From Pseudisothecium myosuroides (Eukaryota; Streptophyta; Bryopsida; Hypnales; Lembophyllaceae), in contig OX637288.1 in NCBI GenBank assembly GCA_951799445.1, positions 14,076,501 to 14,140,500 of the forward strand: a stretch of DNA of 64,000 bases, in the 5' to 3' direction. The notes beneath the pieces were generated by a model. It saw nothing but the letters and a program-made list of their open reading frames with translations. It was not told where the DNA came from and searched no databases. The stretch's first letter is position 1. Each line of letters opens with the position of its first letter. The translations under genes and the position numbers were made by a program. Below, in pieces: positions 1-64,000 of this stretch.

Positions 1-393
1 GCAATTCTGACCACGATGGGCTGTTTTACCTTAACCGGCCCTTAGTTTGTTGTGCGGTGACGTTAAAGAGGTAAACGAGTTCCAAATGACCGGCTGAGCC
101 CGTGGACGGGTCACCGGCTGAGCTCGTCGTCATCTCGTCTTCACGGTTACGCATCGGCCCACGAAGCTTTAGGGTGCAGTAGCCGAAGCTGCAACGACGC
201 TGCCACTCCCGGGACGGCGATCGAGAATCCGCGTATGTCTGCATCCCTTGTTGTCAGATCCGTGAGCAATTGACGTATTCCAAATTTGGGGGTCCCCGAA
301 AGCCTAGGAATTGTGTGAACGCACGGACGCCGCTGAGATTGTGTGAACGCATTGATGTTGTCATGCGGCAGACGATGAGGAGGTAACTGAGCG

Positions 394-505
394 ATGGATG
401 CAGGCACCGAAGATCGCCTGCTTCACAACGACATCACCTTCGTAGGACGAGCAAGCGGAGCTCCAGCGCCGTCTCTCGCGCAAGCTTTCTTCGAAGGATC
501 AGTAG
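394..505 (+). pseudogene. Decayed copy of the small membrane-protein gene at 38748
   Basis: The reading frame starts with the same ATGGAT context and the same upstream GACGATGAGGAGGTAACT as the intact copy at 38748. After about 45 coding bases roughly 119 bases are missing, corresponding to 38790-38908, which in copy 2 encode the hydrophobic segment and the middle of the protein. The loss is not a multiple of three, so the downstream part, still recognisable at DNA level to its former TAG stop at 503-505, is read in another frame. The open frame that continues to position 606 is an artefact of this shift. Confidence 0.8.
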
Positions 506-1045
506 TCGCTTGCCGGAACTCGCCGCGAGCGACGTTCTCTAGGGTTAGCGGACGTCTTAGGTTAGTTCTCTCAGCTCTGCTGGTCATTTTTGTGATGTTG
601 TATTAGGTGTTTTTTTAGAATTTTCTGTTTTGTTGGATCTGTTCTCTGGTTGTAAGTGGAACTTAATCAACGTGACGGGGGAATTGTGTTCTGATTGTGA
701 TCAACGTGATTATTGTGGATCTCTTGTTTGTGCTCTTGATGGTGTTGTGACAACAACAGGGTTTCAATCTTTAAGGTTGGGACATTGAAGTGTTCGAATT
801 CATTATTCTTCTCCCCAAATTGGATAGTGGTACTGTATAGAATTGATTGTTGGCACTCGATTAAGTGAGCATTGGTTAGGGATAATTACCGCCGGGGGGT
901 CTTCCAAGGTCAAATTTTGAAGAATGTTTTGATCGGCCAAGGTCATCGTAATTCTCTTTTCAGTCCGTTCTGCAAAGATTGAAACCTGTGTCGTCATCAG
1001 TGGCTTTTCGATCTAGTTGAATGCGATGCTTTCCATGCTTTCCAT

Positions 1046-1816
1046 GCTTTCCAATAATGGGTGTTGCTGAGCTTCTGAATTGTGGTCTTGGTGTGCGTCG
1101 GCTTGCATTTGGCCTGATCAGGTTGAAATCAGGGCGAGCGCTTATTGTTGTTTGATTTTCTGCATTGTTTATGGTCGTGAGAGAGCAAGGCGCAGGAAAG
1201 CTGTGATTGATCTCGCGGGTTTTAGGGTTCTCTCTGCGTGTGAGGATGGGGACTAGTTAATTGCTCGGTGAATTAAACTCTGGTTATGGTAATGATGATT
1301 TCGTTTTTGAATTTTTCTCTTCCAATTAGGCAGTGAACGAACAGGGAGAGTTTTTTGCGTGGCTGTGTGTCCGTGCGTAGGAGATCGCATGCCTTTGAAT
1401 TGAGATGACTGGATTTATGACAAGTCTTGGATCTTTTGTACGATGTGCAGCGTCTATCTATCAGTTCTTTTGAAATCTTGCGTAGTTTAGAGGTTCTGTG
1501 AGTTTGAAGTGAATTCCGAAGTATGCACATTATGCACACTATGTTTCGTGCGTATAAGGATGGTGCGGTCAAAGACAAAGGAGCATTAGCTATTAAGCTA
1601 AAACCTCAGCTCTGATGATTCTGGAGTTGTACATCTGGAAATTTGGATATTATTGATCCGGAGAAATAATTTGGTAGTCAGTCTGTGATGATGCCATGAT
1701 TGTCTGTGAAAGAAGGTGTATTAAAATCCTTTTGGTCATAAGAATGAGGCGGAAGAATCAAAGCCGGTGTGTGCCACATTTTTCATGGGCAAATCTCTCA
1801 TTAAGGTGAATGTTTA
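1046..1816. other. Unpaired segment inside the duplication, no gene seen
   Basis: This stretch is absent from copy 2. It begins with three tandem copies of ATGCTTTCC (about 1024-1050). I see no open frame that continues into the PWWP exons with the correct phase, although the missing first exon of that gene may lie here or nearer to 2100. Confidence 0.4.
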
Positions 1817-2131
1817 AGTGGCAATGTGGAAGTAGACACTAAAGTATGCAACAATAACTTTTCTGTCACCTCTCTCTCCCACTTGGGTAATGGCACGATG
1901 CGGAATTGAACACCAAGCTGTGCATCATCTCTCGTGCAGTACTAGGTATGAACCTATTAATGTATCGGACAAGCATGTCGCCTGCGTATGAGCGTTTGTT
2001 GTGACATTGTGAGCTCAACACTTTTACTAATACATGAGCATGGAGATTAAAATACTTCTGTGTTCTCAGTATTACAGAGGTGATGAACAGAGGCTAGGAA
2101 TTTTTGTGTCTGAACATTGTTTGCTGCACAG

Positions 2132-4898
2132 GTGAGGATGATCTTCAGAGTACGAGGCAGAGGGAGTCAGATATAGGCAGCGGTGATTTTGAGGATCGTT
2201 CATTTGTGAAAGAAGAGGTTCAGCAACAAAACGAGGATTTATTTGAGAATGGTGTTAACCAAAAGGTGAATGAGAGCGAAAGTGACTCAGGTATTCGACT
2301 GTTGAGTTCTACTGTCTATATTATCCCTTTCTGTGACTATCCTACAATAACAGCCCTATGTTAAAATGTAACGAATTAAGAAGAGGTGTTTTTTTCCTTT
2401 TGAAATGATTTCTCTGGTGTTCAGGCATCGTCGCAACCCAAAGCGAGGAGCTCGTAGAGTACGCTATCTCAAACGGTGCTACTCTGACAAACCCTCTAAT
2501 CTCTGATGTAGGTGGAGGAGCGGACGACGACACTGACGAAGGAACTTCAATGGCTGTGGCAGCGGGCCCTCCACGGTTTGGGCATGGGGAGCTTGTCTGG
2601 GCAAAGTATGCGAGGTTCCCTTGGTGGCCTGCTCAGGTCCGTGTCTCAACACCGGTATCCTTTAATTTGACATTGAAGGAACTGAGATGAATCTAGTGTA
2701 CAGATATTAACCATTGGCATGCAAGCCAAGCATCTTCCGCGATAAGGTCTACGCAGTAGTGATTTTCATATTGGTTTCTGTGAATTATCAATATCTTTGT
2801 GTTAACAAGTTTGTGATTGGATGAAACAGATTACCAATGAGAGGGCCGTTCAACCAGGTAAAGGGGGTCCTCGGCGGACCAACGCAGACGTATTAGTTCG
2901 CTTCTTCGGCACTTATGACTAGTTCGTTCTCCTCAACCCTTTTCTAACCACTTGTCTGTTCTTTGCAGTTTATTAACAGAAATCAGTTCATTCGCGTTCA
3001 AACTGTCTGAATGACAACCTCTGTGTTCCTGTATGTGACTGTTATATTAAGAACGTTGTTATGATGCTTGTTCTGGAATTTTCTCTTCTGCATGTGCATA
3101 AACTAGTCCTTTATGCAAGTTCTGATCGATGTATTGTAAGTAACAATTTTGATGTTGACTGCAGTGGCTGGGTGGATCCGAGCGTGGGTTTGTCAGAATT
3201 TGATGTGGTATGTACAGCTTTGTTCTGCGCTCTTGTTTCTTGCATTCCTGTGATTTTGACACTTCAATATTCTTTCCGATTCTGAAATTTTTTGCACCGT
3301 AATTACCTTCTTTTTTCTTCCTGTGCTATGAGAATTAATTGTGCCCAGCTGCTCAGCTCTTAATGTCTGTTAGCAATCTTGAGTCTCACTTTGGCAGGCA
3401 CCTTTCTTGCTTGTTGCTCTTGAGTAAATGCCAGTACTTATTTTTAAAATTTTTAAAATTCTTTCGGACAAAAAAGACGTTTATTCCACTGCAAAATTCA
3501 CCGACGTAAATGCCGAAATAAAATTACTCTGTAACCGAGCTCTGTGATTGTGTAGAATTTCAACCTAACCTAACCTAGATCTGTCCATTTGCTTGTACTA
3601 ATTTTGAAACTCTCACGATATTTTTTCACACAGTTTCTTAGAATCGTGGTCCTATTTGTGAAGGTTGTATGAATTTGACAGTTCACGAAGAAGCATGTAT
3701 GGTCTTGAGTAATATTTTTTGTGTTAATTGCTACAGAAGCTTCAAGAGAGGAGTAAAATCAAGAAAAAGGCACTTCAGAAGGGGGTTGAAGAGGTTAGTG
3801 TCTGCCTGTCTTCTGTTTACTTTCACCCAATTTCAGGGTGCGAGTTTCTGGTGCTATTGGATTATATTTTCCATCTTGATGTTCTTGTACGTGAGAGTGC
3901 ATATGGTACTGTCACTATGAGCATCTCTTACTACAGCATGAATCCATTACTGGAGGTTTTCAAACCGCATGAATCAGATTGTAATCAGTGGATTGTATGC
4001 AGGCACTTGAGTTTCGCAGGACTGGAAAGCTTCCAGACGCCTTCACGGTTGCTGCTATGATAGAGCAAGAAGAGCCTAAAACACCCAATGAATCACAAAG
4101 CAATGGTGCGCATACGCAGATTGAATTTCTTGCACCAACAATATATCACTTTTTTGAGTCAGCAATGTTCAAGTTCATGTTGACTGTGTATGTACAAAGC
4201 TATTTATTAATTAAGAAGACTTAATCAGAGGACACTGATTGATGCCCATGAATTCAGCATTGCACTTCATTGTTTATAGTGAATATAACAAGTATGGATA
4301 GTCTATGCAGGCGTTCAAGAAAACGGTACTGGTCAGGAGTCTACTCCTGAAGATGAAGGGACAGAGCAAAGACGAGCTGCACGAAAGCGGAAGCCTAAGG
4401 TTCTTTATGAGGTACAATTAGCGTGATTCTTTTTTTGCTGTTCCTTCAAAATTTTCAGATTGTTTCAAATTGACGAACACTTCCATTGTTACATACAAAT
4501 TCCACTTGTGTCATGCACGCCGTTTGTGGAAAAGGAAATAGAAGTCATGCCCAGAACCTTCAGGGCACAGGTTTATCTGCTCTTGATTATTTCCCTTCAA
4601 GTCTGCTCTAGCATGTCGAAGTCTCCACGTTCTTGCCTTCTATTGAAGGTTTATTGTTTTCATTCCGGTTTAAGCTTAATATGTCTCTGGTATCTTCTGC
4701 TCCACATGCTTGGCTGGTCGTGAGGTAAAAAAACTCTTTGAAATCGTATTTAAGGAGTGATGTCGTGGAACGCAGGAAGAAGAGAGGGTACAACGAAAGC
4801 CAGAGCGAAGGTTGCGAAGGTTACGGATAATGCGACAACTTGGGTTGACTGCTCCTGCAGGGTCTCCCTTTCTTTTGGACACAAGAATGTCGGTTTAA
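2132..4898 (+). CDS. PWWP-domain chromatin protein, eight exons, first exon not located
   Basis: Eight exons join in frame with GT-AG borders: 2132-2290, 2425-2636, 2830-2921, 3165-3207, 3737-3793, 4003-4105, 4311-4411 and 4776-4898 (stop TAA 4896-4898), giving 295 residues from the first complete codon. Exon 2 ends in the PWWP signature (HGELVWAKYARFPWWPAQ), exon 3 carries VRFFGTYD, and exon 4 completes YGWVDPSVGLSEFDV, the usual end of the PWWP beta-barrel core. Before the domain lies an acidic tail rich in Glu, Asp and Gln. After it come a basic helix (KLQERSKIKKKALQKG) and a basic stretch RRAARKRKPK that looks like a nuclear localisation signal. PWWP domains bind methylated histone tails and DNA, so a nuclear chromatin-reader role is inferred; no catalytic domain is visible. 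Exon 1 must lie upstream because the first exon found begins inside a codon and has no in-frame Met; a candidate ATG near 1744 was not convincing. The gene is read away from the duplicated small gene. Confidence 0.85.
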
Positions 4899-5677
4899 GA
4901 AACGGTGGCAATTTTTAGCTGTGTGCCACAATCGGCATTCTAAGAAAATGGATAGACTTTATTAGCAGTGCTCCCAATTTTTGATTTAAAGCCTACGGGA
5001 CTAGTCAGGCACATGTTTTGAACATTTCTGAATTAAATAAAGTGATCATGTAGCAGATCATACACGAGAGTATGTGTTGCAGAGACCAAGGCACGGGTGC
5101 ATTTTGGATTCGTCTCGACTGTGAACCACCAATTGCAGCTTCCGGAGTCAAATTGCTGACTTCGGCGGACCTTGATATTGCCAAGGAAATATACTGTGGA
5201 ACCTACCTCTAAAGGCACTCCTTGGAATGATTAACGCATAGTTAACGTTACAACGGACTGTTTGCATCGAAACAATCAATTTCTGCGGCAATTTGTCTGT
5301 AAGGAATGGCTGCTTGCTTTGCTTACTTGTTGAGAGACTTCAAGCACACCACCCCTGGTTTCGTGAAATTATCGGAGCTGCCCCGGCAATCTGTCTCTCT
5401 TTGTAGAAGGAGCCAGGTTTTTTTCGGTTGCATCCTCCATTTATTAAAATCTCCCGGTTCATTTCCTCCAATATCAAATTCTAACTAGCTACTTTCTTTC
5501 AACTTCAAATTTGCAAAGGCTACAATCCTCTTTCAAGAAAGTTTCATTACATTAGACTTATATAAGACACATACAAATGATGGAATAGGAATTGGCTGCC
5601 ATGACCAATCCTGAAGCAATACTTGCCTCCGCCTTGTCCAAGCACTCTAAGTCCCTCAATGGCCAACTCTAAAGTGA
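4899..5677. other. 3' flank of the PWWP gene, no gene seen
   Basis: This probably begins with the 3' untranslated region of the PWWP gene. Short open frames here (for example 5306-5488) show no recognisable domain, and I see no repeat structure. Confidence 0.4.
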
Positions 5678-5679
5678 TA

Positions 5680-6295
5680 CTCCCTCTGTCCCACTAAAAA
5701 CCTCCAAAACCTCCAAAACTCCAAAACCTCCAAAACCTCCAAAACCTCCAAAACTCTTCCTGTTAAGAAATTAACTATATTTTCAATCAAAGTGCCAAAA
5801 ATATATTCATTCAAGAATAAATAACCCATCCCTTAGATCTATGCAAAATCTCAAGCTTAGACACTATCATTTAGGCACTCAAAATTCATGTCAAAAGTAT
5901 GATATTTGAATATATTTTATAATTGCTGCCAGCTTTGTTATTTTAGATGATTTAAAGGGTGGTGGCTGCAATGGGATTGTAATGACATGTTCTCCAACCT
6001 AAATATCCAAAAATAAAAAAACTATCCTACTTTATGATCAAATTTTAATAGCAACAAAGTAGTCACTAAATAGGCTGTCAACACTACTATTTGACAAAGA
6101 AATTAGTACAAGGTGTCTCATATCGCCAAGGCCAAGCTTGCAAGGCCACGGGAATGCTTTTTGATTGTCTCACTTGCCCCCACAAGGTTGTTCAATGTAA
6201 CAAACACTCACTAAACAATCAAAAACACAAAAAGGAGCTTTTTAGTGGGACAAAAATTCTGCTTGATTTGGAGGTTTTTAGTGGGACAGAGGGAG
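5680..6295. mobile_element. Stowaway-type (Tc1/mariner) element, 616 bp
   Basis: The ends are CTCCCTCTGTCCCACTAAAA and its inverse TTTTAGTGGGACAGAGGGAG, flanked by a TA dinucleotide on both sides (5678-5679, 6296-6297). CTCCCTCYGTCCC with a TA target duplication is the hallmark of plant Stowaway elements. It is long for a MITE and has no transposase. A second copy of the TTTTTAGTGGGACA motif lies just inside the right end at about 6239. Confidence 0.85.
5698..5756 (+). repeat. ACCTCCAAA minisatellite
   Basis: About six tandem copies of a 9-base unit ACCTCCAAA, one of them shortened, lie immediately inside the left end of the Stowaway element. The array looks like an expansion of the subterminal AAACCTCCAAA sequence. 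Confidence 0.85.
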
Positions 6296-6394
6296 TACTT
6301 GCCTTGTCTAAGAATATACTTGCCTCTAGCAACTCGTAAATTTTTCATTTCCACACCCCAACTGGTTATTTTTCCAAAGGTAGCTAACAATGAA

Positions 6395-6642
6395 GACCGG
6401 GGTGAACCGACCCCCTTGCTCATCCTTGGCTTTCGCCTTGGGAAAAAACAACCAGGGGCTTTTCATTTGTCACTTATAATAAAATTTAGAAATTTAGAAT
6501 TCATAGTTGCAATGAGAGGCCCCAAATTAGCTAGGAGTGGTGTAGAAAATAGAGTAATCAAGTACAAAATAGGGGGCTTTTTTTAACATGCACCTTTGAA
6601 AATTGAGAACTTTGGGAGCAAGGGGGTCGGGTCACCCCGGCC
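6395..6642. mobile_element. 248 bp MITE with 8-bp target duplication (hAT-like)
   Basis: Terminal inverted repeats of about 27 bp share CCGGGGTGA and CCGACCCCCTTGCTC, with two mismatches. The element is flanked by exact ACAATGAA at 6387-6394 and 6643-6650. An 8-bp duplication suits the hAT superfamily, although the GC-rich ends are not a standard hAT motif. No coding capacity. Confidence 0.75.
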
Positions 6643-6650
6643 ACAATGAA

Positions 6651-8036
6651 CTAACTAATGGTTCTCCCTAAACATTACACCACCCTTATATTAGATAGAA
6701 GTACCTAAATGTAACAAGAGTTGTTTAGTGACCCCTAAAAAACACACTAAATCAAGGCGTTGGTGGACCCAAAGCAAACATGTGGGGTTACTTGAAGTTG
6801 TCATGGTCATGAATTCAGCGTTTGCGTTGGAAACGCGGTGGGAAGAGGAACTAGGTCTAGCGAAGAAGTCACAGCACATTGGTGGACTTGCATGAGGAGC
6901 GTTATTGCATGAAGATGATTCTTGTCTGAATTAGAATTTGTCTACTTTTTTATATAGTGACAGTTTGTTCAATATGATGGCCATACAACGCCAAAGATTC
7001 AAATTCCACTCTATCAACTTTGCATTCTTGCAAAGGTCAATTTTTTTGCATTGTCAAACAAAAAACAACCAATGTATTGTTGAAAATTTCTACAAGGAGT
7101 AGCGTTTGCAATTGAGATGCATTTCCGAGTTTCCTTGGCATTGTTGTGCATGGTTTCAATCTGAATTCAACACAATTGTAATTTTTTCAGTCTGTAAAGT
7201 CCCTACAATCTTCACTTGAGCATGAATTCCTTCCAATTTGCATGTTTGTGAAAACTTTATGCCATTGTATTTCTGGTCTATCACTTTGCATTGAACTGCA
7301 CAGTTGGAGGTTGATGTCATTCAAGCATTGTTCCTAAAGTCTATGAAACCTTGCAATCTTAATTTCAGCATGCACTTCATGCCAATTAATTTGTGGTCAA
7401 GCATTACTTTTAAGTGCAAGATTTTGATTCATCAACTTGCTTCATTCTATCAACTCCTTCCAATTTGTTTTTCAATATGAACTTTCTATTGTTATATCTC
7501 TATGTTACCTTGCATCAATCTCATTGACGATTACATTGATCTCATACTACTTCATCTAAGTTATTAGCCCATTCATTTCTGTGTGAACTTTTGTGGGTTC
7601 ATGACATCCACATATTTGGACAAAATGGCCAAAATGGATGTGAGGGAGGGAATTCTTTCACTAACTGTGAAGAGTGATTTGGAGTTGAGACTAAAAGAGT
7701 GCAAGGCAAAAGCTAAGGTCCGAATTTGGGTAGAAGCCAAAGCTTCGACAAAAAAGGCAAAAGACTAGAAGAAGAAGGTCATGACTTATTAACCGGAAAT
7801 GACCATGTATAAATGAACATTTAAAGAGTGCATGCAAGAGAAGAATTATAGTGTGCAAGAGCTGAAGGGATATGCTAGAGTTTATGGAATCAACTCAAAT
7901 CCCAAAAACGCCTACTTTATGCAATATTCTAAAAATAGATTTTTTTAGTCCAAATCTTGACCCCAATCAACATTTGCATATGCACGGTATTCATTCTTGT
8001 TGTTGAAGGGCATGAATAATCCATATTCCATTGTTC
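6651..8036. other. Intergenic, no gene recognised
   Basis: This is AT-rich sequence with many degenerate short phrases around TTGCAT and CAACTT. The open frame at 7583-7768 is lysine-rich but has no recognisable domain. Confidence 0.35.
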
Positions 8037-8094
8037 CGCTTAGGTATCATAGAATTCTTTTTGTAGCCTGAAAGTATTCTACAATACCTAAGCG
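8037..8094. repeat. Short hairpin next to the copia fragment
   Basis: Imperfect arms of about 21 bases (18 matches) beginning CGCTTAGGTAT and ending ATACCTAAGCG enclose a 16-base loop. It sits just beyond the downstream end of the recognisable copia coding sequence. Its role is unknown; it may be the core of a very small MITE. Confidence 0.55.
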
Positions 8095-8139
8095 TAGAAT
8101 TCTACAATTGAGTGCGTATAAAATATGAAGATGAATATT

Positions 8140-8616
8140 GGAAAGTTAGACAAGGCTTCCTATTAGTGAGCGATAGGTCATAGTGTCAATCTTGTATGTG
8201 CCCATATATTTGTATAGAGTAAGCTTTGGATCACTAGGGAGTTTAATTGGGTTACAATCCTACATTTCAAATTTCTTTAGCAGCTTTTGAGTAGAGCTCC
8301 TTTGACTAAGAAAAATTCTGTCTTGCAATCTGTGTATCTTTGTTCCAAGGTAATTGGTGGCCTCTCAAAGGTCAATTATATCGAATAATTTTTGAAGCTC
8401 AGTTTTCAAGCGAGCAGTTTTGGAGTGGTTGTCTCCCAAGATAAGTAAGTCGTCAACATATAGAAGAAGAATGGTCAGTTTAGCATCTTTTGTGGAAAAA
8501 TAAAGATTGGATTTGAAGCCAAGCCAAAAATGTTGCTCACATGGAGCAATGCCCAAGTACTTGCATTTTTGCAACGTTTTCTATTGTGTAGGAATAGTGG
8601 AGCTTGTGTTCCCAGT
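8140..8616 (-). pseudogene. Copia reverse transcriptase, C-terminal half
   Basis: Minus-strand translation shows SNLYFSTKDAKLTILLLYVD followed by DLLILGD, the copia YVDD catalytic box with its flanks, within 8365-8574. It continues across frameshifts with ATNYLGTKIHRLQDRIFLSQ and, near 8165, MTYRSLIGSLV. This is the missing half of the reverse transcriptase whose first half ends near 15026, so the two were contiguous before the intervening block arrived. Confidence 0.85.
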
Positions 8617-8847
8617 TGGTTAACTTTACAGTATGTTAATTCAGAGTATCTATTTTCAAACGCAACTCTTTATAGATTTTCAGCCGCAACTGCTCTCCTT
8701 GGATAGTGGTGACACGTGACAATTTCCCTTTGGTCAATTATAAATTGAATATAATTGCAGTAGCTAATTTCTACAAAGAGATTCCATTCAAATGCCGGTT
8801 GGAGACTATAGTAATGAAAGTCAAGAAAAAGTCCATAAATAGACTTC

Positions 8848-9538
8848 TTAACCCCGAAAGTTCCTTGCCTATGTTCTCACCAAAAATGCTCCAAAACTGC
8901 CATTTCTAGTATAAGTACCAAAATTTTGAAAAATATCATTTTTGGACACATGTAACCATAGGATCTTGTAGTACTCTGGTTTGAGAGTGTGTGGAAAAAA
9001 TTTCAGAAATTTCCATCGTGTAGATTGCAAGATATTAGCGTTTGAAGTGGCAAAAGTCCTTTTTTTGGCCCTGCAAAAATCCAGGCAGCTGCACTTCACA
9101 AGGTCAAATTATTATGAAAAAATTTCCAAAATCTTTGTGCTTCTTTGGATTCATTCTTCAAGACAAGTTGGCTACATGCTTGAAAATTTTCAGATTATTT
9201 GGAATTCTACAACATACAAGAAAAAAATAGTAAGTAGAAAGAAGTAGAGAATGGTTCAAAACACTAAATTGTTAAGAAGTTAATTATGGAATTGAAAAAT
9301 GTCAATCCCAATGGTTGCAATGTTTTAATAAACAATCTACATCCTACAATTTTATTTTTTTTGAAAAATATTGAAAATTGTGTGAAATAAACAACTTCAA
9401 AGTTTATTTTAGAGTAGACAATCCATAATTGCCCGCAAACTAAAAATTTAAGCCCAAAATATGCAAATCTCCAGTCACACGTACCTGCCTAAAATTTCTA
9501 TGTTGCCAAAAAACGCATGTTGGTTCTTTAGGGGTTAA
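8848..9538 (+). mobile_element. piggyBac-like element A (non-autonomous)
   Basis: It is bounded by TTAA at 8848-8851 and 9535-9538. The ends read TTAACCCCGAAAG and CTTTAGGGGTTAA. The first 250 bases share the family core (AAAACTGCCATTTCT, then ACCATAGGATCTTGTA) with elements B, D, I and J, and it is closest to J (62890-63877) over its whole length. No coding capacity. Confidence 0.8.
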
Positions 9539-11140
9539 TTCCAATCTTCGTCAAAATTGAGTTTTATTCCAATCTTCTACAAAGCTACAAAGGAAAAGCC
9601 TATCTTGTTGGGGCAATCCTTGTCAATGGCTACACACAAAATAAACATTAAATAAAGCAATAACTACATAATCAACCATACCATCTGGACTAATTGAAAG
9701 TTGATGGTTATATGCACCTACTCCTCCTCTGATTTGGAGGAAGAAGTGTTACTATCACTACTACAATTTGAAAAAGATCTCAAGCCAATAGTATCATGGC
9801 TAAAGGATGAGTTTATCAAATTGCAGCCTATTGGATCTATGGATAGATTTGGAATTCATGCTTCTAAGGGTTATGTCATTGTCTTCGTATGGATCTAACA
9901 TTTTCTTACAAGTTTTCCTCTTCTCTTTGAGAGCCAACTACCCGTTTACTTTGCCATACCGAAACTCTTCATCAGTTGGGAGTTGGTTAAAATAGCCCAC
10001 CTACAGCAATAACAAACACACTATGAAAACAAAACAATTGTGGCTCTATATATGCAAGAAAATTGAACAATTGTAGCCCTACATATTACAAAATTGGTCT
10101 CAGATTGCAATGTAGGAGATAAAGTAATCCCAGATATTTGCTAGAGTGTCCAAACGGACAAGGACAAAGCACCTTTGCGCCTAGGTACTTGGCGAAACCC
10201 TACCACTGAGGCATGAAGAGCTTAGACCATTCCATATACTCCACCCAAGCCATCACTCCCATAGACTCAACTAACTCTTATTAGGTAGTCATTGTTGACC
10301 AATGTGATGATCGATTTTGCTTCACACAATTAATCTTACTTGTAGAATATAATTTGTATTCAGGAGCCTCGTACACCACTTCAAATAGTAACCAACTCCC
10401 ATGAACTCAACTAACTCTCAATCAAGTCGTCATTGTTGTCCAATGTGACGATTGATTTTGTTTCAAAGTTGATTTTACTTGTAGAATATAATTTGCACTC
10501 AGGAGCCTCATGCACCACTACTAACAAAATCGACTGAACAAATAATGGTTATTTATGTGAGATGAATGGCCCAGAGGCATATTGATCTGACTTATATTAT
10601 GCTCTCTCAACACATCAACAACTTGAGTGAATATCTAGGGATACCTTTAATTCCACTAAACAAGAGTTTGAGATTTCCTCACAATTCTACGTCAATGCCA
10701 ATGCTGACAAGTAGGTCTGCAATCCTAGATTGCATTTCAATCAGAGGAGTGAAGTATTATTGTACAACACTAATACCACTATAACTACACATCCAAATCC
10801 ACGCCCAACATTGGTTGATACTCGAGCAATTAAGTAGCTACATAACTAACCAATTGTACGTGGCCCTACGTATCTACAATCTCTGTTAGTTCACAAGATG
10901 CACTCAAAGTTTACATTATTTCTTATATATATTTAGGATTATTAGAATAGACTCTAAAATATTATAAAATGACAAGTGGAGAGTTCAAAAGCACTTACAA
11001 AGCAATCATAGAGTCCTTTGATTCCCTTGGCCCGCAATAATGGGTGCATCCTTGCATGCTCAATTGCTTCTCTACACCCTTTTTACACAACTTTGCCTTT
11101 TTTGCTTGTTTATATCCTTTGTCAATTCATAGATTATTGT
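9539..11140. other. No gene recognised; local duplications
   Basis: Sequences around 10250-10400 and 10390-10530 are imperfect direct repeats sharing CAACTAACTCT, GTCATTGTTG and TTTGCACTCAGGAGCCTC-like phrases. Short open frames at 9701-9898 and 10566-10784 have no recognisable domain. Confidence 0.4.
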
Positions 11141-12234
11141 CTATGATTGCTTAGAGCATCCTGCAAGTTTAGAAATTTGTTTAAAATTCTGAGATCTCTC
11201 AAAGTTCCTCTTCAAGTAGGTCCTACATTTTTGAAGGTTGGCCCCTACTTCCTTGAGAACACTTTTGGGATCCCATGGACTAGGGTACATTTTGCACAAG
11301 TTCAAGATGAATCGAGCTTTCAACTCCAGACACTGCTTAATCCAGTTCAAATGCCAAGGAAACTCAAAACGTGCTTGATCAAAGGCATGGTGATGCATGT
11401 GTTCCCAAAATTCCCCAATTGATGAAATGAGTGAATTAACTTCAAACGGAGGAATATTGCAAATTGCACCCCAACTGCTTAATTCCACTATCGAATCATG
11501 TTCAACATTCACATTCCTACAAATTGAAGAGGAGGCTTTAACAAATGATGCACCAGTGGATGGGATCAAATCCTCTTTCCCTTGTGTTTGTCTCCCCAAT
11601 CTTGGACTCAAGGTTGTCCATTCTGACGTGACGCTAACTTTTTCCGTCGAGATGTCCGTCAACGTCGGTCATGACGCGTCAGGATCAACGTCAGCCAATT
11701 TTTTTTTTCCGCGGATGGCTTGTACGGACATGTCCATGGAAACAAAAATTAAAATTAAAATTAAAATTGATCTCGACGGACGCTGGGTTTGGATCTCGAC
11801 GTACCATCGGTCAAACGGACATCCGGACGTGACGTGACGGGGATAACCTTGCTTGGACCCACACCAGTTGACAACCATTTGGAAGGGGCAAGTAGAGGCT
11901 TTAGTGTTGAATTCACTCCCATTGACGCTTGGGCTTCACTTCTCACAAACAACTCCTTTTCCACTTCTAGAATCTTGGCTTTTTGTTTCAATTCTATCAT
12001 TAGCGTCTTCTCTTGCTTCTTTTTGTACTTATTCTCCTCTCTAGCAAGTTGCCATAGCTTCATCTTGAACTCTTCTTTGCTTGCCATTTTGCTTTGGTAG
12101 ACATCTGTCGCCTTAAAGCATAGTGACATTGGTTGCAGAAGGGGCAAAGAGGTTCGTAGATCATGATGCCCTATTAAAAAAGGCTCATTGACCTCAATAG
12201 TAGATAGCTCCACTTCATCTTCTAGTGTTTCCAA
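11141..12234 (-). pseudogene. Hypothetical protein gene split by a 197 bp element
   Basis: Two minus-strand open frames, 12234 down to about 11830 and about 11632 down to 11141, are in the same reading frame once the 11633-11829 insertion and one target duplication are discounted. The upstream part has a charged helix rich in Lys and Glu (around KEEFKMKLWQLAREENKYKK), a likely coiled coil. The downstream part has hydrophobic and Trp-containing segments (EFPWHLNWIKQCLELKARF). I do not recognise a family. It lies among transposons and could be a transposon accessory protein. Confidence 0.5.
11633..11829. mobile_element. 197 bp insertion with 9-bp target duplication (Mutator-like)
   Basis: Identical TGACGTGAC lies at 11624-11632 and 11830-11838, and the protein frame continues across the pair (both sides read Val-Thr-Ser). 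Nine-base duplications are typical of Mutator-like elements. The interior is unusually rich in CG dinucleotides (CGTCGAGA, GACGGACA), and the ends are only weakly inverted. Confidence 0.7.
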
Positions 12235-12239
12235 TCTTG

Positions 12240-13015
12240 AAGCGGATCAAAGGCATGGCAGATTTAGATGTGTCTGGATGAAATCGTCCCTCTAGTAAGA
12301 CGGCAAGAGAGACAACAAAAGTTGCAAAACCTCTCCGGAGTCATATGTAGATGATGGACCAAGGGCTATACATCCAACTTCAAATTCTTCACCATAACTT
12401 GCTAAATTCAGCACATTTTCAAGAAAGGCTTCATCAGGAAGTTCTTAAATGTTTTGTAGGATTGCTTCCACAACATCTTCTATCAGCACTAGCAGGACAA
12501 ACACAATTGGTTGGATAGAAGTAGCTCTTGCTCTCACTAAGGGGTCTAGGATTATATCCTAGTGGCACTAGTCCTATTCTACTTGGGGTGGCCTAGGGTT
12601 TAAGGTAAAGTGTACCTCAAATCCTTCCAAATTGCCTTGGAACGTAGACGTTTGAACCACAATGTACAATTCTTGTCAAGGTGGGAAATGACAGACAAAT
12701 GACCTCTATGAGGGACTTCTTTTTCCAATTAGGATTGTCTGCAGAACAAGGTTGCCCACTTGGAGCTACTCTTACCAACACATGCTTGCATCCTTGATTT
12801 TGAAGATTTTGCAGTGGAGACATTTCTACAATTGGGGTCTTTCCACGTCTATGTCCAGAAATCTTGTTCCCCCCCTATGAAGGCCCACCTGCCAAAACCA
12901 TCAATGCCTAATGTAGATTTGGTAGACACTAGTAGTGTGGATTTCAATCGGAGCCTACTTGTACTAGAGAAAAACAATACCCACTCGGACATCAGTACAT
13001 ATGAACAACATTACA
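12240..13015. other. No gene recognised
   Basis: Minus-strand sequence upstream of the hypothetical gene is broken by stops. The plus-strand frame 12760-13044 has no recognisable domain and runs into the foldback MITE. Confidence 0.35.
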
Positions 13016-13280
13016 AAAGTTTAGACCCTACGGTTTGTCAATAGTTTATCATGTGGTTATCGTTGTTTCATGGGTCCGCACGTTAATTACAATTTATTGC
13101 ATCATTATGATGCATTACTTTGCATCGTTATGATGCAGTTACAAATAATGCATTGTAACAATGCGATAATGATGCGAAGTATTGCATCATAATGGTGCAA
13201 TAAATTGTAATTAACATACAAACCCATGAAACAACAATAACCACATGATAACTATTGACAAACCATAGGGTCTAAACTTT
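13016..13280. mobile_element. Foldback MITE, 265 bp
   Basis: The arms pair almost end to end from AAAGTTTAGACCCTA at the left to TAGGGTCTAAACTTT at the right, each about 125 bases, with an interior rich in ATGATGCA and TGCATCAT. No convincing target duplication. A transcript would form a near-perfect hairpin. Confidence 0.85.
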
Positions 13281-13699
13281 GTGATGAAGTCGACACATCA
13301 AAATGCTCTTCAAAATAGACGCACATCAAAATGCTCTTCATGGCAAAAAATTGAAATAGTCATTGGAACTTGAAACAACTACCACCACTGAGTCAAATAA
13401 AAGAGCTAAAAAAACAACTCTCCTGATCTCTTCACGAGGGCCGATTGATATGGCCCCAACATTTAGGGTCTAAAAACATTGAAATTCTTTTGGGGTTAAC
13501 ACCCTGATGATCAAATATTATAATCTTTCAATCCATAAGAAATATTGTTTGTTTGTTTTTTAATGTAATCTATAATATGTCTAATTTGAATTTGTATAGT
13601 TACAATTAAAAAACAACTAATGTGCCTTATGTCGTTGCTACAACCAAAATAAAAATAAAAATAGTTATCAAAATTTTTAAATCATTGTACCTTAAAAAT

Positions 13700-14140
13700 T
13701 CAATAACTTTCACGTTGTACTACAAGAGGTTACGTTTTTGGTGTGAATAAAAAGCTTTATGCACAAAGGAGTGCAAGGGCTTTGTTTTGTAGTGTTTGAA
13801 CGTAAAATGTAAAAGTCATGGTCTTTTCAACATAGAAGATAATTTTTTTTTAAATTTTAATATAAAAAAATCCATAACTTTCACACCTTAGGTTTAAACG
13901 CCACGAAATTGGCACGAGTAGAAAGCTCTATGCATGAAGGAGCTCAAGGACTTAGTTTTGTGGTGTTTGGACATGCAATGTGAAAATTACGAATTTTTCA
14001 AAATAAAAAAGAATTTAATTCAATTTTTTTATTTATAAAAAATTTGAAATTCAATAACTTTCACATTGTAGGTCCAAACGCCACAAAACAAAGTCTGCAC
14101 ACCCATCCTTGCCAAGAGCTTTCCAACGGTATTTAGAATG
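13700..14140. repeat. Three diverged copies of an interspersed repeat (more at 53860-54060)
   Basis: Blocks at about 13710-13820, 13880-13990 and 14055-14135 share phrases such as AACTTTCAC, AAAGCTTTATGCACAAAGGA, GTGCAAGGGCTTTGTTTTGT and CAAACGCCAC. The same phrases recur, mostly inverted, at 53860-54060. Function unknown. Confidence 0.65.
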
Positions 14141-15025
14141 TTGTTGGACGCTTGATGTTTTTTTTTATCTCAATGTATCAAACAAAACAAAACAAACAAC
14201 CTAACTTAAGGTATAACTTAAGATATCAATTCAAAACAATTGATAAAATCTATCAAAATGTTGACATTTTGTTCAATTTAGAGCAAATTCTAAGTAGTTC
14301 AATAGAAGCCTCGGGCATTCAAGGGTTCATGTTTTCCCAGTGGGTTTGCATATTGTATACCCAAGGCCAGAAAACCATATTGTCAACTTAGTTTGCTCTG
14401 TATCCAATAGTCGTAACTTATATCTTAGTCCGAGATTCAATTTAATTTTGGTTATTAAGGTCGAAACTCAAATTGGACTAATAAATAGAAAGCTTCTTCT
14501 CCATTCAATGGGATTGCAAACCTCACCTTTGCTAGTTAAGTTCCAGCTCATATGATCAGAGCTATGGCCGCAATCAACTTCTAAAAATAAAATAATAATT
14601 AATAAAGTTTTCACGCAACAGTGTGAAGTCCCCATTGGTCCACCCTTTTAGTTTAGTTACCTTCTTAACTTAGCCATACAAAGCATACAAACCATAGCAA
14701 ACGAGAGACCCAAAGTATTTGAGATCCGTCTAGGAACATGCTAGGACACCCAATAAGACAAAACCACACCCAAAACAAGGCGAAGGAGGAGATATTGAAC
14801 TTTAAAAACGCAATGGAGTGGCGCTCTATGAGCAAACGTTGCTCATTTACTACCTATACCCTATCTAATTTTGCCGCCCTAACGTTGTTTAGACGTTACT
14901 TGAGTCAAGAACCAAATACAAACGTTGCTAAAAAAACGTTGCATATCCCCCCCATATTTCTAGTACCCGGGTCATTTGTACTCTGGAATAGTCTTTAAGA
15001 TATCAACCACGAATCAATTTTTTTT
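14141..15025. other. No gene recognised
   Basis: The open frames at 14152-14391, 14340-14555 and 14738-14998 show no recognisable domain. From about 14830 to 14940 the phrase AACGTTG recurs several times. Confidence 0.35.
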
Positions 15026-15423
15026 ATAAGTACTAGGCTTTTGGCACTTGCTTAAATCCATATAGCGCCTTGTTGATTTTATATACTTTGCTTGTATCAC
15101 TTGCATATGGGAATCCATCTGGAATTTCTTGAATTTATTTCTTCGTTTAGTGTTCTATTGAGGAACACGGTAAATTGGTAATTATGTCCATTTGTAATAG
15201 GGGTTAGTTGTGCTGAGCAACTAGAGCTAAAATTTGCAAATAGTGGACCACTAACTACTAAGGCAAAAATGTCTTGATAATCAATTTCATACTTTTGTTG
15301 AAACCCGCGTACAACTATTCTTGCTTTGAGTTTGTTGTTTTCCCCTTGCATGTTATGCTTGATTTTGAATATCCATTTGCCTACGTAGGAATTTTGCCTT
15401 TCAATCAATCCACTACTTCCCAT
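15026..15423 (-). pseudogene. Copia reverse transcriptase, N-terminal half
   Basis: Minus-strand translation gives WIFKIKHNMQGENNKLKARI then VVRGFQQKYEIDYQDIFALV, the classical start of the copia reverse transcriptase domain. After a frameshift it continues with IPDGFPYASDTSKVYKINKA and LYGFKQVPKA, where copia homology stops at the border of the inserted block. The catalytic YVDD lies in the other piece at 8.4 kb. Confidence 0.85.
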
Positions 15424-16309
15424 GTCTTATTTTCAAAATAGAGTTTATTTCACTCTAAATGGCACCCTACCAATCTGTCTGTAGGCTTGCCATGTAGAAG
15501 TCTATAGGTCCTTCCAAGAATTTTGATACCAGGGTCCAGAAGTCAGCTAATTTGATTGAAGGCTTTCCTATTTGGTTGAGGTATCTTCTTTCCCCTGGTT
15601 CGAAGTTCCTATCTATGAGTAAAGGTCTTTGAGATGTGGACAATTTTAATTGATGATGAGTGTTTGTTGAGAGATTTGGTGAGTCAGAGTTTGAAATAGG
15701 GGTAAGGGATGAACTCAAAGTCAAACTAGGGATGGAACTAGGGGTCAGGTAAGTTTGCGGTGCATTGTCTTGCATAGGCATGTTGGGTACTAAATTTTGG
15801 CTAGTTAATGCTGTAATTTCGAAAAGAAGCTTGATAGTTGGGATCTTTGAAATTGGGAGCTAGATAATATTGTCAACAAGTCTATTGCAATCTAAATATT
15901 GAAAGCCCACTTTACTTTTGTCAAAGATGACATGTCTACTAATGATCACCTTACAACAAATATTGTCATAAAGTCTGTAAGCTTTGGATTCTTTGTCAAA
16001 ATTCAAGAATAGACACTTTTGCAATTTGCTCTCAAATTTATTTTTATTCGCTTTTGAAACGTAGACATAAGCAAGACACCCAAATATTTGAAAATTTGAA
16101 ATATTAGGCTTTGTACCTTGGTATTTTCCTTTGGGAGTTTCTCTTGAATTAGCTCGCGTGGGATTTTTGTTTATGAAGTATATAACTGCTGCAACAACTT
16201 TTGTCTATAAGAAAATTAGTAATTGACAATCATAGGACATATTGCAAGCTCTTTCCAACATTTTATGGTTGCACCACTCAAAAATACCATTTTGCTGAGG
16301 AGTATTGGC
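15424..16309 (-). pseudogene. Copia integrase C-terminal part and linker to reverse transcriptase
   Basis: Just beyond the TTAA at 16310 the minus strand reads NTPQQNGIFEWCNHKMLERA, the conserved YTPQQNG region of the copia integrase. Further down, an open frame at 15467-15781 is rich in Ser, Thr and Pro, typical of the linker before reverse transcriptase. Frameshifts and stops are present. Confidence 0.75.
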
Positions 16310-17209
16310 TTAACCCCTAAAGGACCAAGGCATTTTCTGGCTCCAAAATCATTGAAAACTGCCATTTCTGTTGCAATCACTCTCAAAACCAATTTTTTTT
16401 TTTTTTTTAGAATCTAACCATAAGATCTTGTACTTCACTTGTCTTAAATCATATGGTAAAAGTTTCATGAAGTTTGACCTTATGGATTGGAAGATACTAG
16501 CATTTGAAGTTGGAAAAAGAAGTTTTTTTGAACATTTGACAGCCATTTGTGGATTTTTTTTGCACTGCACACTATAAAGTTAAAATTTTTTATGTTGAAC
16601 ATTTGAATTGAGAGTTGGGAATTTTTTTTTCAGAATGTCAAAACTTGATTTTCACATATAAAAAAATTGTTAAGTAGAAGTAGGTTCAAAATTGAATAAA
16701 ACACTAAATTGTTAATAGCTCTTAGGTGGAATTAATACACCATAATCCCAAAGGTGGGATTGTTCTTGCATACAAATCTAACCTTTTCAAAAAAAAAAAT
16801 TGAAAAAAATTGAAAAATTGCATTCAAAAATGAACTCTATAAGTTGTTTTTGAAGAAGATGCTTAGATTGCTCAAAAAACAAGATTGTCCATAACTTTCT
16901 CATTCTGAGTCCAAATAGAATTAATCAAAGCTTAAATATAGAAAAAAAAACATTATCTTTCAGAAAAAAATTAAAAATTAAAAAAATTCATTTTTTTTTT
17001 CATCCCAGCGAACAACCTTTTTGACTTAAGGTGGCATAAACTTTTGCTCCCGAGCACCGATTGGAAAAAAAAATTATATTTTTAGAAAGCTACTAACATT
17101 CCCTATCTTCAAAAAAAATTTTAAAAAATCAGGTCAAAATTTGAGGTCACATGAGCCTGCCCCAAATCCCAAAAGTCTGCCAAGGAGACTTTGGTCCTTA
17201 AGGGGTTAA
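16310..17209 (+). mobile_element. piggyBac-like element B, inserted in copia integrase
   Basis: It starts TTAACCCCTAAAGGACC (TTAA 16310-16313) and ends GGTCCTTAAGGGGTTAA (TTAA 17206-17209). It lies between the integrase core (17260-17466) and the NTPQQNG motif; if the element plus one TTAA is ignored, the conserved integrase motifs are adjacent and in register. It shares the family core AAAACTGCCATTTCTG and, near the right end, GCTCCCGAGCACCGATTGG. No coding capacity. Confidence 0.88.
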
Positions 17210-17259
17210 GTAAGCTCCCTTTGAATCCCATTTATAAGACAATAATTGATGAATTTTGT

Positions 17260-17466
17260 CTACAAGTATATGCCTCCGCAATCTGAACGTAAAGCTTGCA
17301 TTTTATTGCCAGTTATGAATTCAATTTGTTCCTTGAGATAATGGAATTTTGGAAATGCTTCATTCTTATGTTTCAAAAAATATTTCCAACATTTCCGTGA
17401 ATAATCATTTGTAAAAACAAGGATATATTGAGATCCGCTTAATAAAGGTTGCAGCATTGGACCCAT
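17260..17466 (-). pseudogene. Copia integrase core fragment
   Basis: The translation contains FTNDYSRKCWKYFLKHKNEA and ALRSDCGGIYL, matching the copia integrase consensus around the second catalytic Asp (FTDDYSR...RSDNGGEY). The Asn in FTND and the Cys in RSDCGG are departures consistent with decay. Confidence 0.85.
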
Positions 17467-17745
17467 AATTATGTCAATGCAAATTCTTTGTTTTGGTTTC
17501 TCTGCTCTAATATTTGATGTGCGAGGGAATCTTTATTGGTTCCCTATGTTGTTTCATTGCGGGACAGCAGTGATATACCGTTTTTTAACAATCCATTTGC
17601 GGAAGCTTGGTTACAACATTAGTTTGGGACAAAAATGCAGACCTTCATAGCTTAAATGACCCATACGACGATGCCATAATGAATACAAATCTAAGTAGTT
17701 GGTAGCTAATGCATAAATGTTGGATTTGGAGCAATAGATTCTATT

Positions 17746-18249
17746 CTAAGGATCTTGTTCCCTAGATGCAACAACCTGATCATCAAGATTTACTATCCAA
17801 CTATCTTTATTAGAAAAAATAACTTGGTGGCCAAAGTTAGCAAGAGCTTTGACTAAAACAAGAATGTAGTGAACCGGATTAAGCTTTATTTTTCCTGACT
17901 TGGTTTGTACTATAGCTGTGCCAAAGCCCTTCACAAAGTGCGGTTCTCCCCCTCCAGTTCTAATTTCATTAATCTGCACTTCTAACAAGCTAGGTTGTGA
18001 ATCTACTTTATCATAATCTGCTGCTACATGTTCACTTGCTCCACTATCAATGTACCACAATCCATTATCCCAATTGTAATAGGAGCCATAGTATTGTTGA
18101 TGTGCTATTTGGGACTCAAAAAATTCAAATGAATTAGGAAATCCCATACCTTGTGGTGATGTTGTCCCTTGATTAAGTTGGGTGTTGTGTGGAAGTTGAT
18201 AGTTCCACGTATAATGACCGATTTGTCCACAATTGTCATAGCATGTCAC
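17746..18249 (-). pseudogene. Copia zinc knuckle and aspartic protease
   Basis: It begins with a damaged CCHC knuckle (CYDNCGQIGHYTWNY, the last Cys replaced by Tyr) and continues to LWYIDSGASEHVAADYDKVD, where DSGA is the retroviral-type protease active site. This frame stays open for 167 codons, the longest surviving piece of the element. Confidence 0.85.
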
Positions 18250-19114
18250 CGGTTGTAGATAACCTTCAAAGTAGCTTTGGCCTGAAAAACCATGGTCAAA
18301 GAAACTATGACCAAAAAAGGTGCGGCCAAGAAAACCACAACCAGAGAAGCTACGACTTGGAAAACCATATCCACCGTAAATCTTGCGACTGCCTTCCTTG
18401 TCCTTGGTTTGATGTTGATTGTTGTCCTATAGACACTTGCTTCTTAAAGTTTGTTGTAAGGGCTTTTGTATCTCCAAAGTATTGATCTCAATGTTCTCAA
18501 CAATGAGACTCAAATAATAGACAAGAAATGAGTTTCTTAAATATCATCGGCTCATTCAAGTGTGTGAGAGTTTGGAGGGTGTTGTTATAGAATCGTGGTA
18601 ACCCCTTAAGTATAATGTGGTTGACGTTGCGGTCTGTAAGTTTTTACCTATGCTTCCGAGTCTATTTTTGAGCTCTATCGCTTTCTTGAGGTATTCCTCA
18701 ATCAATCTTCCCTCATTCATCTTGAGCGTCTATAATTGGCTCATCAGTGTTAAAAACTTGTGACTAGTTGCCAAATTGGAATTGGTTTTTCAGTGCTTTC
18801 CATGCCAGTGCCGGATTAGAATGTTCTACAATTAGGTCTACAAGATCGTCAAATATTGAAAGTATAATCAATCGACAAGCTCATATCTTCTTTTTCTTTA
18901 GTTGTGCTTTTGTCAAGGCTTCAACGTCAATATTAACTAGAAAGACTACATGATTCTGTTTCAATTCAGTAATGGCCCATTGGCCTTTTGCTCTTAGTAT
19001 GGCTCTCATCTTGAGAGCCCATACATAATAGTTTGACATTCCCTTGAGTTTGTCCCTTCTTCTAAACGTGATATTTGTATTGTCTGCCATCTTGACTATC
19101 AAAATCTTTCTCAA
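18250..19114 (-). pseudogene. Copia gag remnant
   Basis: The frame from 19114 to 18881 includes MADNTNITF then KLKGMSNYYVWALKMRAILR, resembling the start of copia gag (the N-terminal domain with a conserved Trp and Met). The rest down to the zinc knuckle is broken, including a Gln/His/Arg-rich stretch near 18300. Confidence 0.7.
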
Positions 19115-19207
19115 ACTGTTGAGTTGGTTGGGAGCAAAGCTTTATCAAATCATTCGCTTCTCTCACCAATGATTAAACTGAAACTATTAAGCTATCTAAC
19201 ATACCAC

Positions 19208-19219
19208 GCTTTGATATCA
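19208..19219 (-). promoter_or_regulatory. Copia primer-binding site
   Basis: On the minus strand the sequence TGATATCAAAGC matches the usual copia site TGGTATCAGAGC (complement of initiator tRNA-Met) at 10 of 12 positions. It lies between the gag start and the presumed 5' LTR end. Confidence 0.7.
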
Positions 19220-19222
19220 TAT

Positions 19223-19949
19223 AGAAATATTAGGACACATAAGAAAGATATTTAAGCGTTAGCTTTATTAAAATACTGACAAAAAATATATACAAAAAGC
19301 CAAAGAGACATTGACTAGAAAAATGAATGAATGAACAGTAAACTACTAATGATTTGAGGATGAATGTCGCAAGCATATTTTTACAAACTGAGCTTGTTGA
19401 TTTGACAATCTCATCGTTCAAAATAGCTCCATCTGATCGCATACTTGGAGTTGCTGCCCTCCACGTCTACTAGCATAAGTCTTCTCTAGACATCTCAGCC
19501 ACGCACTAGTTGTAACAAATTCTTTGCTAATCAAGAATTTGCACCATTCAGCTATAGATGCTCACTCCACCTCATTGCATGTTCAAGATGGCATTTTCAA
19601 GACTTCCCTCAATTCTTGCCTAAAGTGTGCCATATCTCCAAACGGGGCGTAGATGGAGTAATGGAGATTCGTTACAACCTCGGTGAGCAATGAGGGCAAG
19701 CTTTAAAGTTGCAAAGGCAAGTATTGCGACTCGAGGTGGGGAGCTTCCAATTGATGAGCAAGCTACTGATGATATCACAAGAAAATCTTACATATAGTGT
19801 AGGATTGGAGGAACATGGAGCATAGAAGGTATCAAAAGCAACACTATACTTCCTCAAGTTCTCATGGAATTTTCATAGATAATTTGGAATGCTAAATCGC
19901 TATAGGTTCGAATGAAGCGATAACAACAACAAATGCAAGCTCAAAAAAA
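19223..19949. other. Presumed 5' LTR side of the copia element, limits unknown
   Basis: The LTR should start at about 19223 and run to higher coordinates, but no second copy is present in the window to define it. No gene seen. Confidence 0.4.
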
Positions 19950-20009
19950 ATGATGGCAGTATCAATTATAATCTCTACAAAAGTAACGGTAGCAATACCC
20001 GCAAAATAT

Positions 20010-20174
20010 AGTATAGACGGGACGGTAGCACCAAAGGCGGGTAGTGTGGATGGAGCAGCAACAACAAATGCGAGCAGTGTAGACGTCCTGACAACAACAA
20101 ATACGAGCAATGTGGATGGGACAGCAACATTAAAGACAAGTAGGGTGAACAGGGCAGTAGGAACAGAAGCAACT
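20010..20174 (+). repeat. 33-bp tandem repeat encoding 11-residue units
   Basis: Five in-frame units read SIDGTVAPKAG, SVDGAATTNAS, SVDVLTTTNTS, NVDGTATLKTS and RVNRAVGTEAT inside an open frame at 19950-20204. The unit conserves Val-Asp-Gly and a Thr/Asn/Ala run. The minus strand is also open here, so I do not claim a gene. Confidence 0.7.
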
Positions 20175-20204
20175 GTGAAAGGCATGCGCAAAATGGAGGA
20201 ATAG

Positions 20205-22040
20205 TTTGTTCTTCTAGTTTAACATGCGCTGCAAGGCTCGTTTCAAACAATGCTCACCCATGCTTCACCATTGACTTTTGATATGCAATTTTTTATACAA
20301 TGCATTAGCTACTACAAGTATAGTGCATTAGAATGTACAGTGTATAGTTTATAGTGTACATTCCATCAGTGCAATAGTAAGAATGTATATCCCAACATTA
20401 CAAGAACCTCTTCAAATTCAATAGAATATTGGTAATACAATTTGTTGACATTGAGGAGGTGTTTGTTATTTAGAGACATAGGGAATATAGCTTTTGTATA
20501 CATGTGCATTGCATCTTTTAGTAAAGGATATTGTTTGTTGAAAACCTCTATATGTCAAAATGTCATTTTCTCCTCTTTTTTCTTTCTATATTTAGATTTA
20601 GCATTTGCTTGTAACAATTCAACATTATTGTGCGGAGATAGTGACATCAAAATCTATGATTGACAATTTTGTTGAATTAAAGGCATTTATTTGCACAATC
20701 TTCCATGCATTATGCAATTCTTTGCTTTTTTTTTTTTTCATATTCCCTACCCACTTGTATAGGAATCTACAGTCACTTGGGACTCGTAGAATTATTTTTT
20801 TGGAAATTTGCAGTTTAAAGTTGATAAAAGTATACAAAAAGCCATAAAAAGAGTGTAGAACCAGAATAGGGTTGTGTCTTACCCATTATAGTATTTGGTC
20901 TAGATTTATGTTTTTACTTAGAATCCCCCCAACCCTGACCTAAAAATAGAGTAGAAATAACAAAATGGCTAGATTTGGAGGAATTGAGTCACACAGCCCC
21001 AAAAGGGCTAAATCCCACTATGAATGTGGCAATTCATGGCTAAGTCGGTCCGAGGGATCCACAATAAGGCCACTAAGTCGGGTCCTGGAGTTAGATTTAG
21101 AATTCCCCATTAAATCGACGAATTCTCAAAATCTCGATTGTTAGCATGCAGGAGCCACTAACGCAAGACTGGACCCGTGGAGGAATCTACAACCCAAGGA
21201 TGGTGTTCTAGGGTAAATCCCATGCCAGGAGTCCAACGACAAAATTGATTCGCCAAGATTCCTCCACCTGCAGAAGATTTCCGCACCGTCGCTAATTCAA
21301 GGAGATGGCTAGTTTTGATCTCCATTGACCAATCGTGCCAGGTACGGAAACGCACCTGCACGTCTTTCATGCGACTCCCTAAGAGGTCACGTGAAAAGTC
21401 CCGGCATCTTCCGACTTGCAGAAGAACCTTTTCCTGGTGGTCAACCCTTCTAACCTCCAACGGGAATTTCATGGAAATTATCCAGGTTACAATAAAATCT
21501 CACTAAAAATTAGACTAGCTTGTTTTATGTTAATAATGCGCTTCGTGAAGTTTCACGACATTCCGATAGCGGCAAGTACCCGAACTGGCGAGATTCCTCG
21601 AGAATTAACCACATGACGGGGTCCCCGCCACGTTGACTGGCATTCCGGGACCATACGATGGCAAAACAAAGTCAACCAAGAGTCCTTTCCAACTCTCTCG
21701 CACCTACCGAAGACCCTAGGCTATTCACATTTCTCAAAAGAGGAGACCCCCAAGATCTAGAATTATACCACGATTTGATTTTTAAACTAAATTAGACTAC
21801 GATGGATTTTTGGCCTCGGTACGGGGGGTAGAAGGGTCAAGGATTAAACACGGCGATCTGGAGCCAACGGCGCAATCCGTTTGGCGATTGGAGTTAATCT
21901 CCAAAAGTTAGGATGTTGGTCCAGCATAGATGGTAGAAGTAGATTTTTAGGGATTTGGATGAAAATCTTTGAGGATGAGGATGAAAATCCAAGTTGATAA
22001 GGTTACCTTAGAACTCTAAAGGGAGGGGTGGGCCCTTGGA
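20205..22040. other. No gene recognised; upstream part of an LTR-like region
   Basis: The part from about 20870 to 22040 is less AT-rich than its surroundings and leads into a TATA-box motif at 22045. It may be the U3 part of a long LTR, but no partner LTR is in the window. Confidence 0.35.
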
Positions 22041-22044
22041 AACC

Positions 22045-22051
22045 TATATAA
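22045..22051 (+). promoter_or_regulatory. Candidate TATA box of an LTR-like promoter
   Basis: TATATAAGG is followed about 30 bases later by a pyrimidine-rich TTTCTCTCTCTAGAACACC, the usual arrangement in plant LTR promoters. The downstream leader is non-coding and repeat-filled. Confidence 0.45.
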
Positions 22052-22484
22052 GGGCCCCATTTCTCTCTCTAGAACACCCCCAATACTTGTTTTTGGGTCC
22101 GTGGGTCCAAGTTATTTTGAATATTTTGGCGTTTGAAGCCAAAAACCTCTATGGTGTTTTTGGAGCACTTTTGGCTCCATTGTTGTTGTTTTTCAAGCTT
22201 TGAAGGTCCTTGGGGGTCCTTCTATCTTGCCTTGTTTATTTTTCGTGTACTCTTAGTGCACTTGTTGCGAGTTGAGAGATTCTTTTTTTCCGTGTGTATC
22301 TTTTTCGTGTCCTTGAGAGCTAGCTTGTGCGGTTTGGAGGCTTTTTGGTGTCTTGCACTAACCCTAAAGTAACCCCCCACCGTACCTTGGCGATGCCGCT
22401 TTGGGGGGCCTTTAGCATGTAAAATTGTTGTATTGTCACGTGTTCCTAACTTGTGGGGTCTCTAAGTGCACTCTTACCTTTGCT

Positions 22485-22800
22485 CTAACGTTTCCCTTGT
22501 TGAGTGGACCCCCCCCCTTTTGGGACGGCGAAGCTCTGACTTTGTGGTGTATTTTCTTTTAAGTGTTTTGTCCACTCTCTTCTAACTTCTCTCTTGTTGA
22601 GTGGACCCCCCTCCGGGACGGCGAAACTTTGACCCTATGTGTTTCTTTCTTTTAAAATTCTTGTTTTCCCTCTTTTAAAGTCTCTCTCATTGTGTGGACC
22701 CCCCTCGGAGACGGCGAAGCTTTGAACTTGTGACGAAGTTCAAGTCCTAAAGTGTGTATTAAACAGGTTCGGACAGCGGAGCTTTGAACCCCCAGTATAC
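22485..22800 (+). repeat. Tandem repeat with GTGGACCCCCC and GGCGAAGCTTTGA
   Basis: At least three units of roughly 80-100 bases repeat TCTTGTTGAGTGGACCCCCC, then GACGGCGAAGCTTTGA, then a T-rich spacer. A weaker unit (CGGACAGCGGAGCTTTGAAC) follows, and another (TAGCGGCAAAGCTTTGAACC) appears at 23770, on the far side of element C, which therefore landed inside the array. Confidence 0.8.
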
Positions 22801-22821
22801 CGCCAAGTCCTAAAGTTGGTG

Positions 22822-23764
22822 TTAACCCCTAAAGGACCGGCATGCATTTTTTGGCCGTATAGAAATTTTGGGCAGGTCCGTGTGACTAGAGATTTCCATA
22901 TTTTAAGGTGAAATTTTGATAGAAGGTGGGCGCAAGGAATATCTTTCATTTGCACTAAATTTCAGAACATTTGGAAATAGGAATCAAAAGTTATGGCCAA
23001 ATATGTTACTTTTTTTCGTAACTGGGCAGTCCAGGCAGCAAGCAAAATTTGGCAAAATTTTGATCTTTTTTTTTTAAATATTTTTTTTCTTGTAGATTAT
23101 ATTTTTGTCTATCTGGAAAACTTTGATTCATTTCATTTGGATTTGTTATAAAAAAGTTATGGACATTCTTGTTTTTTGGGCAGTTAGAGCATCTTCTTGA
23201 AAAAAATAACTTGTAGGATTCATTTCTAAATGCTATTTTTGCAATTTTTCAAGAAAAAAAATTTCTCATGGTTTAGTTTACTTGCTAGAACAATCTCACC
23301 ATTGGAATTAGTGAATTTTAATTCTATCTAAAATATATTAATGTTTTAGATTTTCCTTCTCTCTCGTACCTACTTCTACTTAATAAATTTTTTAGGAATG
23401 ATAATTAAGTTTTTTTGAATATATTTTTTTTCCTAGACTCTCAACTCAATTCTCCACTATAAAGATTTGAAGCACAAAACTCTGTAGTGCAAAAATTTTA
23501 AGTGAAAAATGTTTAAAGTCAAAAAATCTAGTCCCGCAATGTGCTGAAATACTTGTTTTTTCCACTTTAAACGCAGATATCTTGCAATCTGAGCGGTCAA
23601 AAATTCTGAAATTTTTTCCACACATTCTCATACTAATTAGGTGTAAGATCCTACGGTTAGATGTGAAAAAAAAACATTTTTCATTTTTTTTTACTCCTTG
23701 CTATAGAAATGGCAGTTTTGATGGTTTTTTGGCAGAAAAAAAGCCTTGGGCCTTTAGGGGTTAA
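22822..23764 (-). mobile_element. piggyBac-like element C
   Basis: TTAA at 22822-22825 and 23761-23764; ends TTAACCCCTAAAGGACC and GGGCCTTTAGGGGTTAA. It lies in reverse orientation relative to A, B and D: the AGAAATGGCAGTTTTGATGG core is at its right end. It is very similar to F (49394-50333) over nearly the whole length. No coding capacity. Confidence 0.85.
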
Positions 23765-24065
23765 GCCCAACTTAGCGGCAAAGCTTTGAACCTACCCAGT
23801 GCTTAGTTCCAAAGTATAGTTTCTAAGCCCTTTGTGGAAACATCCAAAGTTTAGCTTCCAAGATATGTAGGGGTTTCTTGTTTAAAGTTTTAGCAAGTCC
23901 CGTGTTTTTTCACAAGTTTTTGGCAAAGTCTAGTTCCCCAAGCCTAAAGTTTTCCTAAGTTGCAGCAAGTCTAGTTTTTCCCTAAAGTCTAGAGTTTTTC
24001 CCCAGTTTTAGCAAGTCTATTTTTTCTCCCAAGTTTAGTTTTTGTGAGTCTAACCCCCCGAGTAT

Positions 24066-24235
24066 GTGAAAAAACCAATCCAGTTCAGATTAAGGCCAAA
24101 AAACCAGACCAGTTCAGATCAGGGCCAAAAACCAGACCAGTTCAGAATTGGGCCAAGAAAACCAACCAATTCAAAATCGGGCCAAAGAAAAACCAGCCAG
24201 TTCAGATCGGCTAGATCGGTACAATCCAGCAGTCA
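24066..24235 (+). repeat. Tandem repeat CCAGACCAGTTCAGAT
   Basis: About five units of roughly 33 bases carry AAACCAGACCAGTTCAGATC followed by a GGGCCAA phrase. The open frame across them (KNQTSSDQGQKPDQF) simply reflects the repeat. Confidence 0.75.
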
Positions 24236-24239
24236 TAGA

Positions 24240-25737
24240 AAATTAATTAATTATTTAAAACAACAAGAAACCCGATCCCCCCAGCCACCAGCCAAAGCCG
24301 GCAGCCGAGGGAGCCGAGCAAGCTGGCAGTTGCTCATCCAGGAGCCCAGCCCGACAAACTCTCCTTTTTTTATTTTTGTCTTTGCCTTCCTAAACAAAAA
24401 ATGTTGGACTAGAATTTAGGAAGCTAGGGGTAGAGTAGGGGAGTAGGAGCTCTAAAAGAAAAAAAGAAAGGGAGGGGGAGGAATAGAAGTAGCATCTCCA
24501 CGCGTATACCTGCAACCAAGCCTCCCAATTCTCTCACCACCAAAATGACAAAACAAGAATGGAAGGAAAATAGAGAGAAGGAATTGAAATAGGAGGAGGA
24601 AGGTGAGAGACGATAAATAGTGACCTAGGCTTAGGCTAGGTAGGCTTTAGGAAGAAATCTTGAGAATTTGTGGTGACCGTTGAGAGAAGGATCAGGATGA
24701 CACAAAGGCAAAATTGTGTAAGAGGATGGTTGGCATCTTAAAAACCTCCTTGGAGTTTGAGACCATAGTGTAAGACTCATAAAAGCTTAGGTGGAATAGT
24801 ACTAATGTAGAAGGAGAAAGGAAGAAGGAAAAGAAAGGGGGAAGGGAAAGAAGAAGTTTAGATTGCAAGAGTGTAATATTTTCTCCATTTAAGCGGTGAG
24901 CTTGGAAAAAATCAAACAAAACAAAGAATTGCCATAGAGCACGAGGATGTATACGTGGACGTGGACAAAGTGATTTCCGAAATCGGCAGTGAGGAGGTGA
25001 GTTTTTGAATTAACCCTTGGTATTTTTCCTTAATTAGCGTTGATTTCCTTAATCAGACCTTAAAGCGCAATTAGCAAGCCAAGATTAGTGCAAAGTAAAA
25101 GTTTAGATTCAAAAGTTTATAGATTAGGAATAGAGGTTTCCGAAAACATATACACTAAAGATTTGGCTTTAAATTGACCGCGTTAGGATAAGTTAAGTAG
25201 TAGGGGGTCGGACGAAGGAATTTGATTAAACTTTCATCCAAAGGGAACCATGGACGGAACTTAGGGATTTAGAGTAGAAGTAGAATTTAGGATTAAAATT
25301 AGGGATCAACTAGCGGTTAGAACTAGAGTCAATTTCCAGTTAATTGTAAAAGTTAAAATTCTAAGGTCAAAATCTAGAATTAACTTAGTTTAACTTGGGG
25401 GGTTAAATTTTCAAGTGAAATCTCAGGGTAGTTTAGAAAAGGAAGTTTAGATTTAATTAGGAGTCAAAAATCCGAGTAGAAAGTAGAAAGTAAAAGTAAA
25501 AACTTTAGAATAAATTTAAGAGATAGAAGTTACAAGTAGAAATAGGAAGTTAAATCTTGAAGTAGAAATTCAAAGGTAGAGTGAACATTAGAGATCAAAA
25601 GCTAGTATAAAATTTAGAAGTTAAAATTTGGAGTACAAATTAGATAGTAAAATCAAAGCTCAAAGTAGAAGTAAAAACTAGAAGTAGAAGTTAAATTTTA
25701 GTTAGTTTCTAGAAGTAGAAAATCTAGAGTAAAAAGT
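24240..25737. other. Purine-rich non-coding region
   Basis: From about 24430 to 25740 the plus strand is dominated by A and G, with endless variants of GTAGAAG, TTAAAATT and TAGAGTTA. It looks like a decayed simple-sequence expansion that grades into the tandem repeat at 25738. No gene seen. Confidence 0.5.
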
Positions 25738-25980
25738 TAAAACACAGAGTTAAAATTCAAGAGTAAGTTTTAGAGTTAATTTAGGAGTAAATATTTAGAG
25801 TTAAAAGTTAAAACATAGAGTTAAAAATTCAAGGGTAGGTTTTAGAGTTAATTTAGGAGTAAAAACCTAGAGTTAAAATTCAAGGGTAGGTTTTAGAGTT
25901 AATTTAGGAGTAAAAAACTAGAGTTAAAAGTTAAAACCTAGAGTTAAAATTCAAGGGTAGGTTTTAGAGTTAATTTAGGG
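25738..25980 (+). repeat. Minisatellite of about 60-80 bp units
   Basis: At least four units share AGAGTTAAAATTCAAGGGTA then GGTTTTAGAGTTAATTTAGG. The last unit abuts the foldback element at 25982. Confidence 0.85.
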
Positions 25981-25981
25981 T

Positions 25982-27067
25982 GATTGCAAGAAAGACCGAC
26001 CGCTTTTGGTAGCGTTTTGCAAAACTGGTTTTTGTCCAAGCTATAATTTTTGAATTTAAAACCCAATGCCAAAAATAAAAAAATTCATTTCTAGATGTTT
26101 TGATTGTAATTGTAACCCTTATTTTTCAGAAATTTTAAAAAATTATTTTATATTTAAAAGTCAATTTCTCTAATTTGTCACACTTTTCGCGTTTTTTGTT
26201 TTTAGTACTGGGGAGTACCCAAATTTAATGATGTAGAGCTGAAATTTTGGTGGTCTATTCCCACACTAGTCGGGCATGTTTCGTATGAAGGGCATCAAAA
26301 AATACATTATTTTATGTCCTCCACGTTCGTGCAAATAGGCCAAGAAAGGGGTTCTATTGCGCACACACTTTTGAACAATGAAGATGGTTTGAAGTTCTTT
26401 TTCTTTCGTGAAATCTCATCACCACCAAGTCCTCACCAATTGACAATTTTTAGATATTTTTATTTCACTATAATGTATTTATTAAAAATTAAAACGTTGA
26501 AATACCCCTATTCTCTCTACAATTCTATATGTCCCAGAAAAGGGGTATTTCAACGTTTTAATTTTTAATAAATACATTATAGTGAAATAAAAATATCTAA
26601 AAATTGTCAATTGGTGAGGACTTGGTGGTGATGAGATTTCACGAAAGAAAAAGAACTTCAAACCATCTTCATTGTTCAAAAGTGTGCGCGCAATAGAACC
26701 CCTTTTTTGGCCTATTTGCACGAACGTGGAGGACATAAAATAATGTATTTTTTGATGCCCTTCACACGGAACATGTCCAACTAGTGTGGAAATGGACCAC
26801 CAAAATTTCAGCTCTACATCATTAAATTTGGGTACTCCCCAATACTAAAAACAAAAAACGCGAAAAGTGTGACAAATTAGAGAAATTGACTTTTAAATAT
26901 AAAATGATTTTTTAAAATTTCTGAAAAATAAGAGTTACAATTACAATCAAAACATCTAGAAATAAATTTTTTATTTTTGGCATTGGGTTTTTAATTCAAA
27001 AATTATAGCTTGGACAAAAACCAGTTTTGCAAAACGCTACCAAAAGCGGTCGGTCTTTCTTGCAATC
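25982..27067. mobile_element. Foldback element I, 1086 bp near-perfect inverted repeat
   Basis: The arms start GATTGCAAGAAAGACCGACC and end with its inverse; each is about 525 bases, with roughly 95% identity by eye and a loop of about 30 bases near 26525. The two 84-codon frames at 26314-26568 and 26482-26736 on opposite strands are mirror images created by the palindrome, not two genes. No target duplication was found. A related single end occurs at about 57925. Confidence 0.9.
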
Positions 27068-27369
27068 TTTCTTACAACACCCCCATATATTAAAAAAGTG
27101 GATAAAGGCATAGAACCTGGTCGGTGTTTGCTTTATTACCAAGGGTGGATAATCTAGCGCCCACAATCTACACAGTTGCTTTCACAAATTTTTAATATAT
27201 TCATACAAGGCTTAGAAAAATATGAAACCAATTTTCTTGGTTTTCTAACCTATGTCCTACCAAACGCACATTATTTTTTCTTATACACACCCTTCAGATC
27301 AATAGATATACAATAATTGTCACATTTAATTATTTCTACCTTAGTGATGTCACAAACGCCTTCTAAGTT

Positions 27370-27600
27370 CAAATTTTACATAGAGCATGCACTTCTTTGA
27401 TTGTTGTCTCACCTAAGGAGACAAGCTATCTTTTTTAACATCATAAATATTATTACAAAAAACAGTTGATCTTTCTTGCAACCAAACTACTTAAGGGGTC
27501 TTCAAACTTTCTATATTACGGAATGTTGTAGCGTTTATCAATAGTAAGTTTAATCATATTCTCTTTCAATGTCCATTCATCAACGTCTAAAATGCATTTT
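27370..27600 (+). repeat. Repeat shared with 39700-39850
   Basis: Shared blocks include TGTCTCACCTAAG, AGTAAGTTTAATCA, ATTCTCTTTCA and CCATTCATCAACGTCTAAAA, in the same order at both loci with different spacing. The copy at 39.7 kb follows the duplicated small-gene segment. Nature unknown. Confidence 0.6.
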
Positions 27601-27601
27601 T

Positions 27602-27862
27602 TTAATCCTTCAAGGTCTAAGAAGCCATTATTTGACCTCTCACCTTTTCAACAAGTCAGAGTTAACTTCATATTCTTACATTCTAAGAACTATTTCTAAA
27701 TAAAATTTTATATTATAATATTTATGTTGAAGAAAAAAGCTCAAAATTATAATTTATATCATATAATAAGCTTGATTTACAATATATATTGTCAATCAAA
27801 GTTCAAATTCATGAAAAAATCTAGAAATTGTAAACACTATCTCTAGGGTCTTCAAGGGTTAA
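27602..27862. mobile_element. Short TTAA-flanked MITE, 261 bp
   Basis: TTAA at 27602-27605 and 27859-27862; ends TTAATCCTTCAAGGTC and GGTCTTCAAGGGTTAA are inverted. The ends resemble the larger piggyBac-like family. It sits inside the repeat shared with 39.7 kb. Confidence 0.65.
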
Positions 27863-27956
27863 GGAATGCTTGACCATATACAACACCTAGATGTTGCATA
27901 GTAAGGTGGTCATATAAACTTTCTAGATCATTGAAGGAATGAAGAATATACCAGTG

Positions 27957-28514
27957 GTACCTTAATGATAGGTCTTGTGCTTTCAAGGTTAATCGTGTAC
28001 TGATGCTTGTGGCTTAAAAAGTCTTTGACAAATGACTTTCTAAGTCACTATAAAATGTACTTATTGGCCCAAAAATCACAAATCATTTTTGACAAAGTAC
28101 CTTCATAATAGGTCTTATACTTTCAAAGTTAACCCTATAAAAATGCTTATGGCCTAAATGTATTTAATGGATGACTTTCCAGATTACTATAGAAATCAAA
28201 AATGCACCTATTGGTCCAAAAATCAAATTATTTCTGAGTTGCTACTTTGTTACTACTTAGATTAGAATTTTTCTTAAATTAACCGTGTAACAACGTTGCA
28301 AACCTAAAAGATCCAATGGATAACTTTCTAGATTACTATAGAAATCAAAAATGCACCTATTGGTCCAAAATCAAATTATTTCTGAGTTGCTACTTTGTTG
28401 ATACTTATCTAATTAGAATTTTTCTTAAATTAACCGTGTAACAACATTGCAAACCTAAAAGATCCAATGGATGACTTCACTATTGATTGTAAAAAAAAGA
28501 ATGTGCCTATTGGT
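27957..28514 (+). repeat. Array of about 145 bp units, left part
   Basis: Four units carry AATTAACCGTGTAACAAC, CCAATGGATGACTTTC, GATTACTATAGAAATCAAAA and GCACCTATTGGTCC. The fourth unit is cut at the TTAA of element D, and two more units follow on the far side (36423-36700). Confidence 0.85.
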
Positions 28515-29834
28515 TTAACCCCTAAATCCCTAAAGCATGTTCTGGCTCCGAAAACACTGAAAACTACCATTTTTATTGTGTTCCTTGGCAAAGTTTTCAA
28601 AATAGATTTTTTCAAAATGTAACCATAGGATCTTGAAGTTAATTTGTATGAGAGGATGTGGTAAAAATTTCATGATATTTCACTGTATGGATTGAAAGAT
28701 ATTGTCATTCAAAGTCAAAGTTTTGATTTTTCCCAGAATTTCAAATGCTATTGACCGCCTTGTGCTCGAATTTTTTGCACTACACACCATAGGGTTAAAT
28801 TTTTTTCTTATAGTTCATCAAACTAGGCATATGAATAGTAATTTTCAAATCAATCCAACATACCTAACACATGGAAAAAAATCGTGCAATGCCACAATGT
28901 CTCAAGAATTGGAAGTACACTAGGCCATCTTCAAATCACTTTTCCTACCACATGTTTAGAGATAATTAATTTTCAAACAATGGATACATAGACATATTCA
29001 TACTTGACAAATAGGAAAAAAAATTTGATAAAAAATAAAAAATCTCAGATTTCTATGAGCTTCTGAAGTTTGCAGCTACCTCCAAAAAAGCTCACAAAGT
29101 GGGCAGCCCTTGTAGAAAGGAACCCAAGATGTTCCCAGTAAGTTCCCGAGTAGTTTCCATGTTCTAGTGCAAGGGAAGTTGTTTCCACGTTTTTCAACCA
29201 ACTTGTTCTTTCCCTTTGCTATTTATGGCAAATGGCTTCACTAATAATGACACATTGGTTTGTAATTGTACCAAATCAACTAGACACATGCCCATGGCCT
29301 CATTGCTTATGCAAGTGGTAGGTCTCTTATAAACAAGTATTGCTTGTAGAAACAAGTGGTAGTGCTCTTCCAAAATGGAGGTCAGAGTCCTCACAACCTA
29401 TCACAAAAATGCATTAGGTGAGTGGCAATTGTGAATGGCTCTACAAAATAAGAGATAGAAAGAAATTGACATTCCACTATGATAGTGAAAGTGGAACTTC
29501 TAAATGATAATTACGTCAAAGACATTCTATATTCATAGTTTTTCCATATAAAGAGCAAAAAATGCAAAACAAAAACATCTAAGAGGGCCTTAATTCTTTT
29601 CAAAATTATAATGTATTTAACATCTTCTAGTAACATAATAGTATAACCTTGTAGTGTAATGATTGTTGGTGCTCCCTATATTTACAATCACATTCCACCT
29701 TGTTAGCCTATACAAGTGTGATCTTCATGCCAAAAACGTCAAAGTGGCTAGGAACGTAGAAATTGTACTTACATTGTTTGTGCCTTCATTGAAAACTTTT
29801 GTGGTACTGTTGGAAACAACCTTTCCGAAATCAC

Positions 29835-31770
29835 ATGAATTTGTTGTCACAATTTGGACAATAGGTCTTTGGCTTGGTCAAAGGAGTTGACCCATCCTTG
29901 CAAACAATACATGCCCTTTGAAAATTGATGAACGCCGAATAACAAACGCGTGTACGCCACAGAGCTTCTCTACATTCAAGCCATCTCTTCCTCACCCAAT
30001 TACCTCTGAATGCTTGGCATAATTGAGTCCGCAATTGAAGATGAGTCATTGGAGGTTGAAGTGGCCTCCTTTGCTTGCATTTGTTCAAATAAATAACGTA
30101 CATATACACGATGTTGGTATCATTGTATCAATGAGAAAAAAAATCCGATGTCACTACTTGTGAAAACGAGTCTGACAAGTGTATAAGGCACGTAATTGGT
30201 CTACAACATCAACCTCCCTCATGTACGTCGTATATTCCAAATGCATTAGTAACATCTGTATTTTATCACTAGTAGAATCACTTCGCCTTCGGACGGACAC
30301 CATTGAAAACTTGCAACAAAATTGCACTGGAATTGTGTGTGAGGAGATGATGTAAGAAGGTTGGTAATCTTTTTATAAAATAGCGTAAATTTGGCGGGAC
30401 TTGTGCATCTGCCACTCCAAAGTTCCTTGTGGCTCCCTATTGAATGCTTTTGTTTTTCTTAGAATACTTGAAAGTCCAATCCAATTGCACCAAATAGTCC
30501 TAGTGGCATATTCATGTCCTTTTTTCTAATAGCTCTTTGAACAATGGAATTCTTATAAAAAAATTATCCATTGTTATGATATGGCCTTTGCCCTCGATTA
30601 GTGTCACTAATTACAAAACTACATCATAAGCCAAGCGTAGTGTTCTACAAGCTGCTGGACGTGGTTCATGTGCACTTCCATCTGAATGGGATCTTTGCCG
30701 CAATATACTTCAAAATTAAAGACGTACTTAAATTATGCATCAGCTAGACACCAAACCTTGAGGCTTCACTTTTGCGGTTTCTGAGGCATGTACTGCCGTG
30801 CTAAACAATACGTGCCCTTATACCAAATCATCATCTCGTCCACTATTGCAAATTTTTCCATATTCCATGCAGTTTTGCAACTATTTAGAACTACAATCAA
30901 CAACTATCAAATTTGGCCCATTTTGTCATATTTGGATCTATTTTTATCACTCTTATACTTAGACAGATTTGTAATATGCAAACACTTTGTCAATCTCTCA
31001 AATCAATTGCAAAACATGAGAGCGCTAATGGTTGAGTAATGGAATATTGAACCTTGTTTCTGCCAATATGTAATCACATTCGGCTGCCTCTTTATACCCA
31101 TATATAGAATTATGGCAATAAAAACCTTCAACTCCACTACTGTTAGAGGCTAACAATTTTCTCTTCCATAAGGTTTGTTGTCCTTGTTAACAAAAGTGGT
31201 GTACCCATTTTTCACTAGTAGAAAATTCAATTTTTCTGTTGTTTTGGTCGCGTTGATCCGGTCAAAATTTGACAGAAATCTGTTGATTTCAACAGATTTC
31301 TGTCAAATTTTGACCGGATCAACGTGACAAAAACGACAAAAAAATTGAATTTTCTACTAGTGTTTTTCCATGACAATGTTGTTCAAAACAGCATGAGGCC
31401 AATATATATTGAATAAATTTAAGAATATGGGGAAGTGCCTCCATGAGGCCGTAGAGCCAACATTCCAAGTGAAGTTGTGAGGCTGCAAGTCATAAGTGAT
31501 AAAATCCTTATGTCACTTACTATCGTAATATAAAAATTTGATGCCATTTATGTCTCCAATGTTTGAATCAAAGCCATCTTCATCTAATTCCGTGGAATCC
31601 AATTCTGCATACTTCACATCCACATCACTCTTACTTTCATACAAACTAGTCGGAAGTATAGTAAAAAGTGCACGTTGGCTACGATCACAACATTCTCCAT
31701 ATGGGTGAGGTGCATGGCCATCGTGTCCGTCATCCCCAAAATCGGAAAAACACTTTCCCCCTCAAAAAAC
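29835..31770 (-). pseudogene. piggyBac transposase (DDE_Tnp_1_7 type), decayed
   Basis: The minus strand contains, in the order of the family and across frameshifts and stops: an acidic N-terminus (near 31600, ELDSTELDEDGFDSN); FNIYWPHAVLNNIVMEK (about 31400); LTVVELKVFIAIILYMGIKR then QPNVITYWQKQGS (about 31100); RSKYDKMGQI (about 30930); VDEMMIWYKGTYC (30800-30843); RQYMPQKP then a KVWCLADA context (about 30735-30790); FNFEVYCGKDP (about 30700); LIEGKGHIITMDNFFI (about 30555-30605); a region resembling VDVVDQLRALYTCQTRFHK (about 30160-30220); and CIVCKDGSTPLTKPKTYCPNC (29837-29920). The VDEMM, LADA and MDNFF motifs hold the three Asp residues of the piggyBac DDD triad, and the last block matches the C-terminal cysteine-rich domain that binds the element ends. 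The enzyme cuts and pastes its element at TTAA; this copy cannot be functional. Confidence 0.9.
31213..31362. mobile_element. CACTA-like MITE, 150 bp palindrome
   Basis: The ends are CACTAGTAGAAAATTCAATT and its inverse, and the whole element is a near-perfect palindrome around 31288 (AAATCTGTTGATTTCAACAG core). The flanking T runs allow a 3-bp TTT target duplication, as in CACTA elements. It interrupts the transposase just after the ETNRY-like position. Confidence 0.8.
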
Positions 31771-31949
31771 TCAAATTCATGAGCATGTGCTTACCCTCCG
31801 TCCCTAACCCCAGCAAACTATCTCTCCCCTTTGGAAGATAGTTCAGGGTGAGGGGAGGAGGTTGAGGTGGGGGCAAGCTATGGGCTGCCTCTATCCACCC
31901 AACAATCTCCTTTGTCGGCCCCAACGGGCCTACTGCCTTCCCCGGTGGA

Positions 31950-34310
31950 AAGGCGTCCTTGCCTACCGACTAAATTGTACCAAAAGAGCCATGACTTGTA
32001 GCACATTCACAAGCACGGGTCACTTGCAGTTTTGGACGGGTCACCGGCGGTGAAGGGCGGGTCATCTACGGTCCAACCCAAGGCACCTATAGTACCTTAG
32101 CACTCCAGTTTTTGTTCAAACTTCCCACTTGCCCATTCCAATTTGTCATCCATTCCATTGTCATCCAAATGAAACCGCTTGAATTTGCCACTAGCAGCAC
32201 TTTGGGGCTTTGCACTTTCAGAAACGCTTCTTGCAATTTTGTAAACCGTAATTGTTGTGTAATGGGGTCTATTTGAGATTGAACCAAGGCAAACATAGAA
32301 GCATGTTAACGTTTGCTTCTCTTTCTCATTGTTCAGCGAAAGGGGCAAAACTCATTGATTCCTTGTCAGTCCAACTTTTAAAAATAAATTCCTTACGTGT
32401 CAGCTTGAATCAATCATTGTACTGATTCTCACAACAGAAACACAAAAGAATGATAGTGTTGGAAGCAAATAGCAGAGCTTATCATTTAGCCCTTGTGGAC
32501 TTTATGATTTGTTTAGCTCGTTTGAGTGGTCATTTATAGACTTCCTTTCGTTCAATTTTATTTACTTTGTGACAAATGCATATAATGTGCTTCCCAATCA
32601 ATGTCATTCAACCTTTGGATGGCTAGGTGATTGATTCTCTCAAGCAAGGCACATCATTAGGAAGCTTTATTATTGTCCTAAGAGGGTTAATAATTAAACA
32701 AGCTCTCATTCAAATGCTCGACACTAGATCATGGTACTCTCATGCAAACAAACACAATAATGACATGTCAACATTTTAATTTTGAGATAAAAATAGAAAG
32801 CCCAAATTTCACGTAAACTTGATTTTACAAATTATTCTGGCAATGCAATATAAATCTATAAGGCATTGATGGCTAACTCTATGAAACATTCCTTGAACAT
32901 GCGAGAACTTGCAACTTTGTAGTTCCACAATGAAAAATTGAGTTAGCATGAAAATGACATCATAAGAAAAATGTCAATAAAAATGTACTCTGACTTTCAA
33001 TCAACAATCCCAAATCTTAAAAGAATCTGTGAGACTATCTTATGCAAAAGATTCCTATTACTAAAGTATGCTTTGTGAGCTAGTTTACCTGAGCAAACTC
33101 TTACAGAAGTCGATGTAGAGCAGACGTGACCACTAGCTCTACCCTTAACCATATTCTTAGCTTTCACAACTTTTTGTGACATGTCATGACGTTGTTGAAT
33201 CTTGCCATTATTCCTAAAGATTAGAGAAAACATTATTAGAAGCCAAAGTGAGAGCTGCACAAGGAGGGCCGTCTTTAGAAAGTTCCTTAAAACCCCTCGG
33301 AACACGGCATTGATAAAAGAATCAGAACTTTCATGTGCAATAGTCTCAATAGATGTGAACCAAAGGCTGGGTTATCTGTACCAAAGGAGCACAGCAAGCA
33401 CTAAAGCCGCTGAAATCTTGACATACAATACACCATCGTCCATATAGTGAAAATAGATGGGCACAAAATTGTCATAAATCTGGTCAATAGTCAGGAAATC
33501 CTGAAAGCAACATAAAGGGTTATCAGTGTTTTACTCAGCACCATCTACTTTGCCATTGATTAATTATACACATGTTGAAGGTGTTTTTCAAACATAAGAG
33601 ACTGGAGGAAATACAAAGAGAAGTGGAAAGTCTTGAAGGAGAGAGCGTTGCATCCACCATTCATTGGTGCCACTTATGCTCTTATTAGCTTGCACCAATG
33701 CAGGAATCATTGCTGCATAGTTTGTGGCTTTTGTCTATGCATTGGACACATTGAAGTTGAAACATACCAAATTTCTCAAAATCCGATTTGTGTTGAAAAT
33801 ACTACAAAATATTAGTCCATTATCAAAACATTAACAATGAGGTATCCTTGTCTCAATCGGAATGTAAAGCTTATATTTCAACACCACGAGTTGGGTGACT
33901 CACTCTGGCCAAAAGATTATTCAAAACAACACCTTGGAGGGTGAGAGCTTTCCAAAGTTCTCTTTTGGTACGCTTGCTCAAAGGAAACCTCCTTGAAAGG
34001 ATTAGTAGCAAGCAAGACACAATCAAGGTCTCTTCAGCAAGAATAGAGAGCACATCTCTGAAGCGATTCAGCATGCAAAGCCGCATAGTGCCATTGGTGG
34101 CAAATTTAAGATATCTATTTGGATGATAATGAAATGGATGACAAACCAAAGCGGGTAGGTGGGAAGTTTGACCTAAAAACTGCAATGCTCAGGTACTATA
34201 GGTACCTTGGACTAGACCACAAGTGACGCGTCTAAAACTGCAGGTGATTCGCGCTTGTGAATGTGCTACAAGTCATGGCCCTTTTGGTACACCCTAGCCG
34301 GACTCCTTGC
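31950..34310. mobile_element. Element with long diverged inverted repeats (possible Mutator-like)
   Basis: Left arm 31950-32345 pairs with right arm 33880-34310: TGTACCAAAAGAGCCATGAC, CACATTCACAAGC, GGCACCTATAGTACC, CAAACTTCCCAC and TTTGTCATCCATT all recur inverted on the right. The arms are about 400 bases and perhaps 75-80% identical, enclosing about 1.5 kb without recognisable coding sequence. Long inverted termini suggest a non-autonomous Mutator-like or foldback element; no target duplication was identified. The palindromic open frames in the arms are artefacts. Confidence 0.65.
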
Positions 34311-36100
34311 TAGGCCCACCCCTTTGACCTGCGGTAGGCAATGTAGAAGGTTAGTAGGCAGAGAACGTTGCTTGCATCGGCAACTCCCCCCACCCCATCT
34401 GCTCCTAGGTAAGTCGGTCGCAGGTGCCCACCTCGCGCTCCCACCCGCTCCCATGCACCTCCCCATTGCTCCCAACGCAGTCGCCATGAAGATTCCCTCC
34501 CTCATGCACTACGTCGATGTTAACGTCCTCTGTGCAATCCGACGCAGTGGACATGTGTCATGGTCGTCTTGCCAATTTGCATTTGTATAATTATGTGGAA
34601 TTGTAGAACATCTCAGGTGGCCATAGAAACTCTTCTAGTGAGCAGACCTCTAAAAAAGCGTAATTGCCTTCATTGAAGTCATCCTCCTCAAGCTCTTCAC
34701 AGTTTGAATCTTTGCCATCAAACAGTTGGAATGGACTATTCACAAATTCGGGGTTAGGTTCTCCAATCTGTATTGTGTTTGTGAAGTAATCATTCTGCTT
34801 TTGTTGACAGAGGATGAGCGGAACAAGAAGCAGTATTGGGTACCCCAAAGTTGTAGTTGCAACTTCAGCAGATGAAATACTCTTGTCTGCAGGAGTTGGA
34901 TCGGCCGCACTTCTTGCTAACAATGCTATCAATCAACAACTGCAATGTACTAGAAGTCCATTCCAAGCAATCTGTAGCAATGAAACCAAAGATGACATTA
35001 TACAATGCAAGACTAATATTGGAATGACAGGAAAGTTGAAGGAAAATAGGAGTACCTCTTTTCCCTTGCGGCTTGACCTCATGCTTGTAATTGTAGCTCT
35101 CTTTGCAAACAAATTAGTCCCTCACACCTCTCATACAATCAAAAGTTTTTTTCTCATGCAATCACAACTACAAACTTCTCATGTACACTTTTAAAGCAAG
35201 TCACAGTGTAGTCTAAAGTTTGGGCTCCAATGTCTATCTACCTTGGTGCATGATAGCAATGCTGCTACAGTGGTAGGTTTCTACACATACAAATGTAGCC
35301 CAACTAGCATTAATTTCAGAGGTAGAGTTGTTGTGAGGTAATGGTTGTAAAATACATTTTTGGAATTCTAAGCATTCTTATTGCAAAGTCATGAATTATG
35401 GTAATACAACTTCAATTTCAACAATTGTCATGAAGTCATGCCTCATATTGTAAAGTATAAAATAGTTTTGTGTAGTAGGGATTGTACTAATCTAGCTAGT
35501 ACAACTGCATTTTGTTGTCAATGCTTGAATGAGTAGCTAAAAATTAGAAGTTGCAGTACTTAGAAGTCATAATTTTAGGTTCTCTGGCTTCAATCTCTTG
35601 TTCAGATGAAATTTCAAACAACAATTTTAATCACGAATTTCCACTCATTCATAAAAATTTCTTCCTTCATGTGCCGACAATGCACTTGCGCATCATTTTC
35701 TTGAGCAGGGAGATTGTCAGTCCCAAAAATTTAATTGAAATGTGGCAAAAAAAAATCGAATTTGCACCGCCATCTCTGCGCGGCTTGCAACTTGCGATAG
35801 AGGCCTTGCCTTATGAGCTAGACTGCCGGATAGAACCCCTCTCCCACCTTGATACCCTCCCCATATCTGCCCCTATACACCACCTAGACAGCCCTTAACC
35901 TCGGCCTAATACCCCCAACCCGAGCAAGCCTCCAAGTAGCCCCGCCCCCTCTTCTGTCTAGATACCCGCCTTCCATCCCGCCTTGCAATAAACCCTCCCA
36001 ACCCCCAACTGTCCAATCCAACCCAATCACAATTCCCTCCCTGTTAGGCCGCCCCCTGATTGGTTGATCTTGCCCCGCTCCCCTCAACCATGTCAGTGAC
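34311..36100. other. Interior of element D, no gene recognised
   Basis: Overlapping frames at 34591-34932 (minus, acidic) and 34814-35194 (plus) have no recognisable domain. A GC-rich patch lies at about 35760-36120. It may hold further old insertions within element D. Confidence 0.35.
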
Positions 36101-36422
36101 TGTACAATGGCCTAGGGCCCGGAATTGCCAAATTCCATCCGATGCCTTCCTCTTTCCTTCATGTTCTGCCCACCTATATTGACCTTCCAAAGTCAAAGGC
36201 TAATTGCATTGCCCCAGCTACCCAAAGAATTGCTTTTGGCAAAAAACATTATAACTTCTACGAAATAAGTTGGATTTCAATGAAACTTACATGCACGCGA
36301 AGCTCATGAGAAACTATACGCACACAAAAAATTTCAAAAAATCAGGTCACGAATCGCGATTCCACGAGCTTGCCCAAAACCCCAAGTGCCCCCCAAGGGA
36401 AATTTGGGGATTTAGGGGTTAA

Positions 36423-36700
36423 TAATTAAAGAATTTTAGTAATTACCTTGGTCATAGGGGGCTGCATCTTTCTAAGGTTAACCCTATAAGGATGTTGTGG
36501 ACTTAACAAATCCAATGGATGACTTCATTGTAAATCATAGAAATAAAGAATGCGCCTATTAGTCCAATAAATGGAGTATTTTGATGGCTATTTTGGTCAT
36601 AGGGGTCCACGTCCTTCTAGAGTTAACCATATAATGATGTGGCAGTCTAAAAGTGTCTAATGGATGACAAAGAAACCTTCTATGTAAGACAAAAATCACA
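36423..36700 (+). repeat. Array of about 145 bp units, right part
   Basis: Two further units (GTTAACCCTATAAGGATG, CCAATGGATGACTTCATT, AATGCGCCTATTAGTCC) continue the array from 27957-28514. Adjacent sequence to about 36800 resembles the inverse of the short elements K and M (TAGTTTGACCCCCATTGAGT). Confidence 0.8.
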
Positions 36701-36959
36701 TCTTTGGAATTTTGTGTCAAAAAGGAAGTCTTGCACAATAGTTTGACCCCCATTGAGTGCTCTCAGTTTTTTTTAAGCAAATGATTTACATAGTACCAAA
36801 CATGTTGATTTCCACGATTACACTGGAAGAAAACTGTGTTGGTTTCAACAAAAACTACTTGATGTTTTTGATGTATCCAACGCAATCACTAATCCAATTT
36901 TCTAAGATTAAAGAATTAGTGGAGTAGTAAATCACCAGTTGAGACCGTCGTCATTGTCA

Positions 36960-37120
36960 CCTTTATGTTTTCACATACAAAGCTCTAGAAGTGCTAAAAT
37001 AGATACCTCAAAAGCCACTTTTTGATATTGTAAACATTTACTATTATTAGATTGGTTAAAACTTTATTTTTTCTTGTCAACAAATGAAAGGAGATTCCAA
37101 CGCACCAAAGAATGTGACAT
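36960..37120 (+). repeat. Repeat shared with 62725-62885
   Basis: Both loci contain AAGCCACTTTTTG or a close match, TTTACTATTATTAGATTGGT, GGAGATTCCAACGCACCA and AATGTGACAT, and both are followed directly by a TTAA-flanked element (K here, J at 62890). Confidence 0.65.
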
Positions 37121-37348
37121 TTAACCTTTGAAACACCAAACTGGTAAACGTGGACATCATTCCTTTTGCACTATATAACATCATCTACTTTAAAACAACC
37201 AAAAGTGTTTACTGGATCAAACTATTATTTATGATCTCCCCTTTCTACACAAAATTTTGAGGATGAATAGTTGCAGTTCTATCCTATCTAGAAGGATTCT
37301 CTCTCATTCATCGACCAAAAAATGGCCGTGGTGTCCTTTATGGGTTAA
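37121..37348. mobile_element. Short TTAA-flanked MITE K, 228 bp
   Basis: TTAA at 37121-37124 and 37345-37348; ends TTAACCTTTGAAACACC and GGTGTCCTTTATGGGTTAA are inverted. It is related to M (38095) by ACGTGGACATCATTCCTTTT and CATTCATCGACCAAAAAATG, and to inverted fragments at 36640-36800 and 49160-49390. Confidence 0.8.
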
Positions 37349-37372
37349 ATACCATATGCAAAACTTAAATGA

Positions 37373-38094
37373 TTAAACCTTAAAGGACGGACCCGTGACC
37401 ATTGATTTCAAGCCTCACTGCCTATTAGTCAGTTTTCTACCATTTTGCAACTAGATATGAATAAAAAAATTTATATTTGTTTTTTAGAGATGGAACTACA
37501 TGTCTTCTATACTTCATAAATATTTTAGATTTTTTTGAGAATTTTTGAAGAAAAAGTAAAGAAAAATCATATCAAATAGAAAAATATTTCAAAAAATCAA
37601 AAAGTTTCACCATGTGTGTATATTGCGGTGACAAACATCATGGTGTACACTCAATTTCCGTATCATTCTATAATTAGAAAATAATAGACATTGAAAATGC
37701 ATCCAAAGTTCAAATTGCAATAAAATATTCAATAATAAGAATTTTCAAAATTCAAATTGGAGTAGAAACTAGAGTAGAAATGACCTTCATTTTGTTAGTT
37801 GGATTCAAATTCAAAAAATATCATTTTTCTGGAGAAATTTCAAATTTAGAGCAAGGAGTAACAACTTCCCAAAATACACTAAAATAGCATATTTTGTGAT
37901 CCTATTTTTTTAACTAACTTCTCATTTACATGAAGACAAACACTGGTATGACTATAAACTCAATTGAAGACTCTTCATAACCCATCATGAAAGGTCAACA
38001 ACAAAAAAGTGGATGAAAGAATGCTTCCAATCTCTGTATAGACCACAGTATTGTCATTCAGAAGCCACAAAATGGCTTTGGCGGCGTTACTAAG
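37373..38094 (+). mobile_element. Element L, related to E, right end uncertain
   Basis: It starts TTAAACCTTAAAGGACGG. Its interior shares AATTTTCAAAATTCAAATTGGAGTAGAAAC and CCTTCATTTTGTTAGT-like phrases with E (47594-48457). No clear inverted right end before the TTAA of M at 38095, so it may be truncated. Confidence 0.5.
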
Positions 38095-38335
38095 TTAACC
38101 CTTGAATGCCGAGCTGGTGACCGTGGAAATCATCCCTTTTGCAACTATGTGACATCATCTACTATAAAATATTCAAAAGTGCTCATTGGAAGTCAAACTA
38201 CTGTGCAAGATCTCCCCTTTTTGTACAAAATTCTAAGGATGAACAATCGCATTTTTGTCCTACATGCAAAGATTCTTTGTCATTCATCGGCCAGAAAATG
38301 GCCGCTGCATCGTTCAAGGGTTCAAGGTTTTTTTG
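38095..38335. mobile_element. Short TTAA-flanked MITE M
   Basis: It starts TTAACCCTTGAATGCC and ends near CGTTCAAGGGTTCAA, where the right TTAA has become TTCAA. Same subfamily as K. Confidence 0.6.
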
Positions 38336-38554
38336 GTAGAGGTTCTAAAATAGTTTTTTTTCCTTTCCTAGGTTAAGACGTCCAAGAGAGCCGGACTAAT
38401 GCACCTTTTTTTCCTATTTTTATTTTATTTTAATGGCCACCGTTCCTTTTTAAAAAAAATTTAAAAAAAAAACAGCTTCTTCAGTGGAGGTATGTTTCCA
38501 AAGTGATGATGGCGGTTTCAGGCAGGGGGCGCTTTGGGGGCTACCCACCTTACT

Positions 38555-39705
38555 ACCGTGACTGAAATCGAGATTCCGCCTATGCCCGCAATCCTCGTCG
38601 TCAGATCCGTTTGCGATTGCCGTATTTCGCCGAATCCCTAGAAATCGTGTGTAACTTACCCATGAACGTTGCCGGCTCCGTTGCTTGAGATTGTGTGAAC
38701 GCAATTGACGTTGTGCAACTGACGATGAGGAGGTAACTAGCTAAGCGATGGATCCTGGCACCAAAGACCGCCTGCTTCGCAACATCACCATCGCCGCCAC
38801 GGCATTCTCCGCCGCGCTTCTTCTCTCGGCCGACTACGGACCCCAGCCGCACGCGCTCTCGTCGTTCTCCAACTCTGTTCGGGGGATCAAGGACTGGTTC
38901 TGGACGCCTTCGCAGGACGAGCAAGCCGAGCTCCAGCGCCGTCTCTCGCGCAAGCCCCCTTCGAAGGATCAGTAGGCACGCGCTGGACGGAACTCGCCGC
39001 GAACGACGTTCTCTAGGTTTTGTTGACATTTTAGGTTAGTTCTCTCAGCTCTACGTACTGGTCTTGTTTATGATGTTGTGTTAGAATTTTCTGTCACGTT
39101 GGATCTGTTCGCTGGCTGTGAGTGTGATCAACATGACGAGGGGATCGTGTTGTGATTGTGATCAGCTTGATTAATGTGGGTTTCTTGTTTGTTGCCTTGA
39201 TGGTATATTGAGAGCCTCTTCTGTGATGAAAGCGTACATGCGATTTAGTGAGTTTTAAAATTCGAGGCTTTTAATGGGGAATGGGGATGTGCACATCGCG
39301 TTTAGGGTTTGGACATGGAAGTGTTTAAATTCGTTTGCCTTCTCCGCCACTTGGATGGTGGCACTGTGTTGAATTGATTGTTGGCGGTCGATCAAGTGAG
39401 CATTGGTTAGTGATAATTACCGCTTGGGGTCCTCGAAGGTTATATTCAGAAGAATGTTGTGATGGGTCAATTTCATTGTAATACTCTTTTTAGTCCGTTC
39501 AGCAAAGATTGAAACCCTGTGTTGTCATCAGTGGATTTCAGATCTAGTTGAATGCGATGCTTCCCATTGTGAAAGTCCAATGTGGGAATGTGGGAGTAGA
39601 CACTAAAGTATGCAACATTAAACTTGTCTGTCATCTCTCTCGCCCACTTGGGTAATGGCACCACATGGAATTGAACATCAAGCTGTGCATCCTCTCTCAT
39701 GTTTG
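38555..39705. repeat. Segmental duplication, copy 2 (partner 195-1945)
   Basis: Colinear with copy 1: leader, small reading frame, TTTTAGGTTAGTTCTCTCAG flank, GTGATCAACATGACG, GATCTAGTTGAATGCGATGC and AGTAGACACTAAAGTATGCA. Because its small reading frame is intact, this copy is the better candidate for the functional locus. Confidence 0.85.
38748..38975 (+). CDS. Small single-pass membrane protein, 75 residues, family unknown
   Basis: The frame runs from ATGGATCCTGGC to TAG. It encodes a charged N-terminus (MDPGTKDRLLRN), a hydrophobic segment at about residues 13-29 (ITIAATAFSAALLLS), a Pro-rich turn (GPQPHAL), an aromatic stretch (IKDWFWTP) and a charged C-terminal tail (QAELQRRLSRKPPSKDQ). 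This layout suits a small tail- or signal-anchored protein, possibly of an organelle membrane. I do not recognise the family. The coding part is GC-rich compared with its surroundings, and the frame is destroyed in copy 1 at 394. The acetyltransferase lies 1.0 kb downstream on the same strand. Confidence 0.65.
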   Translation: MDPGTKDRLLRNITIAATAFSAALLLSADYGPQPHALSSFSNSVRGIKDWFWTPSQDEQAELQRRLSRKPPSKDQ

Positions 39706-39976
39706 TTCATTGTCTCACCTAAGCAAACTAGCTATATTTTTAGACAAGATAAGTACTGCTTCGGGTCCGCAAAGCATTTATGAGTAGCAAGTTTAATCAC
39801 ATTCTCTTTCAGCGCCCATTCATCAAGGTCTGAAATGCACTGTTTTAAGGGATTTGTGATCATATACCTTCGCGGCGTTTGTACAGGCAAATGGGGATAA
39901 CTGCTGCGTGAAAATGTGAGTGAGGAATCTCATGTGATCAATTTTTTTGTGTTTTTTGCAGCAGGAAATTCTACCC

Positions 39977-40876
39977 ATGGCTGTAACGGTTCGGCTGGCC
40001 ACCCGGCTTGATATCCCGCTTTTAAACTTGATGGTCCATGAGCTCGCTGAGGTAGAAGGTATGGCATCCGGCTGCGAGTCTACCGCTGCCAGGCTTGGCG
40101 AGCTCCTCTTCACCCACGCGCCATTTCAAGGACCCACTGTCTTCATTCTCGAGGTTGATCAGCCTGCGAAAAAGGGAGAGCAATCCAAAGAGGAAGATGG
40201 TACGTCCGACACTGTTGTGACAAAGCTCAAAAAAGAGACATCGCCATTGCTTGAAGAGGAATACCCTGAAGGCGGTGGGCAAGGAAGTGCAGAGTCGGTG
40301 GAATTGATGCTGTTTAGATCCGTAAGCAATGTGAAGTACGAAGGGAAATTTTTGAGTGAGGTTGGTCCGCCGAGGTTTTCAGGAATCCATTTGCAAACCA
40401 CGGACATGGAGGAGCCTGTTTTGGAGATTTTTCGATCCGACAGTGATGTCAATCTCAAAGAACATGACGCCCCTGTTGCAATGCCAGAGGATGTGAAACC
40501 AGAAGTGGTGGGTGAATTGAGATGTGTGGTAGAGGACCCCGAGGTCGAGACATTTCGTTCGCCGTGTACAGCTTCTAAAGTTGTTGCTGGCTTTCTTCAC
40601 GTTTTTCCCAACTTCTCGACCTACCTTTGCAAGCCAGGGCTGTTAATGGAGGCGCTCTACATCAGGAAACCCTACCGACATCTGGGGTTGGGGAAAATGT
40701 TCCTCAAGAAGATTGCCAAGGAGGCTGTTAAGCTGGGGATGGAGAGGATGGAATGGGGCGTATTGTACTCCAACGACCCTGCCATCAAATTTTGTGAAGG
40801 TTTAGGTGCCGGAATCAAGCCTGGATTTCGGCGTTGTGCCATCAATGGCCAAGCTCTTGCCAATTGCGAGCCCTAG
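39977..40876 (+). CDS. GNAT-family N-acetyltransferase, NATA/SSAT-like, 299 residues
   Basis: The start chosen is ATG 39977, 13-16 bases after a strong intron acceptor (TTTTTTGCAG), so the 5' leader is probably spliced while the coding sequence is one exon. The N-terminus (VTVRLATRLDIPLLNLMVHE) and residues 200-297 (AGFLHVFPNFSTYL, then YIRKPYRHLGLGKMFLKKIA, ERMEWGVLYSNDPAIKF, GLGAG) follow plant NATA1-like and animal spermidine/spermine acetyltransferases, which acetylate small amines with acetyl-CoA. The acetyl-CoA loop RHLGLGK is at 234-240. Two oddities: an acidic insert at about 63-199, longer than in known relatives, containing three spaced FRS motifs (113-115, 152-154, 193-195); and Cys273 where the family has the general-acid Tyr (FYE). 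Substrate and activity are therefore uncertain; a cytosolic enzyme is inferred. Confidence 0.85.
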   Translation: MAVTVRLATRLDIPLLNLMVHELAEVEGMASGCESTAARLGELLFTHAPFQGPTVFILEVDQPAKKGEQSKEEDGTSDTVVTKLKKETSPLLEEEYPEGGGQGSAESVELMLFRSVSNVKYEGKFLSEVGPPRFSGIHLQTTDMEEPVLEIFRSDSDVNLKEHDAPVAMPEDVKPEVVGELRCVVEDPEVETFRSPCTASKVVAGFLHVFPNFSTYLCKPGLLMEALYIRKPYRHLGLGKMFLKKIAKEAVKLGMERMEWGVLYSNDPAIKFCEGLGAGIKPGFRRCAINGQALANCEP

Positions 40877-42131
40877 CTTCCTAGTGTACTTCCTCTTCCA
40901 AGTCTTTTCATCTGTAAACCCTTTCCTACTGTGGAGATAAGGTTCTTGAAATGACCATTTGGAAGTTTCTTGTCCAAATTCATGCCAGGGAAGGAAGCTT
41001 GCAAGTCGTTGACCAGCATGGCCGATGCAGATATCGTCACTTTCAGTTCCTTCCTTTTGCTGTGCCACAATTTTGTTCCAAAAAGAGTTATTGGGCAGTT
41101 ATGGGCAGATTAGGGGCTCATAAACCACCTTCGGGACATAATCTTATATGGGTTATAATGTTTTTCTAATAGCAAACAATCACTGCTCAGGATTATCTCT
41201 TTTCACTTCGAAAATAATTTATGTTAAGCCAATTGCAGCCACATTGTAGGCACGATGATTGAGCGACTTGCTCCACATACAGGGTAGCAGACGTAGTCTA
41301 TGCTGTGGTCACAATTAATGACAACCCTTGCCTGTTTGTACTCTCAACCCAAGTGAATACATATTCAAGGTTTGATTACCCCTAATCCCCTCTAATTGTG
41401 GTTCCGAATGATTGCTGCAGAATAGGGGTTTAAGTTCACAACTGATTTTCTTCAAGGTAACATCCCCTATCATCTCACCTTCATTTCTCAATTCCACAAT
41501 CCCGGTGTACAAAAAGTCTACTTCTAGTACCAGTCCAAATTGTATAAACATTCTACAATTGAAAAGCTACAGTTTAAGTTGTTTAACGTAATCCTACTGA
41601 ACCTCCCTCCAATCTCAACCCTCCATCTTGGTGAGGATTATTTTCTGTAAAAGTATAGATATTCGTCCTTGGATTGAATGTACCCTTGGGAAGTTATAAC
41701 AACCTCAGAAAAAAGCCACAGGACAGGGAGTCAGGGACATGAAAATAAATGGATAGACACTTTATTTGGAAACTTCAATGACAAGTGACAACAGAAATGG
41801 CAAACAACAAACAGAGTTGCCATCTCCTTGAATTGGAACTCCGAATTCGCTGTGGGGTGGTCTTGGACATTCCCTCGCAGCCGCCGGCTCATTCAATTTC
41901 TTCCAGTTCTCTCAGGAACTCACTTATTACTACTAATTCAATCCACTCAAAATTACATTTCGTGGAGTTGCCGAGGAAGAGGAACTAAGTCGAAGGAGTC
42001 GTCTAATTCCCTTCGAGAGAGCTCGATCTCACCAGATCCACACACCCAGAGAATTCGAATATTCGAATATTTCATAAGATGTGGATCCCTCAACTCACTG
42101 CCAATGTCGTAGTAGTTACAAATCATTTGAG
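40877..42131. other. Region between convergent genes, no further gene seen
   Basis: The acetyltransferase (plus) and the pectinesterase (minus) converge here, so both 3' untranslated regions should lie in this stretch. Short frames on both strands (for example 41315-41551 and 41828-42112) show no domain. Confidence 0.5.
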
Positions 42132-44579
42132 TTACGCCGGGACGATCCAAGACTTGCCATCCACGAAATCCCACGTCAAGAATGGGGCCGCTTCTTTGGC
42201 GGTCAAGTCATGGGACCAGGCCACCCGCCCAGTTGTGTTGGCGCCCACTCCTGTGCACATGTACTGCCCGTAGTACACCGTCCTGTTTGCACACGGCATT
42301 CACCACATCAGCTCTTGCCTAGCTCTGAAACCACGAAACTATGCCATGGTCCTTACGTAAACTACGAAAAACTCTTGATTCAAAGTCGCAATCAACACTG
42401 AGCTCTACTTGCACTGCTTTCGAGGGCACATGGGCTTCTACATTCTAAAAGTGCGTGTTCACAACTTGACATCTGATCGGCATGTTGTCTTCACAATGTG
42501 TGGACGTGAAAATCTACAGAGTATGCAACTTGACGTACGGATGCTGTATGAGGATTTACAGGGGACGTGCAAATACAGAATGTGCAGCTTGACATACTAA
42601 AGTTGTCCCGAGGAACACAGTATGAGGCTAACACATGGAATATTCTATTACCGAGGGTGCAATTAGAGAGGGTGGAGTGTATCCAGAGTGCGGCACTAAC
42701 ATCAGTTGCCTATTTGCTGAAAAAGCCCACTTTCGTAGTCTTCGAGGTCCAAAGCTCAATCAATATTTGTCAACCAAAGCATGGAAAAAACAAAACAGGA
42801 CATGGAGAAAGGGACGTACTTTTGTCTGGCGGGGTCCAACCAGTCGAACCATCCAGCAGGGATGATAGGCGCGTTCAGCTGGGTGTAGGAGAACACCACC
42901 TTCGAGTAGGGTCCCCATGCACGGCCCAAGTAGATGGGTCCGTTGCCGGTGACCAAGCAGTTCACGAAGGAAAACCCACTCATCTCATTCTTCGTCGTTT
43001 TCTTCTGGGCAGTCAGGGAACCGCTGCCAGGGTTGGCAATCGACTCCAAATGGCATTTCTGCAGCACCAGCACAACAATTTTCAGCCTGATACCGACAAA
43101 CCACCCAATTCAGTTGGCCCTTCATGCAAACCGAGATATTGAGCAAAAAAACTCCATTTGCACAAGGGAGCTTTAAGAGTGTACCATGGAGGAAATGTAA
43201 CTGAGTTTACCATCTCAAGTGAACCATTACCACCTCCTATGTGCTAAACTCCCTTTCATTAGAATGATGGTAATCTCTTAAAGCTCCCTTATGTTGTGTT
43301 GATCTTAAAACAAAATACTAGTCATCCCGATTCATATAGAATTCATTTTCCCTTCATGACAACCGAGAGTTTGAGCAAAAAGATCGAGCTCCATCTATAA
43401 TTGAAAACAGAGTACTAGTCATCGTCCCGACTTATAAATAATTCATTAGGTTCTTCATGCAACCCGCTCCGAGAATTTGAGAGTACGTGGATGTACATCG
43501 TAGTAGGAGAGACCAGCTCCGAAGACGAAATCGATGGAGCCCTTGATGTAGCAATCCTTGAAGTAATGCCTTCCTGCCTTGTCATACAACGTGTCCTGAG
43601 CTCCCAGGAACCCCACCCGATAGAACTGCGCGTAGTCGCCCTCAATTCGGAACGCCACGGCTTGCTGTCCCACCGCGCCTCCAACAGGAGCCGGGCTAGT
43701 GTTCTGTGAAATTCGCCACACGTGACAGCACAGAATTAGTATCATCGATCACTCACTGGGGAATTCTCTTCATCCTAAAGTGTCGTTCGAATGTTGAAGT
43801 TTAGTGGCAAACGAAAATGGTGGATTCGATCGATCCCGGCCAGTACTAACCGAGAAGGTGATGTCAATAGCAGTGAAGTAGTTCGACAAGATAGCAACAG
43901 AGGCACTCTTGGACGTACTGCCAGCACTCTCCGCGGTGTCGCCATACTCAATTATCGTCGTCGAAGCGCTCACGCCCTGGAACGTAATTTTGCCCTTCTT
44001 CGCAATCACCGTCACCTTCTCTCTGAAACCACCACATTTGGGAACACAATTCAATCAACACCGGAATGAAAAACAAGTCACCTCTACCCTGGTATCTTAC
44101 CAAACTCAGTGCCTTGCAGTATTTCAACCAAACTCAGTGCCTGGAACTCTTACCAAACTCGATCAATGACTTCGAATTGAACCAAATTCAATGACTTGGA
44201 ATTCAGGCACATTAATTCAGGAGTGTGCAAGCAGTTAGTGTAGGATTGGAGCATACATGTAGGTGCCTTCGTAGATGTAGATGAGGCAGTGCTCGGTACT
44301 GCCGTCAGGAATGGACTTCACCGCAGCCTTCACTTTGGAGTACTCAGCACCGGAGCCTTTCTTCCCCACGTAGCGAACACACGACGGTGCCTTCGCCGGA
44401 CTGGCGGCCACTGTCACGTCCGGCACGGTGGAGGCGGCAGCCACCCGGGAATCGTACAAGGCACCGTGCGCGTCCAGCCAGCGCTGATAGTCTTCCGCCG
44501 AACTTAACTCCTGTGCGGATGTAACCATCACCGCCATGACCATCACCAACACACACAAGTACACACCACGGACCGCCAT
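42132..44579 (-). CDS. Pectinesterase (pectin methylesterase), five exons, 363 residues
   Basis: The minus-strand exons 44579-44257, 44022-43851, 43703-43497, 43058-42820 and 42282-42132 join in frame with GT-AG introns and end in TAA (42134-42132). The Met at 44579 starts a hydrophobic signal peptide ([17 protein letters not shown], cleavage near residue 23), so I prefer it to the longer open frame upstream. All conserved pectinesterase blocks are present: GTYIE (105-109), QAVAFR (Gln179), GAQDTLY (Gln201, Asp202), IDFVFG (Asp223, the nucleophile) and YLGRAW (Arg280, Trp282). The C-terminus has [16 protein letters not shown] and DGKSWI. The enzyme removes methyl esters from cell-wall homogalacturonan in the apoplast. 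There is no N-terminal inhibitor-like PRO domain, so it belongs to the PRO-less class, near Arabidopsis PME15/53/68 by motif wording. It should be active. Confidence 0.93.
43164..43290. repeat. Inverted repeat in intron 3 of the pectinesterase
   Basis: Perfect 16-base arms AAGGGAGCTTTAAGAG (43164-43179) and its inverse (43275-43290) enclose about 95 bases. Next to it, 43305-43350 and 43405-43450 are an imperfect direct repeat (AAAACAAAATACTAGTCATC / AAAACAGAGTACTAGTCATC), so this intron grew by local duplication and perhaps a small MITE. Confidence 0.75.
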
Positions 44580-44762
44580 TGCACCTGGCTTTGGAAATTG
44601 GCACTTGAAGGATCTGTCAGTACACTCACGAATGCATGTACGTAGTTTATACCGCTCAAAGCATAGTACCAATTTCCAAGCCTAACTTGTAGCCTGCAAG
44701 CTCCAGACTTGGCCGCACGTCCAAGTTCGATAGAGATGCTTAACTCAACAACAGCAATTAGT

Positions 44763-44769
44763 CTTTATA
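44763..44769 (-). promoter_or_regulatory. Candidate TATA box of the pectinesterase gene
   Basis: TATAAAG on the minus strand lies about 185 bases upstream of the ATG at 44579, compatible with a leader of about 150 bases. Confidence 0.5.
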
Positions 44770-44779
44770 AGAGCTCCCT

Positions 44780-46160
44780 GGCCCGAATGACGATCCCGGT
44801 ACCATTGTCATTGAAACGTACCACGGTGAAGTAAATTATTCGAGTTTCGATTGCCACAACGGCGTAAAATTTTTGAAAAGCGAGAACTGTGCTTGTTTCT
44901 TCTAGGCGAAGAGTTCCACATCACTGTTGCTAGCGTTGTTGACCATTTTCTCTTTTTCCCAATTGTTTACTATTTTGTTGTTGACCACTTGGAAGCACAA
45001 AAAGTCAAGGGAGAAGAATCCGCTATATGGAGAAAGCGTGGGCGAGTTTGATACCTTTGCTGTGTTTTCTCCTCCCGAAGAACCGTCGAAAGAGGGGAGA
45101 GCGAAATACAGTGAGTTGGAAATGGGTATTATCTGGCCTTCACATGACCAATTCTTCGAAAATAATAATTGCATGTTTATACTTTACAGGTTATGAATTC
45201 CTGGGCCAGGTGTTTGTATTTTGGGGGAGAGAGATCGAATGCATTGTTGATGAGATCGATCGGATAAGTGGACGGTGCTTTTTTCTCCTGCCGTCGAAAT
45301 TACAGTCACCAGTTTCCAGTGTCAAGCGAAAATATAAAGGTACCATTCGATACCACCACCCGGTCCGTCATCAGCAATAATACAGCAAGCGGAGACTAAG
45401 TCCCCGTTTCGACGCAATTATTCTAACGCATCGAGGCTCTCGTGTAGGTTTGCATGTTTACACTTGTCGAACTAGGGAGCCCAGTCGATCGATTCACCAA
45501 TCGCAGAAAATTCTAGACATCGTCGAGGAGCTTCAATTTCGGCACAATTATTAGCGATGCGAATTGGATTCATGAGGCGCTGCCGTTTTAATTTTATCAT
45601 ATTCCGTTATGCTGCGGTGCCGCCTGGGATTCGAAGATGCAACCGACGTTCATCCGAACCCTTGAGTGCTACGGGGTACTTCGACTCCCCGCAACCAACA
45701 TGCCGGTGCTATCGCGCGGCAGCTGGTCTAGATTTCCGCAGGGTGCATTATTTAAGCTTCTACTGTAGTACCGACTGCCTAGTGCAGATTTCTTGAACTT
45801 CAATTGCACTTGAACAGGGTTTCTCGTGATTACCTCTGTAATGTCACCTTCTCTCTCCTCTCATCGAGTTCGTGGCTATGGTGGGACGTAAGGTATGCTC
45901 CCCCAAAATGGCACCCTCTTTGCATTCAGAGAGAGTAAAACTGTGTAGGGAGTGGAATGGGGTGCAAAGGGCGTTAGGAACAGAATGCAAAACATTTGAC
46001 AAGCAAGGCTATATTATGAAGACTATGTGACCTATGATGAATACAATTTTATGATACATTTATATCTTGTACGAATTTCTCGAAGCTTGTCATAATTCTT
46101 TATTCTATTAAATTATTCTATGTACCAATTGATTTATTAAATAGCCTTTTAAAATTAGTG
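44780..46160. other. Upstream flank of the pectinesterase, no gene recognised
   Basis: Moderately GC-rich sequence with several open frames (44851-45051, 44927-45196, 45027-45380, 45557-45796), none with a recognisable domain. It may contain promoter elements or a decayed gene. Confidence 0.4.
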
Positions 46161-46234
46161 CACATCCTTTGTTTCAAAATAAGTTCATGATTTCTAGTGG
46201 GAGTACCATGCATGGAATACCACGGATTTATTTT

Positions 46235-46604
46235 GACACAAGGAGTACATTTTTAAAGCCACTTCTCCACAGCAACATTATACTGTTACAATTTTATTTA
46301 TTTTTAATAAGAAATCTGTTGTCATTGGGGCTCCCAGGTTGTGACATTACAGAGGCCTGAGTGTAATTACTTTATGTTTAGGACGCTTTTTTTTTTCCTT
46401 GAAACACATGGACAATTCAAAGGGAAAGAGTACAGTTTAGTACGCTTTTGAGACACAAGGAGTACATTTTTAAAGCCACTTCTCCACGGCAACATTGTAC
46501 TGTTACAGTTTCATTAATTTTTAATAAAAAATCTGTTGCCCTGTGGGTCTCCCAGGTTGTGACATTACAGAGGCCCGAGGGTAATTACTTTTCGTTTAGG
46601 ACGC
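46235..46604 (+). repeat. Direct repeat of about 150 bp (46235-46386 and 46452-46604)
   Basis: Both copies read ACACAAGGAGTACATTTTTA, GCCACTTCTCCAC, GGCTCCCAGGTTGTGACATT and GTTTAGGACGC, separated by about 65 bases. The segment just before the first copy (CCTTTGTTTCAAAATAAG ... TTATTTTGACACAAGGAGTA, about 46167-46248) has ends like a small Stowaway-type MITE. Confidence 0.85.
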
Positions 46605-46619
46605 GGAAAGTAAGAAGTT

Positions 46620-47440
46620 CCGATGCTGATTGAGTACCGACAATTTAGCAGTATTTTGATTACCTGTAGCCAATAGGTTCCCGTTGCTTCCCCCTAGACC
46701 AGGTCTTAGAGTTCACAGTTCACAGTTCCAGGTTCTCCGCTCAATAATTGTTGGACCCCAGCTCACAGGAGTACCACGTGGGGCCCTAGCAGTTTTCTGA
46801 GGATTAGAGGATCCAGTACCAATCAAAAAGAAATTAATAAAATGGAATGAAAAAAAACCTGGGCTACTCATCAACTTCTCAATAATGCTGGCTGAATAAT
46901 AATAATAAGTTATTCTTCTTGGGCCCGTAGCTGTTTGGACCTTGCACCCGCCTCTTTGTTGGCCGAACGTTTGTAAGTTAAGTTTAAGCAGCTGGCTGGG
47001 GGTCCAAAATGGGTTCCAAATCGGGCAGTTGAGAGTCCCAGGCATTGGTAGAAATGGATTTGTCGAATGAGCTTCCATGCCGGAGAATCCTCGAGCGTTC
47101 AGAAGTCTTCAGTTGTGCGTCAGTTGGTTTGGTTTGGTTGGACCAGTTCTTTGATGAGTTTGTGACGGACCACTCAGCTATTGTACCACCGTTGTACCGT
47201 GTGAAACTGTAGATGAGGGTCTCCCATTTGTTAAAAAAAACAAAAAAAAACTGTAGATGAGTCTATCTGGGACAATGGGCTCAACGAAAGAAAGCCGTTG
47301 TCATGCTAGACTAAGTTAGACCACGTTGCTAGTCTAATCATACATTCGGAGCTTCTCAACTTATTATTTTACTCCATAGAAGCCAAGGGTTGCTTGTAGG
47401 AGGAGAATTCACACTAGTAGCGGTAGACAAAGAGTGGACT
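46620..47440. other. No gene recognised
   Basis: The minus-strand frame 46713-47078 has no domain. A short poly-A duplication (GAAACTGTAGATGAG at about 47202 and 47250) is the only structure seen. Confidence 0.35.
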
Positions 47441-48790
47441 TACATGTCTTGGTAGGTGGGTGTGTCTACTGATATTGGAATATAGGAAGCACTTTTATGT
47501 TCCTTCCACAATGTGGAGTGCACTGATATCGGTGGAACTCCTCTTGTCTTTTTGTACCTTTTTCTATCTATTGAGCTTACATGAAAGTCCACTTTAACTC
47601 CTAAAGGACTTGATCCATTGTGAAATGGTCAAACATCATGTTTGAGCTAAATTTTGCCTTTTAAATTGTGTTCAAACAACAATTTTGTATTTTTAGTACT
47701 TGAAACTATGAATGGTGTATCATTGAGAAAAATTTCAATTTGTTTTATGAAAAATTGTAATTGTTATTAATTTTCTTGCAAAAATTGAACATAAATAAGT
47801 TAAAATAGCAAAAGAAAGCCAAATTATTTGAAATTTTCTCAAGAGGTTTAGGTAGCATTGGAGATTAGTGTGAAAAATTTTCAATTGATTTTTTTATTTT
47901 TTACACCCAAAACAGACACAATAAAGACCTTGAAGTCAAATTTGACTATCAAACCAAGTTTACCCTTTTATTTAATTGATGTATAAAATTTTGATATTTT
48001 TTATTGGTAGATACATTCATTTTCTATAGATGATATTTTTTTCAGTAAATTTGATGGAAAAATTTAATTATTGTGATTTTTTTAAGTTAAAGGTTGAAAT
48101 AAAATTATATCAATTAGAATATATATTAAAATAATATGTAATTTTTACCATAAATGAAGAGTAGAATGAGAAACATAATTTTGTAATTTGAAGTTAAAAT
48201 ACATTTTAAAAATAGAAAATATGAATGAAAAACACACCACTCTATGTTATTTGGATTCTAACACTTGGAGCTCTGAATTGCAATAACTCTTTCGATTTTT
48301 GACATTTTTCAAAATTTTCAAATGGAGCAGAAACAAAACTTGCCAAGCTTCATTTTCTTAGTTTAAAAGACATACCAAAAATGGATATTTTGAAAGTTAC
48401 AATTAGAGTTGACTAAGGCGCATCCACTTTTTGGATGCACGGACCTTAAAGGGTTAATGTAGTGGCACCTCAAAATTATCAATGTAGATGTTTATATAGT
48501 TTTTTCACTATGGCTATCCACATTGTGAAATTTTTATTCAACCACATCTGTGGGTGGGTGGATTCACTAATATTGAAATATAGAAAGCACTTTTATGTTC
48601 CTTTTGCAATGTGGGATGCACTAATATCGGTAGAACTCTTCTTGTCTTCTATTATTGGCTTTTTCTATTCATTGGGCTTACATGTAAGTCCACCCTAAGG
48701 TATTGGCTCCTCAAAATCATTGACATAGATCTTTAGTTATTCCATTGTGGCCACATTGTGAAAATTTCATTCATACAGTGTAGTGATAGA
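47440..48790 (+). repeat. Two tandem units, the first split by element E
   Basis: 47440-47593 matches 48541-48699 (GTGGGTG, AGCACTTTTATGTTCCTT, CACTGATATCGG, GAGCTTACATGAAAGTCCAC). The sequence after element E (48458-48540) matches that after the second unit (48700-48790: CTCAAAAT, GACATAGATC, TTGTGAAA). The second unit is uninterrupted and serves as an empty site. Confidence 0.8.
47594..48457. mobile_element. piggyBac-like element E
   Basis: TTAA at 47594-47597 and 48454-48457; ends TTAACTCCTAAAGGAC and GGACCTTAAAGGGTTAA. Its interior differs from the A/B/C group and is shared with L (37373). In the uninterrupted paralogous unit the target reads CCCTAAGG, one tetramer instead of two. Confidence 0.82.
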
Positions 48791-49390
48791 TGTAAGTAGA
48801 ATTTGAATTTTTTATTGCTCAAAAAATATGCTATAAATTTTTTAAACCAACACACAAGAGGCTTTGACAATGGGATATAGACTTAGTAGGAAATAGCACA
48901 TTTGATTCAACTTTGAAGAAATACAAAGTACGTGATACATTAATAGTGGCACCCTTAAATAACAGCTACATTAATAACATGTTCAAGTTCTAATTATGAA
49001 ACTAATAATTTCACATGCAGATTTGGTTTGCTATAAAGCAAAAAATAAAAGATTGTTTTAGATACTTGGCAGTTTAAGGTGCCACTAGAACCTGAAACAT
49101 TTCCTCATTTGAAAATAGAAGGAGAAAGATATTTGCAATAGATAGAGATATAAATTATATATATACCAATAGTACAAGGTCACCTTTGAGACATTGTTGC
49201 TAAATAACTCCGATGTATGACAAAAAATCCTTCTAGTAGAACAGAAGTGCAACTATTCATCCTCAGAATTTTGTTATGAATAGGGAAAGTCTTCTACAAT
49301 AGTTTGAGTTCCAATGAATACTTTTGAAGTATTTTAAACCAATGATTCACATGGTAACCAAAGGAATAATTTCCAAGGTCACTAGCCCGT
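48791..49390. other. AT-rich; inverted fragment of the K/M subfamily at the right
   Basis: About 49160-49390 is the inverse of parts of K and M (AACTATTCATCCTCAGAATTTTG, CTACAATAGTTTGAGTTCCAAT). The rest has no recognisable content. Confidence 0.55.
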
Positions 49391-49393
49391 CCT

Positions 49394-50333
49394 TTAACCC
49401 CTAAAGGACCGTTGTCCCTTCGGGAGACAAATGCATTTTTGGGCAGGTACCTACGGGCTGAAATTTTCTTGTGATTTTTTGAAACTTTTTTTGGAGATAG
49501 AAAAACTGATAAGCTTTGTGGGAATATAATTTTTTTCACAATTGGTGCCCGGGAAAAAAAGTTATGACCAAATAAGCTCAAAACAGGGGATGGTGGGCAG
49601 TCCGGGCAGCAAAAAAAAATGGACAAAAATTTGAATTTTTTTTTTAAATATTTTTTTTCTCATAGATTATATTTTTGTCTATTTGGAAAGCTTTTATTCA
49701 TTTCATTTGGATATGTTATGAGAAAGTTATGGACATTCTTGTTTTTCGGGCAGTTAGAGCATCTTCTTGAAAAAAATAACTTGTAGGATTCATTTCTGAA
49801 TGCAATCTTTCAAATTTTTCAATTTTTTTTTTTGCATGGTTTAGTTTAGTTGCTAGAACAATCTCACCATTGGGATTAGTGCATTTTACTTCCATCTAAG
49901 AGATATTAATATTTTAGATTTTCCTTCTATCTCGTACTTACTTCTACTTAACAATTTTTTTAAGAATGATAATTAAGTTTTTTTGAATTTTTTTTTTTTT
50001 CCTAGACTCTCAACTCAATTCTCCTCTATAAAGATTTAAAGCTCAAAACTCTGTAGTGCAAAAATTTTAAATTAAAAATGTTTAAAGTCAAAAAATCTAG
50101 TCCCACAATGTGCTGAAAAACTTGTTTTTTTCACTTTAAATGCAGGTATCTTGCAATCTGTGCGGTCAAAAAATCTGAAATTTTTTCCACACATTCTCAT
50201 ACTAGTTAGGTGTAAGATCCTATGGTTAGATTTGCAAAAAAAACATTTTTCAATTTTTTTTACTGTTTGCTATAGAAATGGCAGTTTTCACTGTTTTTTG
50301 GCAGAAAAAAGGCCTCGGTCCTTTAGGGGTTAA
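49394..50333 (-). mobile_element. piggyBac-like element F
   Basis: TTAA at 49394-49397 and 50330-50333; ends TTAACCCCTAAAGGACC and GGTCCTTTAGGGGTTAA are perfect inverses of each other. It is close to C over most of its length (for example AGTTAGAGCATCTTCTTGAA) and in the same orientation. The perfect termini suggest the youngest family member here. Confidence 0.88.
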
Positions 50334-50452
50334 GGATTAATAAGTTATTTGATAATTATGATATAGTTTTTCTTAACTATTGGCAACCCTTCAAAAATCT
50401 TGGAAGTTGAATGGTTTCCTCCATTGTATAGGAAAGTGATAGTCATAACTTT

Positions 50453-50500
50453 CATTAGAGAAAATATGAGGCCTCAAAGGGCCGCTTTGTGGTGACATCC
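50453..50500 (+). repeat. Single left end of the CATTAGAGAAAA MITE
   Basis: CATTAGAGAAAATATGAGGC followed by TCAAAGGGC matches the left end of the element at 52416. No right end was found nearby, so it is a fragment. Confidence 0.55.
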
Positions 50501-50746
50501 AGCTTCACGGGATTTCCATGTCACCATTAGCCCTAGATAGATTCTTATCATCACAAAGTCAACTTGGTCTGAATTTCGCAAAGGATGTCAGGACATAATA
50601 AGCATGGTACATCATGGCAACAAAATATAGGGTGTGTAATTGACAAATTAAACAAATAATGTCAAATTAAGCCAAGTTAAGTGGCATTTGAAGCTACTTG
50701 CCGGAATTATTAGAATTGTCTAATATTTTTGCTAACTATCTTCAAA

Positions 50747-51880
50747 GCAGGACCTTAAATCCGACCCAAAAAGTGGGCCCGACCTATCATGGCCTACTTT
50801 TGACACAACTATGGACCTTGGGACCCGGCCCAACATGCGTTTGGATACGCGCAACTCCAAGACCGCAAGATGCAGGACTGTGAGGTGCGTGACCACAACC
50901 CCGACAATAGCAATGACTCATGGCGACGACGACCCATGGCAACAATATAAGGGTTTAGGGCGGTGGATTACGGTTTTAGGCTTTCTTATGACTATGAGCG
51001 GTTGAGCTCCTACTAATTCTAATATACATATCCCATATGGGTTGTTCTACTTCCTACAAATATAAAGAGCTTGCATTCTCAATTGTAAATGCAAATAATA
51101 AATGACTTTTGAAGAAAAGTAAGGTAAATGTGAGTCATGCTACATCAGCATGGATCCATTTCATATGGATGATTTATCATCCTGCACAGAGGGACAACAT
51201 CTGAACACCCTTTTGAAGTTCTACTAAAATAACATTTTGTAGAGCAAATCAAACAACATTTGTAGGGCAATCAAGACAACATTTTCTGAAGTTCTTGTAG
51301 AATGCAAAAATCCATTTAGGGGAGGCCTAATTTGTCCTTAATTTTGTCCTATTTAATTTGGGCCTCCCCTCCAATTTGTCTTACATGTTCTATAAAGACT
51401 TCAAAAAATGTTGTTCGATTTACTCTACAAAATGTTGTTTTAATAGAACACCTAAAAGTTGTTCGGATATTGTCCTTCTCTACATGACAATAAATCATCC
51501 ATTTGAAATGGATCCACGTTGATGTGGCATGACTTATATTTACCTTACTTTTCTTCAAAAGCCATTTATTATTTGCATTTACAATTGAGAATGCAAGCTC
51601 TTTATATTTGTGGGAGGTAGAACAACCCATATGGGATATGTAGATTAGAATTAGTAGGAGCTCAACCACTCATAGTTATAAAAAAGCCTAAAATCCTAAC
51701 CCCGCCACCCTAAACCCTAAAACTATCGTCGTGGGTCGTCACCGCCATCGGGATCGCAGCTCTGCACCTCATAGTCCTACGGTTGCGCTGAACCACCCAC
51801 ATGTTGGTCTGGATCCCATGGTCTATAGTCAAGCCAAGCCCACTTCATGGGATGGATTTAATGTCATGCATCTTCAAAAG
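50747..51880. mobile_element. Foldback element II, about 1.13 kb inverted repeat
   Basis: The arms meet near 51325 and pair outward for about 540 bases: GAGGCCTAATTTGTCC, AGCATGGATCCATTTCA, AAGAGCTTGCATTCTCAATT, CATATCCCATATGGGTTGTT and GGTTGAGCTCCTACTAATTC all recur inverted. Identity is about 90% in the inner half and lower in the outer half. An extra partial copy (GGGATACGTAAATTAGGATT, CTCAACC-like) lies at about 51930-52010. No coding sequence. Confidence 0.85.
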
Positions 51881-51884
51881 CCAC

Positions 51885-52415
51885 TTCCTTAATTTTGTGT
51901 GCCAAAAGATGAGAAGAGAAGCTTTTTATACAAGTGGGGCAGTGGTTGGTAAGACAATCCATGTGGGATACGTAAATTAGGATTAATAGGAGTTCAACCG
52001 CACATAGTTAAGTCAAATGTAGGAATTAAATTCAAAGTCAAATTTTAGACCACATTTAGGCATAATAGAATAACTTTCTTCAATAAAATTTGAACAAAGT
52101 TAATGTGGAGAATCAAGCTAATTTTCATCTCCAAAAATCCATTTGAGATTTTGAGACTCCAACTAAAAGTTATGGCCAAATTTCAGAGAGAAGTTGAAAG
52201 GGACATTCTTTTGACATTTTCAAACACCTTGATTCTCTGAATTTTGTCCATAACTTTTATTAGAGGCTATACTCCTTTCAAATTTCTTTGAAAAATCATT
52301 GAATCTCATTCATAATTGTAAATACAGAAAGTTGCTTCTACAAATTCAAATGTGGAACTAACTGCCCCCAACAAATTCAGTAGATAATGGTCAATGATTT
52401 TTTTTCAGTGATATA
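51885..52415. other. No gene recognised
   Basis: After the partial foldback copy the sequence is AT-rich with the phrase TAACTTTTATTAGAG repeated in variants. Nothing else seen. Confidence 0.4.
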
Positions 52416-52781
52416 CATTAGAGAAAATGTGGAGCCTTCGAAGGGCTGCTACACAGCCCTCCGGAGGACCCTAAAGTTTACTTTTTGCCAAAAAATCAGT
52501 TTTTCCCCTATTTCCGTGTAGCAGTTTCTGCTGCGACAGTGACGCAGGAAACGAAATATACAAGTAAATTTTTTATTTATTTTTTTAGTCTTAAAAAAAA
52601 AATTTAAAATTTTTAAAAAATAAAAAATAAAATAAAATTCCGATTTCTGACCATTTCGACGAGCAGTCAGCTTGGCTGACTGCTCACCGAGGGCTAGTTT
52701 TGCAGTGATAGGCCAAGCATTTTAATAGCTTGGCATGTCACTGTGGAGCAGCCCTCCAGAGGACTAGTTTTTTCTCTAATG
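52416..52781. mobile_element. 366 bp MITE ending CATTAGAGAAAA
   Basis: The ends CATTAGAGAAAA and TTTTCTCTAATG are exact inverses, and the subterminal CAGCCCTCCGGAGGACC and GCAGCCCTCCAGAGGAC show the same block in both arms. An inner hairpin GAGCAGTCAGCTTGGCTGACTGCTC lies near 52660. No clear target duplication; superfamily unknown. Confidence 0.75.
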
Positions 52782-53859
52782 ATCCATTTATTGCCAATGC
52801 AGTTGAAACCCTGCAATTTGCACTAGGAAAGATTAATGAGTTTTTTTTTAAAAGGTTTGTTAAATTTTGCTATTTGGAGGAGTGATATCTCCATTTTGGG
52901 ATGATTGTACATGATATTAGATGAATTAATGTCATTTTCATCCACATTATACATATTCCATCCATATTATCCATTTTTTTTCTATAATAAGGTAGTTTGT
53001 TTTGAAAGCATTCCTTCTTTAAAAGCGACTAGTAACACAGAGGTACATTTTGTTTTCTTCAATGTATCAATAGTCTACATTTCATGAGGGGGGCGCTTTT
53101 AGTGACCACTACGTTTCAACTTCAAAAAGCTATAACTAATTGCACAAAGGTGCAAAAAATATGAAACGACTTGAGTTAGATGCCAATTCCATTTTTCTTC
53201 CACCAAAAAATTTACTTAAAATTGTTTCAAGGAGTTTAGCTTCCTCAAAAATGCAATCAGCTCTTAAAAGGTCGCTTTTAGAGCAAACCGCCTTAGATGA
53301 ATTCAAATGCTCCATCATTCCAGCTAGGATCACAGGCAACTACTTGCTACTGTGCCTTTTAGTTAGAATTTTTTTATTTTTTTATTTTTTTTATTTTTTT
53401 ATTTTTTAGGTTCCCTTTACTGCAAGAGTTAGAAAAAAAGCTTTCACTGCTGATGGCCATCAACTGAAAGTCAGTCCATCTGAGAAGTTGAGAATTGTTC
53501 CGTCGAAGTTCCTGTAGCTTTTTCAACAACTTTGTAGTTGTTGTACTTGAAGTACAGATATGCAAAGGCTCCGTCAGGTTCAGGTTGCAAACTCTGTCTG
53601 TCATCCTGTACTTGGAATGAGGAAAACCTGCAGTACTATCAAAGATTCCAAAGGGGTCTATCTGAAGAAAAAGGAAATTAAATTAATAACTACAAAAGTG
53701 AGTGACTGATTTTACATTCTTATGTCCTTTCAGCCTGCAGGAATTGCATCTTTTGAGTACATTTTTTTTTTTTTTTACACAAATGAAACGGAATTTCATT
53801 GCAAAAATAGAAAATACAACTCCCAGCCACAAGACACAACCATGAGCTTGCCAGTTGCA
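52782..53859. other. No gene recognised; A/T microsatellite at 53370-53409
   Basis: A run of T-rich TTTTTATTT units lies at 53370-53409. The frames 53140-53409 (plus) and 53136-53339 (minus) overlap and have no domain. The part 53410-53620 has more balanced composition but no recognisable product. Confidence 0.4.
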
Positions 53860-54060
53860 TTCTTGGTACCATTGGAAAGCTTTCTGTAAGGACGGGTGCA
53901 TAGACTTTGTTTTGTGGCATTTGGACCTAAGGTGTGAAAACATCACATGTCCAAACGCCACATAGCAAAGCCCTTGCACTCCTTCATGCATAAAGCTTTC
54001 AATTCCCATTAAGAACACAACCTCTCACACCACAACAAAGCCCTTGCACTCCTTTGTGTA
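53860..54060. repeat. Copies of the interspersed repeat of 13700-14140
   Basis: It shares TTGGAAAGCTTT, GACTTTGTTTTGTGGCATTT, CCAAACGCCACA and AAAGCCCTTGCACTCCTT with the 13.7-14.1 kb trio, in mostly opposite orientation. Confidence 0.7.
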
Positions 54061-57000
54061 TAAAAGACATTGAAATTTTAAAGTTTTTACAAATTATTAT
54101 TATTTTTAAATTATATTTATTTTGGTTGTGGCAAAGACACAATATACACTAATTACTTGTGAAATGAAATCACTTGTGAGATAAATGATAATCCACCCCG
54201 TTTGCATATTTATATTTTTTGAGAAGTTTCTCTAACTGCAATCAATATGGAATATTGTCATAGTATACATATCTATATGTTGTTAGTATTCTGCATAGGT
54301 ATTCCATGTCTGATATCAATGCCCGTGCCTATACATCGTACCATATTAATAATCCATATACAACATCCATATATATTCCACATATAATATTCTATATCAA
54401 TAATAGGTAATCTTATCAATATAAGTATTTGTATCAACGTTGTTTTTGTTTTTGAAGATTGACGGTAAGGGAGGGGGTTCAAATCTTCCCCCTTCCAAAT
54501 CAATGGATGATGTTCAAAGTCACAAAGGTCTTCCAAAAAACATTTAATTAATGGCTAGGAATTTTAATGTGAGTGTGTGTTTTTCCCTTTCAAATCAGTG
54601 GTTGTGGATTTTTGATGAGAAGGTGGGGAATACATGGCTATATTGCATCTTTTTGTTACGAATGTCACACCATAATACATAGTCCAACACTTGGCTCGCA
54701 AAATGTTTCATATACGTGCAAAAATTGTCATACCTATAGTCAAACTTCCCTTATTGCATAGGAACGGTGGGAGGGTTGCTATTATGTGAACATAGGAATG
54801 TGAGCCAATGAGCCTAGGATACTACACACCTATATCATAGGTGTATATACTATAGAAATCTTCTATAATTATAGTGTATGTATATTACAAATATCCATAT
54901 TATAGGTGTTTATGATACATACACCTTCTATAGTGTGTGGTATCTATATTATAGATACCTGTATTGTAGGCTCAATGCTCACAAGCTCGCATTCTTGGGC
55001 TTACATACTAGCACCGTTGCTCCATTAATGGTTTATGTAGTAGACTTTATGCATATAAGGAGTATGCAAATATAGAACTACATTTAGTTATGCACGTAGA
55101 GAATTTGCATTTTGAGAGGTTTCACTGTATTTGAAAAATTACGGATTTTTTTTAAGCAAATTTTTGGACGTGTTGAGACATTAGTAATTCACTCCAGATA
55201 AAATCATTTTTCAAAAATTGAGAATAAGATTTAGGCATTTTTGAAATTTTCATTCATATTAATTGGTGAAAAAAATATTTTAGCACAAGTACCAAATTTT
55301 TAAGATTCTTTAGTAAGTGGAATGAAAATTCTTTTTGGAACTTAATGGTAAGAAATTATGAATTCTAAAATTATTTTTATTGAATGAAATATTATTGAGA
55401 GTCATTGTATAGTGGCCTACAATAAATATTGTTATGTCTCTATGTTTTCATACAAAGCCTCCACTTTCAAATGTGATCTTTCACAATTTTCACACAATTC
55501 TTGCATCATTACAGTCTCGATTGTGCATACCAAATTTCAACTTCAAAAACCCAAACTCTTTTTCTTGCAAATTTTTTACAATAAATTTTATGATATTACA
55601 TGATAAGTGATTGAAAATCTTCAATGATGAATTTCAAAATTCAATTGCACATGAATGTTGGAATTTTCCATAGGCGCATCTTTCCTTTTGAAAAAAATTG
55701 CAAGAAAATTTCAAAAACCATGCAATAGAGTTAAAGTTGAGGTGTCATGCCTAAATTATATAAAATAGATTTGTGTGTGTTGCAACTAGATTTTAATAAA
55801 CTAATAGTACCATTATAGATTGTAAGATTATAGCATTTGAATTTTGAAGTGAAGAAAAAGATAATATTCCAAACTCTTAAATATAATCAACAAGACTTTT
55901 AATTCTCTTGGCTTAAAATTTTGCACTAGAGAAATTTGAGTTCTTTTTGTTACATTGCAAAATTGACTTGAGAATCCATATGGATATGGGAGATAATAAA
56001 TTTTTAATCCATTTTAATAATTTAAAGTTCATTAAATAGGAAAAATTAGGTGGCAATATGAAAAATGCATTGTTGATAATTTTAGTATATAATTAAAAAA
56101 GTGTCACCCCTACACTTGCCCAAAATTCTTCATAATCCACTTTAAGAGTTTGAACCTTTTTAAATAATTAATTACACATACTAGGTACCTTCTTTATATT
56201 TTGAGGATATATACTTGAACCTCTATACTTATCTAAGTAGAATATAGAAGTTTTATAAGTTATGCAAAATTATAACATATAACAAAAAATACATACTTAA
56301 CTTATCAATTTTGGGGCTATTAAAAACGGTATATATTCTAATTTATATTCTACTAACAATGGTATATATTATAATTGAGGTAACAAGTATAGAGGCTAGG
56401 TTCAATTGTAAAGACGTTATATTGAATCACAATTCTTATTTTAAAGAGACCTTGAAGATTCTTGCCAAACATGTACTAAACTATTCAAGTATGAGAGCTT
56501 AGTTCATTTATAGACATGTATAATCAAAACTTTAAAAAATCATATTTTATTAGTATATTGTCAAAAACACATGCTTTGTTGCATTAGATTTGGTTTTTAA
56601 TTATCAAATAAATTAAAATAAGTTGTAATGATAAGCTAATAGTAACTATAATCAATTACTAATTTTTTGTCTTTAAAAGTACATATTTTATACGGTATGC
56701 ACAATGATAGAGTGTGTTGTTGGAAAAAAATGTGCCATATTAAAGTCATTTTTGACTTTACAATAGACCATAAGAGATTATATCTTATAACTATAAAAGC
56801 TACATCTATAGCAAAATAATGTGAAAGATTTCAATAGATTGGCACTTACTTGCTATTGCTATACTGTGCTACTAAGGACAAAGCTTCTTTAGTAGAGCTA
56901 TTTATTGAATTCATACAATCAAATGTCATCCCCATAATTATGTTTGTTTCTCAACAATTGCATCTTATACAAAGATTCTATAGAAACCTTATATAAATTT

Positions 57001-57920
57001 GAAGTGATGTTTAAGACATGAAATGTAACCCTTCATTCGATTTACGGATTTTTTTCTTATTCTAGATTTCATTTGAGTTCTTATCTTATAAGTAACTTTT
57101 TTAGCAACAATTGAAATGGTTAAAAAATTTATTTCCTCTTTGTTGCTTGGAATTGCATGGGTGGCACCAAAATCAAATATGGAGAGAAGACAAGTCCAAA
57201 TGTGATTAGATTGCATACAATAGCTCTTATAAGTTTTCATATACTTCAAATATTGTCATAATTAATTTAAAAATTATATTTTTTCAACCAAATTTTAGAC
57301 ATGATGTGGTACAAGTAATATATTTATATTAAATTTAAAATTATTATTATTTAATTATTAAAAATTTAATCAAATTGATTATTGAAAAAAACTTTTAACA
57401 CAAGTACAAAATTTGCAAAACTCTTTAGTGAAGGGCATGAGAACTCATTTTGGAATTTTATGGCAAGAATTTCATGAGTTTTAAAATTTTATTGAGTGAG
57501 TGGAATAATTGATTGGAATATGATCCTAAATAGATATAATTTTTTATAATTCACTCGAAAATCTCCAAAAATTCATAACAACTCATGTATAAATATTCTA
57601 ATTATTTTTTCATTTTTAATATATTTTTTAAAATATTTTTGGAATAATTTAAAATTAATATAATTATTTGAAGTCATATTTTAGTCATTTATATTTCACT
57701 CAATAAAAATTTAAAACTTGCAAAAAAAATCACAGTATTCTAAAAGGAACTCTCATTGCACTTACTACATACTCTTGAATAAAATTATTGTATGAATTTT
57801 TTTTAATAATTAATTTGATTAGGTTATTGTAAATTGAATTTTTTTGAAATATTTTAATAATATTTTATACATATATGTTACTTATACCTCAACATATTTT
57901 AAATTTTGTTGAAAATCTCT
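54061..57920. other. AT-rich intergenic region
   Basis: Nearly 4 kb of very AT-rich DNA. Open frames are short and without domains. A patch at about 54830-54960 repeats TATAGGTGT and ATAGTGT. I see no gene, no inverted repeat and no clear element. Confidence 0.5.
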
Positions 57921-57924
57921 AGGG

Positions 57925-57975
57925 ATGATTGCAAGAAACACCTGCCGATTTTGTTGCGTTTTACAATATTCATGC
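57925..57975 (+). repeat. Single end related to foldback element I
   Basis: GATTGCAAGAAACACCTGCC followed by TTGTTGCGTTTTACAA parallels the terminus of the element at 25982 (GATTGCAAGAAAGACCGACC, then GTAGCGTTTTGCAAAA). No matching inverse was found downstream. Confidence 0.5.
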
Positions 57976-59229
57976 TTTTTTTTCTAGAATACTATAAAAT
58001 TAGAAAAATAATTTTAAAATTTTTAAAAAATATGGCCAAGGTATACATTTATAAGATGAAGGTAACCACCAAAGGAAAATCATAGAAAAATTCTTTAAGT
58101 AGGAGAATTAGAAAAGTGCCAAATCTCAAGAAAATGGATATTTTGATGTTTTAATTAGCTAAAAAAAGGAAATAAAAATACATAAAATAAAAATTGGCCA
58201 TTTGTAACAACTCTATGGAGATGGTCATTCACCCAAAAATATTCCAAAATAATATTTTATATTCTACAAAATGCAAGTAGAAAGGAGCACACTTTGTAAA
58301 CTTCTACACTACATACAATTAATTATTTTTAGAATTCCTTTGGACAGTAGCTACAAGTCTATTAGAATACCATTTCCTTCAAATTTCACTTCGAAATTCG
58401 TTTTTTGGGATACTAGATAGTACCAAAAAACTCCAAATTGACAAGTGTGACATAAAATTGGGGGCTAATTTTGGACATTAAAATATTTTTTTAAATTACA
58501 AAAAAAATAGTAAAGGTGTTTTATAGTCATGAGTACCTTACCTATAAATCTTGAGTCATTTGGAGCCAAAATGCAAAATTTATGGTCAAAAAACAAATAA
58601 GCACGCAAGGTGTGACGCAAAAGAGTTCATGTGTTTCTTGCATTGCCCGCTAATTCTTTAATTAGCTATGGAAATTATTGTAAATGTAGAAAATATTTTG
58701 AGAGCCACTATACAATCATATTATATTTCCATTCTAAAAAATATAAGCTGAAGAAGAAGTCAAATGAAGGACAACATTTGATGATTTATCTCAAAAGAAC
58801 AAGCCATATTGAAGTTGTGAAGCTTTAATGATTTTTAATTTTAGATTACCATTCAACTAATGAAATTCATATCAAGCTATAAACAAGCCTGAAAATAATA
58901 AAATTTTAAATCATAAATATGCTTTATAGTATAAGTCATTATATCGTTAACCAAAATTTTGTATCATTATATATTTAGAATTTTACAATATAATTGTTGT
59001 AGATTCAAATTGCACTACGATATTCAATTTTAGGATATCTAAAATTAAAACTTAAAAATTGATTAAATAAGGTTTATTTCATTAGTTGATTTCAAATTCA
59101 AAAGTGATCAATTTTATGGTCCAAATTGATATGAACAAGTACAAGGTAGAAGTTGCCAAAACATATTTTTTGGTAATTGGTTTCACTACTATTTTAGATT
59201 GAGAGCCTTATATGAAATCCAGTAATAGT
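57976..59229. other. AT-rich intergenic region
   Basis: No gene or repeat structure that I can support, apart from the possible decayed interior of the foldback-I relative. Confidence 0.4.
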
Positions 59230-60350
59230 TTAATCCCAAAGGAACCATTCGAGGAACCCACTTTGGGCTTTTTGAGAACTTGGGCAGGCTCTATTGACTT
59301 CATAATTTGTAATTTTTTCATGAATTTCTTAGGATGGATGCTACTCATCCCAATCTACATGTGAAGCTTCATTTCATGTCATTTGATAAATATTACAAAA
59401 ATTAGAAGGATTTTTTTAATTTCAATATCAAATCAGGCAACAAAAAATATATTCTAAAAAAAGATTTTTTTATTTTTATTTATTTTTTGAATTGTACAGG
59501 TTTATAGTTTTATACCTATTCAAAAAAAATTGAACCATTCAGTTCCAAATAATGAGGTTAAATTTATGAGGAGTTTTATTTTGTAGGCAATGGAGGTAGA
59601 AAAAGCATATAAAGACGTCTTTTGCTCTCAATTTAAAAAAAATTCAAATGAAAATGAAAATAAAGGATATAAATTGTTTACTACACTAAATAGGGATTTT
59701 AAGGAGACCCTTCCTAATTAATAGACATTTCACAGTATATAAATATCTACCTTTATTGTACATCAATAGTTATTGAAGTGTCTGGGGGCTATACATTATG
59801 TTTCAAACATCTACGGTTTTTCACAATAAGTCCCTTTAATTTTTTGGTCCCTTTAATACTCCTTTTCAGTGTAGAACACTTTCACCATTATGATTAACAG
59901 TTCTCAAATTCTTCAAAAAATTATTAGCATATTAGTTTTATCTTTCATTCAACAATACCTTCTATTTTACAATTTTTTTAAAAATGAGTATGAAAGTTTT
60001 TTGTTTAGATTTTTTTGCATATGTTTTCAACCCATTTTCCAACATATTGACTAAAATGCACAAGTTATAGGACATACGTGTTTTTTCCTAAAAATGTTGA
60101 AAGACAAAACTTCACATTTTGGAAAGGTTAGAAAAGCCTACATTCTAAAATTTAAGCACATTGATCTTGCAATTGGTCGGGAATATTCATTCTAAAATTT
60201 GGGACAATGTACTTGAGCAAGTTAACCAAAGGATCCTACAGTTGAATTTGTTAAAAAAACAAATATTGATGAAAAAATAGACCTTGCTTTGGGGACAAGT
60301 ATTTTGAAGCAGTTTTGGACTCTTAAACACGTTGATCCTTTACGGGTAAA
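59230..60350 (-). mobile_element. piggyBac-like element G, old copy
   Basis: It starts TTAATCCCAAAGGAACC (TTAA 59230-59233) and ends GATCCTTTACGGGTAAA (60347-60350, TTAA mutated to TAAA). The subterminal TTGGGCAGGCTC near the left end corresponds to the right end of B inverted, so it lies on the minus strand of the family orientation. Strongly diverged. Confidence 0.6.
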
Positions 60351-60490
60351 TTGGCTTGAATTTGGTATATTGACTAAGCATAGCCATCAATAGAACTTGA
60401 GCAGAAGAACATTGTTTTGCATTGTGAATCTAAAAGGCCTTTATGACTCATAGGATACTAATCAATTCCCTCACCCTTCAAGGGCTAAAG

Positions 60491-61017
60491 TTAACCTCTG
60501 AAGGACTAGAGAGCATTTATTGCATAAATTGTCAAAAAAATGCTTTTTTGTAGATTAAAGAAAAAAAACGAATTTAAAAAGAAAGTTCAATTATATATTT
60601 TTTATTGCATAAATGAATAAAAAATTCATAAACTTTGACATCATGAATTGAAAGATTAAGATGTTTGAAGTTAGAAAAAAGAAATTCCAACCTTGCTGGA
60701 TAGGATCAAGAAACATTGATTCCTCTTAGAGTAAGACTTTTATATCTTATGAATTACATACCTGCCAAATTTCAAAGGTTGAAGAGGAATTTTGCACATG
60801 GGATTGGAAGCTGCCCACTTTGCCCTGAAAGTTGTGGGTAGCATAACTTTAATCGAGGCACCTGATCAGGAAAAAAAATTATATTCCCCCTTAGGAAATA
60901 TATGTTTATACCTTTTATCGAATTTTCAAAAAAAGATCCATTTAAAATTGACTTTGTAGGAACCTACCAAAATTTTGAATGGATTGTTCAATGATCACTT
61001 GGTCCTATGGGGGTTAA
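60491..61017. mobile_element. piggyBac-like element H
   Basis: TTAA at 60491-60494 and 61014-61017; ends TTAACCTCTGAAGGAC and GGTCCTATGGGGGTTAA. It shares its right TTAA with element I. The right half resembles other members (AAGTTGTGGGTAGCATAACT, then CGAGGCACCTGATCAGG). Confidence 0.75.
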
Positions 61018-61604
61018 CCCTTATAGTCCCAAGACCATTTTTTTTGTCAAAAACCACTCAAAACTGCCATTTCTGCTACATTCACCCATGAAAGTAGAAA
61101 AAATGTTTGAAAAAAAAAATCTAACCATAGGATCTTGTACTTCACTTGTCTGAGATCATGTGGTAAAAATTTCATCAAATTTGACTGTACGGATTGGAAG
61201 ATATTAGCATTTGAAGTTGGACAAAAAGATTTTTTTCAAGAACATGCTTAGATTGCCCGAAAAACAAGATTGTTCATAACTTTTTCATCGCTAGTCCAAA
61301 TAAAATGAATCAAAGTTTCTCATGTAGACAAAAATATAATATTTTAGGAAAATAATTAAAAAATAGTAATTTTGACTTTTTGTGAATTTTTTTGGGTTGC
61401 CTGCCAATCTCCGTTTTTGGCTTTTTGTGCCATAACTTTTGCTTCCGGGCACCGATTGAAAAAAAAATTATATTCCTCAAGAAGCTTATGTATTTTTCTA
61501 GCTTCACAAAAAGTTTTAGAAGATTATTATGAATATTGAGATTGTATAAGCCTTCCCAAAGTTGCATTTTGGCCCCGTAGGACCAATTGGACTTTAGGGG
61601 TTAA
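61014..61604 (+). mobile_element. piggyBac-like element I
   Basis: TTAA at 61014-61017 (shared with H) and 61601-61604; ends TTAACCCTTATAGTCCC and GGACTTTAGGGGTTAA. The interior has AAAACTGCCATTTCTG, AACCATAGGATCTTGTACTT, GATTGGAAGATATTAGCATT and TTTTGCTTCCGGGCACCGAT, the best short summary of the family. No coding capacity. Confidence 0.85.
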
Positions 61605-61931
61605 GGGCTGCTTAATTTACACTTAGAGCCAAACCAACAAAAGTTATATACACACTTCCAATGCCTATGAACTCCAAGATGTACCAACTTGACCAATAAG
61701 AATACTCAATTATTTTGATAAACTTGTCGATCCCAAGTGCAAAAGGATCTGAAATCTATACCCAATAGGATAATTAAGTTCAGGTAACCTTTTGCAAAAC
61801 TACTAATAAAGTCTCAAATGTACACTTTCTAAATAGGAAAATGGAGATCCCAAGGTTTGCCAATCAGTGATTTGGGACATAGCTACAATTAGCTTCTGGA
61901 AATTTCACAGATTCATACACAGTTACACACC

Positions 61932-62461
61932 ATGTCCAAGAAGAATCTCAAATCTTCTTCTTTCATTCCCAACCGATTTGCACAAGATCCGAAAATCAAG
62001 TACAGTAAGAGACGGAGTCGAAAGAATACAACGCAGATGCTCACGCGGTTGGTTCTCTTTCAGCTGTTTGCAACAGTGTTTTTTTTTTCATTTTCCATGA
62101 AGTGGCAAAGTGGCGATATTAAATGTTACGGTGGTGCTCCAAGTTTCAACATTCATCCACGTACTGGATAGAAAATGTGATACTACGTATCTATAATTCT
62201 ATTCTCATTCACAATGTGGCGATTTCATCCAAGATTTTTCTTGAACTTGAAGTTTTTTGACGATTTCATCCAAAATTTTACTAAAAATTTCCTATAGGCT
62301 TGGTGCTAGGTCAAAATTTTTAGTGCAATTTTGCACCAAATCGCCGGAAAAAAAAACACTGGTTTGCAACTGAAGGCCCACTCCCTTCGGCAAAGTCCAT
62401 GCTCCATATCCACCGAAGCCGCACGACGGATTTCACGGCGCCCAACTTCGCACTTTGTTGA
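61932..62461 (+). pseudogene. Small reading frame split by a hAT-type MITE
   Basis: An open frame starts at ATG 61932 with a basic N-terminal stretch (KSSSFIPNRFAQDP, then KYSKRRSRKN) and a hydrophobic run (LTRLVLFQLFAT). It is cut by the element at 62074-62361; ignoring the element and one target copy, the frame continues for 30 more codons (EGPLPSAKS ...) to TGA at 62459-62461, 77 codons in all. The flanking sequence is more GC-rich than the surroundings. It may be a first exon or an N-terminal targeting region of a lost or unrecognised gene; I do not know the product. Confidence 0.45.
62074..62361. mobile_element. hAT-type MITE, 288 bp
   Basis: The ends CAGTGTTTTTTTTTTC and GGAAAAAAAAACACTG are inverted and flanked by exact 8-bp GTTTGCAA (62066-62073 and 62362-62369). 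A CAGTG start with an 8-bp duplication fits hAT. Confidence 0.85.
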
Positions 62462-62469
62462 GAAAACGT

Positions 62470-62525
62470 GCCGCGTGGAAAATGTCCGGCGTGGAAAATT
62501 GATTGCTGGCGTGGAAAATTGCAGG
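62470..62525 (+). repeat. Three tandem GGCGTGGAAAATTG-like units
   Basis: CGCGTGGAAAATG, GGCGTGGAAAATTG and GGCGTGGAAAATTG occur in a row, with slight spacing, just after the split reading frame. Confidence 0.7.
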
Positions 62526-62724
62526 CAGGACGGAATGTTCTTCTCAGTTTCGCTCATGAGAGTAAGTTATATCCAACAGTATCCGCTTATTAAGAGAATT
62601 TGTGAGGAACTTAGGCTTTTCATGAATTGTGATGATCGCTTTGAAAAATATTCCATTAAAAATATTGATCAGAATTGTATGACCAAGAGTAGGTAGAGAA
62701 AGACCCTGATTCCGGTTCATTTAA

Positions 62725-62885
62725 GCTGGTGGTTTTATAAGGTAGGTACACCCAAAATCGCCACTTTTTGCTACTGAGCCTTTTTACTATTATTAGATTG
62801 GTCAGATTATCATAAGTTCTTGTTGGAAAATGAAAGGGGGTTCCAAAGCACCACAGAACGTGGCATTTGGATGTTGTATGCAAAA
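62725..62885 (+). repeat. Repeat shared with 36960-37120
   Basis: It carries CGCCACTTTTTG, TTTACTATTATTAGATTGGT, GGGGTTCCAAAGCACCA and ACGTGGCATTT, in the same order as at 37.0 kb, and likewise abuts a TTAA element. Confidence 0.65.
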
Positions 62886-62889
62886 GTTA

Positions 62890-63877
62890 TTAACCCTTGA
62901 TAATCCCTGACTATGTTTTCACCGAAAACACCTCCAAAACTGCCATTTCTAGTACGAGTACCAAATTTTAGAAAAAACAAACATTCTTGGATACATGTAA
63001 TCGTAGGATCCTAGTTGTAGAAAATGTGGAAAAAACGTGGAAAAATGTGGAAAATGTGTAATTGTAGGATCCTAGTTTAGAAGATGTGGAAAAAATTTCA
63101 GAATTTTTCAGAGTGCCGATTGGAAGATATTAGCATTTGAATTGGCAAAAATTTTTTTTGTCTCTACGAAAAAACAGGGCAGCTGCACTTCACAAGGTCA
63201 CATTTGTATGAAAAAATGTCCAAAATGGTGGTGCTTCTTTGAATTCTTTTTCCTAAACAAGTTGGCTACATGCTTAAAAATTTTCAAATCATTTGGAATT
63301 TTACAATGTATAGGAAAAAAATAGTAAGTAGAAAGAAGTAGAGAATGATTCAAAACACTAAATTGTTAAGAAATTAATTATGGAACTGAAAAATGTCAAT
63401 CCCAATGGTTGTAATGTTGTTATAAACAATCTAAATCCTACGATTTAATTTTTTTCAAGAAATATTGAAAATTGAGTGAAAAAAGCGACTTCAAAGTTTA
63501 TTTTAGAGTATAAAATCCATAACTACCCGCAAACTAAAACTCCTCATAACGTACTTTTGACTCATTGATCAAAATGGAATGATTCAAAGCTTTCCACGTA
63601 TATATAAATCTAGAAAACCAATTTCAAATTTCTGTTTCTGAAAAAAGTGATTTTTTAAAATCTGGCCGAAGTGCCCTAGTTGGAAAACAAACTACATATT
63701 AGGCCATAACTTTTGACTCCTATTTCCAAATGTCATGAAATTTAGTGCATATCAAAGAGATCCCTCGTCCCCACCTTCTACTAAAATTTCAGCCTAAAAT
63801 ATGCAAATTTCTAGTCACAAGTATCTATCCTAAATTGCTAAATTGCTAAAAATAGCAGCAAGTCCTTTAGGGGTTAA
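62890..63877 (+). mobile_element. piggyBac-like element J
   Basis: TTAA at 62890-62893 and 63874-63877; ends TTAACCCTTGATAATCCC and AGTCCTTTAGGGGTTAA. Near-colinear with A (8848): CAAAACTGCCATTTCTAGTA, AGCTGCACTTCACAAGGTCA, GTTGGCTACATGCTT. It is about 300 bases longer than A because it retains a segment around 63540-63780 (CATAACTTTTGACTCCTATT) that A lacks. No coding capacity. Confidence 0.85.
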
Positions 63878-64000
63878 ATACAATAATTATGATAAATAGC
63901 CCCACATCAAATACCCTCTTAACTCAAGTGTATACCTTAAATTACAAGGAGCAATCTCCCCAAGTCATATCCATACAAATAGATCAACTACACAAAATAG

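What the first reader, a model, noticed from the sequence alone, without database searches (positions are those of the whole stretch)
28515..36422. A piggyBac-superfamily element with transposase remains in a land-plant genome
Seen: TTAA-flanked CCCCTAAA termini and, inside, minus-strand translations matching piggyBac blocks in order, including VDEMM, LADA and MDNFF (the DDD triad) and a C-terminal Cys cluster. Known: piggyBac is described mostly from animals, with reports from fungi, oomycetes and algae; to my knowledge land-plant examples are rare or undescribed. The neighbouring pectinesterase, copia and Stowaway elements argue that the host is a plant and this is not contamination. Inference: a plant piggyBac lineage amplified many non-autonomous derivatives here.
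Basis: partly seen in the sequence, partly recalled or inferred. Interest (0 to 1): 0.93.

Follow-up and report, generated by a model that had tools for sequence, protein, structure and literature searches.

The report
PiggyBac jumping genes in a moss
A moss genome carries several families of piggyBac jumping genes, a type known mainly from animals; some copies look able to jump still, short passenger copies are abundant, and the enzyme is predicted to have an extra chromatin-reader-like piece.

Summary
Confirmed. Window 28515-36422 is a complete but dead piggyBac element: TTAA at both ends, termini matching 19 of 20, and broken minus-strand transposase pieces that hit Pfam DDE_Tnp_1_7 in order. 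It is collinear end to end with a second copy on the same contig, apart from nested inserts.

The host is a plant: the element lies in a 50-Mb contig, and the one organism-named relative of a neighbouring gene is from the moss Ceratodon. The same genome holds many better copies: 899 candidates, 116 scored, on contigs C1 to C11. One family has five copies (0-4 mismatches, 0-2 gaps; 1032-aa ORF whole in three), another six (0-2 mismatches; 1068-aa ORF whole in six), so they moved very recently. Short TTAA-ended derivatives are abundant; one 943-bp family gave 6,369 candidates, and the 40 scored were full length.

The moss transposases and 28 of 38 unnamed environmental relatives form one clade apart from the animal piggyBacs sampled. 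They have a long N-terminal half holding a small Tudor-like barrel (predicted for one family, aligned in nine copies). Membership in piggyBac is secure. New are recently moving copies in a moss and the extra module. Absence of earlier land-plant reports is not proven.

The parts
28515..36422 (-). complete, dead piggyBac element (7,908 bp with both TTAA), transposase on the minus strand
   Evidence: (I6), (collinear with L028, K2P about 0.36 over 4,388 aligned sites, a few counted twice where pieces overlap)
28515..28534 (+). terminal inverted repeat with TTAA, transposase 3' side
36403..36422 (-). terminal inverted repeat with TTAA, transposase 5' side
29801..31239 (-). decayed DDE domain and Cys-rich domain; D1 in VDEMM 30843-30829, D2 in MDNFF 30571-30557, D3 in VDVVDQ 30213-30196, Cys/His cluster 29911-29801; frames and stops broken
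34414..34971 (-). [quoted passage not shown]
31213..31362 (.). nested 150-bp near-perfect palindrome (74-nt arms, 95% complementary, CACTAGTAGAAAA ends)
31966..34301 (.). nested insert of about 2.3 kb with long inverted arms; its exact ends were not settled
   Evidence: I1, I3-I5; gap in the L028 alignment between 34582 and 31889
29641..29731 (.). about 91 bp absent from L028
28017..28514 (+). imperfect tandem array (period about 150) with related units also on the right side at 36466-36668; the element sits inside it
8848..9538 (.). non-autonomous relative e1, TTAA-ended
16310..17209 (.). non-autonomous relative e2; its ends match L028 (89% over 65 bp, 78% over 98 bp)
22822..23764 (.). non-autonomous relative e3, 943 bp; 6,369 first-look candidates in the genome, the 40 best were scored and all 40 are full length
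49394..50333 (.). non-autonomous relative e4, 90% identical to e3 over 745 bp
61014..61604 (.). diverged non-autonomous relative, limits approximate
62890..63877 (.). diverged relative of e1 (87% over 457 bp), limits approximate

Best explanation
The feature is an old, complete copy of a piggyBac cut-and-paste DNA transposon in a moss chromosome. Shown: it ends in TTAA plus a CCCCTAAA-type inverted repeat, sits in a tandem array, carries a broken DDD transposase with a C-terminal Cys-rich domain, and took at least two nested insertions. Shown: the same genome holds several families with intact single-exon transposases and near-identical copies in different places, and in one case a 4-bp TTAA is seen duplicated by an insertion. 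Inferred from the known piggyBac mechanism: the transposase binds the terminal repeats, excises through hairpin ends and joins the element to a new TTAA, leaving the old site clean. Inferred: the short TTAA-ended elements are internally deleted relatives moved by these transposases. Inferred and least certain: the Tudor-like barrel in the long N-terminal half contacts chromatin or a partner protein and biases where or when the element moves.
Confidence: 0.93

Rival explanations
1. Contamination: the element comes from an animal, fungal or oomycete contig joined to plant DNA.
For: piggyBac is best known from animals, and the organism-named relatives found are all animals.
Against: The window lies at 14.08-14.14 Mb of a 50-Mb contig and hits occur on contigs C1 to C11. 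The named animal relatives are only 22-30% identical, while unnamed environmental proteins reach 80% over part of the core. Elements with related ends lie on both sides of a moss-like gene at 39947-40876.
Confidence: 0.02
2. A recent horizontal transfer from animals or another kingdom seeded the moss, followed by a burst.
For: Families A and B are young and near-identical.
Against: The moss copies fall into six groups deeply divided from each other, in a clade with unnamed relatives and apart from the animals sampled (local support 0.999). The window copy and L028 are already at K2P about 0.36. A transfer from an unsampled alga or fungus is not excluded.
Confidence: 0.12
3. The transposase copies are domesticated host genes rather than mobile elements.
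For: Strong purifying selection on the core.
Against: Intact ORFs lie inside TTAA-ended terminal repeats, in several near-identical copies at different places.
Confidence: 0.03
4. The N-terminal barrel is a plain SH3-like fold for DNA or protein contact and reads no histone mark.
Against: Tudor and chromobarrel domains lead the lists, and also appear for this stretch in the full-length model.
Confidence: 0.5

Closest known systems
piggyBac superfamily transposons (T. ni piggyBac 6x67, bat piggyBat 9c0f)
   Different: Host is a moss; ORF of 976-1068 aa in the seven translated, against 594 aa for the T. ni chain; a long N-terminal half with a predicted Tudor-like barrel in place of the ~100-aa disordered tail described in PMC9499001 (passages)
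28 unnamed environmental piggyBac proteins that join the moss clade (jgi, ena, lgn sources)
   Same: Same clade; many are 850-1195 aa long; a similar VP...G.V...V.FGG-type module by eye in P0008, P0009, P0013, P0014, P0017, P0019 and P0043; up to 80% identity over part of the core
   Different: Organisms unknown; one group of 13 (P0010-P0018, P0020-P0022, P0024) has no member from this moss among the copies I placed
PiggyBac MITEs listed for angiosperms (PMC10004981)
   Same: Short non-autonomous plant elements assigned to piggyBac
   Different: In the passage seen no transposase source is named; here intact transposase families lie in the same genome
Tudor-domain Gypsy element of Ectocarpus (PMC12477816, passage)
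   Same: A mobile element carrying a Tudor-type module
   Different: That is an LTR retrotransposon with a C-terminal Tudor, called by its authors the first reported TE with a Tudor domain to their knowledge; here it is a DNA transposon with an N-terminal, Tudor-like module known only from prediction
Tetrahymena Tpb2p, domesticated piggyBac (PMC3861120)
   Same: A piggyBac protein linked to chromatin
   Different: There the Cys-rich domain binds H3 peptides, more strongly with K9me3/K27me3 (passages), and the protein is domesticated; here a separate N-terminal module is the candidate and the element is mobile

Membership tests
piggyBac superfamily | 4-bp TTAA target duplication | tested here: met
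   TTAA at both ends of 19 of 19 copies in the end table (ends had been sought at TTAA, so this alone is weak, and L022 was left out); nested insertion in L029 where removing the inner element with one TTAA restores an outer e3 copy, 93.5% over 945 columns
piggyBac superfamily | inverted termini beginning CC(C) | tested here: met
   CCC next to TTAA at both ends, 19 of 19 (several pairs were picked by eye from TTAAC[CT][CT] sites); the 5'-CC..GG-3' rule is from PMC10045372 (passage)
piggyBac superfamily | DDE_Tnp_1_7 (PF13843) transposase domain | tested here: met
   7 of 7 intact relatives, E 3.2e-74 to 2.3e-84; window copy 3 of 10 pieces, at 22.1, 15.7 and 17.7 bits against a cut-off of 22.4
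piggyBac superfamily | catalytic Asp triad | tested here: met
   Asp of VDE, of (T/V)DxxF and of GVDxxD invariant in 7 of 7 core sequences (D199, D278, D391, D394); their match to D268/D346/D447 of T. ni is recalled
piggyBac superfamily | C-terminal Cys-rich domain | tested here: met
   CxxC...CxxC...C...C....H-type cluster in all seven, with one Cys replaced or missing in P0003, P0004 and P0006
piggyBac superfamily | RNase H-like fold like piggyBac | tested here: met
piggyBac superfamily | seamless excision and reintegration | not testable with these tools
   needs an excision assay or re-sequenced individuals
piggyBac superfamily | subterminal internal repeats bound by the transposase | not tested
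   no search made
Tudor domain family | small five-strand barrel fold | tested here: inconclusive
Tudor domain family | aromatic cage and methyl-lysine/arginine binding | not testable with these tools
   by eye the aromatic positions vary between sublineages; binding needs a bench assay

The most novel reading that the evidence does not exclude
Mosses, and perhaps streptophytes more widely, host their own ancient clade of piggyBac transposons that has captured a Tudor-type chromatin-reading module, is still jumping today, and has shaped the genome through thousands of short derivatives. It would be the first DNA transposon known to me with a Tudor reader and a native plant source of a seamless TTAA gene-delivery enzyme.
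Probability: 0.3. Interest if true: 0.88.

Novelty: new variant of a known kind. Interest (0 to 1): 0.72.

Why it matters
piggyBac is a widely used gene-delivery tool, and the plant marker-excision work I saw uses the transposon from an insect (PMC4309413 and PMC5505980, passages). Near-identical intact copies in a moss suggest a plant-adapted enzyme that could be tested in laboratory Physcomitrella. The extra module, if it reads chromatin, would make target choice by a cut-and-paste transposon testable. [quoted passage not shown]

Tried and rejected
Contamination was considered and rejected on distribution. Other homes: no relative confirmed among viral contigs (54 pattern stretches) or prokaryote genome contigs (111 pattern stretches). 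Genome-wide counts of the window copy's own closest relatives and of the 12-mer TTAACCCCTAAA were never obtained, because the tool stayed busy. Genome-wide searches with e1 and e2 failed for the same reason. For the window insertion site, joining the flanks did not give one clean match across the junction to another repeat unit: parts of each flank aligned separately to the array, so the empty site there is not proven; the clean case is L029. My first end search found no ends for L014, L021, L022, L023 and L027, whose terminal matches are shorter, and gave L024 a pair that I later replaced; one search gave likely ends, chosen by eye among TTAAC[CT][CT] sites. L022 was left out of the end table because its pair was unclear. 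The tree kept 64 of 69 rows; P0045, P0047, P0048, P0054 and P0059 were dropped for coverage under 0.55. Its animals came only from searches with moss queries, so it is not a full piggyBac phylogeny, and 10 of the 38 unnamed proteins in it fall outside the moss clade. Full-length AlphaFold confidence is low outside the core and the barrel (mean pLDDT 57.8). The species was not identified beyond 'moss'.
Full report
What is at the coordinates. Window 28515-36422 starts and ends with TTAA inside a 19/20 inverted repeat, TTAACCCCTAAATCCCTAAA (I6; chance 0.01 per window). On the minus strand the three frames are full of stops, but pieces match piggyBac transposase in order. Of ten pieces scanned, three match PF13843 (E 1.1e-4, 0.0093, 0.0023; 22.1, 15.7 and 17.7 bits, each under the cut-off of 22.4) and seven do not. 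Seven intact relatives align between 31239 and 30103 at E 2.6e-34 to 1.3e-57. The catalytic blocks are VDEMM (30843-30829), MDNFF (30571-30557) and VDVVDQ (30213-30196), with a Cys/His cluster at 29911-29801.

The copy is complete but dead. It is collinear from end to end with another copy, L028 (5,301 bp, about 23 kb before the window start on the same contig), at K2P about 0.36 over 4,388 aligned sites (a few sites are counted twice where pieces overlap). L028 itself has a stop in its domain. The extra length of the window copy is explained by an insert of about 2.3 kb with long inverted arms, a 150-bp palindrome at 31213-31362 and about 91 bp near 29641-29731. The element sits in a tandem array of about 150-bp units seen on both sides. 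Joining the window flanks did not give one clean alignment across the junction, so the empty site is not proven there.

The host. The window is C2:14076501-14140500 of a 388-Mb genome in 222 contigs; C2 is 50 Mb long. The acetyltransferase-like gene at 39947-40876 has one organism-named relative among 19 hits, from the moss Ceratodon purpureus at 59%, and unnamed relatives up to 91%.

The rest of the genome. PF13843 gave 899 candidates, of which 116 were scored; 116 of 116 pass the Pfam cut-off (lowest 243 bits), on contigs C1 to C11. Counting rows of that table, 15 of 116 have a stop-free match in an open frame of 1,000 aa or more. I fetched 20 ten-kb stretches. Family A has five copies of 5,410-5,412 bp with a perfect 14-bp terminal repeat after TTAA; pairwise 0-4 mismatches and 0-2 gap columns; open frames 1056, 901, 895, 1056 and 1056 aa. 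Family B has six copies of 5,628 bp, 0-2 mismatches, all with a 1,091-aa frame. From the first Met the proteins are 1,032 (A) and 1,068 aa (B). The flanks of different copies share only partial repeat matches, the longest 375 bp, so these are separate insertions. Very recent movement is inferred from the identity; an assembly artefact is unlikely across so many contigs but was not tested with reads.

TTAA duplication. The search with the 943-bp element e3 showed one copy split by another at C1:9398717-9400590, its two pieces overlapping by query positions 692-695, which read TTAA in e3. I fetched that place. The inner element is 940 bp with TTAACCCCTAAA at both ends, TTAA stands at both junctions, and the flanks joined with one TTAA align to e3 from 1 to 943 at 93.5%. 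This is what a piggyBac insertion should leave; it is one case.

Non-autonomous derivatives. Besides the large element the window has e1 (691 bp), e2 (900), e3 (943), e4 (940) and two diverged ones near 61-64 kb. The ends of e2 match the ends of L028. e3 had 6,369 first-look candidates; the 40 best were scored, and all 40 are full length, at 95-97% besides the window's own copy. The other candidates were not checked, so 6,369 is not a copy number. The specific 20-bp end gave 665 matches with up to 2 mismatches against 66 for the reversed pattern.

Relatives. Two protein searches returned 27 of 6,349 and 27 of 4,053 candidates. All hits with an organism name are animals, at 22-30% identity; the closest, up to 80% over part of the core, are unnamed environmental proteins. 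In the tree of 64 of 69 rows the moss copies and 28 of 38 unnamed proteins form one clade (local support 0.999) apart from the animals sampled; the window copy joins L028 (1.0). The moss copies fall into six groups within that clade. Reference sampling is thin, so the place of the clade within piggyBac is open.

What is in print. In the held library I saw no report of piggyBac in a moss. These were search listings, several cut short: 30 of 197; 9 of 10; 20 of 231; 20 of 48; 6 of 6; 20 of 599; 12 of 25; 9 of 9; 6 of 6; I read passages in PMC10619864 (only 'piggybacking') and PMC5505980. Contrary hints exist for other land plants: PiggyBac is listed among angiosperm MITE superfamilies (PMC10004981) and in a fern repeat table, 1,230 pieces, 122 kb (PMC6890710). 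General statements range from 'plants' (PMC10140906; PMC10813416) and 'most eukaryotic evolutionary lineages' (PMC9499001) to 'occasional, e.g. red algae' (PMC12732532). Most subscription papers and Repbase were not searchable, so I do not claim a first.

Noticed in passing
window 28515-28534 and family B ends: The termini (CCCCTAAATCCCTAAA, CCCCTAAA) look like the plant telomere repeat CCCTAAA (recalled); probably chance on top of the usual piggyBac CCC start, not tested.
   Followed up: no
L015 right end (C1 about 12.69 Mb): The family B copy is followed directly by CCCCTAAAGTTCC after its TTAA, the start of another piggyBac-like end, so it seems to have landed in the TTAA of a neighbour.
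   Followed up: partly
window 31966-34301: Nested insert with long inverted arms (86 nt at 84%, and more inward) and about 1.9 kb between; family and target duplication not determined.
   Followed up: partly
window 31213-31362: Near-perfect 150-bp palindrome with CACTAGTAGAAAA ends flanked by T runs, possibly a tiny CACTA-type or foldback element.
   Followed up: partly
P0010-P0018, P0020-P0022, P0024: A group of 13 piggyBac proteins from environmental contigs with no moss copy among those placed; three of them looked at (P0013, P0014, P0017) have a similar N-terminal module by eye. The host is unknown.
   Followed up: no
   Followed up: partly
window 15097-18249 (minus): Copia-like retrotransposon fragments by eye in the ORF list, not searched.
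   Followed up: no
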